This document shows, one piece after another, positions 1 to 64,000 of a stretch of DNA of 64,000 bases. Within the stretch, counting starts at the first letter, position 1, and each line of letters starts with the position of its first letter. The notes under the pieces are model-generated. The model saw only the letters and a list, made by a program, of their open reading frames with translations. It ran no database searches and had not been told where the DNA came from. The DNA comes from Filosporella fistucella (taxonomy: Eukaryota > Ascomycota > Leotiomycetes > Helotiales): assembly GCA_030077755.1 (NCBI GenBank), contig JAQJZZ010000008.1:186001-250000 (forward strand). Reading direction: 5' to 3'. A program made the position numbers and the translations under genes.

Positions 1-281
1 ATGTGGATGTCAACGGGACTCGGGAACAGGAACTGGAAAGAGAGAATGAGAAGCTGAGACGAGAAGTGGAACAGTTCAAGCGGGACGTCCAGGGGAGAAG
101 TCCAACTAAAAGTCGAATGCCTCTCCGCGAAAGCAGAATAAACAGAGAGACCGATATTGGACGGGAGATGGAACGCATGACACTTGGAGCTGAAACGCCA
201 AAGAACATGAGTCCGGTGAAGAAAGTCAGGAAGCTGACAGTAAAGAAGTGGGATATGGTTGATGATGGGGAGATGCTTTGA
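1..281 (+). CDS. 3' end of a coiled-coil protein (partial)
   Basis: An open frame enters from the left edge and ends at TGA 279-281. No ATG near the edge is required, so this is the last exon of a gene whose 5' part lies outside the window. The visible 92 residues start with a charged heptad-like stretch (ELERENEKLRREVEQFKRDV), typical of a coiled coil. A basic, Ser/Pro-containing linker with possible SP phosphosites (GRSPTKSR, NMSPVKK) follows, and then a short conserved-looking tail ending KKWDMVDDGEML. I do not recognise the family. Cytoskeletal or kinetochore proteins often look like this, but that is only compositional. It converges on the next gene (494-1341, minus). Confidence 0.6.
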   Translation, partial: VDVNGTREQELERENEKLRREVEQFKRDVQGRSPTKSRMPLRESRINRETDIGREMERMTLGAETPKNMSPVKKVRKLTVKKWDMVDDGEML

Positions 282-493
282 TTTCCCGGAAGATCGAATG
301 TTAGTGTAATGTTTACATTGGTAGATTACTTTTACGGCGTTGAGCCAGCCTGGGTGGATGACTAGCATGGAGGCGTTCTTTAGGCTGATTGATTGAAATA
401 CTGAATATATCCAAATTTGCATTTTCCATTTCCACGCTCTACCAGCACAGATATTCTCTATTTGCGTCCAGTTAAGCATCCAACAACTCCCAC

Positions 494-1341
494 CTAAGCA
501 CCAGTCGCAGCAGCTGCGGCCTTCTTCTTGCCAGCACCCTTCTTCTTATTCTTCTTCTTGGGATCTCTTTCCACAATTTCAAAATCCCGTTCCTCAATCT
601 CAAAATCTCGTTCTTTCATATTTGGAGAGACATCTCGTGCAGCCGCAGCGGCTGCGGCTTTCTTGCCCTTCTTCTTCTTCCTGTTCTCTGTGTTAGGAGG
701 TGAAATTACTAGGAATGGGGCATAATACTTCTTTGGCTCTCGTTCTTCAATCTCGAAGTCCCTCCCTTCAATATCTATGTCCCGAGCTTCGATATTGATG
801 TCTCGTGCCGTAGCTGCTGCAGCGGCTTTCTTTCCCTTCTTCTTCTTTTTCTTGGGTTCTCGTTCTTCAATTTCGAAGTCTCTCCCTTCAATATCTATGT
901 CCCGAGCTTCGATATTGATGTCTCGTGCCGTAGCTGCTGCAGCGGCTTTCTTTCCCTTCTTCTTCTTTTTCTTGGGTTCTCGTTCTTCAATCTCGAAGTC
1001 TCTCTCGTCGAGTGGTAGATCGCGAGCTTCGAAGTCGACATCCCGGGCCGCTGCGGCGGCAGCAGCTTTCTTACCCTTCTTCTTCTTTCTTGTATATGTT
1101 AATGAGGCCTCTGCTAGAAGGGGTTCGTTAAGAGCACTTACTTTTTGGGCTCTCGCTCTTCAATCTCGAAATCTCTCTCCTCTATCTCAAAATCACGTGC
1201 TGTCATCACATTATGTCCAGCTGGCAAAGCAGCAGCACGGGCAGTGAGAGAGATAGCTCCATTGGAACCTGTGTTCGTTGGAGCAGAGTTGACTGCTAAA
1301 ATAGAGAGGGAGAGAATGAGAGATAGTGTTGAGGTACGCAT
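494..1341 (-). CDS. Secreted tandem-repeat protein, KEP/RiPP-precursor-like
   Basis: Model complement(join(494..1088,1142..1341)), 264 residues. The 53-nt intron has donor GTAAGT and acceptor AAG, and the frame continues across it. The start at 1341 gives a clear signal peptide (MRTSTLSLILSLSILAVNSA, cleavage probably before PTNT). The mature part is built of modules with an acidic/hydrophobic hexapeptide between arginines: DFEIEE (six exact copies), DFEIVE, DINIEA, DIDIEG, DVDFEA, DLPLDE. These alternate with basic runs of the type EPKKKKKKGKK and an Ala stretch. The repeat unit is 40 residues and there are no cysteines. Fungal kexin-processed repeat proteins and RiPP precursors share this plan of signal peptide, repeats and basic cleavage sites. 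Dibasic KK is present but KR/RR is rare, so the kexin assignment is inference. No RiPP-modifying enzyme gene is visible nearby. Confidence 0.72.
730..1098. repeat. 120-bp tandem repeat inside the secreted repeat gene
   Basis: The block repeats with a period of exactly 120 bp. Bases 781-880 and 901-1000 differ at very few positions, and a third, more diverged copy runs to about 1098. The period equals 40 codons, so copy number can change without breaking the frame. Weaker copies of the same coding unit continue on both sides. Confidence 0.9.
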
Positions 1342-2728
1342 GTTAGAGGTACGAGATTGGTGGAGCCAATGAGTGTGATGAATAACAAAATGCGAGAAAA
1401 AGACTGCAAACCAGTTGCAGCAAGAAAAGAATGAATAGACACAAGAAGAGACCAAGACGGTGGAAGCAGATGCTATAAGTACGGCACAGAGATGTATCAA
1501 GGTGCTCTATCCCCCATGGAGAGTCTCCTGCGAAAGCCCCAGAATGTCATCCTCTAACTCGCCAACCTCATCCCGCTTCTCATCTTACGTCTTGGAATTC
1601 TCTCAGATGAAAAAGCACACACGCCAAGCTTTGCTACATTTTAGGTTTAACTTAACCTTAATCGAAACATGGGACGAGTTCGAGACAAGCTTTTATCCTG
1701 ATACACTGACACGGGGGTTTGATTCCCATCCCAAGTCTGCTTCACTAACATATTCTGTTATCAACTTTATATCGAAAGTATATCAAACTCGAAGGGTCGT
1801 CCAAGGTTTAAATTCTTAGACGTGTGATTGCCAAGACCTGTGACGTTCTTTGATTCTAGACATGTCATTGGAGGGTCTGAAACACTTAGTACTTCCAACC
1901 CGCATTGAAACGCCAAGACTGAAACAGTGAGTGAGGCAGAGAGACAGATGAGAGACTTTTGATTGGAGACTGACCATGGGAGTAGGAGGGTAAAATGCGG
2001 GAAGAGAGGGAGTGTGCGGCGTGAATGCGGGTTGTATCTTGGTATGGGTGGTTTAATTGAATTGCGTTGGGAAAGCGACAGCAAGAGCTTCATTGCTCGA
2101 GGGGTGACATGTCTTTGCATATTTATCGGCTTTAAGATTTATAAACTGCAAGACGGATCTTCGAGTGTTTAAAAAAAAGTAAAAGATTTCCAAAGAAGGA
2201 GACGAGTTGTGGCAGAGAAATTTGTGATCATCCTGGGAAGACTGATCGATGGTCTACCTTTCTGTACTGCATACTGCTCTTCGGCGCCGAACCAATAATC
2301 GGTCGGGAAAGGCTTATAGACAGTATTTGTGTTGGATCAAGTTTTCATCTTCTGAATGCGATTGAGAAATGAATGTTAAGTTCTTATCGGGCGTTATTAC
2401 TGACTTGCGGTCTAGTGCGGAAAATGTGGCATACAGCAATAATAGAAAATTAACATTGAAATGTTATTTATTATCTATAGAAGGGACACTTTGCACAATT
2501 GGCGTCAAAAGGCTCATGATTGATACGACAGAGACTAATTGAGATGAAGTTGCTTCGCAAGCATCTATGGGCTTCTCGAAGACTCGAACAACAAGTATGA
2601 GTGACGAAGAAGATATTAGCCTGTGGGTCGCCGCTTTATTCCAAACAGTCTGTCGTTTTGGTGAACAAATGCATGGAAACGTGATTGTATATCCCTGAAC
2701 TACATAGCTAACAGCAGGATTTGATTGA
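1342..2728. other. Gene-poor stretch upstream of the secreted repeat gene
   Basis: It contains the promoter of the minus-strand gene starting at 1341. Several open frames under 120 codons occur on both strands, but none shows a recognisable motif or convincing splice signals. A short A run lies near 2170. I see no supported gene. Confidence 0.5.
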
Positions 2729-3157
2729 ATGGCTCTCCTGCGTCGATTTCCCAAAGTCAAAGGGAATTGGATGCCAGAATCAACAAGCGATCTTCCACGT
2801 AGTCAAAGTTCTAGCAGTATACCGAAGAGTCAGCGGGCTAGCAGGAAGAGAAGCAGTACTGTAAGCCCAGCGCTGCAACTACGCAGGAAGCAATCTGCTC
2901 CGGCAATAGGACCAGAAAATATTCCGAGTTCGCAAACACCGAAGCATCTAGAAGATCTGGGAAGAGACTCACACTTCAGTAGTAGTTGCACATTTGCTAT
3001 TAGCTGTACAGTTTCCAAAAATTCACCATCCATTCATGCCACCCCCTTCCCCTTTCCAGAAGTCCCCAAAATGATCCCACGAAAAGTTTATATACCAAAA
3101 ATATTTCCTCAATTTAAAGTAGCAGAGACTCCGCCACCCCCCTCGAAATGGGAATGA
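2729..3157 (+). CDS. Possible Ser/Lys/Pro-rich hypothetical protein
   Basis: An uninterrupted 142-codon ATG frame. The first 70 residues are rich in Ser, Arg, Lys and Pro (for example LPRSQSSSSIPKSQRASRKR), as in disordered fungal nuclear proteins, and the rest is proline-rich. There is no known domain. A stop lies in frame just upstream, so the ATG at 2729 is the only possible start without splicing. An overlapping frame entered from an upstream ATG (near 2598) by a GT-AG intron ending at 2712 is also open for about 50 codons, so the true product is uncertain. It may be a chance frame. Confidence 0.25.
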   Translation: MALLRRFPKVKGNWMPESTSDLPRSQSSSSIPKSQRASRKRSSTVSPALQLRRKQSAPAIGPENIPSSQTPKHLEDLGRDSHFSSSCTFAISCTVSKNSPSIHATPFPFPEVPKMIPRKVYIPKIFPQFKVAETPPPPSKWE

Positions 3158-4097
3158 CCTGAAAATCCTCAAGAGGATTTTTACAGAAAATCGACCGGCC
3201 GCGTAGAACCTGAGCACCCTTATTTCTAGGGGAGTGGAATGCAAGACCACACCATGTAACCCATGGATGGTGGCGATGGCAGAATGAATAATTGGGTATA
3301 TGATACTAGAGGCGGTGGGTTGAGGCTAGCCTCACCTGAGAAATTTGAGAATACTCAACTTCTGTTTAGTTATCCCAAAAGGAATCGGGATGCGGAGCCT
3401 GAATCGAAGGATATAAAAACAAGAATTCGAGTCTGAATTTGTCTTAGGACTTTCCCTTGAGCCTTCCGACTAGTAGGCAGAGACAAGAGATTTGATTTGA
3501 GCATGGATTACATTTTTGGGATAGGTAGTTGTGTTGAAGGCTAAGTGAAAGAATGTACGAAGGAGGAATACTTGAGCTGTGGTGAGAGGGTAATATCGAG
3601 CAAAACCTCAACATATCCTGTTAGCTTCATGTTTCATTTGCATAAGAAGAGCACATAACCAAGCCCTGATTTCCTTCGATGCCGTACATTACACAGGATT
3701 ATCGATAGACTCATCTCAGCAATGAAGAGTATGCGCGTCATGAGGCCGAAATGGAACTTCTTGAAGGTCTTTCTGAGATTTTGCATTAACTCCAAAACCA
3801 GAACTTAACTCCACCGAGCGGTATGGCAAAGAGAGAGCACTTTGAATATCTGGAGAATGTAATTGAGTCCCGCAAAAAGTAGTTCGTTGAATTGGGAAAG
3901 AGTGTCCGTCAGCGGTTTGCATGGAAATGCCGTAGGTGAAGTAAAGGCGAGAAAATTCGTTGCACGACTCCCAGTATCCAATACCTTAGGACAGCTAAAC
4001 TTACACCTGCGACATAATAATCTCAGAAGACCCTATTATTGAACCATTTTCTTTTTAGTTCCGTTGACAATATAGGATTTTCTATCCTCGGTTATCT
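3158..4097. other. No supported gene
   Basis: Only short unconvincing open frames are present. I see no repeats or RNA gene. Confidence 0.5.
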
Positions 4098-4331
4098 CTA
4101 CAGTCGTTCGTGTCTTACCGACTTTGTGCCCGCGAAGGATTCGGTGATAGTTAAACATATCTTTTTCTTGCCAGAGAAAGCTTCCTGAGTAATCTTATTC
4201 TTCCATTTCTCCTCGTTAACGAACTGCAACACAGCTATAAAGAAAGTAGTCATGCCCGCCATGTTTCCATCCTGAAAACCTCTGGCATTCGCACAAACCA
4301 TGTCTTCATGCGTGACTTCAACACGGAGCAT
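4098..4331 (-). pseudogene. Acyl-CoA dehydrogenase-like fragment
   Basis: The minus-strand translation contains GFQDGNMAGMTTFF, NEEKWKNKITQEAFSGKK and ICLTITESFAGTKSV. This matches the middle domain of acyl-CoA dehydrogenases, where the strand around LTEPxAGSD binds FAD and substrate. Only about 77 residues remain against 400 or more in the family. Neighbouring minus-strand frames at 4378-4611 and 4584-4820 are open but in other phases and cannot be joined by good splice sites. I read the 4.1-4.8 kb segment as a decayed gene. The alternative is a chance resemblance, since the key SD of the consensus is replaced (GTKS). Confidence 0.45.
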
Positions 4332-6474
4332 TTTGAGGTCCGTAATGTTTTTCTTTAATATAGTGATTACAAGAATACTACTCTACTCTGGCAAAACGTG
4401 CATTTGAATCCCACGCCACTGTGGCTTTGCTTCCAGTATCAATGTCATTGGAGACAGGCATTTGTTCAAGCCACTTTATGGAGGCTACTTCCGAGTGACT
4501 AACCTCCTTCATCTTCTCCAGTGATTTGACAACCTCAAAATCACTTCTGTTCATCGCGCTCCTGCTTCTAATCACGTTTTCCCTCAGCTTTCCACGCTTC
4601 CAGAGGGCCAAATCATTACAGTAATTTCATTTGCCTCAGAAAAAACAGTCTTTGATATCTGCATTAGTTTTAACTGAGCCATGACGGCAAATAATCCTCT
4701 CTTAGGTCCACCAGAGATCACGGTTCGCATTCTCCAAAACTGTGGAACTTTTTCCAACATATTCTCAGCAATCACGACATCCAAAAGAACATGCAACATA
4801 TGAAAGGTCAATAGCTCCATGATAATTTGGAATGTGGGAACAGACTCAATACCTACTTTTAGCTATACTTTGCTTACTGCAAGTCACTCAGTTTTTTTTT
4901 TTTTTTGGAAAATGCTTTAGCTTACTGGCTACCAAGTACGAGCCACAGCTTTGGTGAAGAAGGCCATTTTAGCAGGCAAGGAACCACCAGACTTGTTTCC
5001 TCTTCAGAATCTTACAGGAGAAGTCCCCAAGCCCGATTTCTTGGAGATGAATGATGTCCTCAACATGCATCATTTCGTCAACTGTGTCGTACTTTTGCAA
5101 AATGGGACGAAACTGCAGAGGAATACGAATATTATGAGCCACCAAATATACCAGAGGAGCGGAATTATTCGAGGGGTTATACATCATCGAGCATTTTATC
5201 GAGTATTTCTTGCAGGTGTGGTGCTTCTAAAAGCCTACAAAGAAGCTTTCTTTTCTGGGTCAAAGAACGTGCCACCAGAAATGTTGCAAGAGCATATAAG
5301 TGCTTTCAGCTACCATAGTCACAAGATTCCCGATGCTTCACGATTAGAAGCGCTTGATTATTCGACCCAATATACATCCCACGACTATCTCAGGATCTAT
5401 CAGAAGAGAACAATTGCCCTCTGGATTGGGGATTCCCACAGGATGGCTGTGTAGAACAGAATAAATGTTCCTGCCACTATCGACTGTTATTCGCTGAAGA
5501 AGAAGGCATGGAGAACTATACCTGTCTCATTTCACTAGGCTTAAACTCGCATCATTCAATCGCCTATGTGCATATTACGATAGTTACTCTTGTGGCATTG
5601 TGAGAAACAACGGCAACTACGGCTACGGACGGAGAGGTGTCCGTGAAGACCAGGCTGAAGCGACTTGACGATTAATGGAGGCCCGAATAGAAGGGTTTCC
5701 GTTATTATCTTTGGTTCATTTTATGTCGAAGAAGTAACCGTGCCGATATTGATAGAAGATTCAATGAAAATAGATGTGATTGTGAGCCAAGTTCCGTGGA
5801 GCTTTCTCCAAGAGACTGATAAGTCAATATTGCCAATATACGACACGGTCTGTGAGAGTGTAAATATCTCACGTATACTCAATATTTTGTTCGATGAATA
5901 CCACCTACCCAATCACTTCGACGGCTACCCCATGGCAAGGCAGATATTCCAACTTTCTACATTTATTCTTCGTCAATATTTGAAGCTTCAATTCCAAACT
6001 CTAGTCTTTGAGCATTGCTACAAACACCAACTATTTGATGATTTCATGCGATCTTCTCGGATATTTGAAAGGGCTGATGATGGTGATTGCATGTTTGGCG
6101 GAGAGCTTCTTATGGGTTATCAGGTGCGAGGACTGGGCTATTTTATCGTTTCCCATGATAATGTTAGCGAAGAATGTATCTTGATTCTTTTAAGGTTTTC
6201 AGGACCTTCCAATTGATCAATAGCACCAATAGGCTTAAGCATATTATTTGATTCTTCTATTTTTTGTTCACTATGAGGCTGGGGACTAGTAGGCAAAGTA
6301 CTCCCATCAAACCCATGAAGCTTCAACTCTTATTAGACATGAGATATGACACCCTAGTGCCAAATTGTGGTCCGCATACCAGAAACAGGAAGTATTTTTT
6401 CATCATTAATTGCTCTCACACCAACATTTCTAAAGCGCCTCGCAAAAATAATATGCTTCCTATCATCATTATCT
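4332..6474 (+). pseudogene. Broken open frames of unknown origin
   Basis: Two plus-strand frames, 4951-5454 (167 codons) and 5665-6216 (183 codons), have protein-like composition and no recognised domain. Between them the frame 5415-5612 (CPLDWGFPQDGC onward) is also open but in a different phase, with no clear introns to join the three. The second frame is rich in Phe, Ile and Leu (FQLSTFILRQYLKLQFQTLVF). I think this is a degenerate gene, or one whose introns I cannot resolve. No function is proposed. A T run of 14 lies near 4892. Confidence 0.25.
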
Positions 6475-7344
6475 CTATGTTCTACAGGGCTTTGCAGCCC
6501 CTTGAGGATCCCGTCGTCGAAATACTACCCTGAAAGGATATTCAGAATAGTTTGAGATAAGTTTCTCCAATGCTACTTTTCCTCGCCATGGTTGTGGGCC
6601 ATTTTTCGAACTCATCTTCGTTGAGCCATGGAGAGTCACTCTGTCAACTCCCCACGAATCCTTTTTTCTCTGTACCCTAGGTTGTTCAATAATTGCTGTG
6701 TGGCCACATATCAAGCTTTCGCGACGTTGTGAAGGCCAGGCTTTTGCAAACCAGAAGTCGACTGGGGCTTTGAACCAAGCGATAACATCTTTGTCCCTGA
6801 TATTGTAATTCCCTATTTCAGGATCACCTGCCCACCAAAAGCACCCAAAATTCAACTCAGGCTGTAGTGCCGTCCCGGAAACTCTCTCGTGCAATATAAT
6901 ATCGCCGTTCGGCTTGTCTGGGAAATCTGAAATCATCTCGAATAAATTAGGATCTAGAAGAACGAGATGGCAGGAGTTTGTAATGACAGTGTACCCCGTA
7001 TGACTCGATAGATCGTATGTCTGAAGACCCCAGCCATGGCAATAATATACCAGATTTTCTGGCACCTGGAGTTTGTGGTAGCCATGGGCGGCGAATGCCG
7101 TTAAAACTTCGGAACGATTGCATATCCAAACTGAAACTTCCCTGTTTCCGCCTTGTTCAGATGTTCTCATTCTGTATAAAGCTCCCGTAACGTACGCAGC
7201 CTCGGGGTTTTTCGCAATGTAGTTCTCCATTCCCTCCCCATTCCATGGACACCATTGCTTATCTCGCACGAAACTTGCTTCCGTTTTTGGCGCTTCTAAT
7301 AGCACCATAGGGAGATCGTTGAATTGTGCTTTTTCCGCTGCCAT
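6475..7344 (-). CDS. Hypothetical protein, 289 aa
   Basis: A single-exon minus-strand frame of 289 codons whose ATG at 7344 sits in good context (gtcATGgc). The product has no signal peptide or membrane span. It is rich in Trp and aromatic residues (DKQWCPWNGEGMENY, FGCFWWAGDPEIGNYN, APVDFWFAKAWPSQRR) with a basic C-terminus (VVFRRRDPQGAAKPCRT). The Trp-dense pattern suggests a folded enzyme or lectin-like domain, but I do not recognise the family. It is the first intact gene after the decayed 2-6 kb region and stands alone, with more than 1.2 kb to the next gene upstream. Confidence 0.6.
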   Translation of the reverse strand: MAAEKAQFNDLPMVLLEAPKTEASFVRDKQWCPWNGEGMENYIAKNPEAAYVTGALYRMRTSEQGGNREVSVWICNRSEVLTAFAAHGYHKLQVPENLVYYCHGWGLQTYDLSSHTGYTVITNSCHLVLLDPNLFEMISDFPDKPNGDIILHERVSGTALQPELNFGCFWWAGDPEIGNYNIRDKDVIAWFKAPVDFWFAKAWPSQRRESLICGHTAIIEQPRVQRKKDSWGVDRVTLHGSTKMSSKNGPQPWRGKVALEKLISNYSEYPFRVVFRRRDPQGAAKPCRT

Positions 7345-8575
7345 GACACAGAATATCTTCAGCCAAATCGTAAGTTCCGGTTGAGTTTAACTTTGAGTAT
7401 CAATATCACACCTTTGAGCCGTTAGTTAAGCATCTTTTCTGGAAAGCGGCGGTATTATTTCCGTGCCTGGATGCTTGGTGGATATTAGAAAAGTTAGCTT
7501 ACGGGATTTTTATTGTAGAGAGTATCGATCGTCCATTCAAAAATGAATCAGCCTTCGTTATCGATTTAATGTAGAATCGTAGACTTGTTGAGTGTTAATC
7601 CATTCCACGTCAAAGATTATACAGGTGGATGTAATTCTACACTATTCGCTATGAGGATGATATTTGAAATGGGGAAATAAGAAAAGACAACAGATCGAAG
7701 AAAACGGCAGCAGGAGTCCAAATTCAATGTATTGTGTGGAACCACAACCTCACGATCATACAAACTGTTTCTGCTTGCAGAGCTTACGTCTTTGCCTCAC
7801 AGCATCTATGCCTCTCAGGGGCAGCATGAATGGCAGAGCAATATCATCTTTTAACCGCATTGAGGTTGAATCGGAGACCACCGATAGGTTGTTTACGTTG
7901 GAAATGGCTAGGATACATCTCTAGAACATATGTTTTAAGGCGGAATTTCCTGTCACTGATCTGCTGACTTATTTTTTTCTGGATAAATATTGATTTGCAA
8001 CGCCACAGGACAACCAGTATCATGCAGGAGTATTCGCATGGATTATATGATGCATGGACTCGGTTAAACTTTCAATCGTAACCTGCCATTCTCATGCAGA
8101 GCATTGAGAGGGGTTGCATCCGAAGTTCGGCTGCATCAAGCACGCTTTCGTGGCAGCACTTCGCGATATTTTCAACAGGATGGCGAGCATTCAAATCTTG
8201 CAATTGGAATGATCTGGAGTCTAAAGCTAAATCGTTCGATTATGCCACACCATTGTCAGGCTACGTCGTATTCGACTTTGTTGCGTATACCTCAATTGAA
8301 TAAACATCTAAATGTCCTCTAACACTTAGTTTGAAGCCCACATGAAAGTCATAAGATTGATATAACGATTAGCCAGAAGCTGTTACCTAAACGAAGGTCT
8401 ACAGTACTGTGGGACGAGGACAAGGCCGAAACAATTCATGCTCATGATGTCCATGCGATTGCAGAACTTTGCCGCTAAATAAACCTTCCAAGCAAGACTT
8501 AAATTCAAATCAAATACACCGCAGTCAATTTTACTAACACTCGAACTTTAATGATACTACTTACATCATAACAGC
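7345..8575. other. Intergenic, divergent promoters
   Basis: The stretch separates the minus-strand gene starting at 7344 from the plus-strand gene starting at 8576. Short frames at 7664-7924 and 8094-8322 show no conserved motif. I see nothing else. Confidence 0.5.
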
Positions 8576-11441
8576 ATGTCCCAAACTCAACAGGATGCAG
8601 CGGTACAATCTATCGCAAATGTAAGCAGGCTACTTCGTCAGGCAATTGGAGCCTCAATTCCTGTTTCTCCAGACCAGTACTTGACCATTTCAATTCCGGG
8701 AACTGTCATCGATACCACTGATATCTCCAATGGCGGGACCTTTGTTTACGACGCTTCGAAGTCAGTTGTACCTCCGATGCAAGTTCAGCAGGCAGAAGCA
8801 AGATTGGTAGACGGTATGATGCCTTTGGCATATGTAATGGTGAGAGCCATTGCTCTATTGAAATACAAGCTCTCACAGTAGAAGATCGGAAACACTGGAA
8901 AGAGTGTAGCCAGAAGTTACTCGCGTGCTTTAGACGCCTTGTTGCCGGTGAAAGCGACTGTAAACTCAGGAAACCAGATTCGAAGCCCTGGCAACGCCCT
9001 TTATGACCAAGCTATGACCTACTTAACTGCAGTAAACCCGGAAACAGGTCTCACACCTGTCGATGTGTATACGATGAAGCAAAGTAGGTGGGCTGCAGCT
9101 CAAGACAGGTGGGATCAAGCCAAGATTGCTGCCCAGGGTAGGAGTATCAATTCATGGTCGACACAAAAAGCTAATTCGAATGCGAAGCTGATGCGGTTGC
9201 GAAGTACTCAGGAGATTTGAGTAAGCAGGTGCAATACTATAATGAATGGAATCAATCCAATTTTCGGAAGGTGAGTCAGCTGGTCCTGTGTATGATGATG
9301 AATTAATCAAAGTTTCTCCTAGTACAAATTCGCTGTCCAAGGAGAATGGATGGATTGGGTCACGAATGGCCATAAATATGATGTTGAGTATAATTTTGGT
9401 ACCTAAAAACTTCACTCGCGACCCCGTTAAAACGGATTGTTGACTAAGGAAATTTTGAAGGTCTTGTTGATGTGGATTCCATCATGTCTCTTGTCGAGAA
9501 TAGCAAGGTAATGATCACAATTCTCTTTATTTGTATTCACAGAGCCTGATTTTTCTTAGGAGTCAATGCGAGATTCCTCCATTGTGGATGCAGATGGTGC
9601 GAACGAAGTGCAAGCAGTGTCCCTTACACCCAAGAACTGGTGAGAATTGCCCCCTCCCCCCCCCTATAAACTTGTCCAAACCGCAGATTTCACAACTCTT
9701 ACACGTATTCTGTCCACACATGCTCATGGGCCGAAAATGATTCTTACAGGGCCACTTTGTGCCGAAATCAGATAAATGGATGGTACAGAAAGAATGGAGA
9801 GTACAGTCTTGATCAATTGAATGCTGAAATCTCGAGACTCACTCTTCTTCAAGGGTCTTATGCCACAGTGCAGGAGGTGGGCTTGCTTGCATCTACACTT
9901 CCATGTTACCAGAATTGATTCAAATTTACAGGCTGTAGATAAATCAGAATATCCGGGAGGAGTCGCACCCACGCCTGAAGACTCGGTCGAGACCAATTTG
10001 ACGAATGTCAAAACAAAACTTGGATTATTGTTAACTGAGCAAGGAAACCTCAACAAGGGAACTGGCACCGAGGCATTGCTCAATACTGCAAGGAGAAATC
10101 TGGGTGAAGCTGAGCAATCTCTTCAACTAGCTCAACAGAAACAGGTGAAATATGATTTAGCTGCAGGGGATGGTAAGTGATATTCCTAGATTGGACTTTA
10201 TTCAACGTTGACGATGTTGCAAAGATAAAAACAAAGCAGTTATAAACACATGGCTGCAGGCAAGAGTCAAAGTCATCACAGATCAACTGGCGGCGCTTGA
10301 GGTCAAGAAGGCAGCCAAAATGAGAGACAACCCTCCAACAATCCCGGTTCCGATTGGAGCTCATGATACAACAATTACCGATCCAACCAATGGCAGTATA
10401 GGAACCGACATTGCTGCGCCCGGAACAGAGTTGGCAGCTCCGGTCTTTGGAGTAGACATACCTGTCCCTGATTCTGGACCACTGGTGGTGACACAGCCAA
10501 CTGATGTTAGTAACCCTTGGACTACAATAACATGTTCATATTCTGCATCGGATCAAAGCAAGACTGAAAGTGAGAGCACTATGGGCTTCTCTGTTGGAGG
10601 AAGTGTTGGATACGGATTATGGTCCGTTGGTGGAAGTTATTCTCATGAGCAAGCACGCAAGTATGTTTTTCACTCTTCAACACCTCAACAGATTCTAAAT
10701 GAGATCTTAGGGATATGGCCGCGGATATGGCTAGCTGTGATGTGAACATATCTTTGTGAGTTTATGAATCCCTAGGTGACCAAGGTGATCTAATCAAGAG
10801 TCCCAAAGCTCGGCATTGGTGGTCAACATCAACCGTCCTTGGCTTTACGGCGAGCTCTTTCACGATCCAGAGCTTGATACTGCTCAAGACTACTAGTAAG
10901 CACAAGTTCTTATCCTCTCCTCTAACGATTTCATTGACGAAATTTCAGTTTGAGCGCAGGGCCCGAAGCTATGCAAGCATGGATGAAAGAACAAGATATC
11001 ACCAGTTTAAGCAAATATAACGAGTTCCCGGCATACCCAACATCATTCATCATTGCTGCAGACACAGAAATCGAGGTAAGCTAGAGCGCTGTCTCACGAC
11101 AACGAGAATACTGACACATTTCCCCTCAGTTCAATGGCAACACTTCTCACATTGAGAGCCATCTAAAGTCATCCTCGAATGCTGCTACAATATCTGTAGG
11201 ATATGGCCCATGGTCCGTCAACAGCAGGTACGATATACCGTCTCTCAACTTAAGGAGGTAACTAATAAAGTATAGCTTCCACAACAGCTCTATGAACTCA
11301 TCCTTCCGGATGTCAACAACTGCAACTGGTTGTAAATTATGCTTTGCCTCTCCTCAGATCATAGGCTGGGTTTCTCAAATTCTCCCCCAATTGCCTAGGG
11401 ATGCGCGTTTTGAGCCAATGGTGCAGAATTTGGTAACTTGA
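8576..11441 (+). CDS. 14-exon gene, 710-aa protein of unknown function
   Basis: Model join(8576..8839,8882..9137,9188..9270,9323..9398,9461..9507,9560..9639,9750..9876,9932..10172,10225..10660,10711..10755,10809..10895,10949..11075,11130..11227,11276..11441). Every junction keeps the frame, giving 710 residues. The first donor could instead be 8834. The N-terminal half is alpha-helical and Gln/Ala-rich (KIAAQADAVAKYSGDLSKQV, YNEWNQSNFRKYKFAVQGEW). A helical segment (LNTARRNLGEAEQSLQLAQQ) and a Pro/Thr/Gly linker follow. The C-terminal third has two Ser/Gly-rich alternating stretches with a shared core, GYGLWSVGGSYS and GYGPWSVNSSFH. It has no signal peptide. The last 30 residues are hydrophobic but not a clear membrane span (IIGWVSQILPQLP). 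I cannot name the family. The alternating stretches could be amphipathic beta strands. Four introns (2, 4, 8 and 10) end in AAG. Confidence 0.75.
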
Positions 11442-12496
11442 TAGTACGACACATGACAGAAATAAGCTTCTCTATGATACAATTCGACGGCGCCATAACT
11501 TGGTGGAAGAAGCGTATCAACGAAAGACTATCTTTAAACTGTATACAGACCTGTAGGCGTAATAAGGTAGACACCGAGACTCCGTTCATGTCGATCTCTG
11601 GGGATGCATAATTCAAACCTGCATCGTAAACGGAGTAATCCGTCTGCTCTATAGAGATATCGTCGAGTATAATTGAATCAAACTCAATGTCATACGAGCT
11701 TATTCATCGTGAATCGTGACTGATTACTAAATCTATAAGTGGTGGGGGTTCGAGCAATAATTAAACCAGCAATGATGCGTGCTGTGTCAGATTTTGAACC
11801 AATAGATTGGTTCGCTATTAACCCTAGATCTGGGACAATATTCACCACTTAGAAATACCATCAGACATCGGCTATCAATATACTAAAGATTCACGGGCGG
11901 TAAAATCAGCGAAGAGAGACAGTTGCTGCGGAGCTTTCCTCCCCTAGTGTCACAATGTTTTCGCCATAGACAATAGCCAGTACCGAAACCTCACAAGTCA
12001 AAGAAGTAGGTGCGGCCAATTGTGGAATCCAAATATCTTCTAGAAGCTGTCTTGGTGGGGCACATGTCCGTGACCACAATCAGACTGTGATGGGGCTATT
12101 GAACTCATCTCGCATTGAGGCTGAACTTTATTTGGGGATGGTAAGACATTTATCTCGATTAGGAAACTTCCTATGCCCGTTTAGAATCGCGGGGAAGTTG
12201 TCCGAGGACCAAGAGCCTACATATGATTCAGACAGCCTTATGACAGCCACTTGGCTGCTGTTGACAGCGCCTTTGTCAGAGCAGCTTCCAGGCTAGAAGC
12301 CCAATAGTTCAGAAATTACGACATCATGGAAACTCAAATTGACGATCTAGATTTTGGGCGCCCGTCAGGCTGTCATTGCATGGTACCACGTAATTTTACC
12401 CCTGAGTTATTAGATAAAGTTGTACCTGCATCCCTACTGCCTTCCACTCATTTGCTTCTTTTCGGTTCAAGGCATTTCTGAATACTGATAACCAAA
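11442..12496. other. Intergenic
   Basis: About 1 kb between two plus-strand genes. The only sizeable frames (11395-11616 minus, 12087-12296 plus) look fortuitous. The last 100 bases are the promoter of the membrane-protein gene at 12497. Confidence 0.5.
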
Positions 12497-13890
12497 ATGG
12501 GCCAAGAATCCGAGTACAATGGACTACAACTTGTTGTCGTGATGATAATAGCGCTTTGCTTCACTTATTTTTCTGTTCTTCTACGCTGTTACGTTCGCAT
12601 ACAAATCCAAAGATCTTTCCAGATCGATGACTGGATGATGCTTATCTCACTGGTAAATTGAAAGTAAATCCATTGCTACATGGGCTGACCATTTCTTAGA
12701 TGGGGTTCACTCTATCGTGTAGCTTCATTTTTGTAGGGATACATTGGGGAATTGGAAGACATAATTCATCACTGTCAATGCCGAACATGACTGAGGCATT
12801 AAAGGTATGGGAAATTCATGCAATTCTCGTCATCCCCAACTTTTGATTGAAACTCGGCTACACTGTGTAATTGGGATACGGGGTCTGCAAAGTATTGCAG
12901 ACTGGCAAGAATTCTGAAAAGAATCAACAAGACGCTCGAATTTGCTCTGAATGATATTCCATAGTTTCAAAGTGCTAACACTAAGCTAGTACCAAGCCCT
13001 CACAAAGCTTTCCTACATCGCCAACATGATGTTCATCAAAATCTCTATCGCGATATTCCTCCTCCGATTCGCAGTCGAGGACAGCTACAAATGGATCCTC
13101 CGTATCAGTATGGTCGTTGTATCAATATGGTCAACTGCTATCTTTTTCTACTGCATTTTCCAATGCAGGCCAGTGGCTTCACAGTGGGACTACACGCTCG
13201 AGGCAAACTGCGTTTCTGGTCCTTCATTTGCAGCAGTCGCATATTCGTTTTCAGTCATGACTATTGCTACCGACTGGCTATACGCTCTCCTCCCGATTCC
13301 CATGATCTGGTCTATGCAAATGGACATCCGATCGAAAATTACAGTTGTGTTTCTTCTCGGCCTGGGTATCTTGTACGTTCCTCTACATCTCTATTGTCTT
13401 AAATCTTGTACTTACTGTATATAGTGCTAGTGTCGCAACCCTCATCCGTCTAAAATATATCATCGAGCTCACAGATTGGACCGACGTTCTCTTCGGAGGC
13501 ACAACAGCCATTACATGGACACTGATCGAACCTAGCGTCGCTATCACCGCTTCCTCCCTTGTAACCCTCCGGCCACTCCTCAAGGCGCTCCATTTGTGCG
13601 GCTTTGAGAGAGAGGGACAGGATACAAATCCACGTGCCGCTCGCCGCGGTTCCCGTCGTCTACGCCAGGAAATTCCAGACGGCAATTGGACTATAAGCTC
13701 TTTCCGGAGTACTGGTGAATCAAAGGAGACACGTTCGAGTAGAGCGATGGAGATGGCGGAGAGTCGAGCCAGGGACTTGCGGGAGAGAGTTGGGAGTAAT
13801 GCGGGGAGCGAGGTATATATAATTGAGGAGGGGGGCATTATCACGGTTTTTGCTAGAGTTGAACCGGTAGAAATTTATTCGAACTCCTAG
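12497..13890 (+). CDS. Rhodopsin-like (SAT4/PTH11-type) integral membrane protein
   Basis: Model join(12497..12652,12700..12804,12990..13372,13425..13890), 369 residues. Intron 2 is unusually long (185 nt) and the others are 47-52 nt. Seven hydrophobic segments are visible, starting with LVVVMIIALCFTYFSVLLR. Family signatures are RSFQIDDWMML after helix 1, YIANMMFIKISIAIFLLR, FYCIFQCRPVASQWD and CVSGPSFAAVAYSFSVMTIATDW. The fungal rhodopsin-like domain (SAT4 family, related to PTH11 receptors) has this arrangement. The cytoplasmic tail of about 110 residues is charged and Ser/Arg-rich. Members are proposed plasma-membrane receptors or sensors, and most have no known ligand. It converges with HIR3, whose 3' end is 560 bp away. 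Confidence 0.9.
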
Positions 13891-14447
13891 ACTTGCTATA
13901 TATATACCACAATATTGCACTTGTAAATAAATGAAATAGAATTCAGCGTTTGTCCAAGTCGTGACTAGTATAACTTCACTTTCAGGCGATAGCTCTTGGT
14001 GAGGTAAGGTGGAATACACTAATTTAACCCTCTATGCCTCTTCTTACAAAGTTGGTACAGCCATTTACGCCGAAAACTTTGATCGCCCAACCTCTCTTGC
14101 TCGGAAACTTGGTAGGTCGACCAAACAGTGTATTGCGAGCCTCACGTGACTTAAATGCTTAGCGAGATCCAGGGGCAGCTGCTCTCCAAAACTCACACTT
14201 CGAATGAACCGCGCAGCCGTTACTCGCATGCAGCACCATGGCTTGAGTTCATAAGAATATAGTACATTATGATACATCTCATCAAGCTCCCTCAATTTTG
14301 TCTATTCATACAAGCTACTGCTCTTTCAGTGAGCAACCATTTGGATCTTATGGGTATACCTTTTGCACACCCCAAAACGCCATGAAAACAAATTGGCATG
14401 AACATCTGCAAAGCAACCCCATCTCACGCCCGTCCCAACCATTAATC
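13891..14447. other. Convergent intergenic region
   Basis: This is the shared 3' flank of the membrane-protein gene and HIR3. Nothing else is supported. Confidence 0.5.
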
Positions 14448-17400
14448 TCATTCTTCACCCTCACCCTCACCTGCACTTCCACCCTCCCCACCACTACTAC
14501 CTCTTGTCTCCATATTTGGGAAGATCGTGCTAGAATCCACATCGTCCATATCTGGGACATCGCTCAAATCACTCTCATCATCTGCACTATCATGCAGAGA
14601 GCCTCTCTCGCTTTCATCGTCTCTGCGCTCCTCGCCTCGCTCTTCTTCGTGTTGCTCATCATGTTGAAATTCTTCGTGCTCTTCTTCGTGATCTTCCTCG
14701 TGCTCCTCCTCATGATCTTCTCCGTGCTCTTCTTCATGATCTTCCTCTGCATTCTCTTGCTGTACTCTTGGCGTGGATCCAGCTGCGCTAGCACTTCGCT
14801 GCTTTGGCTCGGCGTTAGAACCGAGAATCATGTTTGGAGCAGGTTCAGAGATTCTAGATCGAGAAGTGGCTGGTGCGATGGCACGGGGTGGGTCAGGAAG
14901 ACGGCTGATGAGCAGCTCTGCGCGACGAAGTACTTCACGGCGTGATATGCCCGTTCTGCGTTGTCGCGCAGGTTCAGAGCCAGCGAACGTGACAGGCACT
15001 GCGATCTGTGTGCCGTTCATATCCATGACAAGATTGTTGAGACTCATAGGACCCGCAGGTCTGGGACCTATCGTAGAATTGTCTCCGCCATCAAGCTGAG
15101 CTTGTTGGAGTGAAGAAACGTCGGGCCCAGGGAGCTGCTTTGCTACTTGCATGTAAAGTGTGGCATAAGCATCGTTGATCAAATCATCGATCGGAGCAGA
15201 CTTCATAAGGCCAGCGTTGAGCTTCTTTAATTCACTGGCTTCTTTCAGAGCATCAAGAGCAGGATGAACCTGACCCTGGTCAATCCAAATCTGAAGACGC
15301 TCAGCCAGCATATCGTATTCATCATGGGCAACACCCTTCAAGACATCATCCATACTTGCAGCAATGTCGGAGTGATGCCGAATGAGACGAAGATAAATTG
15401 TACAGCTTTCTGTCCAGACCTTCTCAAAACGATAGAAGTCATTGGCCTTTTTCCGGACTCGTTTGATCATTGCTTCCATGTTAGACTTATCTTTGATGGT
15501 AGCCAACAACTGGTTCATAAATTTCACGTAGCGTTCCATATAGACACAATGCCGTCCGGCTCGTTCTGCTTCTGGCTTCCAGACTTGAATTTGCATCGTT
15601 TTGGTGAAAATAGACTCACGAAACTCAGCTATAGCGCCTTGAGCAGCAACGTAATCTGGATGACCTTCATCGAAGATAATACTGGCAGATCTAGCTGCGA
15701 TACGATGTTGCCAGTGCTGCTTATCGGCAGAGCGGAGTGTTCGGAGACATTCCAGAATATATGGCTCCCAGTCGTCCAGATCAGCGATTGAAATAGTTTC
15801 GCCTTTTCGAGGAGCGTAGGGCTGCTGTTGTAGGATTTCTGCAGCGGTACTCGGTGATACAGCACGGAGCATGACAAGTTTGTGCATAATGGAGACAATC
15901 TTGTAGTGTGGTTCTAAGATAGGTTCAGACCTGCTGTCTCTGGGCTTGGGGACCGTCTCCACGGCGTTTGTAAATGCAAATATAACAGAGTCGACTGTGG
16001 GTTTCGTAGCTCGCAACCTCTGGTCGAATTCATCATCGGCCTTACAATACATCTTCCAGAGGCACTTGCCCAGCATGAAATGATTCCTAATCAGATTAGC
16101 ATTGATCCTCAATTGGAGGCTAGGAAACTTACATCCAGGCCATTGGCCGGTCCTTCAACGACTCTCTGAACAGCTTGGAGGCATACTTCCATGCCCTGTA
16201 GCGACTCATTTCATCATGCAGTGGCTTTTTGTACATTCCCAAAGATCCGCTCATGTGCTTTTCGAAATCATCGACCCAAAAGGCTTCCATTCCGAAAGGC
16301 TCACGGGACGAGGCATAAATTCTCATGCCAAAATCGTAGTACATTTCTGACAATTTTGACGCCGTCTCAAAAGAATCGTCCGCGCTTCGCATAGCAGTGG
16401 ATAATGCCATGATATAGCAATGAATGGCCCCACGCTGAAGTTTAACAATTTCCGCACGGTTGTTGTTGAGTTTATCAGAAGTCCAGAGAATCTCTTCCTC
16501 CAGGTCATAATCAAAGCATTGGGCAAGTCGAAACCAGGTTTCCCAGTCTTCTCTACCAAATTGCAATTGAAGCCGGAAAAAACTTGCAGCGACTCTTAAA
16601 TCATCTGTCTGGGCTCCAGGGCTTAGGCGTTTCTGAGATCGATATTTGGTCAGAGCAATCATACCCAAAAGAAAGTACCAGCCCTTGTCAGCTAGCACGC
16701 TCTCATTGCAATCAACGGGCAACGAATCGACTTGTACTTGCCCCATCCAAGCCTTGTACAGGTCAAGAGGACGAATGGAGGTCTTCATGTATTCAGTATA
16801 GTTTCGCATATTGTGCTGCATCTGAGGGGTTGATTTTTGCGGCCCGACTGCGGTTTGCATCCTCTCGATGGTGGGCCGTAATTCGTGCTTCAGTAGATCC
16901 TTCATCGGAATTCGATTGGCGAGTGTGATTACTTGGTCTGCAATATTCAAAACAGTTCTCCTGTCCAGTGGCTCAACAGGACAGCCATGTTCATCAAGGA
17001 GATAAGTACCGACACCCAGACGAATGCCATAGAGATCATACAGGACTTGGCCGAGGTAATCTTCCCATTTGTCCACATGTTTCAGACGAATCATCTCGAC
17101 CTTCATCATCTTCAAGAAAATCTTGTTCGATGCTTTACATGATTTCCGCATGCCAAGGCAGTAATGGACCAAGGCCAGATAATCAGCCAAGTCGTTATCA
17201 GGCGTAGTGAACAACTCTATATTTTGCGACATAGCTTCCTTGATCATGGTATATTGGAGCGCCCACGTCCGGACTTGCATTTCTCGAAGTTTATTGGTGA
17301 ACCCAATGAATGACCCATTTGCATGGTAGAGAGGATTTTGAGGCAGCTGAATCATACCAACACGCAATTCATCGTCAAAAAGAGCAGCAGCATGAAGTAG

Positions 17401-20281
17401 CCTGCTCAATTGAGCCAGAGCAGCGCAAGTTGATTTGAGGTGGCGTTCATCGATGATCTCGAAACAGGTTGCCGCATCATTAAGGGCTGTGCTCAATGCC
17501 TTCACAAGTAAATCATCCAGCGCCTTCAACCATAAGAGAAGTTTGTGTCTCCGAGGATCTTCCAAGCTATCGACGAAGTCCTCTGTGCGGAGATCTCCAA
17601 CAATAATCTCGATACTTTTCAACTGACATGAAAACACCTTCGTGGTGTAATTAATGCTGGTATACGCATCACGAAGTCTTTGCCATAGGAAAAGGCGAAG
17701 TGAGGTACTGCCACTCTTCAAGAATTTCCACATATCGCGTAGAGTAGCGGGAGCATTGTCTGTAGCTTCAACACTCGTTCCAACCTCGTCTTCTTGAGGC
17801 TCTGTTGGATTGCAAGCAGAGTCCGGATCCAAGACAGGCTCTAATGTCTCAATGATAGCAATAGGATCTGACCGGTCCGTCTGGAAAAGATTGAAGAAGA
17901 AGTCCATTGTTGTTAACCTAGAAACTTCACGCTCAGCCGCTGCCACTGATATTTCAGGCATAACCGCGTTGTTTTGTAACTCGATTGTGTCCTGACCAGA
18001 ATCGGCAAGTAACTTTTGCAAGTCTGACCAACAGCAGACTTTATGCTCACGGGATATACTATCCGCCATTGTTGCGTAGAATACAGATGCCCACAAGTAA
18101 CGCATGGCAAGTTCATCGGTCGAATCGTCACTTCTGGAGCGAATGACATCTGCTGCAAAGTCTGCCCAGCGATCCAAACGATCTTTAGTCATGATACGGG
18201 TCTCGTAAGGTACAGCGCTGTTGGGATTGGTGATCCTGGAGTAGATGTCTATATGTAGCTCAAACAGCGTCTCGGTCATATCTTGAATCTCTTGCAAGTC
18301 TTCGCCATGTGAGATTGCATGTTCAAGTTGTAATTTGAGACGGGTGAAGATATCCGAATCCACATAACTGATGATGCGAACAACAGTCACTTTTGTGATC
18401 TCTGGCCATAGGGTAGTGCGATAGGTGGGCAAAACAGCGCGGAGCCATTCCCAGATTACGTCTTGGAGCGGCATCCACATGGCATCGATTTTGGCAGCAA
18501 ACTCAGGGATTCCGTCTGAATCGTCAAACCAAGGAAGCTTGCTGGGTTTCAGCGGGCCAGATTTCGAATGCTCAAGGAAAGCCGCAAGACCAGCATTGGC
18601 ACTACTCGCGGAGGAGCCAAGAATGTCAGCGGCATTTCCATTGACAAATGTCGAAGCTTTACTCTCATCCCAAGTTCTTAAAATATCTCGCAAGTCTCTG
18701 ACAGCGGTATTGTTGGTGATTTCTGTACGATCACTTCTCTCCTCGTGAGCCAATGCTTTCTGGAGATCTTGAAAGGTGCCTAAATCTTTCACCCCAAGCT
18801 TGGACAGGAGGTTGTGCACGAAAGAGAATACGTCTTCGTCTGCTCGTACAAATGCTTGCAATTTCTCAGCGAATTGTGCTGCAGGGTCTATTGGACCTTC
18901 TGTGGTATTCTCTCGATTGCGAACCCGCTTGCTCCGTTTCTGTGTACCACTATCGTCCTCTGGTGTCTCACGAATTCCAGCAGCAGATTGTGATCTCTTT
19001 CTGGTTGGCAATCCGGTATTCGACTGTCGGCGTTCATCTGCCAGTGGGACCGTGGTAGTTGTTGTTACAATCTCTACATGTTCTTCAGGTTCAGCAGTGA
19101 CGGGTTCAGCAGCAGGCGGCTCGGCAGCCTCCTCAACTGGCGACTCGGTGACGACTGCATCTTTCATTACTTGATCTTCCACCACAGAGGGTTCGTGAGG
19201 CACCTCTTCTTCTATAGAAGGCATTGTTTCGAGAAATTCGGGTAGCTCAAGTACGACTCCAGATCCGGACATTCCAAGAGGAGACAGGTAGTTTTCGCAT
19301 AGCTTATCACCGAGCGCTGTCCACGTTCGAAAGTCCACATTCAATGCGATTCGTTCAACAGGGTGTATGGATCGATCGATAAGTAGCTCTGGCTTCGTGA
19401 GCTCTTTCGTCAAATTTCGAAGGAAAGGGTATGGATCCATATGCGATGTGAGAAACTGTGGCATGGTCTTCTTCAGATATGGGGCAATAATCGGATGTGA
19501 GAGAGCGGTTTTATCTCCGAGAACATTGAGGACCTCTTTTAATTGCTCTCCCGCAAAACCCTCTTCCAAGGACAAAGGATCCACTTCAGCGACGGTTGGA
19601 TCATCATCAACTTCAACCGCAGCTTCCAAGCAATATCTTTGAACTCTACGGCTCCCCATCATTGCAGCAACTCTGGCAACCTTTCTCCATAATTCTGTGT
19701 CCGACTCGTCACTAACCAGAGCTCGACAGAAATTGGTGATAGATGCGTGTGTCTGGTAATCCAATGCAGGCTTGTGCATGGGTCCGAGCTGTAAGGCTCC
19801 TTTGACGCAATCCAATATAAATTGGCCATGATTCTTATACGATAAGTAGAGTATCTGCGGCAGTGTGCTTGGAGCTCCATCCACTCCAGCAGCTGCTAAG
19901 TCCAACCCAATACCAAAGCCATCTGTATATTCGAGTTCGGGGTGATTTTGTACTCGTGTGAATTCGGTTTCGCTTTCTGGATAACTAAAGATTTCGGATT
20001 GGAAGAGCTTCGTGTATGCTTCCGCAGCTTCATTGAACGATCTTGGTCCTTGTGAATGGTATTTGAGTGCGGTTTGATATAGCTTGAGCGCCTCTTCTAT
20101 CTGGAAATCATAATGTCAGCTTGCGCCGGTGTATTCGGAATTGTCGCGCATACCTGTATCTCCTTGGTGTTATCCACTTCATCGTCCGGATTCTCATCGG
20201 GGATGATATTGAGGGCAGTAAAAGTAGCCTGAGCATGGTTAGCAGTGATGGCGCAGAGAATCAATCGGTTTTGCCTACCAT
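14448..20281 (-). CDS. HIR3: HIR histone chaperone complex subunit Hir3
   Basis: Model complement(join(14448..16086,16133..20100,20154..20228,20279..20281)), 1894 residues, the usual length for fungal Hir3 (CABIN1 orthologue). The start MATFTALNIIPDE, the acidic VDNTKEIQIEEALKLYQ and the TPR-like block around EAAEAYTKLFQSEIF are characteristic. Further on, PQILYLSYKNHGQFI and the long helical-repeat body are seen. Hir3 is the scaffold that joins HIRA/Hir1-Hir2 in the complex that deposits H3-H4 outside S phase and represses histone genes. A basic segment (THKRSKRVRNR-like, near residue 360) could be a nuclear signal. The C-terminus is disordered and holds His/Glu repeats (HEEEHGEDHEEEHEEDHEE, near 14636-14755). 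In this model exon 1 codes only for the ATG. If the 50-nt first intron is kept, the frame stays open from an ATG at 20297. Confidence 0.9.
14636..14757 (-). repeat. Acidic His/Glu codon repeat in HIR3
   Basis: A run of imperfect 12- to 15-bp units coding alternating Glu/Asp/His lies in the disordered C-terminal tail of Hir3. It does not shift the frame. Confidence 0.8.
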
Positions 20282-20430
20282 CTCGAGAGCGCATGTAGAA
20301 TTTGATGGGGTGAAAGTAAGGAACTGGCAAGTATGACGGGCGCACGTAGAAAGTACAGGTAGATGATGCGCAAGGTCGCGTCAAACCGAACAAAATTGAA
20401 ATGGGGGACAGTCCGCAGAGCCCGCCTCAG

Positions 20431-20787
20431 CTAGGCCTTTTTAAGGCGAGCGATCCAACCGAACAAATTCAATTTGCCTTTCTTCGCGTTCTTCTCGAGT
20501 TCGGTTTTGCTTTTGGCTTCCTGGTCTGCGGACGTCTCGAGTTCGAGATCGTTTGAGGTCTCGCCTTTGGCGAGTGGACTTGGGCCAACACCAGCGGCCT
20601 TCCGTTCCTTGAAGGCAGCTAAAGCCGCCCTGTGGCCCTTTGATCTTCCTGCACTTCTGATATCCTCCCTTATATGTGGGAGATTCGGCAGTGGATGGAC
20701 GTTTCGAAAAGGATGGTCGGAGGTCTGGACTTTCCCTGGTGGTATTCTTGGGAGGTAGATTAATGGCTTGTCAGATTCTGCCGCCAT
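20431..20787 (-). CDS. Small basic protein, 118 aa, unknown
   Basis: A single-exon frame with ATG at 20787 in good context and TAG at 20431. The product begins MAAESDKPLIYLPRIPPGKV, has a conserved-looking core (TSDHPFRNVHPLPNLPHIRE) and a Lys/Glu-rich C-terminus ending LNLFGWIARLKKA. It has no signal peptide or membrane span. It is immediately upstream of HIR3 on the same strand: its stop is 150 bp from the HIR3 start, so its 3' UTR must lie in the HIR3 promoter. I do not recognise a family. Length and composition suit a ribosome- or mitochondrion-associated accessory protein, but this is a guess. Confidence 0.6.
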   Translation of the reverse strand: MAAESDKPLIYLPRIPPGKVQTSDHPFRNVHPLPNLPHIREDIRSAGRSKGHRAALAAFKERKAAGVGPSPLAKGETSNDLELETSADQEAKSKTELEKNAKKGKLNLFGWIARLKKA

Positions 20788-21119
20788 CGCGGTGACGGAC
20801 TGGGTCTAGCGTAGATGGATGTATTTTGACATCGACAACGAAGAATCTACGAAGTCATATTTTCCAACTTCGCAATCGACGGCCCCAGGCCGTCGAGGCA
20901 TCTCTGACGACTCAACAGCGTACGGAGATTGAGGGGTAATGCTTTTCCGTATGCCTTCTGGCTCAGATTGTGTCTCTTTACCTATATGTTTGTTAGTCAG
21001 ACAATTTTTACTCTTTCATTCGACTCCTTTCAGCTATATCATATCCCATATCAATTCTTGTATGCAAAATATATCAGAAATGCAAGGTTCAACTTGCTCT
21101 AAAGCTCTCTGTACTATTC

Positions 21120-21600
21120 TCATGAAAATTGGTGTCTTTTCGTAGATATATAATCAAGTGTTGCATTTTGTCTCTTGAACTCTGCAAACATTCAAGTCGA
21201 AAATAATTTCTCTAAGTCTATAGGTAATTATGTCTTGTATTTGGTCTCTTGCGTCTACAGACATTCAATTCATATATATGATTCCTTAGAGCCTATAGAC
21301 AATCATGTCCTATATTTAGTCTCTGGAGTCTATAGACTGTCAAGTCATGTATATAGTTCCTTAAAGTCTACAGACAATCATATCTTATAAGTAGCCTCTC
21401 GACCCATGCAGAGATTCAAGCATTGCATATGGCTTGATGAAAATTGTAGACAATTAAGACTTCCTTTTATTATCTTGACTGTATAGATAATCAAGTCTTG
21501 CATATAGTCCGTTGACGTCTATAAAGATGAGGTATTGTATATAGTCTAATTACGTCTACAAATATACTAGCCTTGTATATTGTCTCCTATATTCTTTAGG
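21120..21600. repeat. Degenerate minisatellite, about 37-bp unit
   Basis: Roughly 12 imperfect copies of a 37-bp unit follow one another. The clearest read GTCTCTGGAGTCTATAGAC and end with CAAGTC(A/T)TGTATATAG. The conserved core is GTCTATAGACAATCAAGTCTTG. More diverged copies may extend left to about 20990. The block is AT-rich and has no coding value, although a chance frame (21175-21390) runs through it and shows the repeat as protein. Confidence 0.8.
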
Positions 21601-22470
21601 CATTCACATACTCTTTATTCCTCTCCCAACTCTACTCTTCGAGCATTTTTGACCATCCTTAGCATAGGGAAAACTGTCATACAGGTAGTAACACTTGGCA
21701 TCAACAGTAGCTGGTTCATGGCTTGGCATGACGGAAAAGGCACCTCATTACTTTATCATGAGTACACCTGCAGCATCCGTCGTATTGAAAACTTACAGGA
21801 ATATAGGTGATGGCATTGCCCAGAACTACCCCGAGCTCGAGAAATGGATTCTATCCCTGAAAGGGTCGCATGCAGCCAGGATTTCTGTCAGCCTCGGACC
21901 CAAAGGCTCATTTTTTGGCTGGCGCAAGACCATGAACAATGGACAAGTCAAAGGCAATCACTCCTGCTTCAAGGGGCTCCCACTTGCTATTGAGAACATG
22001 CTCCCCAAGAAGACCGATACAACTCGGACCATGCCTCATGTAGTACTTGGAGCAGACGGAAGCTACATGTACTGGTACGATGATGGAAATGGGCTTATGA
22101 AATCAAAGGTAATCCAGGAATCAAGACATGGCTCACCCAGAATCTCAAAGGTAGCGTGCGTATAGCGGTAAGTACTCATTCGGCATTGCTTGACTCGCAC
22201 TACTGTCTCTAGGTCGCTGCACTTTCTGCGGTAAAATTTGGTAATTTCTTTATCCTCCTCAATAATGGATCGGCGAGATGGTGTGTTCCTGGTGAGAAGA
22301 TTGCCAGGGCATTTGCGGCGGAATACAAGTGGATCCTAAGTGACACCGTGTCGAAACAGAAGAAAGCCAGATCACCGACTCTCCAGGGTCCGGTCAAGTC
22401 GACTCATAAATCAAGGCCAGCAAAACAATCTGTGGGATCAGTTAGGGTGAACAGGGAACAGAGTCTTTAA
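21580..22470 (+). pseudogene. Repeat-containing hypothetical gene, probably broken
   Basis: The conserved part reads VVTLGINSSWFMAWHDGKG, then NIGDGIAQNYPELEKWILSL, SVSLGPKGSFFGW, VVLGADGSYMYWYDDG, GIKTWLTQNLKGSVRIA and FILLNNGSARWCVPGEKIA. These look like three related beta-rich modules of about 70 residues. A good intron lies at 22168-22213. Two other frame changes are needed. One at 21762-21798 can be explained by a 37-nt GT-AG intron. One near 22087-22089 has no splice sites and looks like loss of one A in GGAAATGG. No credible ATG precedes the first module: the frame runs straight out of the minisatellite. The gene may be truncated and frameshifted, or the assembly may have an error. I do not know the family. 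Confidence 0.5.
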
Positions 22471-23000
22471 TGTAAACGATGCATAGTCGAAGAGGAACTT
22501 TAAAGTGACACAAGGGAGTTTGATGTTCGTTCATTCTCACAATAATGATTCAAATACCTTTCAAAAAACATGACAAGTAGTGAAGATGTTTTGTAACTGT
22601 GAATGATATAGCGAAGAAGTGAGGCAAACCCAGACCTTGGCAGATCCAAACCTTTTTCAACCAAATAAAGACTCTATTTCTCGCTTCAAGAAACCCCCAT
22701 CGTGGCTTTTGAATTCGTATGCTCCGAAGGAGACATTCCGGCGATCAAGGCATTTTCAACTAAGAAGGAGCTTCACGTGACGAGGCTGAGAGGTCAAGTC
22801 CTGTCTTGATGGTCCGTGCAGACATTGCCAAATAGCTCGACAGTCTTGAAATTGAACTGATACTCATCTTCCTGGACGCGACAACGTGTCGTTTATGATC
22901 TGTGAATCCGCCATCTTTTTTCGTCATATCCTACAGCTGTTCCAGTGATTGTCGAAATCAAGCCTTCGCGCGGTGCTCAGGACACCATAACAAAGCCAAG
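22471..23000. other. Promoter region of the ChAPs gene
   Basis: This holds the 3' flank of the broken gene and the 5' region of the plus-strand gene starting at 23001. No coding signal is seen. Confidence 0.5.
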
Positions 23001-25350
23001 ATGGTTGCGCCAGCTGTCCCAGAGTATGTTGATTCCCGATTCAGGAGGCTACCTTCGTAGACGCAAAGAGGCTGACTCGACACCCTGCAGGCTTACTGAG
23101 GAAATTTTACATGAGTCGACGGATGCGCGAACAGAAGTACTTGCGGCGCTGCGAGAATTGGGCCCACCAGATCTTGTTCAATTGATCAAACAAGCTCCAC
23201 GAAACCCAGGGAAACAAGTATGCTAGGATAACAAAGTCAAGAGATGTCGTGCTGATGGGTTCTAGATCGGAGTATATCATCATGTCACAGGTGTAGATGC
23301 TTCCTCTTCTGCCAGTTTGGCAGCATACATCAATACTCTCACATACAAGGAGAATCACCAGTCAACAACGAAAATTGTTGAGGGTATCTACTGGTATAAT
23401 TGCTTTTCTTGGTAGAGAGATTTGATACTGATTGTTATAGTTGCTACAATGCCTTCTCAAGACTCGATATGCGGGTTCACGTTACAATCCCAGGTTCCGT
23501 CGACAGTTACTGCATAGACGAACGAGGGGAGAAAAGAGTGGCTTCTGATGAATTATGGTTGGAAACATACCTGTGCAGTGTGCTGAGAGCATACTCCTAT
23601 GCAGATGATGGAAGTGGAGAGACAATCAGGAAGATCATGGGTGTGAGGAGGTTCAATCCAGTTACCAATACCGAAACAGAACATAGATTTCTTCAGGCTG
23701 CCGAACAATTGTTCTTCAGAGGTAATTTGTTATAGTATTGGAACGTGGCGCATGCTAACGCTACTAGGATGGCAATTGGGATCCGATTCCGTCGTACAGG
23801 TTCCCAACAACGTTTCCAATCACCTTACATCCGGCCTACTGAAGTATTTCCACACCACTGGACGATTTGCTTCTGGTATCAATTTGTTCGAAAAGTTAAG
23901 AACTCGAAATGTAGAAGTATCTTCTCTGCTTGCAAAGGTGCTGTTTATGGGAAATGAGGAGGTACAAGCAGTAAGGGTTCTCCATGAATCCGTCAAACAA
24001 TCTCCAATGGATTATGTTATGCTAGATACACAAGCCGAATTCCTCATGAAGAAAGCCCTGGATCCAAATGCTGCGGATTTGAAAGCAGATCGATTAAAGA
24101 TGGCTCTTGGCTGTGCTGATCGAAGCACTGTTGCGGCTCCCAGCGAGTTCGGGACATGGGCAAGATTAGCAGGAGTATATGTTGCGATGGAGGATTGGGA
24201 AAATGCGTTGACGACCCTCAACTCATGTCCTATGTTCACTTATCAAGACAAAGATGCTCCTATTATGCCGGAACCGAAGGATATTCACCTTCCAACCCTC
24301 CCCGAAACAAGGTTAGACGAGATTGACAGCGAGCCGGAATCGAAATACTCAGAACAAGTTCATCCAAGCTTGCTCAACTTGCGAGCAGCTCTATACAGGG
24401 GAACATTCAAGCATGCGTACAGCATATTGACAGAAATGACTGCGAAGATCGGATGGGATCAGCTACTGAAAATAAGAAGTAACGTATTTGTGATGGAGGA
24501 GGAATATCGTAGCGAGAAACAACCACCCCAAGGTGAACCAACCCAGCGTAATGCTAGCACCGATGTACTGAGAGGAAGTCCAGGGCCTCCAGTGAATGGC
24601 GACGAGCAGAGTGACGACGAGAAAAGTACAAATGGTGATGCGAGCTCAGTGGCACCGACGCTGGTTGCTGAGAATGGAGTGCAGGGAAGTGTTGCTGACA
24701 AGTCAGTTGAAAAGCCCTCGCATACGATTACCCCGGAGGAGGTGAAGAGTGGAAATGAGGATGTGAGTTTTCAACATCATCCAGCTAACCACTACTAACA
24801 GCTGTAGGCCGAGGTGACAGAAGAACAACTTTCACGATTCAACAACAAACGTCTTTGTGAAAGATGGCTGGACAGTTTGTTCATGGTCCTTTATGAAGAT
24901 CTCCGAATTTATACCATCTGGCGCACAGAGATGGCCCAATATCGGGCTCAACAAATGCAGTACAAAAAGTCCGCTGAGGAATGGGAGATTCTTGGCTCTC
25001 TCGCTGATCGTTTACACCACCAAACCGAAGCTGTCGAAGCGTATCGCGCATGTCTTTCTATCCGCTTCTCACCTAAGGCTCTGACCGGCATTCTTGGTGA
25101 CTTTGAGAAAGAGAAAAACACAAGGGAGATGGTCGCAGCAGTCATCAGACTGGTTACTTGGCAATATAGGTGGTACTCCGAATTTAGTCCTGAGCTTTTG
25201 TACACGATTAGAACATTAATCGAGGATGAGGGTGCAGTCAAGGTCAGGAGTATCATCCAAGCCACGAGCCTGCCACAAAATGTTCTGGACTTGACACACC
25301 ACTACGCGGCTCTTTGCGCAGCATTCAGGAGCAGCGGAACCGAAGGCTAA
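23001..25350 (+). CDS. bud7: ChAPs family protein (Bud7/Bch1-like exomer adaptor)
   Basis: Model join(23001..23023,23091..23217,23266..23393,23441..23721,23768..24762,24808..25350), 698 residues; all junctions keep frame. Diagnostic stretches are LRELGPPDLVQLIKQ, the Arf-contact region after IGVYHHVTGVDASSS, FRGWQLGSDSVVQVPNN, LLKYFHTTGRFASGINLFEK and TPR-like helices such as YVMLDTQAEFLMKKAL. In yeast, ChAPs (Bch1, Bch2, Bud7, Chs6) bind Chs5 and Arf1 at the trans-Golgi to form exomer, which exports chitin synthase Chs3 and other cargo to the surface. Filamentous fungi generally have fewer paralogues, so the symbol names the family rather than an exact orthologue. A variable acidic Ser/Asn-rich loop (about residues 460-540) is encoded at the end of exon 5. 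Confidence 0.9.
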
Positions 25351-26117
25351 TTACATATGCTTAAACTTCAAATGTGGTTGGGGAAACTTGGTGGATCGGA
25401 AGGCAGCTTGATTTGAGTAAAAGGCGAGCAGATAATACCATGAGCGATTGATGATTTGGTTCATTGTGGCATCAAGTGCTATGCACTTGATATATGATGA
25501 GTAGCAGCAATGTGATGTATTATAGAAAGTAGTTTTGCAGCTAATGAAAAGAAATTATCTCTTGCAGCTAATGGAATAACCACGTGCAGTCCGCCTGCTT
25601 CATCTGCATGTTTCTTTGGGAGTCTATATTGGGGGACTGAGGAGTTTCAAGTCCACTCCTTTCATCCTTCATACATTTCAGAAGGGGAATAAATTCGAGG
25701 AGCATGAGAGCTTTTTGTTTCTTTTGTTTTCTGAGGTTGCGGTTCGCTTTCCGTCGAAATTCATTCTCACATCTGTACACATTAACCCTCATGGGTGCGG
25801 GAGTGGTGCGGAGATTGTGCGGAGGGGAAACTCACAATGAACATGCAGATGCAGATGCGGAGAAGAGGACGACGGCAGTGCATGGTTCTTGCGGAGTAGT
25901 CGCGGATGATGTGTCAAAGTAAGTGTATGCTGATTTCGGGTGTAGGCCCATCAGCCCAATGAAATGCCCAGTGCTGCGGAGTCGAATGTATAAATTCCAT
26001 CCTTCCCTTCAGTTCCAAATTTCAAGGCATTCGCTTCAATCTCTCAGTCCAGCATCTCTCTAACTTCGATTCTCGACAACTGTGCCAACATTTCATAGAA
26101 ACGCAAAGCAATACACA
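25351..26117. other. Intergenic
   Basis: The 3' flank of the ChAPs gene and the promoter of the small gene at 26118. Small frames here lack support. Confidence 0.5.
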
Positions 26118-26604
26118 ATGTCAACCCAAACACAAACCCTCACCAAATGGGTGACTGAACTCAACGACACTCTTTTCATCCAATCCAACGACGAACTAGC
26201 TCTGCAAGCCGTCCAAGAACAAGTTGATCCCAGCTTAATAGTAAAGTAACTCACCCCTCACCCCTCCCCCCCTCTCTCCAGTTCTCCTCCCCCTTCCCTA
26301 CCATATCTAATCCTTCTAAACTAGAATCAATCACAACACCTACACCTTCACCCAATTCCTCCCTGGTCTTCAATACGCTCGTAGCACTACAACATCAATC
26401 CAGGACTCCTTCTCCGTTATTCTGGAATGGGAAGATGAGGATAAGTTGGGAGGCGTGGTCGCTGTGTTAAGTGAGTGGACGACGAGGGAGAAGATGACGG
26501 GGAAAGAGACGAGGAAGAAGAATGTTATTCTTTGGGAGGTTAGGGCATTTGATGGGGTGAGAAAGCTGGTAGCACAGACGGAGGTGGAGAGAGTTTTGAA
26601 ATAA
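26118..26604 (+). CDS. Small protein, NTF2/SnoaL-like fold suspected
   Basis: Model join(26118..26245,26325..26604), 135 residues. The intron is pyrimidine-rich with a CTAAT branch and TAG acceptor, and the split Lys codon closes correctly. The order helix (TLTKWVTELNDTLFIQSNDE), ELALQAVQEQVDPSLIVKIN, then a curved sheet (FSVILEWEDEDKLGGVVAVL, KNVILWEVRAFDGVRKLVAQ) matches the cone-like NTF2 layout seen in many small fungal proteins. No catalytic residues can be assigned. The product is cytosolic by sequence, with no signal peptide. The fold is inferred from the pattern alone. Confidence 0.65.
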
Positions 26605-27200
26605 GGGTGAGGGTGGGATTTGAAGGTTTTGCTTGGGAGAGGAGCTGTCATGAATCCATAATTGGTTGTCGTTGATGAACGAAGAGTTATTTGAAGCCAA
26701 GCGTTCAGTGATATCAATAGACAAGAACTTTTGTGACCCTACACTACAAATTGCATCAACCTTGCCTCAAATAGATCGTGGGATATGAAGACTTTCTAGC
26801 ACCGAACTGTTCATAGAATCTGTGGATTCACGTGATAAGTCTCACGTGCAGCACCACTTGGCAGATAGCTCCTCCCTCCTTAGCCTGTTTATCTGGAGTA
26901 CAATATCTATTCCTTTTTATTCCTCCTCTTCTAATCGAAAATATCAATTGTCATCTCGAGTTCCATTCTCACCTTCACAAGTATTATACCAGTTTCGCGG
27001 CGTGAAGTTTTATGACGTCAATTTGTGGAAATCTTGTTTCGCATCAATGACATTCTTACCAAGTGGTGTTCAGATCTCTCAAGGTTTATCTTCTCCCAAT
27101 TGTGCATCTAATCCCTACTGTTGTGATCTTCCATTGCATATCTTATCATCCTCTGATTTTATTCAAACATTCAACGGCCGAGAACGGGTAAAGAAGAAAA

Positions 27201-27712
27201 ATGTTAGAATCAGACACCTTAAGCACTAGACCCCCACCACCAAAAAGGACGAAGACCGAGGAGAAAGATTCACAAAGTCAATTTGATGAATGTAAATCTA
27301 ACGCTGCATCTGGATCGGAAACCGTAGCAAAGTCTGAGTCATCAGCCGGGTCGAAAAATTTGGAGTCGGTTGAGAGTGAAGTAAAGAAGGAGGAGGAAGC
27401 GAATGATCCTTTGAGACAAGAGAATGAAAAGGTAGTGGCTAGAGAATCGAGGATCAAGGATAGGGAAAAGCCTGAAGGGGACGATGAGGAGGAAAGGAAA
27501 GAGAGTTTGAAGGTTTTGATACAGCCGGATTTGGAAGTTGAGGTGAGTTTTGAGAACTTTCTCCCTCAGCTACCCTTGCGGGAAGTGAGAGACGAGAATT
27601 ACGGTGTTGGGATTTGCATCAGAGTAAAATAGAAGTAACTATGTGCTGACATTAAGTGAAGGTTGACATGCTGGCGAGGGTCAAGGGTGATGTTACTATT
27701 GGTTTGGAGTAA
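27201..27712 (+). CDS. Acidic, charged hypothetical protein
   Basis: ATG 27201 follows an A-rich leader (aagaaaaATGtta). The first 114 codons give a disordered Lys/Glu/Ser-rich chain with a proline patch and possible nuclear signal (RPPPPKRTKTEEK). With a GT-AG intron at 27543-27661 the protein ends DLEVEVDMLARVKGDVTIGLE (131 codons including stop at 27712). Without splicing it ends at 27632 with SFENFLPQLPLREVRDENYG and a few more residues. I prefer the spliced form because donor GTGAGT is good and the short tail looks structured. The downstream 600 bp hold nothing clear. The family is not recognised. Confidence 0.5.
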
Positions 27713-28305
27713 TGTTATGGACGTCTTTCTTTGGTAAGCAAATGAGTTCTGTATCATAAAGAATTATATGCATGAATAAAATAGGGTGATTTTGTACTTT
27801 TTAGGAGTTTAGCTGATACCGGATGGTGAGTTGCTATCAAGTGAAACTGAAGTACAATTTGGACTGGAGTGATAAGAGTCATGTCATTCTCTTGCAGTAT
27901 TTATCTTCAGCGCTACTCGTATCTTTCTTTTTATTTCCTGCAACTTTTAGAATATATTTCTTATTTGCAGTATCTGTTACTGAAACACGGATTTTTTTTT
28001 TCTTGTTGCGAATTGTCCTTTATATCCACAGCGAACTCTTGACGAGTTTGCACCAAATTTTACTCGATTTACGATACACCGACCAAGAATGAGTTTCAAA
28101 GGATCTTTGTCCACTCTATATAATCTCTACTGCTGCGTTGCCTTCGCAGTCAGGTTGTTTTCCTGTTTCTGTTCATTCCATCTATAAAATTCCCGACCAC
28201 CCCAACAAAAGAAAATGCTATGTGGCAGCTTCCCAAACCAATTAAACTCCGAGTCCTCTCTAAATATCCCAATAGGAAAGGCTTCTCCACTCATTGCCAT
28301 CCCAT
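27713..28305. other. Convergent intergenic region
   Basis: T-rich DNA between convergent genes. A frame at 27823-28092 reads as hydrophobic because of T-rich composition. I do not regard it as a gene. Confidence 0.45.
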
Positions 28306-28884
28306 TTATCTCCTCTGATACCGTCCCGCCTCCACGCTCTCACTCTCACTCTCGCCCTTAATCTCCATCTCCACACCCCTCTGCACACCAGTCGCCTTAA
28401 AGTATCTCCACTCCATAATACTAACCACCGCCGTCCAAGCCGCAAGCTTAGCCAGCAGGGCCGCGATTCCAGCAACTGCCCAGGACAAATAACATTGTGT
28501 TCCGGTACATGATTTGAGGTTGGCTTGAATCATCATGAATACAACTGCTGCCCAGAAGACAACTTCGAGACAGTTGAGAATCATGTTTGCTTTCAAGGAG
28601 GCCCAACGTTTCCAGCTTGCTTTGTGCTCAGTGAGGAGTTGATAGGTGATGATTACTAGAGATTTTGCGCCCTGAGAAATTCGTTAGTGGGGATTCTTTT
28701 CAGGGTAAGTACGGGACTGAGAGGGAGGACTTACGACACCGAGAGCCATTGTGCCTGCTCTGCTCATTACTGCACCCTTTGGTCTTGTGAAGAGTTTCAC
28801 GGCTGAGACACCAATGGCAATGAGGACGATGACAATTTGTAGGATGTGGATGCGGAACTTGTAGCGGGAATCGAAGAATGCCAT
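28306..28884 (-). CDS. Four-helix membrane protein, MARVEL-like
   Basis: Model complement(join(28306..28671,28735..28884)), 171 residues, with a 63-nt intron carrying donor GTAAGT, a CTAAC branch and CAG acceptor. Four membrane segments are visible: IHILQIVIVLIAIGVSAVKL, a weaker one at GAKSLVIITYQLL, MILNCLEVVFWAAVVFMMIQ and SWAVAGIAALLAKLAAWTAVVS. A short cytoplasmic tail rich in Glu/Ser/Arg follows. Fungal proteins of this size and pattern (MARVEL/SUR7-like) sit in the plasma membrane or vesicles. The exact family is uncertain, and the CTGTQCYL loop has two Cys that could form a disulfide. Confidence 0.75.
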
Positions 28885-30534
28885 TGTGAGAAGATGTATG
28901 GGATTTGATAGTTCAAGAGCCGTGCAACTGATAGAAGGGAATGTTGGAAATAGGTAGTGACGAAGACTAAGCCGCAATACGAGGAGAGGAAGTCGGAATT
29001 TGATGCAGTGGAGGCAATGGAGGCAAATTGTCTTCTTTGAAAAGCTGATGATGAAAAAAAAAAACTTATATTCCCAGCTTCCCTCCCCAATCTATATACC
29101 TCTCCTCCTGCCTCCTCCACAGCAACAATCACCACTATCTCGCACATCCCCCAAAATACGACGAGAGTAGCGACAGACCGAATCTCGGATCCATCGTACA
29201 GGTCTCGGATACGCTAAATAGGAGAGATCTCGGATTCGGATTGCCCTCGCATAACGCCAAGAGTGTAAGTATAAATAAGTAGCGATGCCCAGCCCCAATA
29301 AGCTTCTTTTGGAGACGGAATTAGGGTCGCCAAGAGAACTAAATGGAGGATGCGAGGAATTCGGGTTCTGGTGATACGTGGTTTTTGGCTGTGTTTTGCA
29401 TGTATTTGGGATTTATTAGGAGCTTTTGTGTAGGTTTTGAGATGAAACTTGACAACGCAATTTTTGGCAGTGCTGATTGTCTTGAGTTTAGGTTTCAAGC
29501 CACAATGTCATATTGACTATTTCGCTCGCTTTGGGATAGGTTTGCCGATCTTTTCGCTTTTTTTATTTTTGTTGATCTCTTGTTGGTTGACATGCAGATT
29601 CGTACAGAGATATTGCGTTTCTGTAGCTATTCACTGCGCTTTTCAAATTCGAAAATATGCAGCCCTTTCTTCTTGCATAAAGATATCTCGTCATTTCGAT
29701 TCACAAATATCCTGTATATTCCATCCAACACGCGCAATGAGAAGACTTAAAGTTCCGCCATTGGGTGTGAATGGCATTGATCACCACCCCTTCTCCCCAA
29801 TCGCGAGGTACTGCAACGATATCCTCAGATGAGAGCAACCTCAGCGGGAATCCACCAATTCAACCATAGCTCACATCCGGACTTCAAAAACGTTGCGTTG
29901 AGCACATTTAGGAGGAAGCTACACAGCAAACCTAACAAATTCCAATTTCCTGCAAGTTTTTGGCTTCCATCATCAGCATATTCAACAATACGGATTCACA
30001 TTTAAGATATCAGCACTGTTCTCCAGCAAAATGCCAGCCAGACGTTTCCGATGCAAGGGATGGGGAATCTTTTTTGATTATTAACTGTCAAAGTTTGAGA
30101 CCCGTTCTATTCAGCTGTTCGAACCGTAATGATTACATTCAAACTTCAACATTCCCTCGACGTGCATGCGATATCTCGACGGGTATTTAATGCCAGATCG
30201 GTCGAATCAGCTCTGTCAAATAAGCAAGCAATGTGTTTTGTCCAACCAATATTCTCTCCATATCCTCGGTAGACTCTGTGGAATGATTTGTGACAATTAT
30301 GTTGGCCGATTCATAAGAAGGAAGAGATGGGGGTGCTGAGAGCTCTAACTCTAACAATATCCAGATACGTTTTCACGCCAATATTCATTTAGATGGAGCC
30401 AGAAACAAGACGACGAGAGATATGAACGAGATCAAACAGCAGGGAATCTACTACTTTCAAATCTCGAGATATGTTCTATGTACATTCAACAATATGCACA
30501 TCTCTTCGGCAGCTCCTCGAGCCCATCCAAAGTA
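28885..30534. other. Long intergenic region without a supported gene
   Basis: 1.65 kb between the membrane-protein gene and the 3' end of the permease. It contains pyrimidine-rich leader-like DNA (29060-29140) and frames at 29449-29832 and 29960-30190 with no conserved features. I see no RNA gene or repeat. Confidence 0.5.
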
Positions 30535-32242
30535 TTATCGACCACTAACCCTCCTCTCATACCACCTCGCCGGCGGATAAACAAGCAACGTTAACGCACC
30601 ACTCAAATAAATCCCGACATCACCACCAAACCCTCCAAACTTCCTCGCAATAGGCCCAACATACCATGTCTGGCTCATGCCCGTCACTCCTCCGGCCAAA
30701 TATCCGACCAATAACGCCAGAACAGCCGCTACTCCCCAGGGAAGCTTAGACGGTATATCCCAAACATTCAGATTATACCCAGTTCCTTTTCTGAATACCC
30801 GATCTTCGATCAAAAGAATGATGGTAAATGAGATGGTCCAGTACCCAAGAAGAGACACGAAGTTCGAGACTATCAGGGACAAATGCTCACGACCTGCGAT
30901 GGCGAGAACGGCGATTACGAGGGCATTGATAAAAGACCAGATAAAGCGAGGTATGGCGTGGAAATAGTGACCTAGGAGTTGGAGAGATAGACCAGAGGAG
31001 TAATTTACTGCTATGTTGTTTCCTAATACAGAAAATACGAAGAGAACGAGACAGGTTTTAGACCAGCCTACGGGATGGAAGGATTCTCTGAGTAGACCAC
31101 CTAAACCGTGATCTTCATACGCTTCGTTTAGGATTGGATTCGCGACTTTGTTTGAAAGTGCTGCGTTCCCTAGACAGGCGCCGATGACTGTTACGAAGAT
31201 AGTCGGGATACAGATACCGAAGAAAGTTAGGAAGAAGACTTTCCAGGCTTTGGTGTTAGCGGGATAATTGCAGTAGTAATCTGATGCCATGGAACACCAG
31301 CCACTCGCCGACGAGAAATTGATTGCCAGGAAAGAGAGAAAAGAGCCTGATATGATGAGATTGTTCTCATGAGCAGTGAGAGTTGGATCTCGGAGGGCGG
31401 GAAGAGAGGGATCGACTTTGGATCCGATTTGCCCGATCAGAACAAGCATCAGGATGAATGTCATGATCCAGGAATATTTCTCGTAGGTGTGGATGAGCGC
31501 GAAACCGAAGACTGAGACTAGGTAGCCGAAGACTGCGATGAGGACACAGCCTACTGCTATGGTCATTGTGTAGTTGGAAACAGCGGCCAAGATCTGGCCT
31601 ACTACGACTGTATTTACCACTGCGAAACCGCCTCCGATCACGACGTTGAGTACGGAGCAGAGTTTGGCACCATAGAAACCAAATGAGTAGCGGGATGTTG
31701 CGATGGCTCTGAGACCGAGCTGGATGTGTCAGATCAAGTTGAGCTATAGAGGAAGAGAGGCATACCTTTGGACCAAGAGTACCACAGAAAGCAGTACACA
31801 TAGCACCGAGAACAATCCCCACCACAATTGCGGCAACTGATTGTCCCAGGGACAAACCGAACTCAGGTCCTAGGAAGCCAAGAGGTAGGACTCCAACATG
31901 GCAATTGAGAGACCACCATAGGAAAAAGACATTGATAATCGAAGGTGGTTTCTTGTCTTCCTCATGGATTCGATCAATTCCCTGTGTCTCAATTCCCATT
32001 TTCTCATCGAGCCATTCTTCTCCCCTCCGTAATTTCCGTAAGAAACCCTTCTTCTCCTGAAGTTCCCTTGCTTTGATAACTTCTGCGGACTCCTCGTTCA
32101 CATCAGGAACAGCGAAGTGATCTGAATCCGTTTTAACAGAGTAATTGCCTTTTGCTTCAGTATCAACCCCGCTTTCGAGATCATGGGGAGAGACATGATG
32201 ATGTTTGGTATCGGCCTGATCGCCATGAACGAAGTCAGACAT
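30535..32242 (-). CDS. NCS1 family purine-cytosine permease
   Basis: Model complement(join(30535..31719,31766..32242)), 553 residues, with one 46-nt intron. The N-terminal 110 residues are hydrophilic (MSDFVHGDQADTKHHHVSPH) and about 12 membrane helices follow. NCS1 signatures of the Fcy (purine-cytosine/H+ symporter) branch are INVFFLWWSLNCHVGVLPLG, GPEFGLSLGQS, CTAFCGTLGPKLGLRAIATS, RYSFGFYGAKLCSVLN, FSSASGWCSMASDYYCNYP and SFHPVGWSKTCLV. Homologues import cytosine, purines or related bases at the plasma membrane. Substrate cannot be decided here. An ATG at the gene's own frame further upstream (32350) would add residues without NCS1 similarity, so 32242 is chosen. Confidence 0.9.
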
Positions 32243-33113
32243 TGTTTCGGGAATGTTCGTTTCGCAATGACTGAGTAAGTCGAGGATGTAGTATCGATTA
32301 TAATAGGAAACACGATTCAACGTCGTGAAAAGGAGACAGGGACAATGCATATGTCCTACACCCCCCTCCCGCAGCGCCTAATCTTCTAAAACAACCTAGT
32401 CCGACAAATCATATATTGCATCCTCTAGATTTTCGTACAACCTGATAAGGAAACTCCTCAAATCAGGGACAGGAAATAAACTTCGTACAGGGGAATATTG
32501 ATAAGATAGACTGCATCAGGAAGGTCACTATGTAGCTCAGAACTCTAGCGGCCGACCGGCTGGTGGCATGCTGACGGGGACGCCGTTAGGTGGGCGGAAC
32601 GCGCCATACAGATGCGTTTCCTGGGGGGCGAGCTCCGAGAATAAGCTTCCTTGGACATGGCTAAGGCGATAAGCGGTTCTTGGAAGAGCTTGATTTCGGA
32701 GTGGCGTTGGATGATGCTTCATCATCTTGTGGATATGTCGAGATTATATGATGATTTAAGAAGAATTGCAAAAAATTGAAGATCTGGGAGAATGTTGGAA
32801 AAGGAGAGAGCGTTATGTGTTATGTGAGGGTTCGATATTGGTGGGACTTGTGCAATATGAGGGGCGTTAGGAAGAGAGTTCTGCGAATGTTTCAAAAGTG
32901 GGTGGACGGTAGTTGAAGTTGGACAGGGTACTTATATCACGTGGTGAAGTTATACCTTTGTGTACACATTTTGGTAGCAAATGCCTTAGAGGGCCAAACC
33001 CTTTGTTGATTGTTGAATTGTTTATTGGATTGGTGCAGAGTACATAGAGAACTCGAACTATAAGGTAAGGCCGATTAGTAGTTACCTCCACGTGATAGGT
33101 GATAAACTTTTCG
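32243..33113. other. Permease promoter and flank
   Basis: It holds the 5' region of the permease and one doubtful small frame listed separately (32537-32725). Nothing else is seen. Confidence 0.45.
32537..32725 (-). CDS. Possible 62-aa protein
   Basis: A minus-strand frame MMKHHPTPLRNQALPRTAYR onward ends GAFRPPNGVPVSMPPAGRPLEF. The Pro-rich, well-mixed composition is more protein-like than most short frames here, and the ATG context (caagATGatg) is good. It has no domain and no neighbour context. It could be a real small gene, or a leader frame of the permease transcript, which runs in the same direction but starts below it. Confidence 0.3.
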   Translation of the reverse strand: MMKHHPTPLRNQALPRTAYRLSHVQGSLFSELAPQETHLYGAFRPPNGVPVSMPPAGRPLEF

Positions 33114-33401
33114 TTATTGAATGACACCCTTATTGCCATTCATTATGTGAGGCGCATCAAAATGGAAAGGCTTCAAAGAACGATCGCAACTTGATACCAA
33201 TAAGTGTTCTTCCATGTGCCAGTATTCATTTCTCTGTTCTCTCTGAATAATGCCCTCGAGTTTCCATATCCTGAGCGAACCCTTGAAGTCGACGACGCCC
33301 CCTTCACATGGCCTATCCTGACGGGTACATGCATACGCCAACTTCCACGTTAGATAATGTGCGTGTGTTGCTGCTAAGGATACCGCTTGGGAAGACATCA
33401 T
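33114..33401 (-). CDS. Possible 95-aa protein
   Basis: The minus-strand frame starts MMSSQAVSLAATHAHYLTWK and contains LAYACTRQDRPCEGGVVDFK and GSLRIWKLEGIIQREQ. The composition is protein-like, with two Cys and several Trp/His, and the ATG pair lies in ordinary context. No homology is recognised. It is transcribed away from the MurQ-kinase gene end at 33664. Confidence 0.35.
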   Translation of the reverse strand: MMSSQAVSLAATHAHYLTWKLAYACTRQDRPCEGGVVDFKGSLRIWKLEGIIQREQRNEYWHMEEHLLVSSCDRSLKPFHFDAPHIMNGNKGVIQ

Positions 33402-33663
33402 GGCTAAAGTAATACAGTGGAAAGCGGTGAAAAGGGGTTGTGTAATACAAATTGTGAGTGGTCAATGTTGTGTAAATTGTAATAGAAGGATTTCCCCCGA
33501 AAGGTGAGTAAATTTTGTATTTACGGCTGTAGAGACTCAGAGAAAAGAAAGGGAAGTGATTAGGGAAACTTGGAAAGTGGGATTTCTATATAATAGTAAC
33601 TTCTGAGGAGGATATCTGTCTATACAACAAATAACTATAATTCAACTCCCAAACCGCATCGCT

Positions 33664-36024
33664 TCAAATCTCCCCCACCAAACACCTTGCCGCTTCTCCA
33701 ACTGTATCACAAACAGTCTCCACTCTCTTGAACGTCCTCCCTTTCTCTCCCAAGCCTTTCCTAATCATGCCCTGGTAAAGTCCACTTTGCATCAATCCAC
33801 CAGCAAGTACCAACATCGCCTCCCCGCCTCGTACCCCACTTACCTGAACGAGGTCTTGCAGGCACTTTATCAAGGAGTGGCTGCCTTTTTCCAATATATT
33901 CCTAGCTACTTCGCTCTCTGAACTGACATCAAGAACGATTCTCGCCACGCCAGCAATACGTTTCGTGATATCCTCCCCATCCTCTGTGCTGGCAGTTTGA
34001 CAGGGTGAGAGAATAGAGGATAGGAGATCGATTCCTTTCTCCACTCCCGAAGGACTCCAATCAATAGCAATACCAAAGTACTCCAATATCCTAACTGTCA
34101 AGATATCCATCTCATTGAGAGTGACGTTATTTAGGTCCTTCGTTTCGTTTTTTTGGAGCATATTCAGTATATCTACTCTGTCCAAGGCAAATCTAATAGC
34201 CTCTCTCCCGATCCAGAACCCGGATCCGTCATCGCCTAAGAGATGGCCCCATCCTCCTTTACGCGATATACGTTGATATTCGTTTCCCGTTCCTTCTCTC
34301 TCCAAATTCGAGTTTTTGATCAGGCGATAGTGCATACATACAGCCCCCGTGCCCGCCACAAGAACAAAAATTTCTTTTACATGGCAACCATCATTCGCTG
34401 CTAAGGCAGCAGCTGGACGGACTAACATCTCAATGTCATTTCCCACTTTCAAACTCAATCCATTTATTTTCCTCTTGAATAGATCTTCCATCGAAGTATT
34501 CAGAGCAAGTGTTTGAGTAGGTCGATCATACCCCGCTGTTCCTATCCATGTTTTTTCGAAATTGAATGATGATAGTGATTTCTGGTATGATGGGGGAAGA
34601 GCAGATATTGCATTGGTGATAGACAAGGAGATTTGGCGGATGGCGTGGTGTATTGGGAGTGTGGTTCTGCGCGGAAAAGTGATTAGTTTCTTTGAAAGAG
34701 GGACATTGTGAAGTGAGGGGTAGATACATGTTACAGCCTCCTGCATAGCCTCTTCCTTCTATTCCACTCTTACTCAGAATCAGGGCAGCTGTTTTACTCC
34801 CTCCCGCATCGATACAGAGAACGAATTTTTCATGTAAAATCTCCTGATCGTCGCCATTGGTAATCACATAATTTCCATTTTCATATGTTCTCTCCGTTGA
34901 TGAAAGCACTGTAGATAAAATACCTCCTGCCTTTTCTAATCTTTCCTTTGCTGACTGAGCCGTAATATTAAGAGAGAGAGCAGCAACTGCTATTTTGACA
35001 CTTCCTCCGCATTCTTGGGAAAGGGTATCTAGCTCTGCGTCTGTGAGTGAAGAGCTCAAAGGACATAAGTTACGGATGATGTTTCTCGCTCGTTGTTCGA
35101 GTTTGAGGTTTGTGGCTTTGAGGTCGATCATCTGATTCATTAGCGGTCGTCCATACATAAGAAGACGGAATTGCAACGCAGACATCTAGGGAAATACCAG
35201 CATCAAAACGGTTATAAAAAGACATACCATATTCCCAAAAGTCTTCCCAACTCTAATCATAACTCCGGTACTAATCATATTCAAAACCATCTTGGTCCCC
35301 GTCCCAGCCTTCATCCTAGTACTCCCTGTCACAACTTCGGGCCCCGTAACAATTTCTACCGTTTTATCCGCTTCCTTGCTCATCTCAGATGGGCTTACAC
35401 ATGCTATTCCAATCGTTAGACATCCTTTCTCTTTAGCTATCCTTAAGCTCTCAAGAACGTATGGGGTTCTTCCAGAAGCGGCGATTCCGATCAAGGTGTC
35501 GATTGAGGATAAGGGCGGGGAGAGACTTTGGAGGTCATTTTGTGCTGAGGAGAGAGAGTCTTCGGCACCTTCGAGGGCGGAACGGAGTGCGGTGTCACCG
35601 CCTGCTATGAAGGAGGGAAATTGTGAGGCGGAAACAGAATACGTTGGTGGGAGCTCAGAGGCGTCGAGGACGCCAAGACTGTAATGGTTTTAGGGAGTGT
35701 TTTTCAAATGACGCAGCAATTGATTTCGAGATAGATCTGAAAAAGGGAAGATTTCAAAGTTCGAGATAAGGAGAACAAGAGAATATACCGGCCACTGGTC
35801 CCAGCACCAACATATATCATTCTCCCACCTTTCCTTACCCTTTCCGCCACCAACTCAATCGTTTCAGCGATTACAGGTAAACATTTCTCTACTGCCTGTG
35901 CGACTGATTTATCCTCGCTATTGATGATGCGACATAATTCCAACGTATCAACTCTATCAATATCCTTGCTATTCTCATTCCGGTGTTCAGTCTGAAGGTG
36001 GGAGAGCTGGATTTGAGGTGCCAT
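33664..36024 (-). CDS. Fusion of MurNAc-6-phosphate etherase (MurQ) and BadF/NagK-type sugar kinase
   Basis: Model complement(join(33664..34666,34728..35131,35228..35678,35789..36024)), 697 residues, frame-true at every junction. Residues 1-300 are a MurQ/SIS domain: [80 protein letters not shown] and [19 protein letters not shown]. Glu87 (DASE) and Glu118 (EGAED) have the same 31-residue spacing as the catalytic Glu83/Glu114 of E. coli MurQ. Residues 330-697 are a BadF/BadG/BcrA-type kinase: phosphate motif CIDAGGSKT (Asp337), [26 protein letters not shown] and adenosine motif [13 protein letters not shown]. MurQ cleaves the lactyl ether of MurNAc-6-P to GlcNAc-6-P and D-lactate. Kinases of this family phosphorylate GlcNAc and, in MurK, also MurNAc. 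No targeting signal is seen, so it is probably cytosolic. It is divergent from the transporter at 36885. Confidence 0.92.
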
Positions 36025-36884
36025 GACTCCAATTGAGCCAGTTTGAATTCCGTCAAGGCTCAGAAGCTAGGTGTGTTGTGAGAAGCTGCACAATATTGAA
36101 GAGTGAGAAGAATTCATGATCATGTGATTCTATCTCAGGGGCGGGATGTCAGGAGGTTATCAACGGCCTTCAATGTCACTATCCCACTCTCCGCAAAGTG
36201 ATCGACAACGCCAAGCAGCCACTTCTTCGGAACGAGTCTTCCACTTTGCCTCTTTTCTACTAACTCCCCTTTGCTCCGTATCCTATTACTTATTTATTTC
36301 CCTTCTTCTGAGTATCTGACCACCACTATTGAAGGAAAGGCAATGTTACGTTACCAAGTTATCGTTTCAGTGTCTCACTCCCAACTTCCTTAATTCTAAC
36401 TTTTTGATACATGGGCCGGATTGGCATTAGAAATTAGAATAAGATTTGAACCTTATTTGAATTTTTATTTTGCTCTCAGGTACTGTCCCGTATGCTCGGA
36501 TTAAGGGATTCAGGGTTCGATTACTCGGGAACGTACTTCTGGAAGGTTAATGTTGTATGTGCTGTTAAGAGAACGAAAAAGAGGCAAAAAGTAGGTAAGT
36601 AACAGTAAAGCGGATGAGACGTCACTTTCTTAGTTAGATCTTGGCTTACCGAGAATATTAGGAGAGATAGGGAGCTTATCTACCGTGAATACGAGGTTAA
36701 TAACTAGATGATCATCACATCTACTTTACAACTTCCCAATATACAAACTTCAGCACAACTTTGACACCACTCCATATCCTCTTTTGAAAGATAACAACGT
36801 CTTTGAAAACCATCTTTCTGTTTCTGCAACCAATTACCAATACATCAAAGGAATCAACATCAACGAGCAAGATCGATAGTAAGG
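36025..36884. promoter_or_regulatory. Shared divergent promoter of etherase-kinase and transporter
   Basis: 860 bp with no coding signal lies between two divergent start codons. Pyrimidine-rich tracts flank both sides, as usual for fungal leaders. I could not identify a specific operator. Co-regulation of the two genes is inferred from the arrangement only. Confidence 0.55.
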
Positions 36885-38540
36885 ATGGCGAAAGACGATG
36901 CACAACCGGTTGAAATGCACCATATGGATGTCGAGGATGGCGCGCAGCCAAAGAGTCGAGTAAAAGAATTATATGCGCATCCATGGACCCAAATCATTCT
37001 GATCAGTATGATATGTTTCTGCTGTCCTGGTGTATGTCCCCCTTCCCAATATGCATCTCGATTCTCAGTGACCTCCTCCCCCCTCTATCTCAACTCTTTC
37101 TTATATCTGATCTCAAAATCTAATAAACCACAGATGTACAACGCACTGGGTGGCCTAGGTGGTTCCGGCCAAGTCGACCCTACAGTCGCAGCCAACGCAA
37201 ACGTAGCACTCCTTTCTGCCACCGCAGCAACAGCGCTCTTTGTCGTTGGTCCTCTGTTTGGATATGTTGGGCCCCGAATTACGTTCTTGCTGGGAGGTTG
37301 GACGTATGCGCTTTACAGCGGGTCATTGTTGAACTTCAATTGTATGTTGAATTTTCTTTTTCCTTACTATTCCTTGCCCTTAAGTTATCTTGAAATCAAT
37401 ATATATAATCAAATAAACGCTAATGGTATTCACAGATCATGACAATGGCTCCTTCGTCATCGCTTCAGGTGCTATCCTGGGTATCGGTGCTTCGATGCGT
37501 AAGTCCCCTCTCTATTCTCAAATTCCCAACCCAACCTAACGCATCTAGTATGGGTGGTCCAGGGCGCCATAATGACAACCTACGTATCCGAATCTCAAAA
37601 AGGCCGCGCCATAGCCGTCTTCTGGATAATTTTCAATCTCGGCGGGGGCGTCGGTTCCCTCGCTTCCTTCGGTCTAAACTATCATTCCAAGACCGCCACC
37701 GTCTCTGACAGCACCTACATCGCGCTCATGATCATCATGCTTTTCGGCTGGGTTCTCGGAGTGTTTATCTGTTCGCCTAAACGCATAAAATTAGCTCAGT
37801 TGCATGCAGTGGTGGAGAAAGAACATAGATCGTTTAAGGACACTGTGATGATGAGTGTAAAGACAGTAGCGAAGTGGAGGGTTGCATGCATGTTACCACT
37901 CTTCTTCTGCGCTAATGTGTTTTACTCTTATCAACAAAACGATGTTAATGGCCTTACATTTAATATCCGGACTCGATCCTTAAACGGGGCTTTATACTGG
38001 ATGGCTCAAATGTTCGGCGGTCTCCTCATTGGCGTTCTTTTGGATCTCCCATTTTTGACCAGAACTACGAGAGCAAAATTGGGATGGGCGGTGCTGTTCA
38101 GCACAGGAATGATAATCTGGGGCGGAGGCTACGCGTTTCAGAAATGGCAAGATAGACGACTAGCACAGGGTCACAAGCAAGATATAGACTACACGTCCGG
38201 GTCTCTCTCCACCGGGCCAATCTTTCTCTACATTTTCTACGGCGCATACGACGCGTTCTGGCAAGGTTTTTCATACTGGCTTATCGGCACGGAATCGAAT
38301 TCTACGGCTAGAGCAGCAGTGCTAGTAGGGGCGTATAAAACTTTCCAGGCGACGGGCGGAGCGATGGCGTGGAGGATCAATGCGTTGCATAAAAGTGGGA
38401 TGACGCAGTTGGGGATGAACTGGGGACTTTCGATGGGCGCGCTGGCGGTAGTCCTGCCGACTGTTTGGACGGTGAAGGAGACCACTGGGACCACGGATGT
38501 GGATGAGGAGAGGAGGGAGGGGAAGATCGTTGAGGAGTAA
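36885..38540 (+). CDS. UNC93-like major facilitator transporter
   Basis: Model join(36885..37031,37134..37341,37436..37498,37549..38540), 469 residues. The cytosolic N-terminus (MAKDDAQPVEMHHMDVEDG) precedes 10-12 membrane helices. UNC93-type signatures are WTQIILISMICFCCPGMYNA with LGGLGGSGQVDP, ANANVALLSATAATALFVVG, LGGWTYALYSGSLL, GAILGIGASMLWVVQGAIMT with TYVSESQKGRAIAVFW, and FGGLLIGVLLDLPFLTR. Fungal members are plasma-membrane transporters of mostly unknown substrate. The gene shares a promoter with the etherase-kinase gene and is followed on the same strand by a secreted amidase-like hydrolase, so import of a cell-wall sugar or muropeptide is a reasonable hypothesis. Confidence 0.88.
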
Positions 38541-39636
38541 AGAGGCGATGGTGGCTGCGAGGTGATGGGAGGGTTGGAGTTCTTTATGCGGACGACTTAG
38601 GAGCTTTCACCCCCAAGGGAACCTGCGGATGAAAAAAAGAGGTAAACTTCATGCCAGAGATGGAGAATTTGGCTGCGGAGAAGTTACCGCTTGCTCAAGA
38701 TAGATAAATGAAAACAAGTTTAACAGAAAAATGTAGAACCCTACTTCACCACCCTCTTTAATCTTTAATTTTTGGCATTGTTATGGCCTTGAGAAAAATG
38801 GGATATTTGCTCAAGGGGAATGGCACCTGCTAGATGCACATAGAGGATACTCTAGCAAAGAATCCGGAGATGAGAAATACAACCCGACCACCCGCCTCAA
38901 ACTCTTCCAGTAAACCCAGAAGCATGAATCCAGAAATAAAGTTATAAGAATATGATAGTACAATGGTGACACTTCAAGAAGATGAAAGAAATATATCGGA
39001 TGGCAAAGAAATGCGACACAGAATTAACTCCTTACACTTTCTTCCCACCTCCTCAGAATTTACCCAGTGACCTGTACAGAGGTATAGAAACCCTGTATCC
39101 CACAAACCCTTCAATTTCCCGGATTCCCTCGATTGACCTCCCAGCCTCAAAGGTCTCCGTCTCCCCCATTCCGTTATTCCATTTCTAAATCTCCCTCTTC
39201 CCCAAACTCGAAATCCCAAAACCAGATCCCCGGGCTTCCGACAAAACGTGCCCATGTCGGTCATCTCATCCATTTCACCTAACCAAGCAAGTCCAAGCGC
39301 TTACCGTTCTTCATCCAAAGTCCCTTTCTTGGCATGCCATCAGACGGGATGGGAGTCGAAGTGCGGGGCATGTGGTAATGTGACATGGCTAATATAGCTC
39401 CGGCTTATTTTGTGCTAAGGTACTCTGTACCATTTCGTACCTGATACCTCACGAAAGGGGCAAATCAAGAGTGGGATGATGGGCAAAAATTGGGTTGTTT
39501 GAGGAAGGTGAGATAAGTGATATTTCATCTCGTTGGAGGTCCAATATGTCATCCCATTCTTCCTCCGCCGTGTTGGTGGTTTAAAGATACGGATGTGAGC
39601 TGCAGCAGGGAATTTCAGTGGGATACGGTGTCAGAT
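38541..39636. other. Intergenic
   Basis: 3' flank of the transporter and promoter of the secreted hydrolase. No supported gene or repeat. Confidence 0.5.
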
Positions 39637-40953
39637 ATGTTCGTCGAAACGTTTTTCCCTTCAAAGGTCTTTCTCAGCCTCGTGGCAACGGGCTGTGCAT
39701 TTGCATCATCGCCAACCACACACGAGCTTGTTCTCCAATATGCCTCTCCGGAATCCGTTGGGATGCTTTCTAAGCCTCTTCACGATATGGTTGCAAACTT
39801 GACCGCGTATACACATCCAGCCAATTACAGCTCCTATTCCCACTACCTCATTCATCCCATTGAACCTGGATCAGCGACACTAGTGGGACGTAATTCCAGG
39901 ATTGTTTTGGCGTTTGCGGTTGGAAAGAGGAATCTATATGCAGATGTAAATGGTACATTCCTTCCAAAGCATCAGCAGGAAGATGCAACACTCGATACGG
40001 TGTATGATATGGCCAGCCTGACAAAATTATTCACTGCGGTAGCCGCGCTGCGACAAATTGATACTGGAAAGCTAGAGCTAAATGCTACGGTCGTATCGTA
40101 TATCCCGAATTTTGCGGTCAACGGGAAAGAGAATATCACTATTTTGCAGCTTTTGACACATACTAGTGGTTTCGATGCTGATCCAGTACCACCCCTCGGA
40201 AACTACTCCACATATGATGAGAGAATCAATGCCATAATAACCCAAAATATCATCAACTCTCCAGGAAGCACCTACCTTTACTCAGATCTGAACTTTATGA
40301 CTCTCTGGCAGGTTTTGGAGACGATCACCGGGTGTAAACTCGATGAACTCATTTATGATTACACCAAACCACTTGGAATGAAATCCACGTTTTTCAATCG
40401 TGGAAATATCGAAGGTCCACGAAATCGGTACTATCATAGAACGGCGACACAAGAATTTCAGATCGATGTTCTGGGACCAGATGAGCCTCAGCGTCCACAG
40501 CCTATTCGTGGAACTGTCCATGATGAAAATGCCTGGTTTGTCAATGGCGTTTCAGGGCATGCAGGCCTCTTCTCCACTGTTCCAGACACGGCCATCTTCT
40601 GCCAGATGATACTCAATAATGGAACATATGGTGGTCGTCGATATCTCTCCCAAGAAGTTGTAGATATGATTTTCACGAATTATAACACCAGGTTTCCTGG
40701 GAACGAACATGGTCTCGGTTTCGAATTGAATCAATATTATACTGCTGGACCGATGCGCAGTTTGTTGACAGCAAGCCATACTGGCTTTACGGGAACGACG
40801 TTGGTGATCGATAGGGGAAGTAACACTTTCTTCTTGCATTTTGCGAACCGAGTGCATCCCGATAGGAGGTGGAGCAGTAATAATATCGTCAGAGAGGCTG
40901 TCGGATACTGGGTTGCAAAGAGCTTAGGGAGGGATGTCGCATTTCCAACGTAA
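39637..40953 (+). CDS. Secreted beta-lactamase-fold serine hydrolase, AmiE/YbbE-like
   Basis: Single exon, 438 residues from the ATG at 39637, which begins a signal peptide (MFVETFFPSKVFLSLVATG, cleavage near AFA-SS). An in-frame ATG at 39517 would add 40 residues without signal character. Catalytic motifs of class C beta-lactamase-fold hydrolases are present: SLTK (Ser127, Lys130), YSD (Tyr215) and HTGFTGT (His381). The extra stretches ILQLLTHTSGFD, RGTVHDENAWFVNGVSGHAG, LFSTVPDTAIFCQMILN and FANRVHPDRRWS are typical of the bacterial AmiE/YbbE branch. B. subtilis AmiE is an N-acetylmuramoyl-L-alanine amidase encoded beside murQ. Eight or more NxS/T sites agree with secretion. An esterase role is the main alternative. 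Confidence 0.88.
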   Translation: MFVETFFPSKVFLSLVATGCAFASSPTTHELVLQYASPESVGMLSKPLHDMVANLTAYTHPANYSSYSHYLIHPIEPGSATLVGRNSRIVLAFAVGKRNLYADVNGTFLPKHQQEDATLDTVYDMASLTKLFTAVAALRQIDTGKLELNATVVSYIPNFAVNGKENITILQLLTHTSGFDADPVPPLGNYSTYDERINAIITQNIINSPGSTYLYSDLNFMTLWQVLETITGCKLDELIYDYTKPLGMKSTFFNRGNIEGPRNRYYHRTATQEFQIDVLGPDEPQRPQPIRGTVHDENAWFVNGVSGHAGLFSTVPDTAIFCQMILNNGTYGGRRYLSQEVVDMIFTNYNTRFPGNEHGLGFELNQYYTAGPMRSLLTASHTGFTGTTLVIDRGSNTFFLHFANRVHPDRRWSSNNIVREAVGYWVAKSLGRDVAFPT

Positions 40954-42720
40954 AGGAGGACTGAAAGTCTAATGGAAACGATAATTAGAAAAAGAATCTG
41001 TGGGAGAAACGAACCTTTTGTTGCCCAGCCATTGCCCCTAGTTGTTACACTCGCATTTTGAGCTGGCACCTCTCTCCTTACTCGCCCTCGAAGCCTCCGT
41101 CCGCGATACATATTTCTGGCGCTCCTAAGGCCTGAGATCGAATATTCGAGATCGTTGATGCGGCTTGGATGAATCGAGATGAAGTCGGCGATTGCGCGAA
41201 GTCCAGTCCAGTCGTTGTTCTAATGCGAAGCTTTTATGGTGCCATGTTACTCCTCCGACGCCCATCCACTAAATGTTTGCGCATATAATTTCAGAATCTC
41301 GTGTTTTCGTAGGGACTTTCAAGTATCCTCACTTCGAATCGCCTTTTCCCTCTTTATTGTCGCGAATGTAGTCTCATGCAGCGCCCCTGATATTTTTTTC
41401 TCCCAGCTGTGCAGTTCGTGGGTCGTGGCGTATTCGTTTGCGAGATTGTGTTTTCAATGTTTTCAATACGATCCAGTCACGCGTTCGATGATCTTGCAGT
41501 CGAAACCTGGGAGGTAGAGTTATCCATCTTCTCGCACTTCAACTTAGCCTATCTTCTTCCGTAAGGACTCGCAGGATCCATATTTTGAATTAAAATCTAT
41601 CTTGCCATTGTACTGTCGCGGTTGTAGTTTCTCATTTGGGTCCTAGAATTTCCATTCGTAAGATTCGTAGTGAGCTCCATTGCGCGTTCGGGTTTTCATT
41701 TCTGATTTCCTGCTCTCAAGAGAATTTCGTGGTCGCAAAACATCAGTCAGAGCTTCATATCGAGAGAATCGCGTTTTGCGAAAGTTGTGTGGGCGTTGAG
41801 TTGTTGCGTGTTTGGAGTTGGGTTGTTGAAATGGTGTTTATTTGAAGTTCCCAGATGGTATTTCTTTCAAGCTGGGGTGAGGTTCTGAAATTCATGGTGA
41901 AGCTGTAGACTAGTCCCACACTAGTCGACCTCGCCGTCGTGACCTCGTCGTCGCTACCTCGCCGTCGCTCTACCACTTCCGCAAATGCACCCTCTCTTGC
42001 AAATATTCACAACAACGTGCCGGACTCATGTCGTTTCAACTGATAATTAGTATAGAGTATCAGTAGAGCGACATATTTTAATTTGGGAAATTATCGAGCA
42101 ACTTTCAGAGGTCGAAAATGGACCAATCAGAGCGAGGCACTAAAAGTAATTAGAGATTTTTTCGACCTGCAACAAAACCCTGAAAACCGCATTATTCCAT
42201 ATAAGCTTAATTTAAGCTTAAAGAAGATACTTTAGGCCTGAGAGAGGCAGCTACCTATTCTGTGCTTACCAGATTTGGAAAGGAACCACAGCCTTGGTGA
42301 TTCTTCCATTGTGTCTCTCGTCACATAGCCATATTTTCACCTTTGTAAAGTTATTCTTGACATGCGAGCTTCAACTTGCAAGCCTTACCTACGACTCTCA
42401 TCTGTAACACTCTACTTTTAGTAAACATAGAAATATGGATATCTCATTGCAATCTACCGACTTCACACATCTCGCTCCCAATAGCTTACTACGACTCTCC
42501 ATCCTCTCTCCCTTGCCTTGCATCGAGTCCATGATTCAACCCTTCCAATCCACTTGCAACAATTTTACATTCGATATAGCTCACTCTGTCTCAACCTCGA
42601 CTTGAGGTTTATTGATAACTTGATAACAAATTACAATCCTCACGCGCGATGGTCAACTTGCGACATTCAGTGAAGGGTGGGAAGGGTCATTGCTATCTAT
42701 CGCAGGCAACGACGATACAT
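40954..42720. other. Long intergenic region with weak internal repeats
   Basis: Two loosely similar segments of about 250 bp follow each other (roughly 41270-41500 and 41530-41760). They share TTGTCGCGAATGTAGTCTCAT versus CTGTCGCGGTTGTAGTTTCTC-type stretches. Frames through them (41236-41517, 41636-41845) look fortuitous. No gene is supported. Confidence 0.4.
41925..41975. repeat. Short GC-rich tandem repeat
   Basis: Three imperfect 15-bp units of the form GACCTCGCCGTCGTG occur in tandem. Confidence 0.75.
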
Positions 42721-43758
42721 CTAGATCTCAAGCACGAGTTTTGTTCCGCTAACCCCTGCCTTCAACTCGTCGAGTCCTTTATTCAAGCCCTCTAGCCCAC
42801 CAGCAATAATCTTCACCCTTGGACTCGGCACGAATTCACCAGAGACCAACTTCTCTTTGAGCCACTTATTGAATACAAACGCAAAATGCGCATTCCTCTC
42901 TGCAGGGTCAGTCGCCACAGCCACGAAAGCGACTCTGAAACCCGCAGGTGCCTCGAAGTCAGCTGGCAAAGGAGGAGCCGATGCTAACTTCGCTTCGCCG
43001 CTTTCCTTCACCTGTTCCAGTATGTCCACACACTCATTCAGAGCACCTGCTACCGCCATGTATCCAATATTGATCGTCTCGCCTTCCTTCTTGGCCGCCT
43101 GTACGATCTGGTCCACCACATCTGCGTCGTGATAGTCGAAAGTATGCGTCGCGCCGAGAGTCTTCAGATATTCATGATGTGTTTTGCTGGCTGTTGCATA
43201 GACTGAGAATCCCATCAGCTTTGCGATCTGAATCACTGCACTTCCAACGCTGCTCGAGCCACCCCATACCAACAAGCCTTTCTTGTCAGCAGCCGGCACC
43301 TTTGTATCGAATGGCAGCCCAATAGAATACCATCCAGCAAAGGTGGTTTCCACAGCCATACCAAGTATCGCAGCTTCATTGTCGCTTAGGGTATCGGGTA
43401 TTGGACTCAGGTTGGCTGATGGCAAAAGGGCAAATTTCTGGAAAGCACCATAATCAGGTTTACCCGCTTTATATGCAGACATTGCGAAACCAGCTATCCT
43501 CTGGCCAGGTTTCAGATCTGGATTGGCGACCGAAGATCCAACAGATACGACCTTTCCAGCAATATCAGAACCGATAACTGCAGGATACTCGCCAACCATG
43601 AAACCGAAATCGCGAGAGTAGTAGTCGATGGGATTGAGAGCAATAGAACTGATTTCGACAAGGACTTCATCGGCACCTGGTTTTGGAGTTGGTCTCTGCA
43701 CAACCTCGAATTGAGAACCCTTTGAGGGAATGATTGCTGCGATATGTTGATTTGACAT
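42721..43758 (-). CDS. Zinc-independent MDR alcohol dehydrogenase/enoyl reductase-like protein
   Basis: Single exon. The ATG at 43758 (ccaagATGtca) gives 345 residues. The N-terminal GroES-like domain has VLVEISSIALNPIDYYSRD and AVIGSDIAGKVVSVG. The Rossmann domain has the nucleotide motif VWGGSSSVGSAVIQIAKLMG followed by YATAS, the NADP-type pattern of quinone and enoyl reductases. The zinc-binding Cys/His pairs of classical alcohol dehydrogenases are absent. Many fungal members act as stand-alone trans-enoyl reductases next to polyketide synthases, but no such cluster is here, so a general reductase is likelier. The same frame runs upstream to ATG 43902 and would add an Arg/Ser-rich leader (MRSIIQFTSIRRAIPFCLLI) that resembles a mitochondrial presequence. 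Confidence 0.88.
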   Translation of the reverse strand: MSNQHIAAIIPSKGSQFEVVQRPTPKPGADEVLVEISSIALNPIDYYSRDFGFMVGEYPAVIGSDIAGKVVSVGSSVANPDLKPGQRIAGFAMSAYKAGKPDYGAFQKFALLPSANLSPIPDTLSDNEAAILGMAVETTFAGWYSIGLPFDTKVPAADKKGLLVWGGSSSVGSAVIQIAKLMGFSVYATASKTHHEYLKTLGATHTFDYHDADVVDQIVQAAKKEGETINIGYMAVAGALNECVDILEQVKESGEAKLASAPPLPADFEAPAGFRVAFVAVATDPAERNAHFAFVFNKWLKEKLVSGEFVPSPRVKIIAGGLEGLNKGLDELKAGVSGTKLVLEI

Positions 43759-44616
43759 CTTGGCTTTGTAGGAGAGTCGTAAACTGTTTGAGGTAAGAAA
43801 TGGGTTGAGTACTGATTGTTTCGCAGGATGACTAGATTGATTGATCAAGAGACAGAAGGGAATGGCTCTTCTTATAGAAGTGAATTGTATTATCGACCTC
43901 ATCTAAAAGAGACAAAGGCAGCAAAAAGTACGGAGTTTGCGTCAACAATACGGAGTTTGATCTGGCGTCACGACTCTTTATCATGTTGAGACTTTATCTC
44001 CGAGTGGGGTTGTACGATTAGAATCATCAAGACTTGATGTCGCTGCTGATAAGGTACCAATATCTCTAAATGCTGTGTTACGTGCAGGGTAGCATTTCAA
44101 GCATCGGAATGGCGCCACTCATTGGCTATTCCTCTCGGGTGGGCCCGTAAGTGCCGCAGAGCTAACCTGACTTCGTATTACCCGCTCAACGCTAACCTAT
44201 TTTGTATCAAGGACGTCAAGAATTGTACGTATTAACCCCTGTTTAGATTTACTTGAGGAATGAAAACACAGAGTGCCTCCAATGACTCCCATTCCAAAAG
44301 TCGGGGATACTGATATGCACGAGTAAGTTTTCGGCCAATTGTCGTAGTTTTTGTTTTAGTGTATGGCTCCTGATTCAGTCAAGCTATAGAACTAGTATGC
44401 ACACCAATTTTTAGCGATCTCGGTCTTCCGGCCTCAGATTTCGAAATATGAATACAAGTCACAGAGCTGTAAGCTAGGGTCACTATTCTCTTTACTCCGA
44501 TAAGAGTTCGGGTGAGGTCCAGGTGGCCATTCAATCTCGAAATCCCCGTTCACTTCATTCGCATCAGTTTCTATATTGTGTGTTGCTCTGACGAACACCC
44601 CTCGTCAACATTACCT
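43759..44616. other. Intergenic
   Basis: It holds the promoter of the MDR gene and the 3' flank of the 2EXR-like gene. No supported feature. Confidence 0.5.
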
Positions 44617-45420
44617 CTATCCAATCAAAACATCGCTTAATCTATCCTTCTTACAATATCCTGTGTGTCTTTCCTTAATCCAAACAATCATCTTAACATG
44701 ATCATCAAAAAGTCCACGCATAATTCGGAGCTGTCGTTGTGTTAGTGCACATTCTTGCGAAGGGGGCAAGATTGACCTACCACAGTCTTCTTCCATCTCC
44801 TCAAAACTTCTGAACTCTAGAGTCGGTGACTTAAGGTCAGGCTTCCATTGCGAGATAGTGTCAACGTCGAGGTGTGGCCACCTGCCATGGGCTCGGCCAT
44901 AGTCATTCATAAAGTATTGCTTCCCTTGGTTCTCGACCACCAAGGTTTCCAGCTGGGTGTATTCGCCATCACGGGCATATACCGCAGCTCCCATCTCGCC
45001 ACTAAAGGCTCCCCCAAACCTCAGATGTTTGACCTGCTCTTTCATGGAGACTTCTTTCCTCTTCCAATTTCTCGAATTCTCGCCGCCTTCTATATGCTCG
45101 ACTGTAAATCTATCCTTGGTGTAGATGGTGTCGATATCCCAGTTGAAATAGAAGCTTTTGAGATTGCACAGATTTTCCAGGACCGTCTTGTATCTCTTCC
45201 GGCCAATTCCGCGAGACTCTGTGTTGGCTCCAAGGATTCTAGGATATCTTGCGTAGCTCCGGATGTTCCAAATACCTTCCCTCTTCTTCGCTGTCTCTTG
45301 GGTCTTGAGCGACGAGCTTCATGATTCTTGGCGCCCAACTGGTGAACTTCCAGATCATTTCCCTAACTTCCTTCGGGAAAACAATGAAGAGCTCGTAGAT
45401 AGTGCGAAGGGTAGTGCTCT
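44617..45420 (-). CDS. 2EXR-domain protein, start unresolved
   Basis: The minus strand codes the 2EXR hallmark ELFIVFPKEVREMIWKFTSW and then APRIMKLVAQDPRDSEEEG. After a frame change it codes ILGANTESRGIGRKRYKTVL, NLKSFYFNWDIDTIYT and an intact C-terminal 142 codons to the stop at 44617. The frame change is repaired by a 37-nt GT-AG intron at 45275-45239 (GTATTT...CCTAG). Otherwise it is a frameshift. I could not find a secure start codon: an ATG near 45485 would need a 27-nt intron. 2EXR proteins are abundant in Leotiomycetes and have no known function. The gene may be decaying. Confidence 0.6.
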
Positions 45421-45587
45421 ACAACACAAAAGGAAAACATGTCACGGGCAAGGACTGTCCGAAGATTTGTTGGCAGAAAATCATGCCATTATGAAATATC
45501 TAAGAAAAGACAATTTCTGATCAAAGACCACACTCCACACTCTCTCACTCACTGTCAGACACTTTTCTCTATGCCATGAGCCCCACT

Positions 45588-45613
45588 CATCATCATCATC
45601 ATCATCATCATCA
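45588..45613. repeat. CAT trinucleotide microsatellite
   Basis: Eight or more CAT units in tandem, between two minus-strand 2EXR-like genes. Confidence 0.95.
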
Positions 45614-45714
45614 CTACACCTGCTACAAAACAATTTATGCAAAAAGCATATCCATGTCCTTCCTGGTCTTGAACTTGACAACTGGGTAGGAACCATCGAC
45701 ATCCCAGCCACGAA

Positions 45715-46336
45715 TCAATGTATTAAGAATTTCTCTCTCCATGAATCGATCAATTGCCATTTCATATGGAACGTCAGATCTTTGGAGAATGATGTTCTGA
45801 AGCGCCTTGAAGCTTTGAATTTCGGAAACCCGTAACTTGGGGTCCAGTCGCCAGGATCGCCGCCAACAATCACATTCTTAACGTGCTTGCGAACAGACTC
45901 ACATCTAGAATCAGCGAGGAATGCCTTGAGAGCTTTCACGTTGCTGAAGTACAGAGTATCATGATCGAAGTTGAAACGGAAGGTTCTGAAAATTTTGTGG
46001 AGCTTGGCGCATCTGGAGGAGTGATTCTTCAATCTGGCTTGCATGGAAGGATCGGGTTGGACGCATGCAGCATATCCATCCATCACCATATACCCGGGCA
46101 TGGAGATAGCAGTGCGTTCAGCCTTCAATCGGACGATGAGAGCAGTGCCGGTCTTGTTGAGCGCGACGTCGATTACGATGTTCCCAGCAACACCTGATGG
46201 TACAGTATGGCTACACGGAGTAGTCAGTGTCTAAGAGTTCAAGTGGAAGAGGTGCAGGGACGCAACGTCGAGAGAGGGGTAGCATCACTTACTTGACAGG
46301 CAGATCGGCCAAGTTCGAACCACTATGAGAAGCCAT
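45715..46336 (-). CDS. 2EXR-related hypothetical protein, 179 aa
   Basis: Model complement(join(45715..46210,46293..46336)), 179 residues. The intron of 82 nt has GTAAGT donor and TAG acceptor and closes an Asn codon. It starts MASHSGSNLADLPVNHTVPS. The C-terminal half has RFNFDHDTLYFSNVKALKAF and SVRKHVKNVIVGGDPGDW, which resemble the NFDxDTLYF strand-helix part of 2EXR proteins. The N-terminal FPxLPxEIRxxIW box is missing. It is in tandem with the 2EXR gene at 44617-45420. It could be a shortened paralogue or a separate small family. Confidence 0.6.
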
Positions 46337-47045
46337 CTTATCGACGCGATGCTTGAAGTGATAGACTGCTCTGTACTGTCACGGTTCCGCAAAGCAAAAG
46401 GACGTTGGTGTATGATGGTTGTTGCTTGACTTATCCAATTTCGAGATCTGGCCGAGTTCCAAAATTTTGTTGTTAACTCTCGTCGAAAGTTTCGATGGAG
46501 GCTGGGTTGTATGCTTTTAAGTACTTGATTTCCTCATGAAGCCTGATTTTACGCACTGAATTTGAGCAAGAGCCATGCACGGTAACTAATTCAAAGACGA
46601 GTTTCATGTTGAAAGCAAACTTCTATGAGTATTTGTTTGGATAGCGAGATTGGATTATAGCGATGACATAGCACGTGGCATAATTCACGATTATTAGGCC
46701 GTGGGGGATGATGTGATGAGAGGGTTGAATTAGACGCTTGACCGCCCACAAGATTGGGTGTCTCAAGATCTAGGAAATAAGTGGTGAAGATTTTGATATT
46801 GAAGTACACTCTTGCTATCTATCTATATCCCAAGAGAGGCGTGGGATCGAGGGTGTGTCTTTTTATGTCTGCAAAGCACCCAGTCTATGAATCCATATAT
46901 CGCCTCCATGTTTTCGAATATCGAAGTCTATGTTCTTACCTAACAGTTTCTCAATCTCCTCCTCCGTCAGGAAGGCATCAATTGGTAGCTTCCCCTCAAC
47001 CACTCATTTTCTAGTTAGCGAGTCCCTGACCTCTGCTTCCTTTTC

Positions 47046-47575
47046 TTATACCGTTTCTTGCAACCTTTTCCTTCCTCCACATTGCCAATCGTCAAAATCT
47101 CCAAGCTGCAAGATTGCAGAATATGAAAAAGCCTTTTGAAGGCTTCCAATTTTCCGGACTACCTCCAACGACGAGTGTTGCAAGTCGTCTGTGAATTCCT
47201 CTGCTTTGGGACCGCTAAGCAACAGCCTTGACGCTGCAGCGGCCTCTAATAAGACGGTGTCCGCCATGGTATTGAAACCAATAGCAGCCATATGCTGATG
47301 CTCCTCCGCGTCTGCAAGATATGTTCTGCTGTCTCCTCACAAGCCTCTGTATTCGTCTTCATCTGTGTAGGATACGATTTGTCGACAAGCAGTTGTCGAG
47401 GCACATCAAGGAGAGTTCTAGGATCGTGCTTGGTGCGAATAGTCTCGCCTTGTGGCACTGATCTTCGCCAAATCATAACTCGGAGCTCAGCGGGTAACTC
47501 AGCGTATTTATGAAAGCCACATTCGTCCGTGGGAGGGACGGGTGGACGAGCAATCAAGGTTGTGCTAAGGTGGAT
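47046..47575 (-). pseudogene. 2EXR-domain gene with frame break
   Basis: The minus strand codes FHKYAELPAELRVMIWRRSV, a clear 2EXR box, then QMKTNTEA. The next conserved part (AEEHQHMAAIGFNTMADTVL to the stop at 47046) is in another frame. The 29 bases between could be a GT-AG intron but are below the usual size limit. They also resemble the following 30 bases, which suggests a small duplication. There is no in-frame ATG before the 2EXR box: MASSSQQGREIAK at 47614 is cut off by a stop. It is probably a pseudogene. Confidence 0.55.
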
Positions 47576-47614
47576 CACTTAGCAATCTCTCTACCTTGTT
47601 GCGACGAGGAAGCC

Positions 47615-50281
47615 ATAAGTTGGTATAATAAGATGAGGGAATAATTGTAAATAAGGGGGATACCTACTATGATCGAAGCCCCAGTGAGTGGAAGTGGCTG
47701 AGTCCCATGAATGGATCCATTCCGAATACAGGTGCTCACCGTGCTCCCTTGTCGTGGCAACGGAACTGAAATTGGTGGTATTGGGGCTTGTTCAAGTAAG
47801 ATCCCGAAGGTAAGAGACACAATGAGTGTTGTTGATGTTGGAACTGCCTTAAGAGATTGGTGTGTTGTTGTACCTGTCGTCGGAATAAGTTATATGAGCA
47901 GATGGATTTTAACGGGCGCGTTTTCCAAGGTCGAGGAGTATTGGAAAATTTTGAAAGAAGATGAATGCGAGATCTGGCGACACAACTCAAAACAGGGAAT
48001 TGAGCAAATTGGTGGAGTATAATATTTCTGACGTGATAGCGAGGGCTTCAGACTCCACATTACTTGATACTAATTCTCAACCATGAAGGCTATATTTTCT
48101 GAGATAATCAGGCGGCGCCAGACAAGGGTGACTGAATTTAAGACGATCTGAATTGACAGAGTCCAATCTCAGAAGAGAAAATCACGAAAAACAACGTTTC
48201 ATTCATGCAAATATGCAGTGGGGGACTTAAACTTATTGGGCCCAAAGTCGCTCCTCACCCATTATAAATCCTTTGGCCAAGACAGAAAGTGTCCCTCGAC
48301 CACATCATCCCCAGATGGAATAACAGCTTGTTATGTATACGTAGCGGAGTGAGCGCTTACTTTGAATTGCTTCGAATGTAAGTTCGACCACTTTCGCCAT
48401 CGACAGTGGTCTCAGTCGCAACCTCTAGCTCGAAATTCGCCTGCTTTGGCTCACACTCCATCTCCATTTGTTCTCTGAGCAGGAAAAGGAATTTTGGTTA
48501 AACTTTCTTCCCCTCGTGTATCCCAACGAGCAAGGATGTGCTTTTTGTAATTTCATTCATTGCTACAACCTTTTCTGGTCTACGCGATGGAGTGAAGGGA
48601 TTTCTCGCGGCGTCAATTTCTGGAGAGAGGTATACTCTTGAAATTGCTTGGTACAAGGCGAGGTAGGGGATGCTCTAATCAACTCCCCAATCATCAAGTG
48701 CTTCAAGATAAATCTGATATGCTTAGGATTGTCGAAGCTTCGATCACCTCCTGACTGCAGCCCCCTCGAAGCGAAAATGTCCTAAATGAACAGGGCGTCT
48801 GCTCCAACATTCATGTACAATGCCTGAACATTTGGGTAGTTAAACATATCCTTTTTCAATGTGCCCCAAAGTCAATTAGTTCGATAGCCGCTCCTACTCA
48901 GGTGCAGTCACCCACTGTTCACCCTCTCCTTACCCTGCTCACCTGAGCTGCCTAAGTAGTTCAGCTGTGGTCATTGCGCAGTATCCACCGCAAACTCGTC
49001 CATTTGATCAATAATCAAGCTAGAGACGTTGTTGTCTCATTTTTGTCAAGTACTGATAATGGTTCCTGTGAAGAGGCGAAGCCTAAACAGGCCTTCATGG
49101 ATCTCTAACGAATCCATTCTATAGATAGGTCCGCGTCATATATGTAGGTGATCGCCCTATAAAGGTGATCATAGCAGTCTTGTAGAAGAAGGTCAGCGGG
49201 TGATTTGGGTAGTAGGGCGCGTGAGTGATGTCTTGCCTTGGGTGGGTTGGGGAAGGTCGTGGTCTCCTGATTCATGCTTGCCGTCTGGTATATTACTTCA
49301 TTATTAATAGATCCGAAAAAAGGAATATCAATTTATTTAAGCTCCAGCAGAATATCTTGCGAAGGGGCGATTCGGACTGCGAAACTTTCGCATTCTTCTG
49401 TGTCGATTTCAGGACTGTGGATTCAGATACCACGAGTGATGACATCGACCTCGACATGAAGATGAAACTTCTCATCACCACAGAGGGATATAAGCATGCA
49501 GCTGCCTGTGGTCTCTTGGGGGTTTGGTTAAAAGAGCGAGAAGTTTGGGTTGACGGGAATGGGATGTTTTTAGATGGGTTTTGATTGTTTGCCAAGAATG
49601 AAGCGAGTGAGCGAAGGCTTGGATGGAGGCTGATTATACTTCATTGCTCCTTCTATCTTCGTTTTAATCTCTAGTCTAGTTTTCTAGTGCTGTTTAATAC
49701 TTAGCTCATCGATATCGGTAGCTTTTAGTAAAAGGGGCTAAGTTGCATGCTTTAACTCAATGCAGAGGCTCGCGTATTCTATAAACCCCTATTCCAAGTC
49801 TGGTTTCCGCAAACTTGGATTTGAATATTGTAGAGAGCATAACATGAATCAATCGACCGTTACGAAGTAAATAAAATAGTCACGATGACTTTATCTTAAC
49901 ACTCAAGTCTACGTTGAGACGACTTATGACGTGAGTTCACAAAACAACCCTCGGCGGCGTGCTTTGCGCTGCAAGTTTCACTGCATCTTCCCATCTAGCG
50001 GATAACAAGATGATAACAAGTAAGTCTTTAAGTCACTCAATAGGGTCTTGTTCGACCAATCATTTCATTCTTCAACGTTGTAGCTTCGTGAATAAACCTA
50101 GAAGAAAACCGTCAGTAGCTAGCAGCATTTAGTCCAGTCTCCAATCCAATAACTCCTGATATCATCCGAATAAAACGCCATATTTTTTCGGTTCCAAGAA
50201 TCGTCTTCCCCTCTAAAATCATCGCCTCAGCTTTGCCTAGGGAAAGAACTGTCCATATTTTCTCATACCCCTGATCAATGG
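47615..50281. other. Long gene-poor region
   Basis: Open frames at 47711-48022 (plus) and 49225-49584 (plus) lack recognisable features and overlap equally long frames on the other strand. One half of a dispersed decayed repeat lies at 49651-49845. No gene is supported. Confidence 0.45.
49651..49845. repeat. Dispersed decayed repeat, copy A
   Basis: About 190 bp aligns with copy B at 54389-54585. Shared blocks are TATCTTCGTTT, TCGATAT followed by GGTAGCTTT, and CCCCTATTCCAAGTCT with TTCCGCAAACT. The minus strand of both reads LE(I/L)(K/E)TKIE/G, so they may be remnants of paralogous coding sequence rather than a transposon. Confidence 0.65.
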
Positions 50282-52495
50282 CTACTTTCTCGACAATCTC
50301 TTCCTCGCCTTCAAGACTTCTTCTTCTAGCTTTGCTGCATCGGTAAAGCGACCCTGTATCCGATATACCGAAGCCAAATCATGTTTGGTATGTAATGTTT
50401 GATGATGTTCCTTGCCTAATATATTTTCGACGCTTTCTAAAGCTTCCTCCAAAAGCTTCTTGGCATCGTCCGACCGACCTTGTTTACTATAAACCCATGC
50501 CAAAGCGCCCATGCCATTGAGCGTCACAGGATGTTGCTCCCCTAGCACTCTCTTATTCATATCAAATACTTGCGCCAGCATTTCTCCGGCCTCTTTTAAG
50601 CGGCCTTGGCCATCGTATATAATTGCCAGATTGTGCATACATCCTAGCGTATTTGGATGTTCGTCGCCCTGCACCTTCCTGCAGAGTTGTAAAACTTCAC
50701 TCTGCAGTTTCTGGGCGTCTTCCCAGCGATGTTGAGAGATATATAGCCGTGCTATCATACGCATGCTTGCAAGTGTATTGGGATGTTCCTCGCCGAGCAC
50801 TTTCCTTTGCATCTCGAGCACTTGCGCTCCCAGTACTTCAACATCGGTCAAGCGGCCTTGTCTTATGTATGTACCTACCAAATTTGTCGTAACCACTAGG
50901 GTATTGGGATGTTGCTCGCCCCACACTTTCCTGCCAGCTTCAAGCACTCGCGTTTGCAATTTCACAGCCTCATCCCAGAGACCTTGATACCTGTATGCCA
51001 ACGCTAGTTCACCTAAAGACACTAGCGTTCTAGGATGATCGGCGCCAAAGACTCTGGTCGTGATTCCTATCACTTCCTTCCCCAGCTCTTCGGCCTGCTT
51101 GTATTTGCCTTGCCGGTAAAATGCCCATGCTAGGGCACGCTTGCTATATAACGTTTGTTCATTGTCAGGTCCTAGAAGCTGCTCCTGGGAGGGAATGACT
51201 CGTCGATAAATTCTTTCGGCTTTTTGGTAGCTCCCTTGATTCATGAGTATCCCACCTAAGCGACTTTGAGCCTCAAGTTTGTTGGCATTTTGCTTATCCA
51301 CTGCGGAGTATCGAGATAGCACTTCTCGGATGAGTCTCTCGGCTGCTTCGTACCTCCCCTGAGTATTGAACACATCGGCTAGTGCAAGCGAAATCCTTTC
51401 GATGTCGGAGTCGTATTCTCCAGATTCTAAAGTCTTCAAATCCAGCTCTCTCTGGAGCGCATCTTCTTCATCATGTAGGTATCGGAAACTCAAGTAGGTT
51501 CTCTCTAACTGCCACTTGCTTGCCTCCTCAGTCGAACTCATCAGGTCAATGAGTGAGTTTTGGTATAGATCTTGGAACAGATTTATTGGGTCAAAAAACG
51601 CTCGAGGCAGGGTTAGGACTTTGATCATAGGAGCTGGACCTTTTCCATTAAACTTGTTGGGACCCATGAGTATACTGGATATCGACAACGTAGGTGATGG
51701 TGGTGGTTGTGATTCAACATCGAAATCTGGTGACGAGTCTCGCATCAGGGTATCATAGTTTTCAAAGTGAAGTGCTCCTGGCGTAGATATCTGCTCAGGA
51801 CTTGCAGAGTATAAGTCTGGAGTTTCTACATCAATCGGGTTTGAATATGCGTCTCGGCCTTTGTCATTGGATATATTGATTGCGGAGGAGACTCCTGTCT
51901 GCAGACTTAGGCTTTCGCAAGTCGAAGCAAGTACAGGTTCTGATGGTGTGTAGACATCTACATCTGATGGGGTTGCTTCGAATAGATAATGGTGTCAGTC
52001 TAGACTCTTATAGTTTGGGCAAGAAGGTACACTGACCCGCCGTTTCATTGCGATCCGCAGCGGCTACATCGCTGTTGAAAAGGTCATGGTTGTCACGTAT
52101 ATATCGCAATAGTTTAGCTTCCGAGACTGGCTGATCTCGAACCCGGATCTGCGAAGCCTTTCCGATCTTATCGCGTTCATGTTTTTTCCTTGCGACTGCA
52201 ACCCATTCTTTACCAGTGATATTCTTGCGCAGTTTCCATTTCTTGAGGTGGTCTTTGTATTGCTTCTCCCTTTGTTGTCCTCAGCTTAATACTTGCACGT
52301 TGATGGCAAATCTTACGATGCTTCAAGTCTGTACTTCCCTCTTATCAAATCTCTGATTTGTGGCACGGTCTTGTTCTGGTTCACGTAGAGCGTTGAGATC
52401 TCCATTCTGTAAGTCTCCCAATCTTTGGGCCGGCATTCACGGAATGGTAGCGATGATTGCGGCATTGCATATGGCGCGGGTAAAGGATACGACAT
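50282..52495 (-). CDS. Clr5-domain protein with kinesin-light-chain-type TPR repeats
   Basis: Model complement(join(50282..51975,52037..52269,52317..52495)), 701 residues. The N-terminus has a Clr5 domain (about residues 20-90): DWETYRMEISTLYVNQNKTV, PQIRDLIRGKYRLEASEKQY, KDHLKKWKLRKN. A Ser/Thr-rich linker follows. Residues 350-700 hold eight or so 42-residue TPR units with the KLC signature, for example EAVKLQTRVLEAGRKVWGEQ then HPNTL and EDAQKLQSEVLQLCRKV. TPRs of this class bind peptides. Clr5-TPR proteins are common in Pezizomycotina, have unclear roles and are thought nuclear or regulatory. Donor 2 is GTCAGT and both introns end in AAG, weaker than consensus, but the frame closes at both. 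Confidence 0.85.
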
Positions 52496-53407
52496 AGTTG
52501 ATTGAGGTTAGGGAGGAAAACGAGACAAGGCTGTGGCTCCGAGGGCAGGCTGGTGGAGCGGTACTTGACAATCCCCAGTTTTAATCAAACAAATTAATAT
52601 ATTTCAATGATTGGGATGAAAATGTCAGATTGCGCCGTCAATTTGGGAGTGAGGACTGAGGAAGGAGGGTGGGGATATTCTGTTTTCTAAGGAGGAAAGG
52701 CAGTGGAAAGGCACCTCCTTATATCTATCTCGTGAAGCCGCTGCAAGCGTCTCCGAGTGATACAAAAATGTTGGCAGCATCTATGCAACGAGGCTGTCAG
52801 GTTTGTCGATGTAATCAGGCAGCCAACTCCATGCAAAGGACGCTACGAAAGTACTGCTGGAATATGGTTGGCTATGAATATGCCAGCTGCGGCACAGACA
52901 GCGTGCATGACTTAAATCAAGCTTATTGGCTTAGTTCCGACGTTGCATCAATAAAGCACGCTACGAAAGCACCACGTCGATTTGACTGGCTTGACAGGCT
53001 GCCTCAGCTGCACAGATGCCGGGCAACGCCAATCTGGAAATATCGAAAAAATGGCGCAGTTGTTCATTTGCGGGATTGCATAGTAAAACCACGCTACGAA
53101 AGGACTTGATATGCCAGTGATGAACAAGGGGCTGCCCCTATTTGTACAGAGAGTGGCGGGGTCTTGAAGGGGTGTTGGCGCAGTCAGCCACCACGAAAGT
53201 ACCGCCAGGCAGGCTTCTTGAGGCTCCATGGAGAATCCCCACTTGACAAATGGTAAGTGTATGAAATGTTCGTTTCAAAAAATGGTGGCAACCACATGAG
53301 GCACCATACTTTATTTTCATTCCGTCGGTACTTTCGTAGCTTGGATATATTCGGTGCTTCACGCCTCCCCCGTGATTTCTGGGCCAAAGTTATTGGCTGA
53401 CGGAGCA
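52496..53407. other. Region with recurring CTACGAAAGTAC motif
   Basis: No supported gene. The frame at 52669-53109 is interrupted by nothing but has no protein-like features. The short motif described in the next entry recurs through the segment. Confidence 0.5.
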
Positions 53408-53475
53408 ATGCCAACATCAGGTACGTGATTCAACATTCACATCCCAGTGCAGGATTCTAATCTACGAAAGTACGA
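52841..53475. repeat. Six copies of a GCTACGAAAGTACC motif
   Basis: Copies begin at 52843, 52961, 53094 and 53462 on the plus strand, with a variant at 53191 (CCACGAAAGTACC) and an inverted copy at 53327-53340. Spacing is 97-136 bp. The intervening DNA is not obviously repeated. Such short, spaced direct and inverted motifs resemble subterminal repeats of a DNA transposon or a transcription-factor binding cluster. Confidence 0.75.
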
Positions 53476-54068
53476 TTGAAGAAAATTGAGTCTTGCGTCT
53501 CCCCGATCTATACATCGATGCAAGGGATATATATCTGCAGGTCTCTCAGAATGGAGCCCACTACGATATCTTGAGTATCAGACCCATCTTTGCCCTAAGC
53601 AAGCCTTCCGCCCAAGAACAGCCCCCGACTCCAAAATGTGTAAGTCTTAGCCTACTCAATTGCTCCGAAATTCCTCTGACATACCCAGCTTCCCAAGCTG
53701 TAGACATCATTACTCTCATCCTCGAATTCGCAAGTGTCGTACTAGCAATAGTCTCCCTTATTGTCGCATATTACAGTATGAAAGCTTTATCCAAAAGTTA
53801 GTCTGAATCATCATCCGTTGCCATCAGGAGTATGTCGGCTAACCGTACCGCTGCAGAGTCCACTGACTCTTCCACGATACTTCCTCTTTATCACGTCTCG
53901 AGACGAGCTTACGATCCTTATCCAACTGGATATGTGAGAATTCTCCGTATCCCATTTATTCGCCCTTTCATCGAGGCTGCGTATACACCACACCATCGAG
54001 TGCTACGCGTTGATGAATTTGCGGGTGTAGATGGAAAGCATATGGAGCGAGCGCTATTAAGAGCATAG
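53408..54068 (+). CDS. Small single-span membrane protein, 159 aa
   Basis: Model join(53408..53420,53491..53637,53689..53796,53857..54068). All junctions keep frame, and introns 1 and 3 have good CTAAT/CTAAC branch sites. The product has a hydrophilic N-terminal part (LRLPDLYIDARDIYLQVSQN), then one membrane span (IITLILEFASVVLAIVSLIV) and a C-terminal part rich in Tyr/Arg/Pro (RRAYDPYPTGYVRILRIPFI). There is no signal peptide, so the span probably anchors it. The family is not recognised. The acceptor of intron 1 is GAG, the weakest part of the model. Confidence 0.55.
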
Positions 54069-54388
54069 GACATATCATGTTGATGGTACTCTGAGTGTAG
54101 CATGGAACGGTCGAGCGAAGTATGGTGTCCAGGCTTGGGTCCGGATAGATACCCCAGTACCACTAGTAGAACCGTAATGGCAACATGAATTACATCGGGA
54201 TCTCATCAGAAAACATGATACCATCTTAGTCCATTGCAATTCCTCATCAAACATCTCCTTCTTCGACTCTTTTCTTGGTCAAGCCTCTCCTTGTTCAAAA
54301 TTTCCCACCTTTCTCACACTTCTCCACGCTCATGCTTCTCAAAGGAAGCGGGAGAATCTATTAACATTGTAAGCGAAGCTCCAATAGT

Positions 54389-54585
54389 TTCTCCTATCTT
54401 CGTTTCAAGCTCGAGGCTAGCCTTCTAATCCTTTTCATTTCTCAATCGATATTTACGGGTAGCTTTAGGCGAAGACTTTATATATACTTCATTTCAATAT
54501 CGATGTGTCGCTAATTCCTCCCGCCCCTATTCCAAGTCTCGCTTCCGCAAACTAAAATTCGAGTAGCGTAGTGGAGATTGATAAA
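54389..54585. repeat. Dispersed decayed repeat, copy B
   Basis: Diverged partner of copy A (49651-49845), with the same block order and orientation. Its minus strand also has a short open stretch (LELETKIGETIGASLTMLID). Confidence 0.65.
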
Positions 54586-56606
54586 ATAAAGGACACAAAG
54601 CAAAATACTAAAGCAGCAATGATAATTCAAATAGTTGCAACCCATGGCTATGTACTCGTTGCTCTATAAGCTTGATCTAAAACCCTTCACACCGCCTCAC
54701 GATTCGAGACACAAGCTTCGGAGTTCAAAAAGGCAAAAAGTGCAAAAATCAAAAATATACAATAGCAGGTATTTGATGTTAGTCACCCACCTAAATAGTA
54801 TTCTGCCAATCTGAGGCTTGAATATGGTAGAGCGGACGGGACTTTCAAATTTTGAAGCTCTTCAAAAATGGGTTGCAGGAGCCAAGGATTAAGAACGTGG
54901 CACTTGGAATCTAGAACCAGGAGCCGAGAGTTCTAGGCGTCCATGTAGCTGTGAATTGATAATGAATATATTTGAGAATATATTGTACCGTTACCTTTTT
55001 GTGAAGCTCAGCGTTTGACCTTGCAGTATCATCAGATTGATTCTGTATGGCTCGGCCACGCCCTTCCCAGCCCTGTTGCCTGAATCTAAGCGCTATTATC
55101 CGCACTGTCACTGGACCACCAATCTCTTAAGCTTTCACTCTGGTAATATATACTAGCATATACACACAAATTTAGGATTGTAATGATAATATTCAGGATC
55201 CTAGGGCTTAGTTAAGCCGAGTTTACTTTTGATAGAATGATTCTGCTTCCACGTAATGTTTTACGTTTGAGGTATGGCGCTGGACCTCGAATTTCCCTTC
55301 ATATATCTCGTACTAAGATAAGAGAAATAAATCAATTATTATATGAAGCAGCAAGTGGCAATTCTGGTATATTATACAAGTTAAAATTGAGAATAACCTC
55401 GAATTGGTACTGTTAGGAAAACAAAGATTAGTAGAACTTAGCAAAGGTAATAGTTTCTTTTCCTAAAAGATGTGACTATGTTCAATATTTAAAGCATTTT
55501 TATTCTATTATACCGTATTAAGTCATGACTTTATTGTATTTAATAGAAGTCCTTATATGTAGCTTACGAATGTCAAATGTTGATAAAATGGACAAGATAG
55601 AAATTCATGTTATAGTATATTGCTTTACTTTCTACTAGCTTTCCCCAGATTCGTGGAATTATAATGATGACCAACGTATAAGTGTGTTTTCATTCCATTT
55701 TCATTGCCGCTTGAATGAAGACTCACTTAAAAATAAAATGAGATGATTCTTTCTGATTGAACATAATCATCCCTTATATTTCAAACAAAGCTCCAAACTG
55801 AAGTCGTGGTATGATTATTACAGGTTGGACTTCAAAACAAAGACTCACAAAGCACATAACCTCGGATCAATAGGGATCAAGAGGGGTTGAACCGTCTGGG
55901 GTGATTTTGGAAAGAATCTTCAATAGCAGCCTATAGTCGATAGCTGGGTGTTGAGTTCTTGCGGTGATTGGCTATAAGAGGTTTTCTCGGACCTAACGCT
56001 ACACTACAACCCTGCTACGTCAAATTTGAAACGAAATGGCTGCGTTTCTTTAATGTCTGCGCAGGAGACCTGGTGAAGGATCTGACAACGAATGTCACAA
56101 CCGGAGGTGTTTCCATCTTAAGAAGGTTGAGAAACTCAAGTTTATTTGTTTTGGCGAATTTTAGCCCTCATTGGAAGTCTGACGAGGGGAAGCAGGGAAC
56201 AGTCGTCAAATGTTTCAACTCTAGTTTCAGCCTCACCTCCCGTCCTGCCGCTCACCCTTAAGCGGAAGGTAACACCATCGGAATATTCTTGAAGCACAGA
56301 AGATCGACAAAGAGCTTTTATCAAGTACGTAGGAAATTGACAAACAGCTAGATGGATATGAGCTAAGCTCCTGCGTTCACATATGATGATAGTAAGCCCA
56401 TTTAGCCATCCCGCTTCCCCCTTCGGCTCTGAAGCGATTCATCTGAAACATGAGGCTAGCTCAGAAGTTCTTATATCCTCAATGGCAGCAACTAATTCTA
56501 GCTAGCCCTCTAGACATTCAGAAAATCATCTTTTGCACCCTATAATTGTATCAACTATAGAGCGTTCGATACGAAGATCTTAATCACAAATCTCCGTACC
56601 ACAAAC
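54586..56606. other. AT-rich gene-free stretch
   Basis: From about 55130 to 55860 the sequence is strongly AT-rich, with many TA-rich words and no open frame of note, as in RIP-affected or relic transposon DNA. A 97-codon frame at 55968-56261 (MAIRGFLGPNATLQPCYVKF) is possible but has no features. The last 200 bases are the promoter of the gene at 56607. Confidence 0.5.
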
Positions 56607-58241
56607 ATGGCCGTGGAAGAGGTGGACCACCTTTCCAATACTTCTGGGCTTTCGTTCCAGCCCGTTGACAGTATAGAGCTTGAATACATGAATTTAATAC
56701 AAAATCAAATCCGACCATTCTTTCCCAATTTCGCCGCGTCGCTCTTAAGACAAACGCCCGTTGAACGAGAAATGGGAAGATGTGCAGTGGTAGATTTCAG
56801 TCAAGGATTTTCCCAGCGAACTTCTTCATTCGCAGACTCAATGAAACTACGGCAATATATGTTAAAAACTTCACTATCACCGGCAATTAGTTATCAGAAT
56901 CAACCCAAGCAACGCCTCTTCATATTAGAGGATCTCCCGCTTAATCACATATTGACACTCGGCTCCGGGTTAAAGATACCACCCAGCTTCTTCGCTGGCC
57001 ACTATGACGATCCAGCATCTTCCACGTTCAATCACCGGAACCCATTTGAGCGCCACACGAAGTCGCAATTTCGTCTAAGATACGGAAACTCGCACCGCGC
57101 CGAAGTCGATGTTCCACACCATATGAGGAGTAGCATCTATGCATTCAATACTAACGTTTGTCGATATCTTCATGCATATGATCCGAAAGGGCTCCTCTAT
57201 GACGAGCTCAGGAGCCATCACATCCTTTCATTTTGGAGCTCTCCATCCCGAAAAGATGGATCTTGGGATGCTGTGCTTCTCGTCGACCCGCCTCTGACAA
57301 GATATGCAAGGTGCTTGCCATCGATGCAACTGGCACCACTCCGACGTGAACTCCGAAACGAAAGTTCAATGCAGAAACACTACTTGTATCCGGAAATGAA
57401 TGCTTTGCATGAACTTCCCGAAGACGCATCGGAATGGGCCAGCTCCTACGGATGTCCGCTTTATGTCTCGGTCTTCGACGACGTTTTGAATGATTTTGCG
57501 TCCAGGAGTCAGGACGTCAGCGAAATTGACAATCCGTTGGCGGTAGTCAATTTTCCGCGCAAGCTCGTAATCGGGACAATGTTGGCTTTCCTACGGCGTC
57601 GCTATCTGAACCTTCTCAGAATTCAGAAGACCCATGTGAAGCCGAACCAAACTCTTCGCAATAACTACCTTAGCAGTTTCTCGGAAGGCGCACTCTCGAG
57701 TTGGCACGATGAATTCTTCAACTTTATCGTTGGCAGTTGCGCAGCAATGAAAGAGCTAATCCGGGAAATGGAAGAAAACGTGGTCTCTCTGGGTCTACCA
57801 ATGGACAGTGGAACCGCCTGGGATCCAGTTGTCACAAGAGTGCCACCACAGAGCGAAATTGATGGATGGAAATCTGTTCTAGATCTTGCGCACGTCGTCG
57901 ATGGGTTAACGAACGCGCTGGCAACGGGATATCTACAGTATATCACGATCCAAGAGGCGCGAATTTCGAATGGAAACGCACAAAGTTTGTCGAAGATCAC
58001 AGTCTTGACCATGCTCTTCATACCTTTATCAACAGTTGCGAGTATCTTTTCAATGGGTGGTGACTTTCTGCCGGGCAATTCGAGAGCTTGGGTATTCTGG
58101 GTGGTTTCGATTCCGGTCTTGATGATGCTTGCGTATTTGTATTGGCGGCAAGAGCTTGTCCAGGCATTAATGAAGAAAAGGCAGAGCTTGCTTCTACTTC
58201 TTGAACCAAAAGAAAGGAAAAGCAGCATTTGCGGAGCCTGA
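56607..58241 (+). CDS. CorA-like membrane protein
   Basis: Single exon, 544 residues, ATG in good context (acaaacATGgcc). A large soluble N-terminal part has LFILEDLPLNHILTLGSGLK, IPPSFFAGHYDDP and FERHTKSQFRLRYGN. A long helical region follows, and at the C-terminus two membrane helices: KITVLTMLFIPLSTVASIFS and AWVFWVVSIPVLMMLAYLYW. This is the CorA-type Mg2+ transporter layout. The canonical GMN at the end of helix 1 is replaced by SMGGDF, so ion transport is doubtful. Related fungal proteins with the FFAxH motif are common and uncharacterised. The C-terminal tail is basic. Confidence 0.85.
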   Translation: MAVEEVDHLSNTSGLSFQPVDSIELEYMNLIQNQIRPFFPNFAASLLRQTPVEREMGRCAVVDFSQGFSQRTSSFADSMKLRQYMLKTSLSPAISYQNQPKQRLFILEDLPLNHILTLGSGLKIPPSFFAGHYDDPASSTFNHRNPFERHTKSQFRLRYGNSHRAEVDVPHHMRSSIYAFNTNVCRYLHAYDPKGLLYDELRSHHILSFWSSPSRKDGSWDAVLLVDPPLTRYARCLPSMQLAPLRRELRNESSMQKHYLYPEMNALHELPEDASEWASSYGCPLYVSVFDDVLNDFASRSQDVSEIDNPLAVVNFPRKLVIGTMLAFLRRRYLNLLRIQKTHVKPNQTLRNNYLSSFSEGALSSWHDEFFNFIVGSCAAMKELIREMEENVVSLGLPMDSGTAWDPVVTRVPPQSEIDGWKSVLDLAHVVDGLTNALATGYLQYITIQEARISNGNAQSLSKITVLTMLFIPLSTVASIFSMGGDFLPGNSRAWVFWVVSIPVLMMLAYLYWRQELVQALMKKRQSLLLLLEPKERKSSICGA

Positions 58242-59725
58242 GAACGAAAAATGCGGAGATAGACCAGCACTGAAAAATGACCAAAACAATTGGTTTTCGG
58301 GAGCTGGTTGATTTTTCTCCACTGACATGAAAATTCAATGTAGCTCGTAATGACGACAGGCTGAGAAGGTCTTCTCTAGACTTTCTTATGTACAAAAGTA
58401 TGTGACGGCGTCTGAGGAAATGTAATACGAAAATATTCCTGGGTGTAAGATTAGTGTGTTTAATATATAAACCAAATACTTTCACTCTGTTTTTATGTAG
58501 TGCGTGCAGGACTCTTTAAAAAAAACTCGCGTTTGATACTGTGGTAAGTGTGACTGACGCCTTTGCTTAGAAACCTTTCCACCAAAAGGTACTCAAAACC
58601 TCTCCTTCCGCTGGCATATTGACAACAGTGATAGCATCAACTCAGTACTCAATCACAATGTGGTATATAACGTCCGTTGTTGTCATGATGTGAACAAGAA
58701 GAAAACACCTAAATACCAGCCAAGTTAGACAACTCTTCCAATTTTGTCAGCCTAGTGTAGTAGATATAGATTAGCAGTACGGGGTTGACTCACTGCCTTA
58801 CGGTTCGTTGAGGCAGACCAGAATTAATGATACTGGAAACTGGCTCTTTCCAAGATTCGAAAATTTTTGTTGTTGTAGGAGGAAGAATGTCGATATCACC
58901 ATAGAAGCAGCAAGCTTTTGTGATAATTCTTGCTAAGAAATAGGGGTGAATTTAGAGAAACATTTCAAAGAGTTCAATTTTCATGAGTTTGAATTTATTT
59001 CTATAACATTCGGGCTGCCTCGGAATTAAATCACAAGGAAAGCTATATGTATATGATATTGAATGGCTCTTAGACACGTCAATTGCATCAGGAGCAAGGT
59101 AGGTTACATGATCAAAGTCAGCCCCATTCAGTGTAATACCAACTGCTACAATGAAGCAGCAGCTCAGAGAGTAAAAAATAACTTGCCCATGAAGAAGAGC
59201 TCTCACCAAACACGAAACGGCTGAAAGAAAAGCATCTCCCGCTCCCGGAAAACAGAGTCCACCATGTGCCCCCCGCGTCGAACCAACCCGCCTTGCGTCC
59301 AGCATGCACGAGATGAACAGGATCGACCAATAATTGAAAGTGGATGCGAAAATGCATCAACCCATATGGCCCAAGAACATCCCACGTGGCATCCTGTGGG
59401 CAGAAGGCAGGGAAAGGGATAGCGATCAAAAGTCGCTACCCCGCCGGGCCATCCACTGGTGCTAGTCCCGAAAAGGCAATCTCGGTGAAGCTGCAAAGGA
59501 GTATTTCTTTTTTCTCGTGTAAAATTATTCTCTCCAACAAACATAGCCACTCACCCTTCGCAAATCCTGATGATATCCAGTTGGTGAGGAGCTGCGCCGA
59601 GGCCAGTTTGGTCTGAACATAAAGTGTGGCCTCCATTCCCGGTTCTTATGAGAACGTGAGTTGGAGCATTCAAGGTCCTCACTCATTTCCAACATCATTT
59701 CATAGATTTCTTCAGCTAATCCACG
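58242..59725. other. Intergenic
   Basis: 1.5 kb with several overlapping frames of 60-117 codons on the minus strand (58952-59636), none protein-like enough to call. An A run of 7 lies at 58517. No repeat or RNA gene is seen. Confidence 0.45.
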
Positions 59726-61098
59726 ATGCCGGCCAGGCGAACTAGATTGCTCACAGCCACACAGGCTTCCGCTTTCAACAACTTCAAAGTCGACAAGAGT
59801 TCAAGCTCCAATCTGCTGAGGAGGCGGAGCAAGTTTGATCTGAAACGAAGGCAAGAAGTAAAGGCCGTGAGAAGCAAGCGAGCTTGCCTGAGATGCGCTC
59901 TACTCCATATACCAGTGGGTGATCGGCTTGGAAGATTCAGGAGGTTGTTTTGCTGACATGACTACTGTTAGTGCTCTCCTCATAATATTTGCTCTCCGTG
60001 CCAACAGCTGGCATTGCGTGTGTATCAGACGCAGACATTATCATTCTCAGGATGTGTTAGGACAATACTATCTGAAGTCAGCATTTTTGCACCTGGTGAG
60101 TTCTCTAAATAACAAATTTTTGGAAAGTGTAGAGTGACTAACTATCATGTAGGGATCTGGTCGCATGAAACCCAAGATGATCTGGCTACGAAGTGCCAGA
60201 AACCTGCGCTAGGAGATATCACCTTGGACTTTTCATCCCCGATGATATGGGACTTGAGCTACCTTGTCGTGACATGATTCACTGGCTTAACCATCCAATA
60301 CTCTCCGAAACCAGCAAAGTCGGCACTCTATCTTCTCCTCAATTCTTTGATCTTATCAAACCATTTACTGACGAACTGGCGATAACCGATTTCCACCGTA
60401 TGATATACGCAATCTCTCTTGCCTATACCCAGACAGACACCCATGAACTGAGTATTCCAGAGCTATATCAAGTTGGAGCTCTAGCAGGCCACAGGTTCCT
60501 CAAGAGGCTTGACAAACTATTGAAGCCACAGCAATTGAAGAGTTGTTCTGGGGATGAGCTTCGGGTTCTGCTTCTTTTGAGTATTGGAACAATTCTTGCT
60601 GCTGGGTACATTGATCCGAGCATATCCAACAAGGATTTTAAAGATGGCGCTGAGTTTAAAGATATGCAAAGCTTTCTTTGTCAGATCCTCGCGCACTATG
60701 TGATCTACTTAGGGTCACAGCTCAAGCTTCCAATGGCTAGTGGAGCAGATCAATTCACTCTGGAAGAGGCATCTGCAAGATGGCATAAGCAGGGTTCGTT
60801 TCAGTGGATGGCTGTAGCTGATAACACAAATTTCGAGCTGCTTCCAGAATCGGCTTCGGAAATAGTTTATACCTTCGATTTGGATCACGTGGAACCCCCA
60901 TTGAGCCGTATCAATGTCACCATCAGCGGCAATAATCCGTCGCCAGCCCGTCCCACTACCAAAATCACCAAATCGATCACCGATGAACGTATTTATAAAT
61001 GCCCATCATACAGTTGCAGGTCTCGGTTCAAGAGGAAGGACCAACTTATCCGGCATGTTAGAACTAGATGCCCAACCGCAGAGTTCCTCCTTGTATGA
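59726..61098 (+). CDS. Zinc-finger regulator, 5' half unresolved
   Basis: Exon 1 (from ATG 59726) encodes a basic region and KAVRSKRACLRCALLHIP, the start of a fungal Zn2Cys6-like cluster. The donor GTGGGT at about 59912 follows. Two more introns are likely (near 60098-60153 among them). A long open part from about 60193 to the stop at 61098 has LNHPILSETSKVGTLSSPQF, helical segments and a C-terminal finger: KCPSYSCRSRFKRKDQLIRH followed by VRTRC, a C2HC variant of C2H2. The joint between the middle exons and the last is not clean: the frame that follows the third exon stops at 60287. The second half of the Zn2Cys6 is not found. It is a plausible transcription factor, perhaps partly decayed. 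Confidence 0.55.
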
Positions 61099-61496
61099 AG
61101 GTGCCGAAGGTGTGACGGCAGGCCATCGTCACATGATTGTCAGCTGACTATTTCACAGTGGGTTAAGGTTGTCCGGGACTAGCACAAGTACACAACCAAT
61201 ATTAAAATAAGAGAAATTTCATTGCGCTTATAGAGTTAGAGCTATTTGAACTTAAAGTACCGGTCACTTGTCTCGCCACGGGGTGCGTCTCGCTCGCTAC
61301 GCAGGGACAGACGTTACATGAGAATATTTACATTGGAATCTATTTTAAAAAGTCATCTTACCTTTCAAAGAATTGTGGCTTCATACTAACCTCAAACCAA
61401 CGCGAAGTTCCAGTAGAAAGACTGCAATACATGTAGAATTTAAAGTTTGCCAGCAAACCTTCAAATAATACAGATCAAGCCAGATGCTTCTACGTT
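61099..61496. other. Convergent intergenic region
   Basis: 3' flanks of two convergent genes. A GC-rich patch with CTCGCTCGCTACGCAGGG near 61289 stands out but is unexplained. Confidence 0.4.
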
Positions 61497-62960
61497 TTAA
61501 TTCCACTGTGGACCGTACCATATGGCCGCTGTGTCACCGTAGGGCTCGTATAGTGGAGGATATGTGCGTGAAAGCGGACTGAAGACAGGATAATCCGCAT
61601 CTGACCAATAAGCAACTTGTGATACCATACTCTGTGGAGGGTAAAATGTCGCTGGTGTAAGATCAAATTGTGGTACCTCGCTGTAAGAGGAATAAAAAGC
61701 ATTTGACCAGGAAGTGGCTTGTGTGGCCAGGTTTGGAGTGGGATAGCAGTCCTGATTAGGATAGAATCCCTGATTGGAATCGCATTCCTGGTTATGATAG
61801 AATGCCTGGCTAGGATAGTATTCCCCGGTCTTGGCATATACCTGCGGTTGATAGTCCCAGGAAGGATAATTTGTACCTGTCCAAGCATCTATTTGTGGTA
61901 TCATGTTAGAATCAGGATAGAACTGCTCTGGTGCATGATCGAACTGGAATCTGTTGTTAAAGGCAGGATAGTATTGCTCTGGTGTAGGATGAATCTGTGG
62001 TAAGTTGCTAGGAGCCGGAGCAAATACAGATGTCGTGGGATTCAGTTGCGATTTCTCGTCCATAGCAGGAGAGAATTCCTCCGCCTCAGGATCTAAGCGT
62101 GAGCGCATTCTGAACGTAAAAGGAACAGATTCGATACCATGAACTAAGCCATGGTCTTCACTTACCTCCGGCGAAATGTTACTATTCACCTCTGGCTTGG
62201 CCCTCCCTTGTCTTCCTGGCGCCCCCGACGCCCTTGGTCTTCCTCGTCCTCTTGATCCGCACTGTCTTTTTTGACCTCCTCTTCTTTTGGAAGGTTGAGG
62301 AATTGAAAGTTCAGGTGCGTTAGGATCTGGCTCGTTGCGTGCGCGATTTGGTCTTGGCCAACCTCTTCCTGCGAAAGATTGTGGGAAAGAAGGGTCAGGT
62401 GGAGGAAAATCTGGGTCGATGAATACACTGCTTCGTTTTGGCCCTTCTGTTCCTCTGGAAGGTTGGTGATTGGATCGTTCGGATGGAAGGGGACCTGGAT
62501 TGCTGGGTGCACTACTTGTTCTTGCCCCTGCACGTGCCGCTGGGGCGCCTCGACGTGCTTGACCTCTAGTTTGTGTAGATTCTCCGAGTCCTCGGGCATT
62601 TCTCTGACCTCGTGGTCGCCGTGTTCCTCTTGGACCTCTTTGAGGGGCCGAATCCCACGTGATTGGGATACTCACTCCTCTAGCCAGGGCTTTCTCAACA
62701 TTTCCATCTCCTGTGTCGGATGTTTGCGATTTCTTATCGTTTGTAAGCCTGGCTGCTCTTTGCAATGCTGGGAAATCGTGACCCTTGATTTCTCCTGGTT
62801 CATTTAGTGGTGCGCTGCATTGGCGACAATGTTTGTTCTCGACCGGCACATGCTTTTCTGTATATTGAGAACAGCTCATTGATAGATTCAGAGGGCAAAT
62901 TTCCCAATTCTTACGAGAGACTTCGCCACAGGCACATGAATGGGTGTAGAGTATGCACAT
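61497..62960 (-). CDS. Low-complexity RG-rich and QY-rich protein
   Basis: Single exon, 487 residues. The N-terminus has Cys pairs (SCACGE, HCRQC) that could bind zinc. Residues 105-265 are an Arg/Gly/Pro-rich block (RGPRGTRRPRGQRNARGLG, GSRGRGRPRASG). Residues 310-487 are rich in Tyr, Pro, Gln, Asn and Ser with recurring motifs such as TPEQYYPAF, APEQFYPDS, NQGFYPNQDCYP and the PQFD/PQID series. RG-rich plus aromatic, Gln/Asn-rich prion-like tails are typical of RNA-binding or condensate-forming proteins, but no RRM or helicase is present. The composition alone suggests this, so the function is open. The long uninterrupted frame supports it as a gene. Confidence 0.7.
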   Translation of the reverse strand: MCILYTHSCACGEVSRKNWEICPLNLSMSCSQYTEKHVPVENKHCRQCSAPLNEPGEIKGHDFPALQRAARLTNDKKSQTSDTGDGNVEKALARGVSIPITWDSAPQRGPRGTRRPRGQRNARGLGESTQTRGQARRGAPAARAGARTSSAPSNPGPLPSERSNHQPSRGTEGPKRSSVFIDPDFPPPDPSFPQSFAGRGWPRPNRARNEPDPNAPELSIPQPSKRRGGQKRQCGSRGRGRPRASGAPGRQGRAKPEVNSNISPEVSEDHGLVHGIESVPFTFRMRSRLDPEAEEFSPAMDEKSQLNPTTSVFAPAPSNLPQIHPTPEQYYPAFNNRFQFDHAPEQFYPDSNMIPQIDAWTGTNYPSWDYQPQVYAKTGEYYPSQAFYHNQECDSNQGFYPNQDCYPTPNLATQATSWSNAFYSSYSEVPQFDLTPATFYPPQSMVSQVAYWSDADYPVFSPLSRTYPPLYEPYGDTAAIWYGPQWN

Positions 62961-64000
62961 GTTGCTTGTTTGTTCTCGTAATTGGGTACTTGTGAGTTAG
63001 TATGAGTGAGGAGATTGGATGTGAGAGGAGAAGTAAGGATGGTGAGCCGTATGACTATTTGATGGAGCGATCGGTATGTTGTTCTCTTGTTTCCAAAGTC
63101 GGGTTGCCATGATGATCAGATACAATGGGGTTGTACGAACAATGGAATTTGATTTTGCTTATCTCCAGAACAGATTATAATGATAATACTGCATGGAGAA
63201 CGGAACGAGATCCAAGTGATACTCCGAAGCCAGGATGATTGAATTTCGTATCATTGTCATGAGATACATTGTGCCAACAAAAGTACAAGAATCTCAAAGA
63301 ATTGGTATTTACAAGGCTTTGCACAACAGCGCCAATGTGCAAGAACAAAGAAAATTGGCAACAATGTCTCCCTAATCTTTGTTACACTCATTTGAGAAAA
63401 GCGGTTTCACTTGGGTTTCTGTACCCTGATCTTGCCAATACGATTCGGGTCTGACATTTCTTATCAATATATCGCGCGATAGTTAACTGACTGCCACATA
63501 CGACCATAGACTACAGAGAACTAGGGATCCCGTCCGCTCTCCCATATATAAACTGTAGATCGGCAGATTAGTAGTTGAGTGGGTGACCATCAGCGAATAC
63601 CTGCTGTTGTATGTTTTCTCTTTTTTGTTCATGTGTTTGTGGGCTTTGTGTGGTTTCTGCCGCTTGACATTAAAATTACTTTGGAGGGTGACGAGACATG
63701 GGAGGTTTTGCAGCCAAATACAACCCCATCAATTTATAAATCGGAAAGATGTAATAGAGCTGTATGAAGCTAGTGCATATCAGAAATTTTCTTTCCCAGC
63801 GGCGCCCACGAGGTCGGGACCAGCGAGAAAGGCGTAAGTGTAGTTTTTTGATTGATATTGTTTAACCAGAGTAGCAACTGTGTGTTCTGTCGAAATATTA
63901 TTGATTACTTGTATGACCTTTTCGGCATTTGCTAGTCTCGGGGCCACTTCAAAATTTCCCGGGATGATATAGTATCTTATAGAGAAGTCAAGGACGCAGT
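62961..64000. other. Right-edge region without a firm gene
   Basis: It holds the promoter of the minus-strand gene starting at 62960. A plus-strand frame ending near 63836 (one hydrophobic segment, then RKDVIELYEASAYQKFSFPA) runs into a good donor (ggc|GTAAGT at 63834). It might be the first exon of a gene that leaves the window, but it lacks an ATG before the hydrophobic segment. Confidence 0.35.

What the first reader, a model, noticed from the sequence alone, without database searches (positions are those of the whole stretch)
33664..40953. Candidate fungal gene cluster for using bacterial peptidoglycan sugar (MurNAc)
Three neighbouring genes encode a MurQ-type etherase fused to a sugar kinase, an UNC93-like transporter (divergent, shared 860-bp promoter) and a secreted AmiE/YbbE-like hydrolase. 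Established: in Bacillus subtilis murQ and amiE lie in one operon for MurNAc recovery, MurQ yields GlcNAc-6-P plus D-lactate, and kinases such as MurK make MurNAc-6-P. Inferred: here the hydrolase would strip stem peptides outside the cell, the transporter would import the sugar, and the fusion would convert it to GlcNAc-6-P, which enters normal GlcNAc catabolism. Fungi do not make peptidoglycan, so this would be feeding on, or competing with, bacteria. It differs from the known GlcNAc catabolic cluster, which carries a deaminase, a deacetylase and the Ngt1 transporter.
Basis: partly seen in the sequence, partly recalled or inferred. Interest (0 to 1): 0.87.

Follow-up and report, generated by a model that had tools for sequence, protein, structure and literature searches.

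The report
Fungal MurNAc-use gene cluster
Three neighbouring genes in a fungus look like a kit, partly of bacterial origin, for taking up and breaking down MurNAc, a sugar of bacterial cell walls, and other fungi carry the same genes side by side.

Summary
At 33664-40953 lie three intact genes: a MurQ etherase fused to a BadF-type sugar kinase (697 aa), a divergent UNC93/MFS transporter and an S12 hydrolase. In bacteria the enzymes occur as separate neighbours: of 80 murQ loci, 22 have the kinase nearby, 16 the hydrolase, none a fusion. The hydrolase carries YSD, found in 14 of 16 murQ-linked bacterial S12s but in 2 of 29 controls, both fused to the muramidase NamZ. A profile of 19 fungal relatives matches Clostridium MurNAc/GlcNAc kinase best among solved kinases. 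A GlcNAc catabolic cluster with its own hexokinase-type kinase lies 2.3 Mb away. Best reading: a fungal pathway, partly acquired from bacteria, from muropeptide to GlcNAc-6-phosphate plus D-lactate. All activities, the transport substrate and MurNAc preference are inferred. Eight literature searches (capped lists) showed no description of it. New variant of a known bacterial system.

The parts
33664..36024 (-). MurNAc-6-phosphate etherase (MurQ) fused to BadF-type sugar kinase, 697 aa; exons 36024-35789, 35678-35228, 35131-34728, 34666-33664
   Evidence: Gene model; NCBIfam/Pfam (715-aa model); 120 listed homologues with both Pfam domains, 39-47% identity; matches to solved MurQ and MurK
36025..36884 (.). 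860-bp intergenic region between the divergent start codons of fusion and transporter (putative shared promoter)
   Evidence: Follows from the gene models; promoter function is inferred
36885..38540 (+). UNC93-like major-facilitator transporter, 469 aa; exons 36885-37031, 37134-37341, 37436-37498, 37549-38540
   Evidence: Pfam; listed homologues 66-84% identity; consecutive locus tags with the fusion in 13 of 13 genomes
39637..40953 (+). S12 serine hydrolase (AmiE/PBP4B-like) with hydrophobic N-terminus, 438 aa, motifs SLTK (127), YSD (215), HTG (381)
   Evidence: listed homologues 60-80% identity

Best explanation
A fungal catabolic cluster for the bacterial cell-wall sugar MurNAc. Proposed steps: (1) muramidases (a GH25 gene lies elsewhere in the genome) release muropeptides; (2) the secreted S12 hydrolase removes the stem peptide from MurNAc, as AmiE does; (3) the UNC93-like carrier imports MurNAc or a MurNAc-containing sugar; (4) the C-terminal kinase makes MurNAc-6-phosphate and (5) the N-terminal etherase of the same polypeptide cleaves off D-lactate, giving GlcNAc-6-phosphate; (6) the separate GlcNAc cluster converts this to fructose-6-phosphate. 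Shown here: gene structures, family membership, conserved active-site motifs, adjacency in other fungi, bacterial counterparts as neighbouring separate genes, presence of a GlcNAc cluster. Inferred: every enzymatic activity in the fungus, secretion, the transport substrate and co-regulation. Etherase-kinase and hydrolase look acquired from bacteria; the named homologues listed for the carrier are fungal, and none was found in the bacterial loci.
For: Etherase equivalog passed. DASE in 116 and EGAED in 118 of 120 fungal fusions, and both in the window. Profile of 19 fungal relatives (window not included) matches the solved MurNAc/GlcNAc kinase 8zo3 at 116.6 bits over the whole domain, against 86.5 for Sulfolobus hexokinase and 56.3 for human NAGK; the window's own protein gives 42.9 against 27.7 and 27.7. 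Adjacency: 13 of 13 fusion-transporter and 8 of 9 fusion-hydrolase tag pairs. Bacteria: 80 murQ loci, 0 fused to the kinase, kinase near in 22, S12 in 16, both in 11; about 0.7 S12 expected from 129 matches per 124.8 Mb in 25 of these genomes, a density that is a lower bound. YSD: 119 of 120 fungal, 14 of 16 murQ-linked, 2 of 29 control S12s, both fused to NamZ. Own genome: GlcNAc cluster with its own hexokinase-type kinase, GH25, FAD-oxidase_C genes that could include a D-lactate dehydrogenase.
Against: No expression, growth or enzyme data. Clostridium MurK, the best match, acts on both sugars with a slight preference for GlcNAc (PMC5790795, passage). The fungal kinase has Asn before the catalytic Asp and an AGYD loop; the Tannerella MurK paper holds that Asn and Asp at what I take to be the matching positions hinder MurNAc (PMC10465942, section 8 part 1), although Clostridium MurK has the same ND and an AGAD loop. 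The window kinase has GTGA where 119 of 120 relatives have GTGS, and the window has the longest fungal branch in the etherase tree (0.56 against 0.12-0.38). By Foldseek E-value Sulfolobus hexokinase and human NAGK rank above MurK (model of relative P0001). Fusion and hydrolase lie on contigs of unequal length in 5 of 21 pairs. The hydrolase misses the PBP4B cut-off and its fold matches family VIII esterases first. NamZ was not found. UNC93-like carriers give no clue to substrate.
Confidence: 0.76

Rival explanations
1. The fusion is mainly a GlcNAc kinase, with an etherase domain that salvages or detoxifies occasional MurNAc-6-phosphate; the cluster mainly serves GlcNAc or chitin-fragment use.
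For: The closest solved kinase acts on both sugars with a slight preference for GlcNAc (PMC5790795 passage); UniRef names many of these proteins N-acetyl-D-glucosamine kinase; two active-site positions are not those of the strict Tannerella MurK.
Against: The genome already has a GlcNAc cluster with a hexokinase-type kinase 2.3 Mb away; the murQ-linked S12 subfamily has no evident role in chitin use; 22 of 80 bacterial murQ loci have this kinase family nearby.
Confidence: 0.13
2. The protein is a glucokinase-regulator-type protein, as many database records name it, binding sugar phosphates without etherase activity.
For: Pfam labels the N-terminus GKRP_SIS_N; source names 'putative glucokinase regulator family protein'.
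Against: The etherase equivalog model is passed; solved MurQ scores 361-372 bits against at most 103 for GKRP; DASE and EGAED are kept in nearly all fungal members; a kinase domain is fused on.
Confidence: 0.05
3. The cluster is for sensing or defence: bacterial wall fragments are taken up or destroyed to modulate signalling, or the S12 enzyme acts on beta-lactams or other compounds, rather than for nutrition.
For: S12 proteins include beta-lactamases and esterases; human NAGK phosphorylates muramyl dipeptide for immune sensing (PMC10465942 passage).
Against: The beta-lactamase models listed score far below their cut-offs; YSD-type S12s go with MurQ and NamZ; an etherase yielding GlcNAc-6-phosphate is catabolic.
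Confidence: 0.06

Closest known systems
Bacterial murQ loci with a BadF kinase and an S12 hydrolase (for example Sedimentibacter L061, Carbobacillus L078, Botrimarina L039 and L055)
   Same: The same etherase, kinase family and S12 family within about 4 kb
   Different: Separate genes in all 80 loci fetched; no UNC93-like carrier found there at E 1e-4
E. coli murQ-murP-yfeW operon and B. subtilis murQ-murR-murP-amiE-nagZ-ybbC (PMC5061867, passages)
   Same: Etherase, transporter and an S12 protein (PBP4B or AmiE) together
   Different: Those bacteria import MurNAc with a PTS; the fungus has an MFS carrier plus a fused kinase, and no regulator gene in the trio
Clostridium acetobutylicum MurK (8zo3) and Tannerella forsythia MurK
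   Same: BadF-type kinase; GGWGH loop and ND as in 8zo3
   Different: Free-standing; specificity measured there, not in fungi
Fungal GlcNAc catabolic cluster (PMC4950302, passages)
   Same: Fungal amino-sugar catabolic cluster; would take over at GlcNAc-6-phosphate
   Different: Deacetylase, deaminase, hexokinase and NDT80-like factor; a separate locus in this genome
murQ in other eukaryotes: Camponotini ants (PMC13320244, passages) and the rumen ciliate Entodinium (PMC6925433, passages)
   Same: A MurQ gene or transcript in a eukaryote; the ciliate paper infers MurNAc use
   Different: No fused kinase or conserved three-gene cluster described in the passages read

Membership tests
MurNAc-6-phosphate etherase (MurQ) | Passes the curated equivalog cut-off | tested here: met
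   TIGR00274 343 bits against cut-off 302 (715-aa model)
MurNAc-6-phosphate etherase (MurQ) | Two catalytic glutamates (recalled as E83 and E114 in E. coli; not from a call) | tested here: met
   DASE and EGAED align with solved MurQ and are kept in the window and in 116 and 118 of 120 relatives
MurNAc-6-phosphate etherase (MurQ) | Releases D-lactate from MurNAc-6-phosphate | not testable with these tools
   Needs enzyme assay
MurNAc kinase (MurK-like BadF kinase) | BadF/BcrAD family, nearest to a proven MurNAc kinase | tested here: met
   PF01869 over cut-off; 8zo3 best of the solved kinases by sequence profile. By Foldseek E-value hexokinase and NAGK come first
MurNAc kinase (MurK-like BadF kinase) | Active-site letters that admit the lactyl ether | tested here: inconclusive
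   GGWGH loop as in NAGK and 8zo3, but Asn and Asp at positions said to hinder MurNAc in comparison with Tannerella MurK; 8zo3 has them too
AmiE/PBP4B-type S12 amidase | S12 catalytic motifs | tested here: met
   SLTK, YSD, HTG
AmiE/PBP4B-type S12 amidase | Signature shared with murQ-linked S12s | tested here: met
   YSD in 14 of 16 linked, 2 of 29 control, 119 of 120 fungal
AmiE/PBP4B-type S12 amidase | Passes the PBP4B equivalog cut-off | tested here: not met
   NF002968 162 bits against cut-off 385, so it is not filed as PBP4B itself
AmiE/PBP4B-type S12 amidase | Cleaves the MurNAc-L-Ala amide | not testable with these tools
   Needs enzyme assay
UNC93-like MFS carrier | UNC-93 and MFS_1 models over cut-off | tested here: met
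   46.7 and 50.7 bits
Glucokinase regulatory protein | Closer to GKRP than to MurQ | tested here: not met
   MurQ 372 bits, GKRP at most 103
Fungal GlcNAc catabolic cluster | Carries deacetylase, deaminase and NDT80-like factor | tested here: not met
   These lie at C7 2.519-2.533 Mb, not in the three-gene cluster

The most novel reading that the evidence does not exclude
Many Pezizomycotina and some Agaricomycetes carry a complete, partly bacterium-derived pathway for feeding on bacterial peptidoglycan, built around a bifunctional kinase-etherase that passes MurNAc-6-phosphate from one domain to the other and coupled to a recruited fungal carrier: an overlooked trophic link from bacterial necromass or prey to fungi.
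Probability: 0.6. Interest if true: 0.87.

Novelty: new variant of a known kind. Interest (0 to 1): 0.77.

Why it matters
MurNAc is a component of bacterial peptidoglycan. If a conserved fungal cluster consumes it, fungi can use a part of bacterial walls beyond GlcNAc, with consequences for soil carbon turnover and fungal-bacterial competition. It also bears on a 2026 statement that murQ transfer had not been reported before and is potentially unique to Camponotini ants (PMC13320244, passage): 20 fungal etherases form one clade among bacterial ones. It makes the question testable with one growth assay and one enzyme assay, and would replace the database name 'glucokinase regulator' with a specific function.

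Tried and rejected
Searching the own genome with SIS_2 (PF13580) gave no hit, probably because introns split the domain; the family was recognised from the spliced protein. The first intron-2 boundary was dropped because homologues lack the 18 extra residues. The strong Glucosamine_iso hit on C13 reads like 6-phosphogluconolactonase (my judgement of the frame), so it was not used as the deaminase. GKRP was rejected. The kinase tree did not place the fungal clade among bacterial kinases (36/39), and the etherase tree names no donor (88/52 for the group joining it to bacteria). Adjacency could not be read from fungal DNA, as I had no fungal genome to search other than the window's; locus-tag numbers and equal contig lengths were used instead, from lists cut at 120 rows, so absence from a list is not absence from a genome, and equal contig length is a proxy. 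The review of etherase distribution by Jaeger and Mayer (seen only as a reference) is not held, so an earlier mention of fungal MurQ there is not excluded.
Full report
What is there. The window is bases 186001-250000 of contig C7 in a 45.8-Mb, 19-contig genome. Introns and homologues point to a filamentous ascomycete; the best-named relatives of carrier and hydrolase are black yeasts, Leotiomycetes and Talaromyces. The three genes are intact with GT-AG introns. The etherase part passes the NCBIfam equivalog model and aligns with solved MurQ enzymes. The kinase part is a BadF-type kinase, the carrier matches UNC-93 and MFS_1, the hydrolase the S12 Beta-lactamase family.

Not peculiar to this fungus. 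All 120 homologues listed for the fusion (of 7180 scoring) carry both Pfam domains; those with names are fungi of Leotiomycetes, Eurotiomycetes, Sordariomycetes, Dothideomycetes and Agaricomycetes (classes from my own knowledge of the genera). Many are named 'glucokinase regulator family protein'. The 120 listed carriers are 66-84% identical and the 120 listed hydrolases 60-80%.

Conserved neighbourhood. I used locus-tag numbers and longest-contig lengths printed with the hits, retyped by hand. Of the 13 with comparable tags, all 13 differ by exactly 1. For fusion and hydrolase, 16 of 21 pairs have equal contig length; the exceptions are Pleurostoma, Coniochaeta sp. 2T2.1, Aphanocladium, Mariannaea and Aspergillus lentulus. 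Of 9 with comparable tags, 8 differ by 1 to 3 and Aphanocladium by 8194. For carrier and hydrolase, 10 of 23 have equal contig length and 4 of 8 tagged pairs are within 3; of the other four, Xylariales sp. No.14919 differs by 20 on contigs of equal length, and Sporothrix, Phialemonium and Aphanocladium are on contigs of unequal length. In four Xylariales (Xylaria curta, X. hypoxylon, X. multiplex, Nemania bipapillata) the fusion lies between carrier and hydrolase; in the window the carrier is in the middle; in Cadophora sp. M221 one tag separates fusion and hydrolase, which fits the window's order. So the core pair is fusion plus carrier, and the hydrolase is a looser third member. Consecutive tags in 13 of 13 genomes are far beyond chance (assuming 10,000 genes).

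The bacterial counterpart. None is fused to the kinase; by tblastn at E 1e-4, 22 have a BadF kinase and 16 an S12 hydrolase in the DNA held (up to about 4 kb on each side, less at contig ends), 11 have both, and no UNC93-like carrier was found. Both gene orders occur, often with the two frames overlapping or a few bases apart. In 25 of these genomes S12 matches number 129 in 124.8 Mb (summed by me from rounded sizes), so about 0.7 would be expected in the 664 kb of loci against 16 seen. The two counts used different programs; one search says counts of large families are lower bounds; 15 of the 25 genomes were chosen because their murQ locus has the hydrolase. The fungal fusion thus joins two enzymes that some bacteria keep as neighbours.

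Origin. In a tree of 100 etherases (midpoint root, for drawing only) the 20 fungal rows form one clade (100/99), in a larger group (97/93) with Acidobacteriota, Planctomycetota, Chloroflexota and a few others; the joining fork is weak (88/52). The two basidiomycete rows fall inside the fungal clade. The kinase tree keeps the 14 fungal rows together (100/97) but does not place them. This fits one ancient acquisition; later spread or loss is unresolved.

The hydrolase. At the second S12 motif the window has YSD; so have 119 of 120 fungal relatives and 14 of 16 murQ-linked bacterial S12s. As a control I took the 30 S12 loci that the tool handed over (of 42 matches) from eight genomes in whose murQ locus I had found no S12. 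One gave no profile match and was dropped; of 29 aligned, two have YSD, 20 have other letters and seven have gaps there. The two, L124 and L132, are fused to NamZ, the exo-N-acetylmuramidase; the murQ-linked S12 of L031 is fused to NamZ too, and those of L074 and L023 are followed by a GH3 gene. Three other S12s of the window's genome lack YSD (0 of 3). The signature thus marks a peptidoglycan-fragment subfamily, although the protein does not reach the PBP4B cut-off, and its predicted fold is nearest to EstG and family VIII carboxylesterases. A hydrophobic N-terminus and seven N-glycosylation sequons fit secretion; no signal-peptide program was available.

The kinase. By a profile of 19 fungal relatives (the window not among them) the best solved kinase is 8zo3 (116.6 bits), ahead of Sulfolobus hexokinase (86.5) and human NAGK (56.3); with the window's own 715-aa model the scores are 42.9, 27.7 and 27.7. 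[quoted passage not shown] In the alignment of P0007 with 8zo3 both have ND at the catalytic aspartate and RSGGWGH in the sugar loop; the window has RKGGWGH. The Tannerella MurK study argues that Asn and Asp at matching positions disfavour MurNAc (PMC10465942, section 8 part 1; the match of positions is mine). The Clostridium enzyme has ND and AGAD too, so this does not exclude MurNAc but argues for mixed specificity. Across 120 fungal fusions the residue before the Asp is Asn in 69, Thr in 32, Ala in 12. A model of relative P0001 (mean pLDDT 80.8, pTM 0.51) matches MurQ first; for its kinase, Sulfolobus hexokinase and NAGK have better E-values than MurK, with target-normalised TM-scores 0.79, 0.67 and 0.77. 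The window's GTGA in place of GTGS, and its branch of 0.56 in the etherase tree, the longest of the fungal rows, are a warning for this particular copy.

Other steps. A Glucosamine_iso gene, a hexokinase, an NDT80-like factor, GH3, an acetyltransferase domain and a NagA-like amidohydrolase (197 bits, below the TIGR00221 cut-off of 225.65) lie together at C7 2.519-2.533 Mb, matching the published fungal GlcNAc cluster (PMC4950302, passages); I did not look for its Ngt1 carrier. The genome thus seems to have a GlcNAc kinase already, which leaves MurNAc as the likely job of the fused one (inference). A GH25 gene is present (one stop falls within the match, where an intron may lie), NamZ was not found, and several FAD-oxidase_C genes could include a D-lactate dehydrogenase.

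Literature. Eight searches aimed at this showed no paper on MurNAc use or a MurNAc cluster in fungi; I saw capped lists with titles and starts of abstracts, for example 20 of 10,147 and 20 of 44. A Monascus paper lists murQ under chitin biosynthesis (PMC9159588, passage). A 2026 ant study says murQ transfer has not been reported before and is potentially unique to Camponotini ants (PMC13320244, passages). A ciliate transcriptome infers MurNAc use from an etherase transcript, in a culture that contained prokaryotes (PMC6925433, passages). A survey of prokaryote-derived genes in 829 fungal genomes has no 'muram' or 'etherase' in its main text (PMC11708051; supplements not seen). Three GlcNAc papers have neither word in the main text. 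The library lacks most subscription papers.

Verdict. It is a eukaryotic, fused and carrier-swapped version of a known bacterial pathway, hence a new variant of a known kind.

Noticed in passing
L132 1-4215 (+), Granulicella genome: One open frame of at least 1405 aa joins a sodium:solute symporter domain, a YSD-type S12 hydrolase and NamZ: a possible transporter-amidase-muramidase fusion in an acidobacterium.
   Followed up: partly
L124 1303-3753 (+) and L031 2-2281 (-): S12 hydrolase and NamZ in one open frame.
   Followed up: partly
Own genome C7:2519389-2532762 (L104-L106): GlcNAc catabolic cluster, 2.3 Mb from the window cluster on the same contig.
   Followed up: yes
L085 1660-2610 (-), own genome C13: Glucosamine_iso match that reads like 6-phosphogluconolactonase rather than a deaminase.
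   Followed up: partly
Window 30535-32377 (-): Two overlapping frames next to the cluster; the one at 30535-31728 matches a purine/cytosine permease family. No link to the cluster was tested.
   Followed up: no
Window 42721-43902 (-): Zinc-binding alcohol dehydrogenase family gene on the other side of the cluster.
   Followed up: no
Public records of fungal homologues: Frequent naming of the fusion as glucokinase regulator or N-acetyl-D-glucosamine kinase; one paper places murQ in chitin biosynthesis.
   Followed up: partly
Window 33664-36024: The fusion is less conserved than its neighbours: 48% against Leptodontidium where carrier and hydrolase are 82% and 78%; the other fungal pairs compared show the same trend to differing degrees.
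   Followed up: partly
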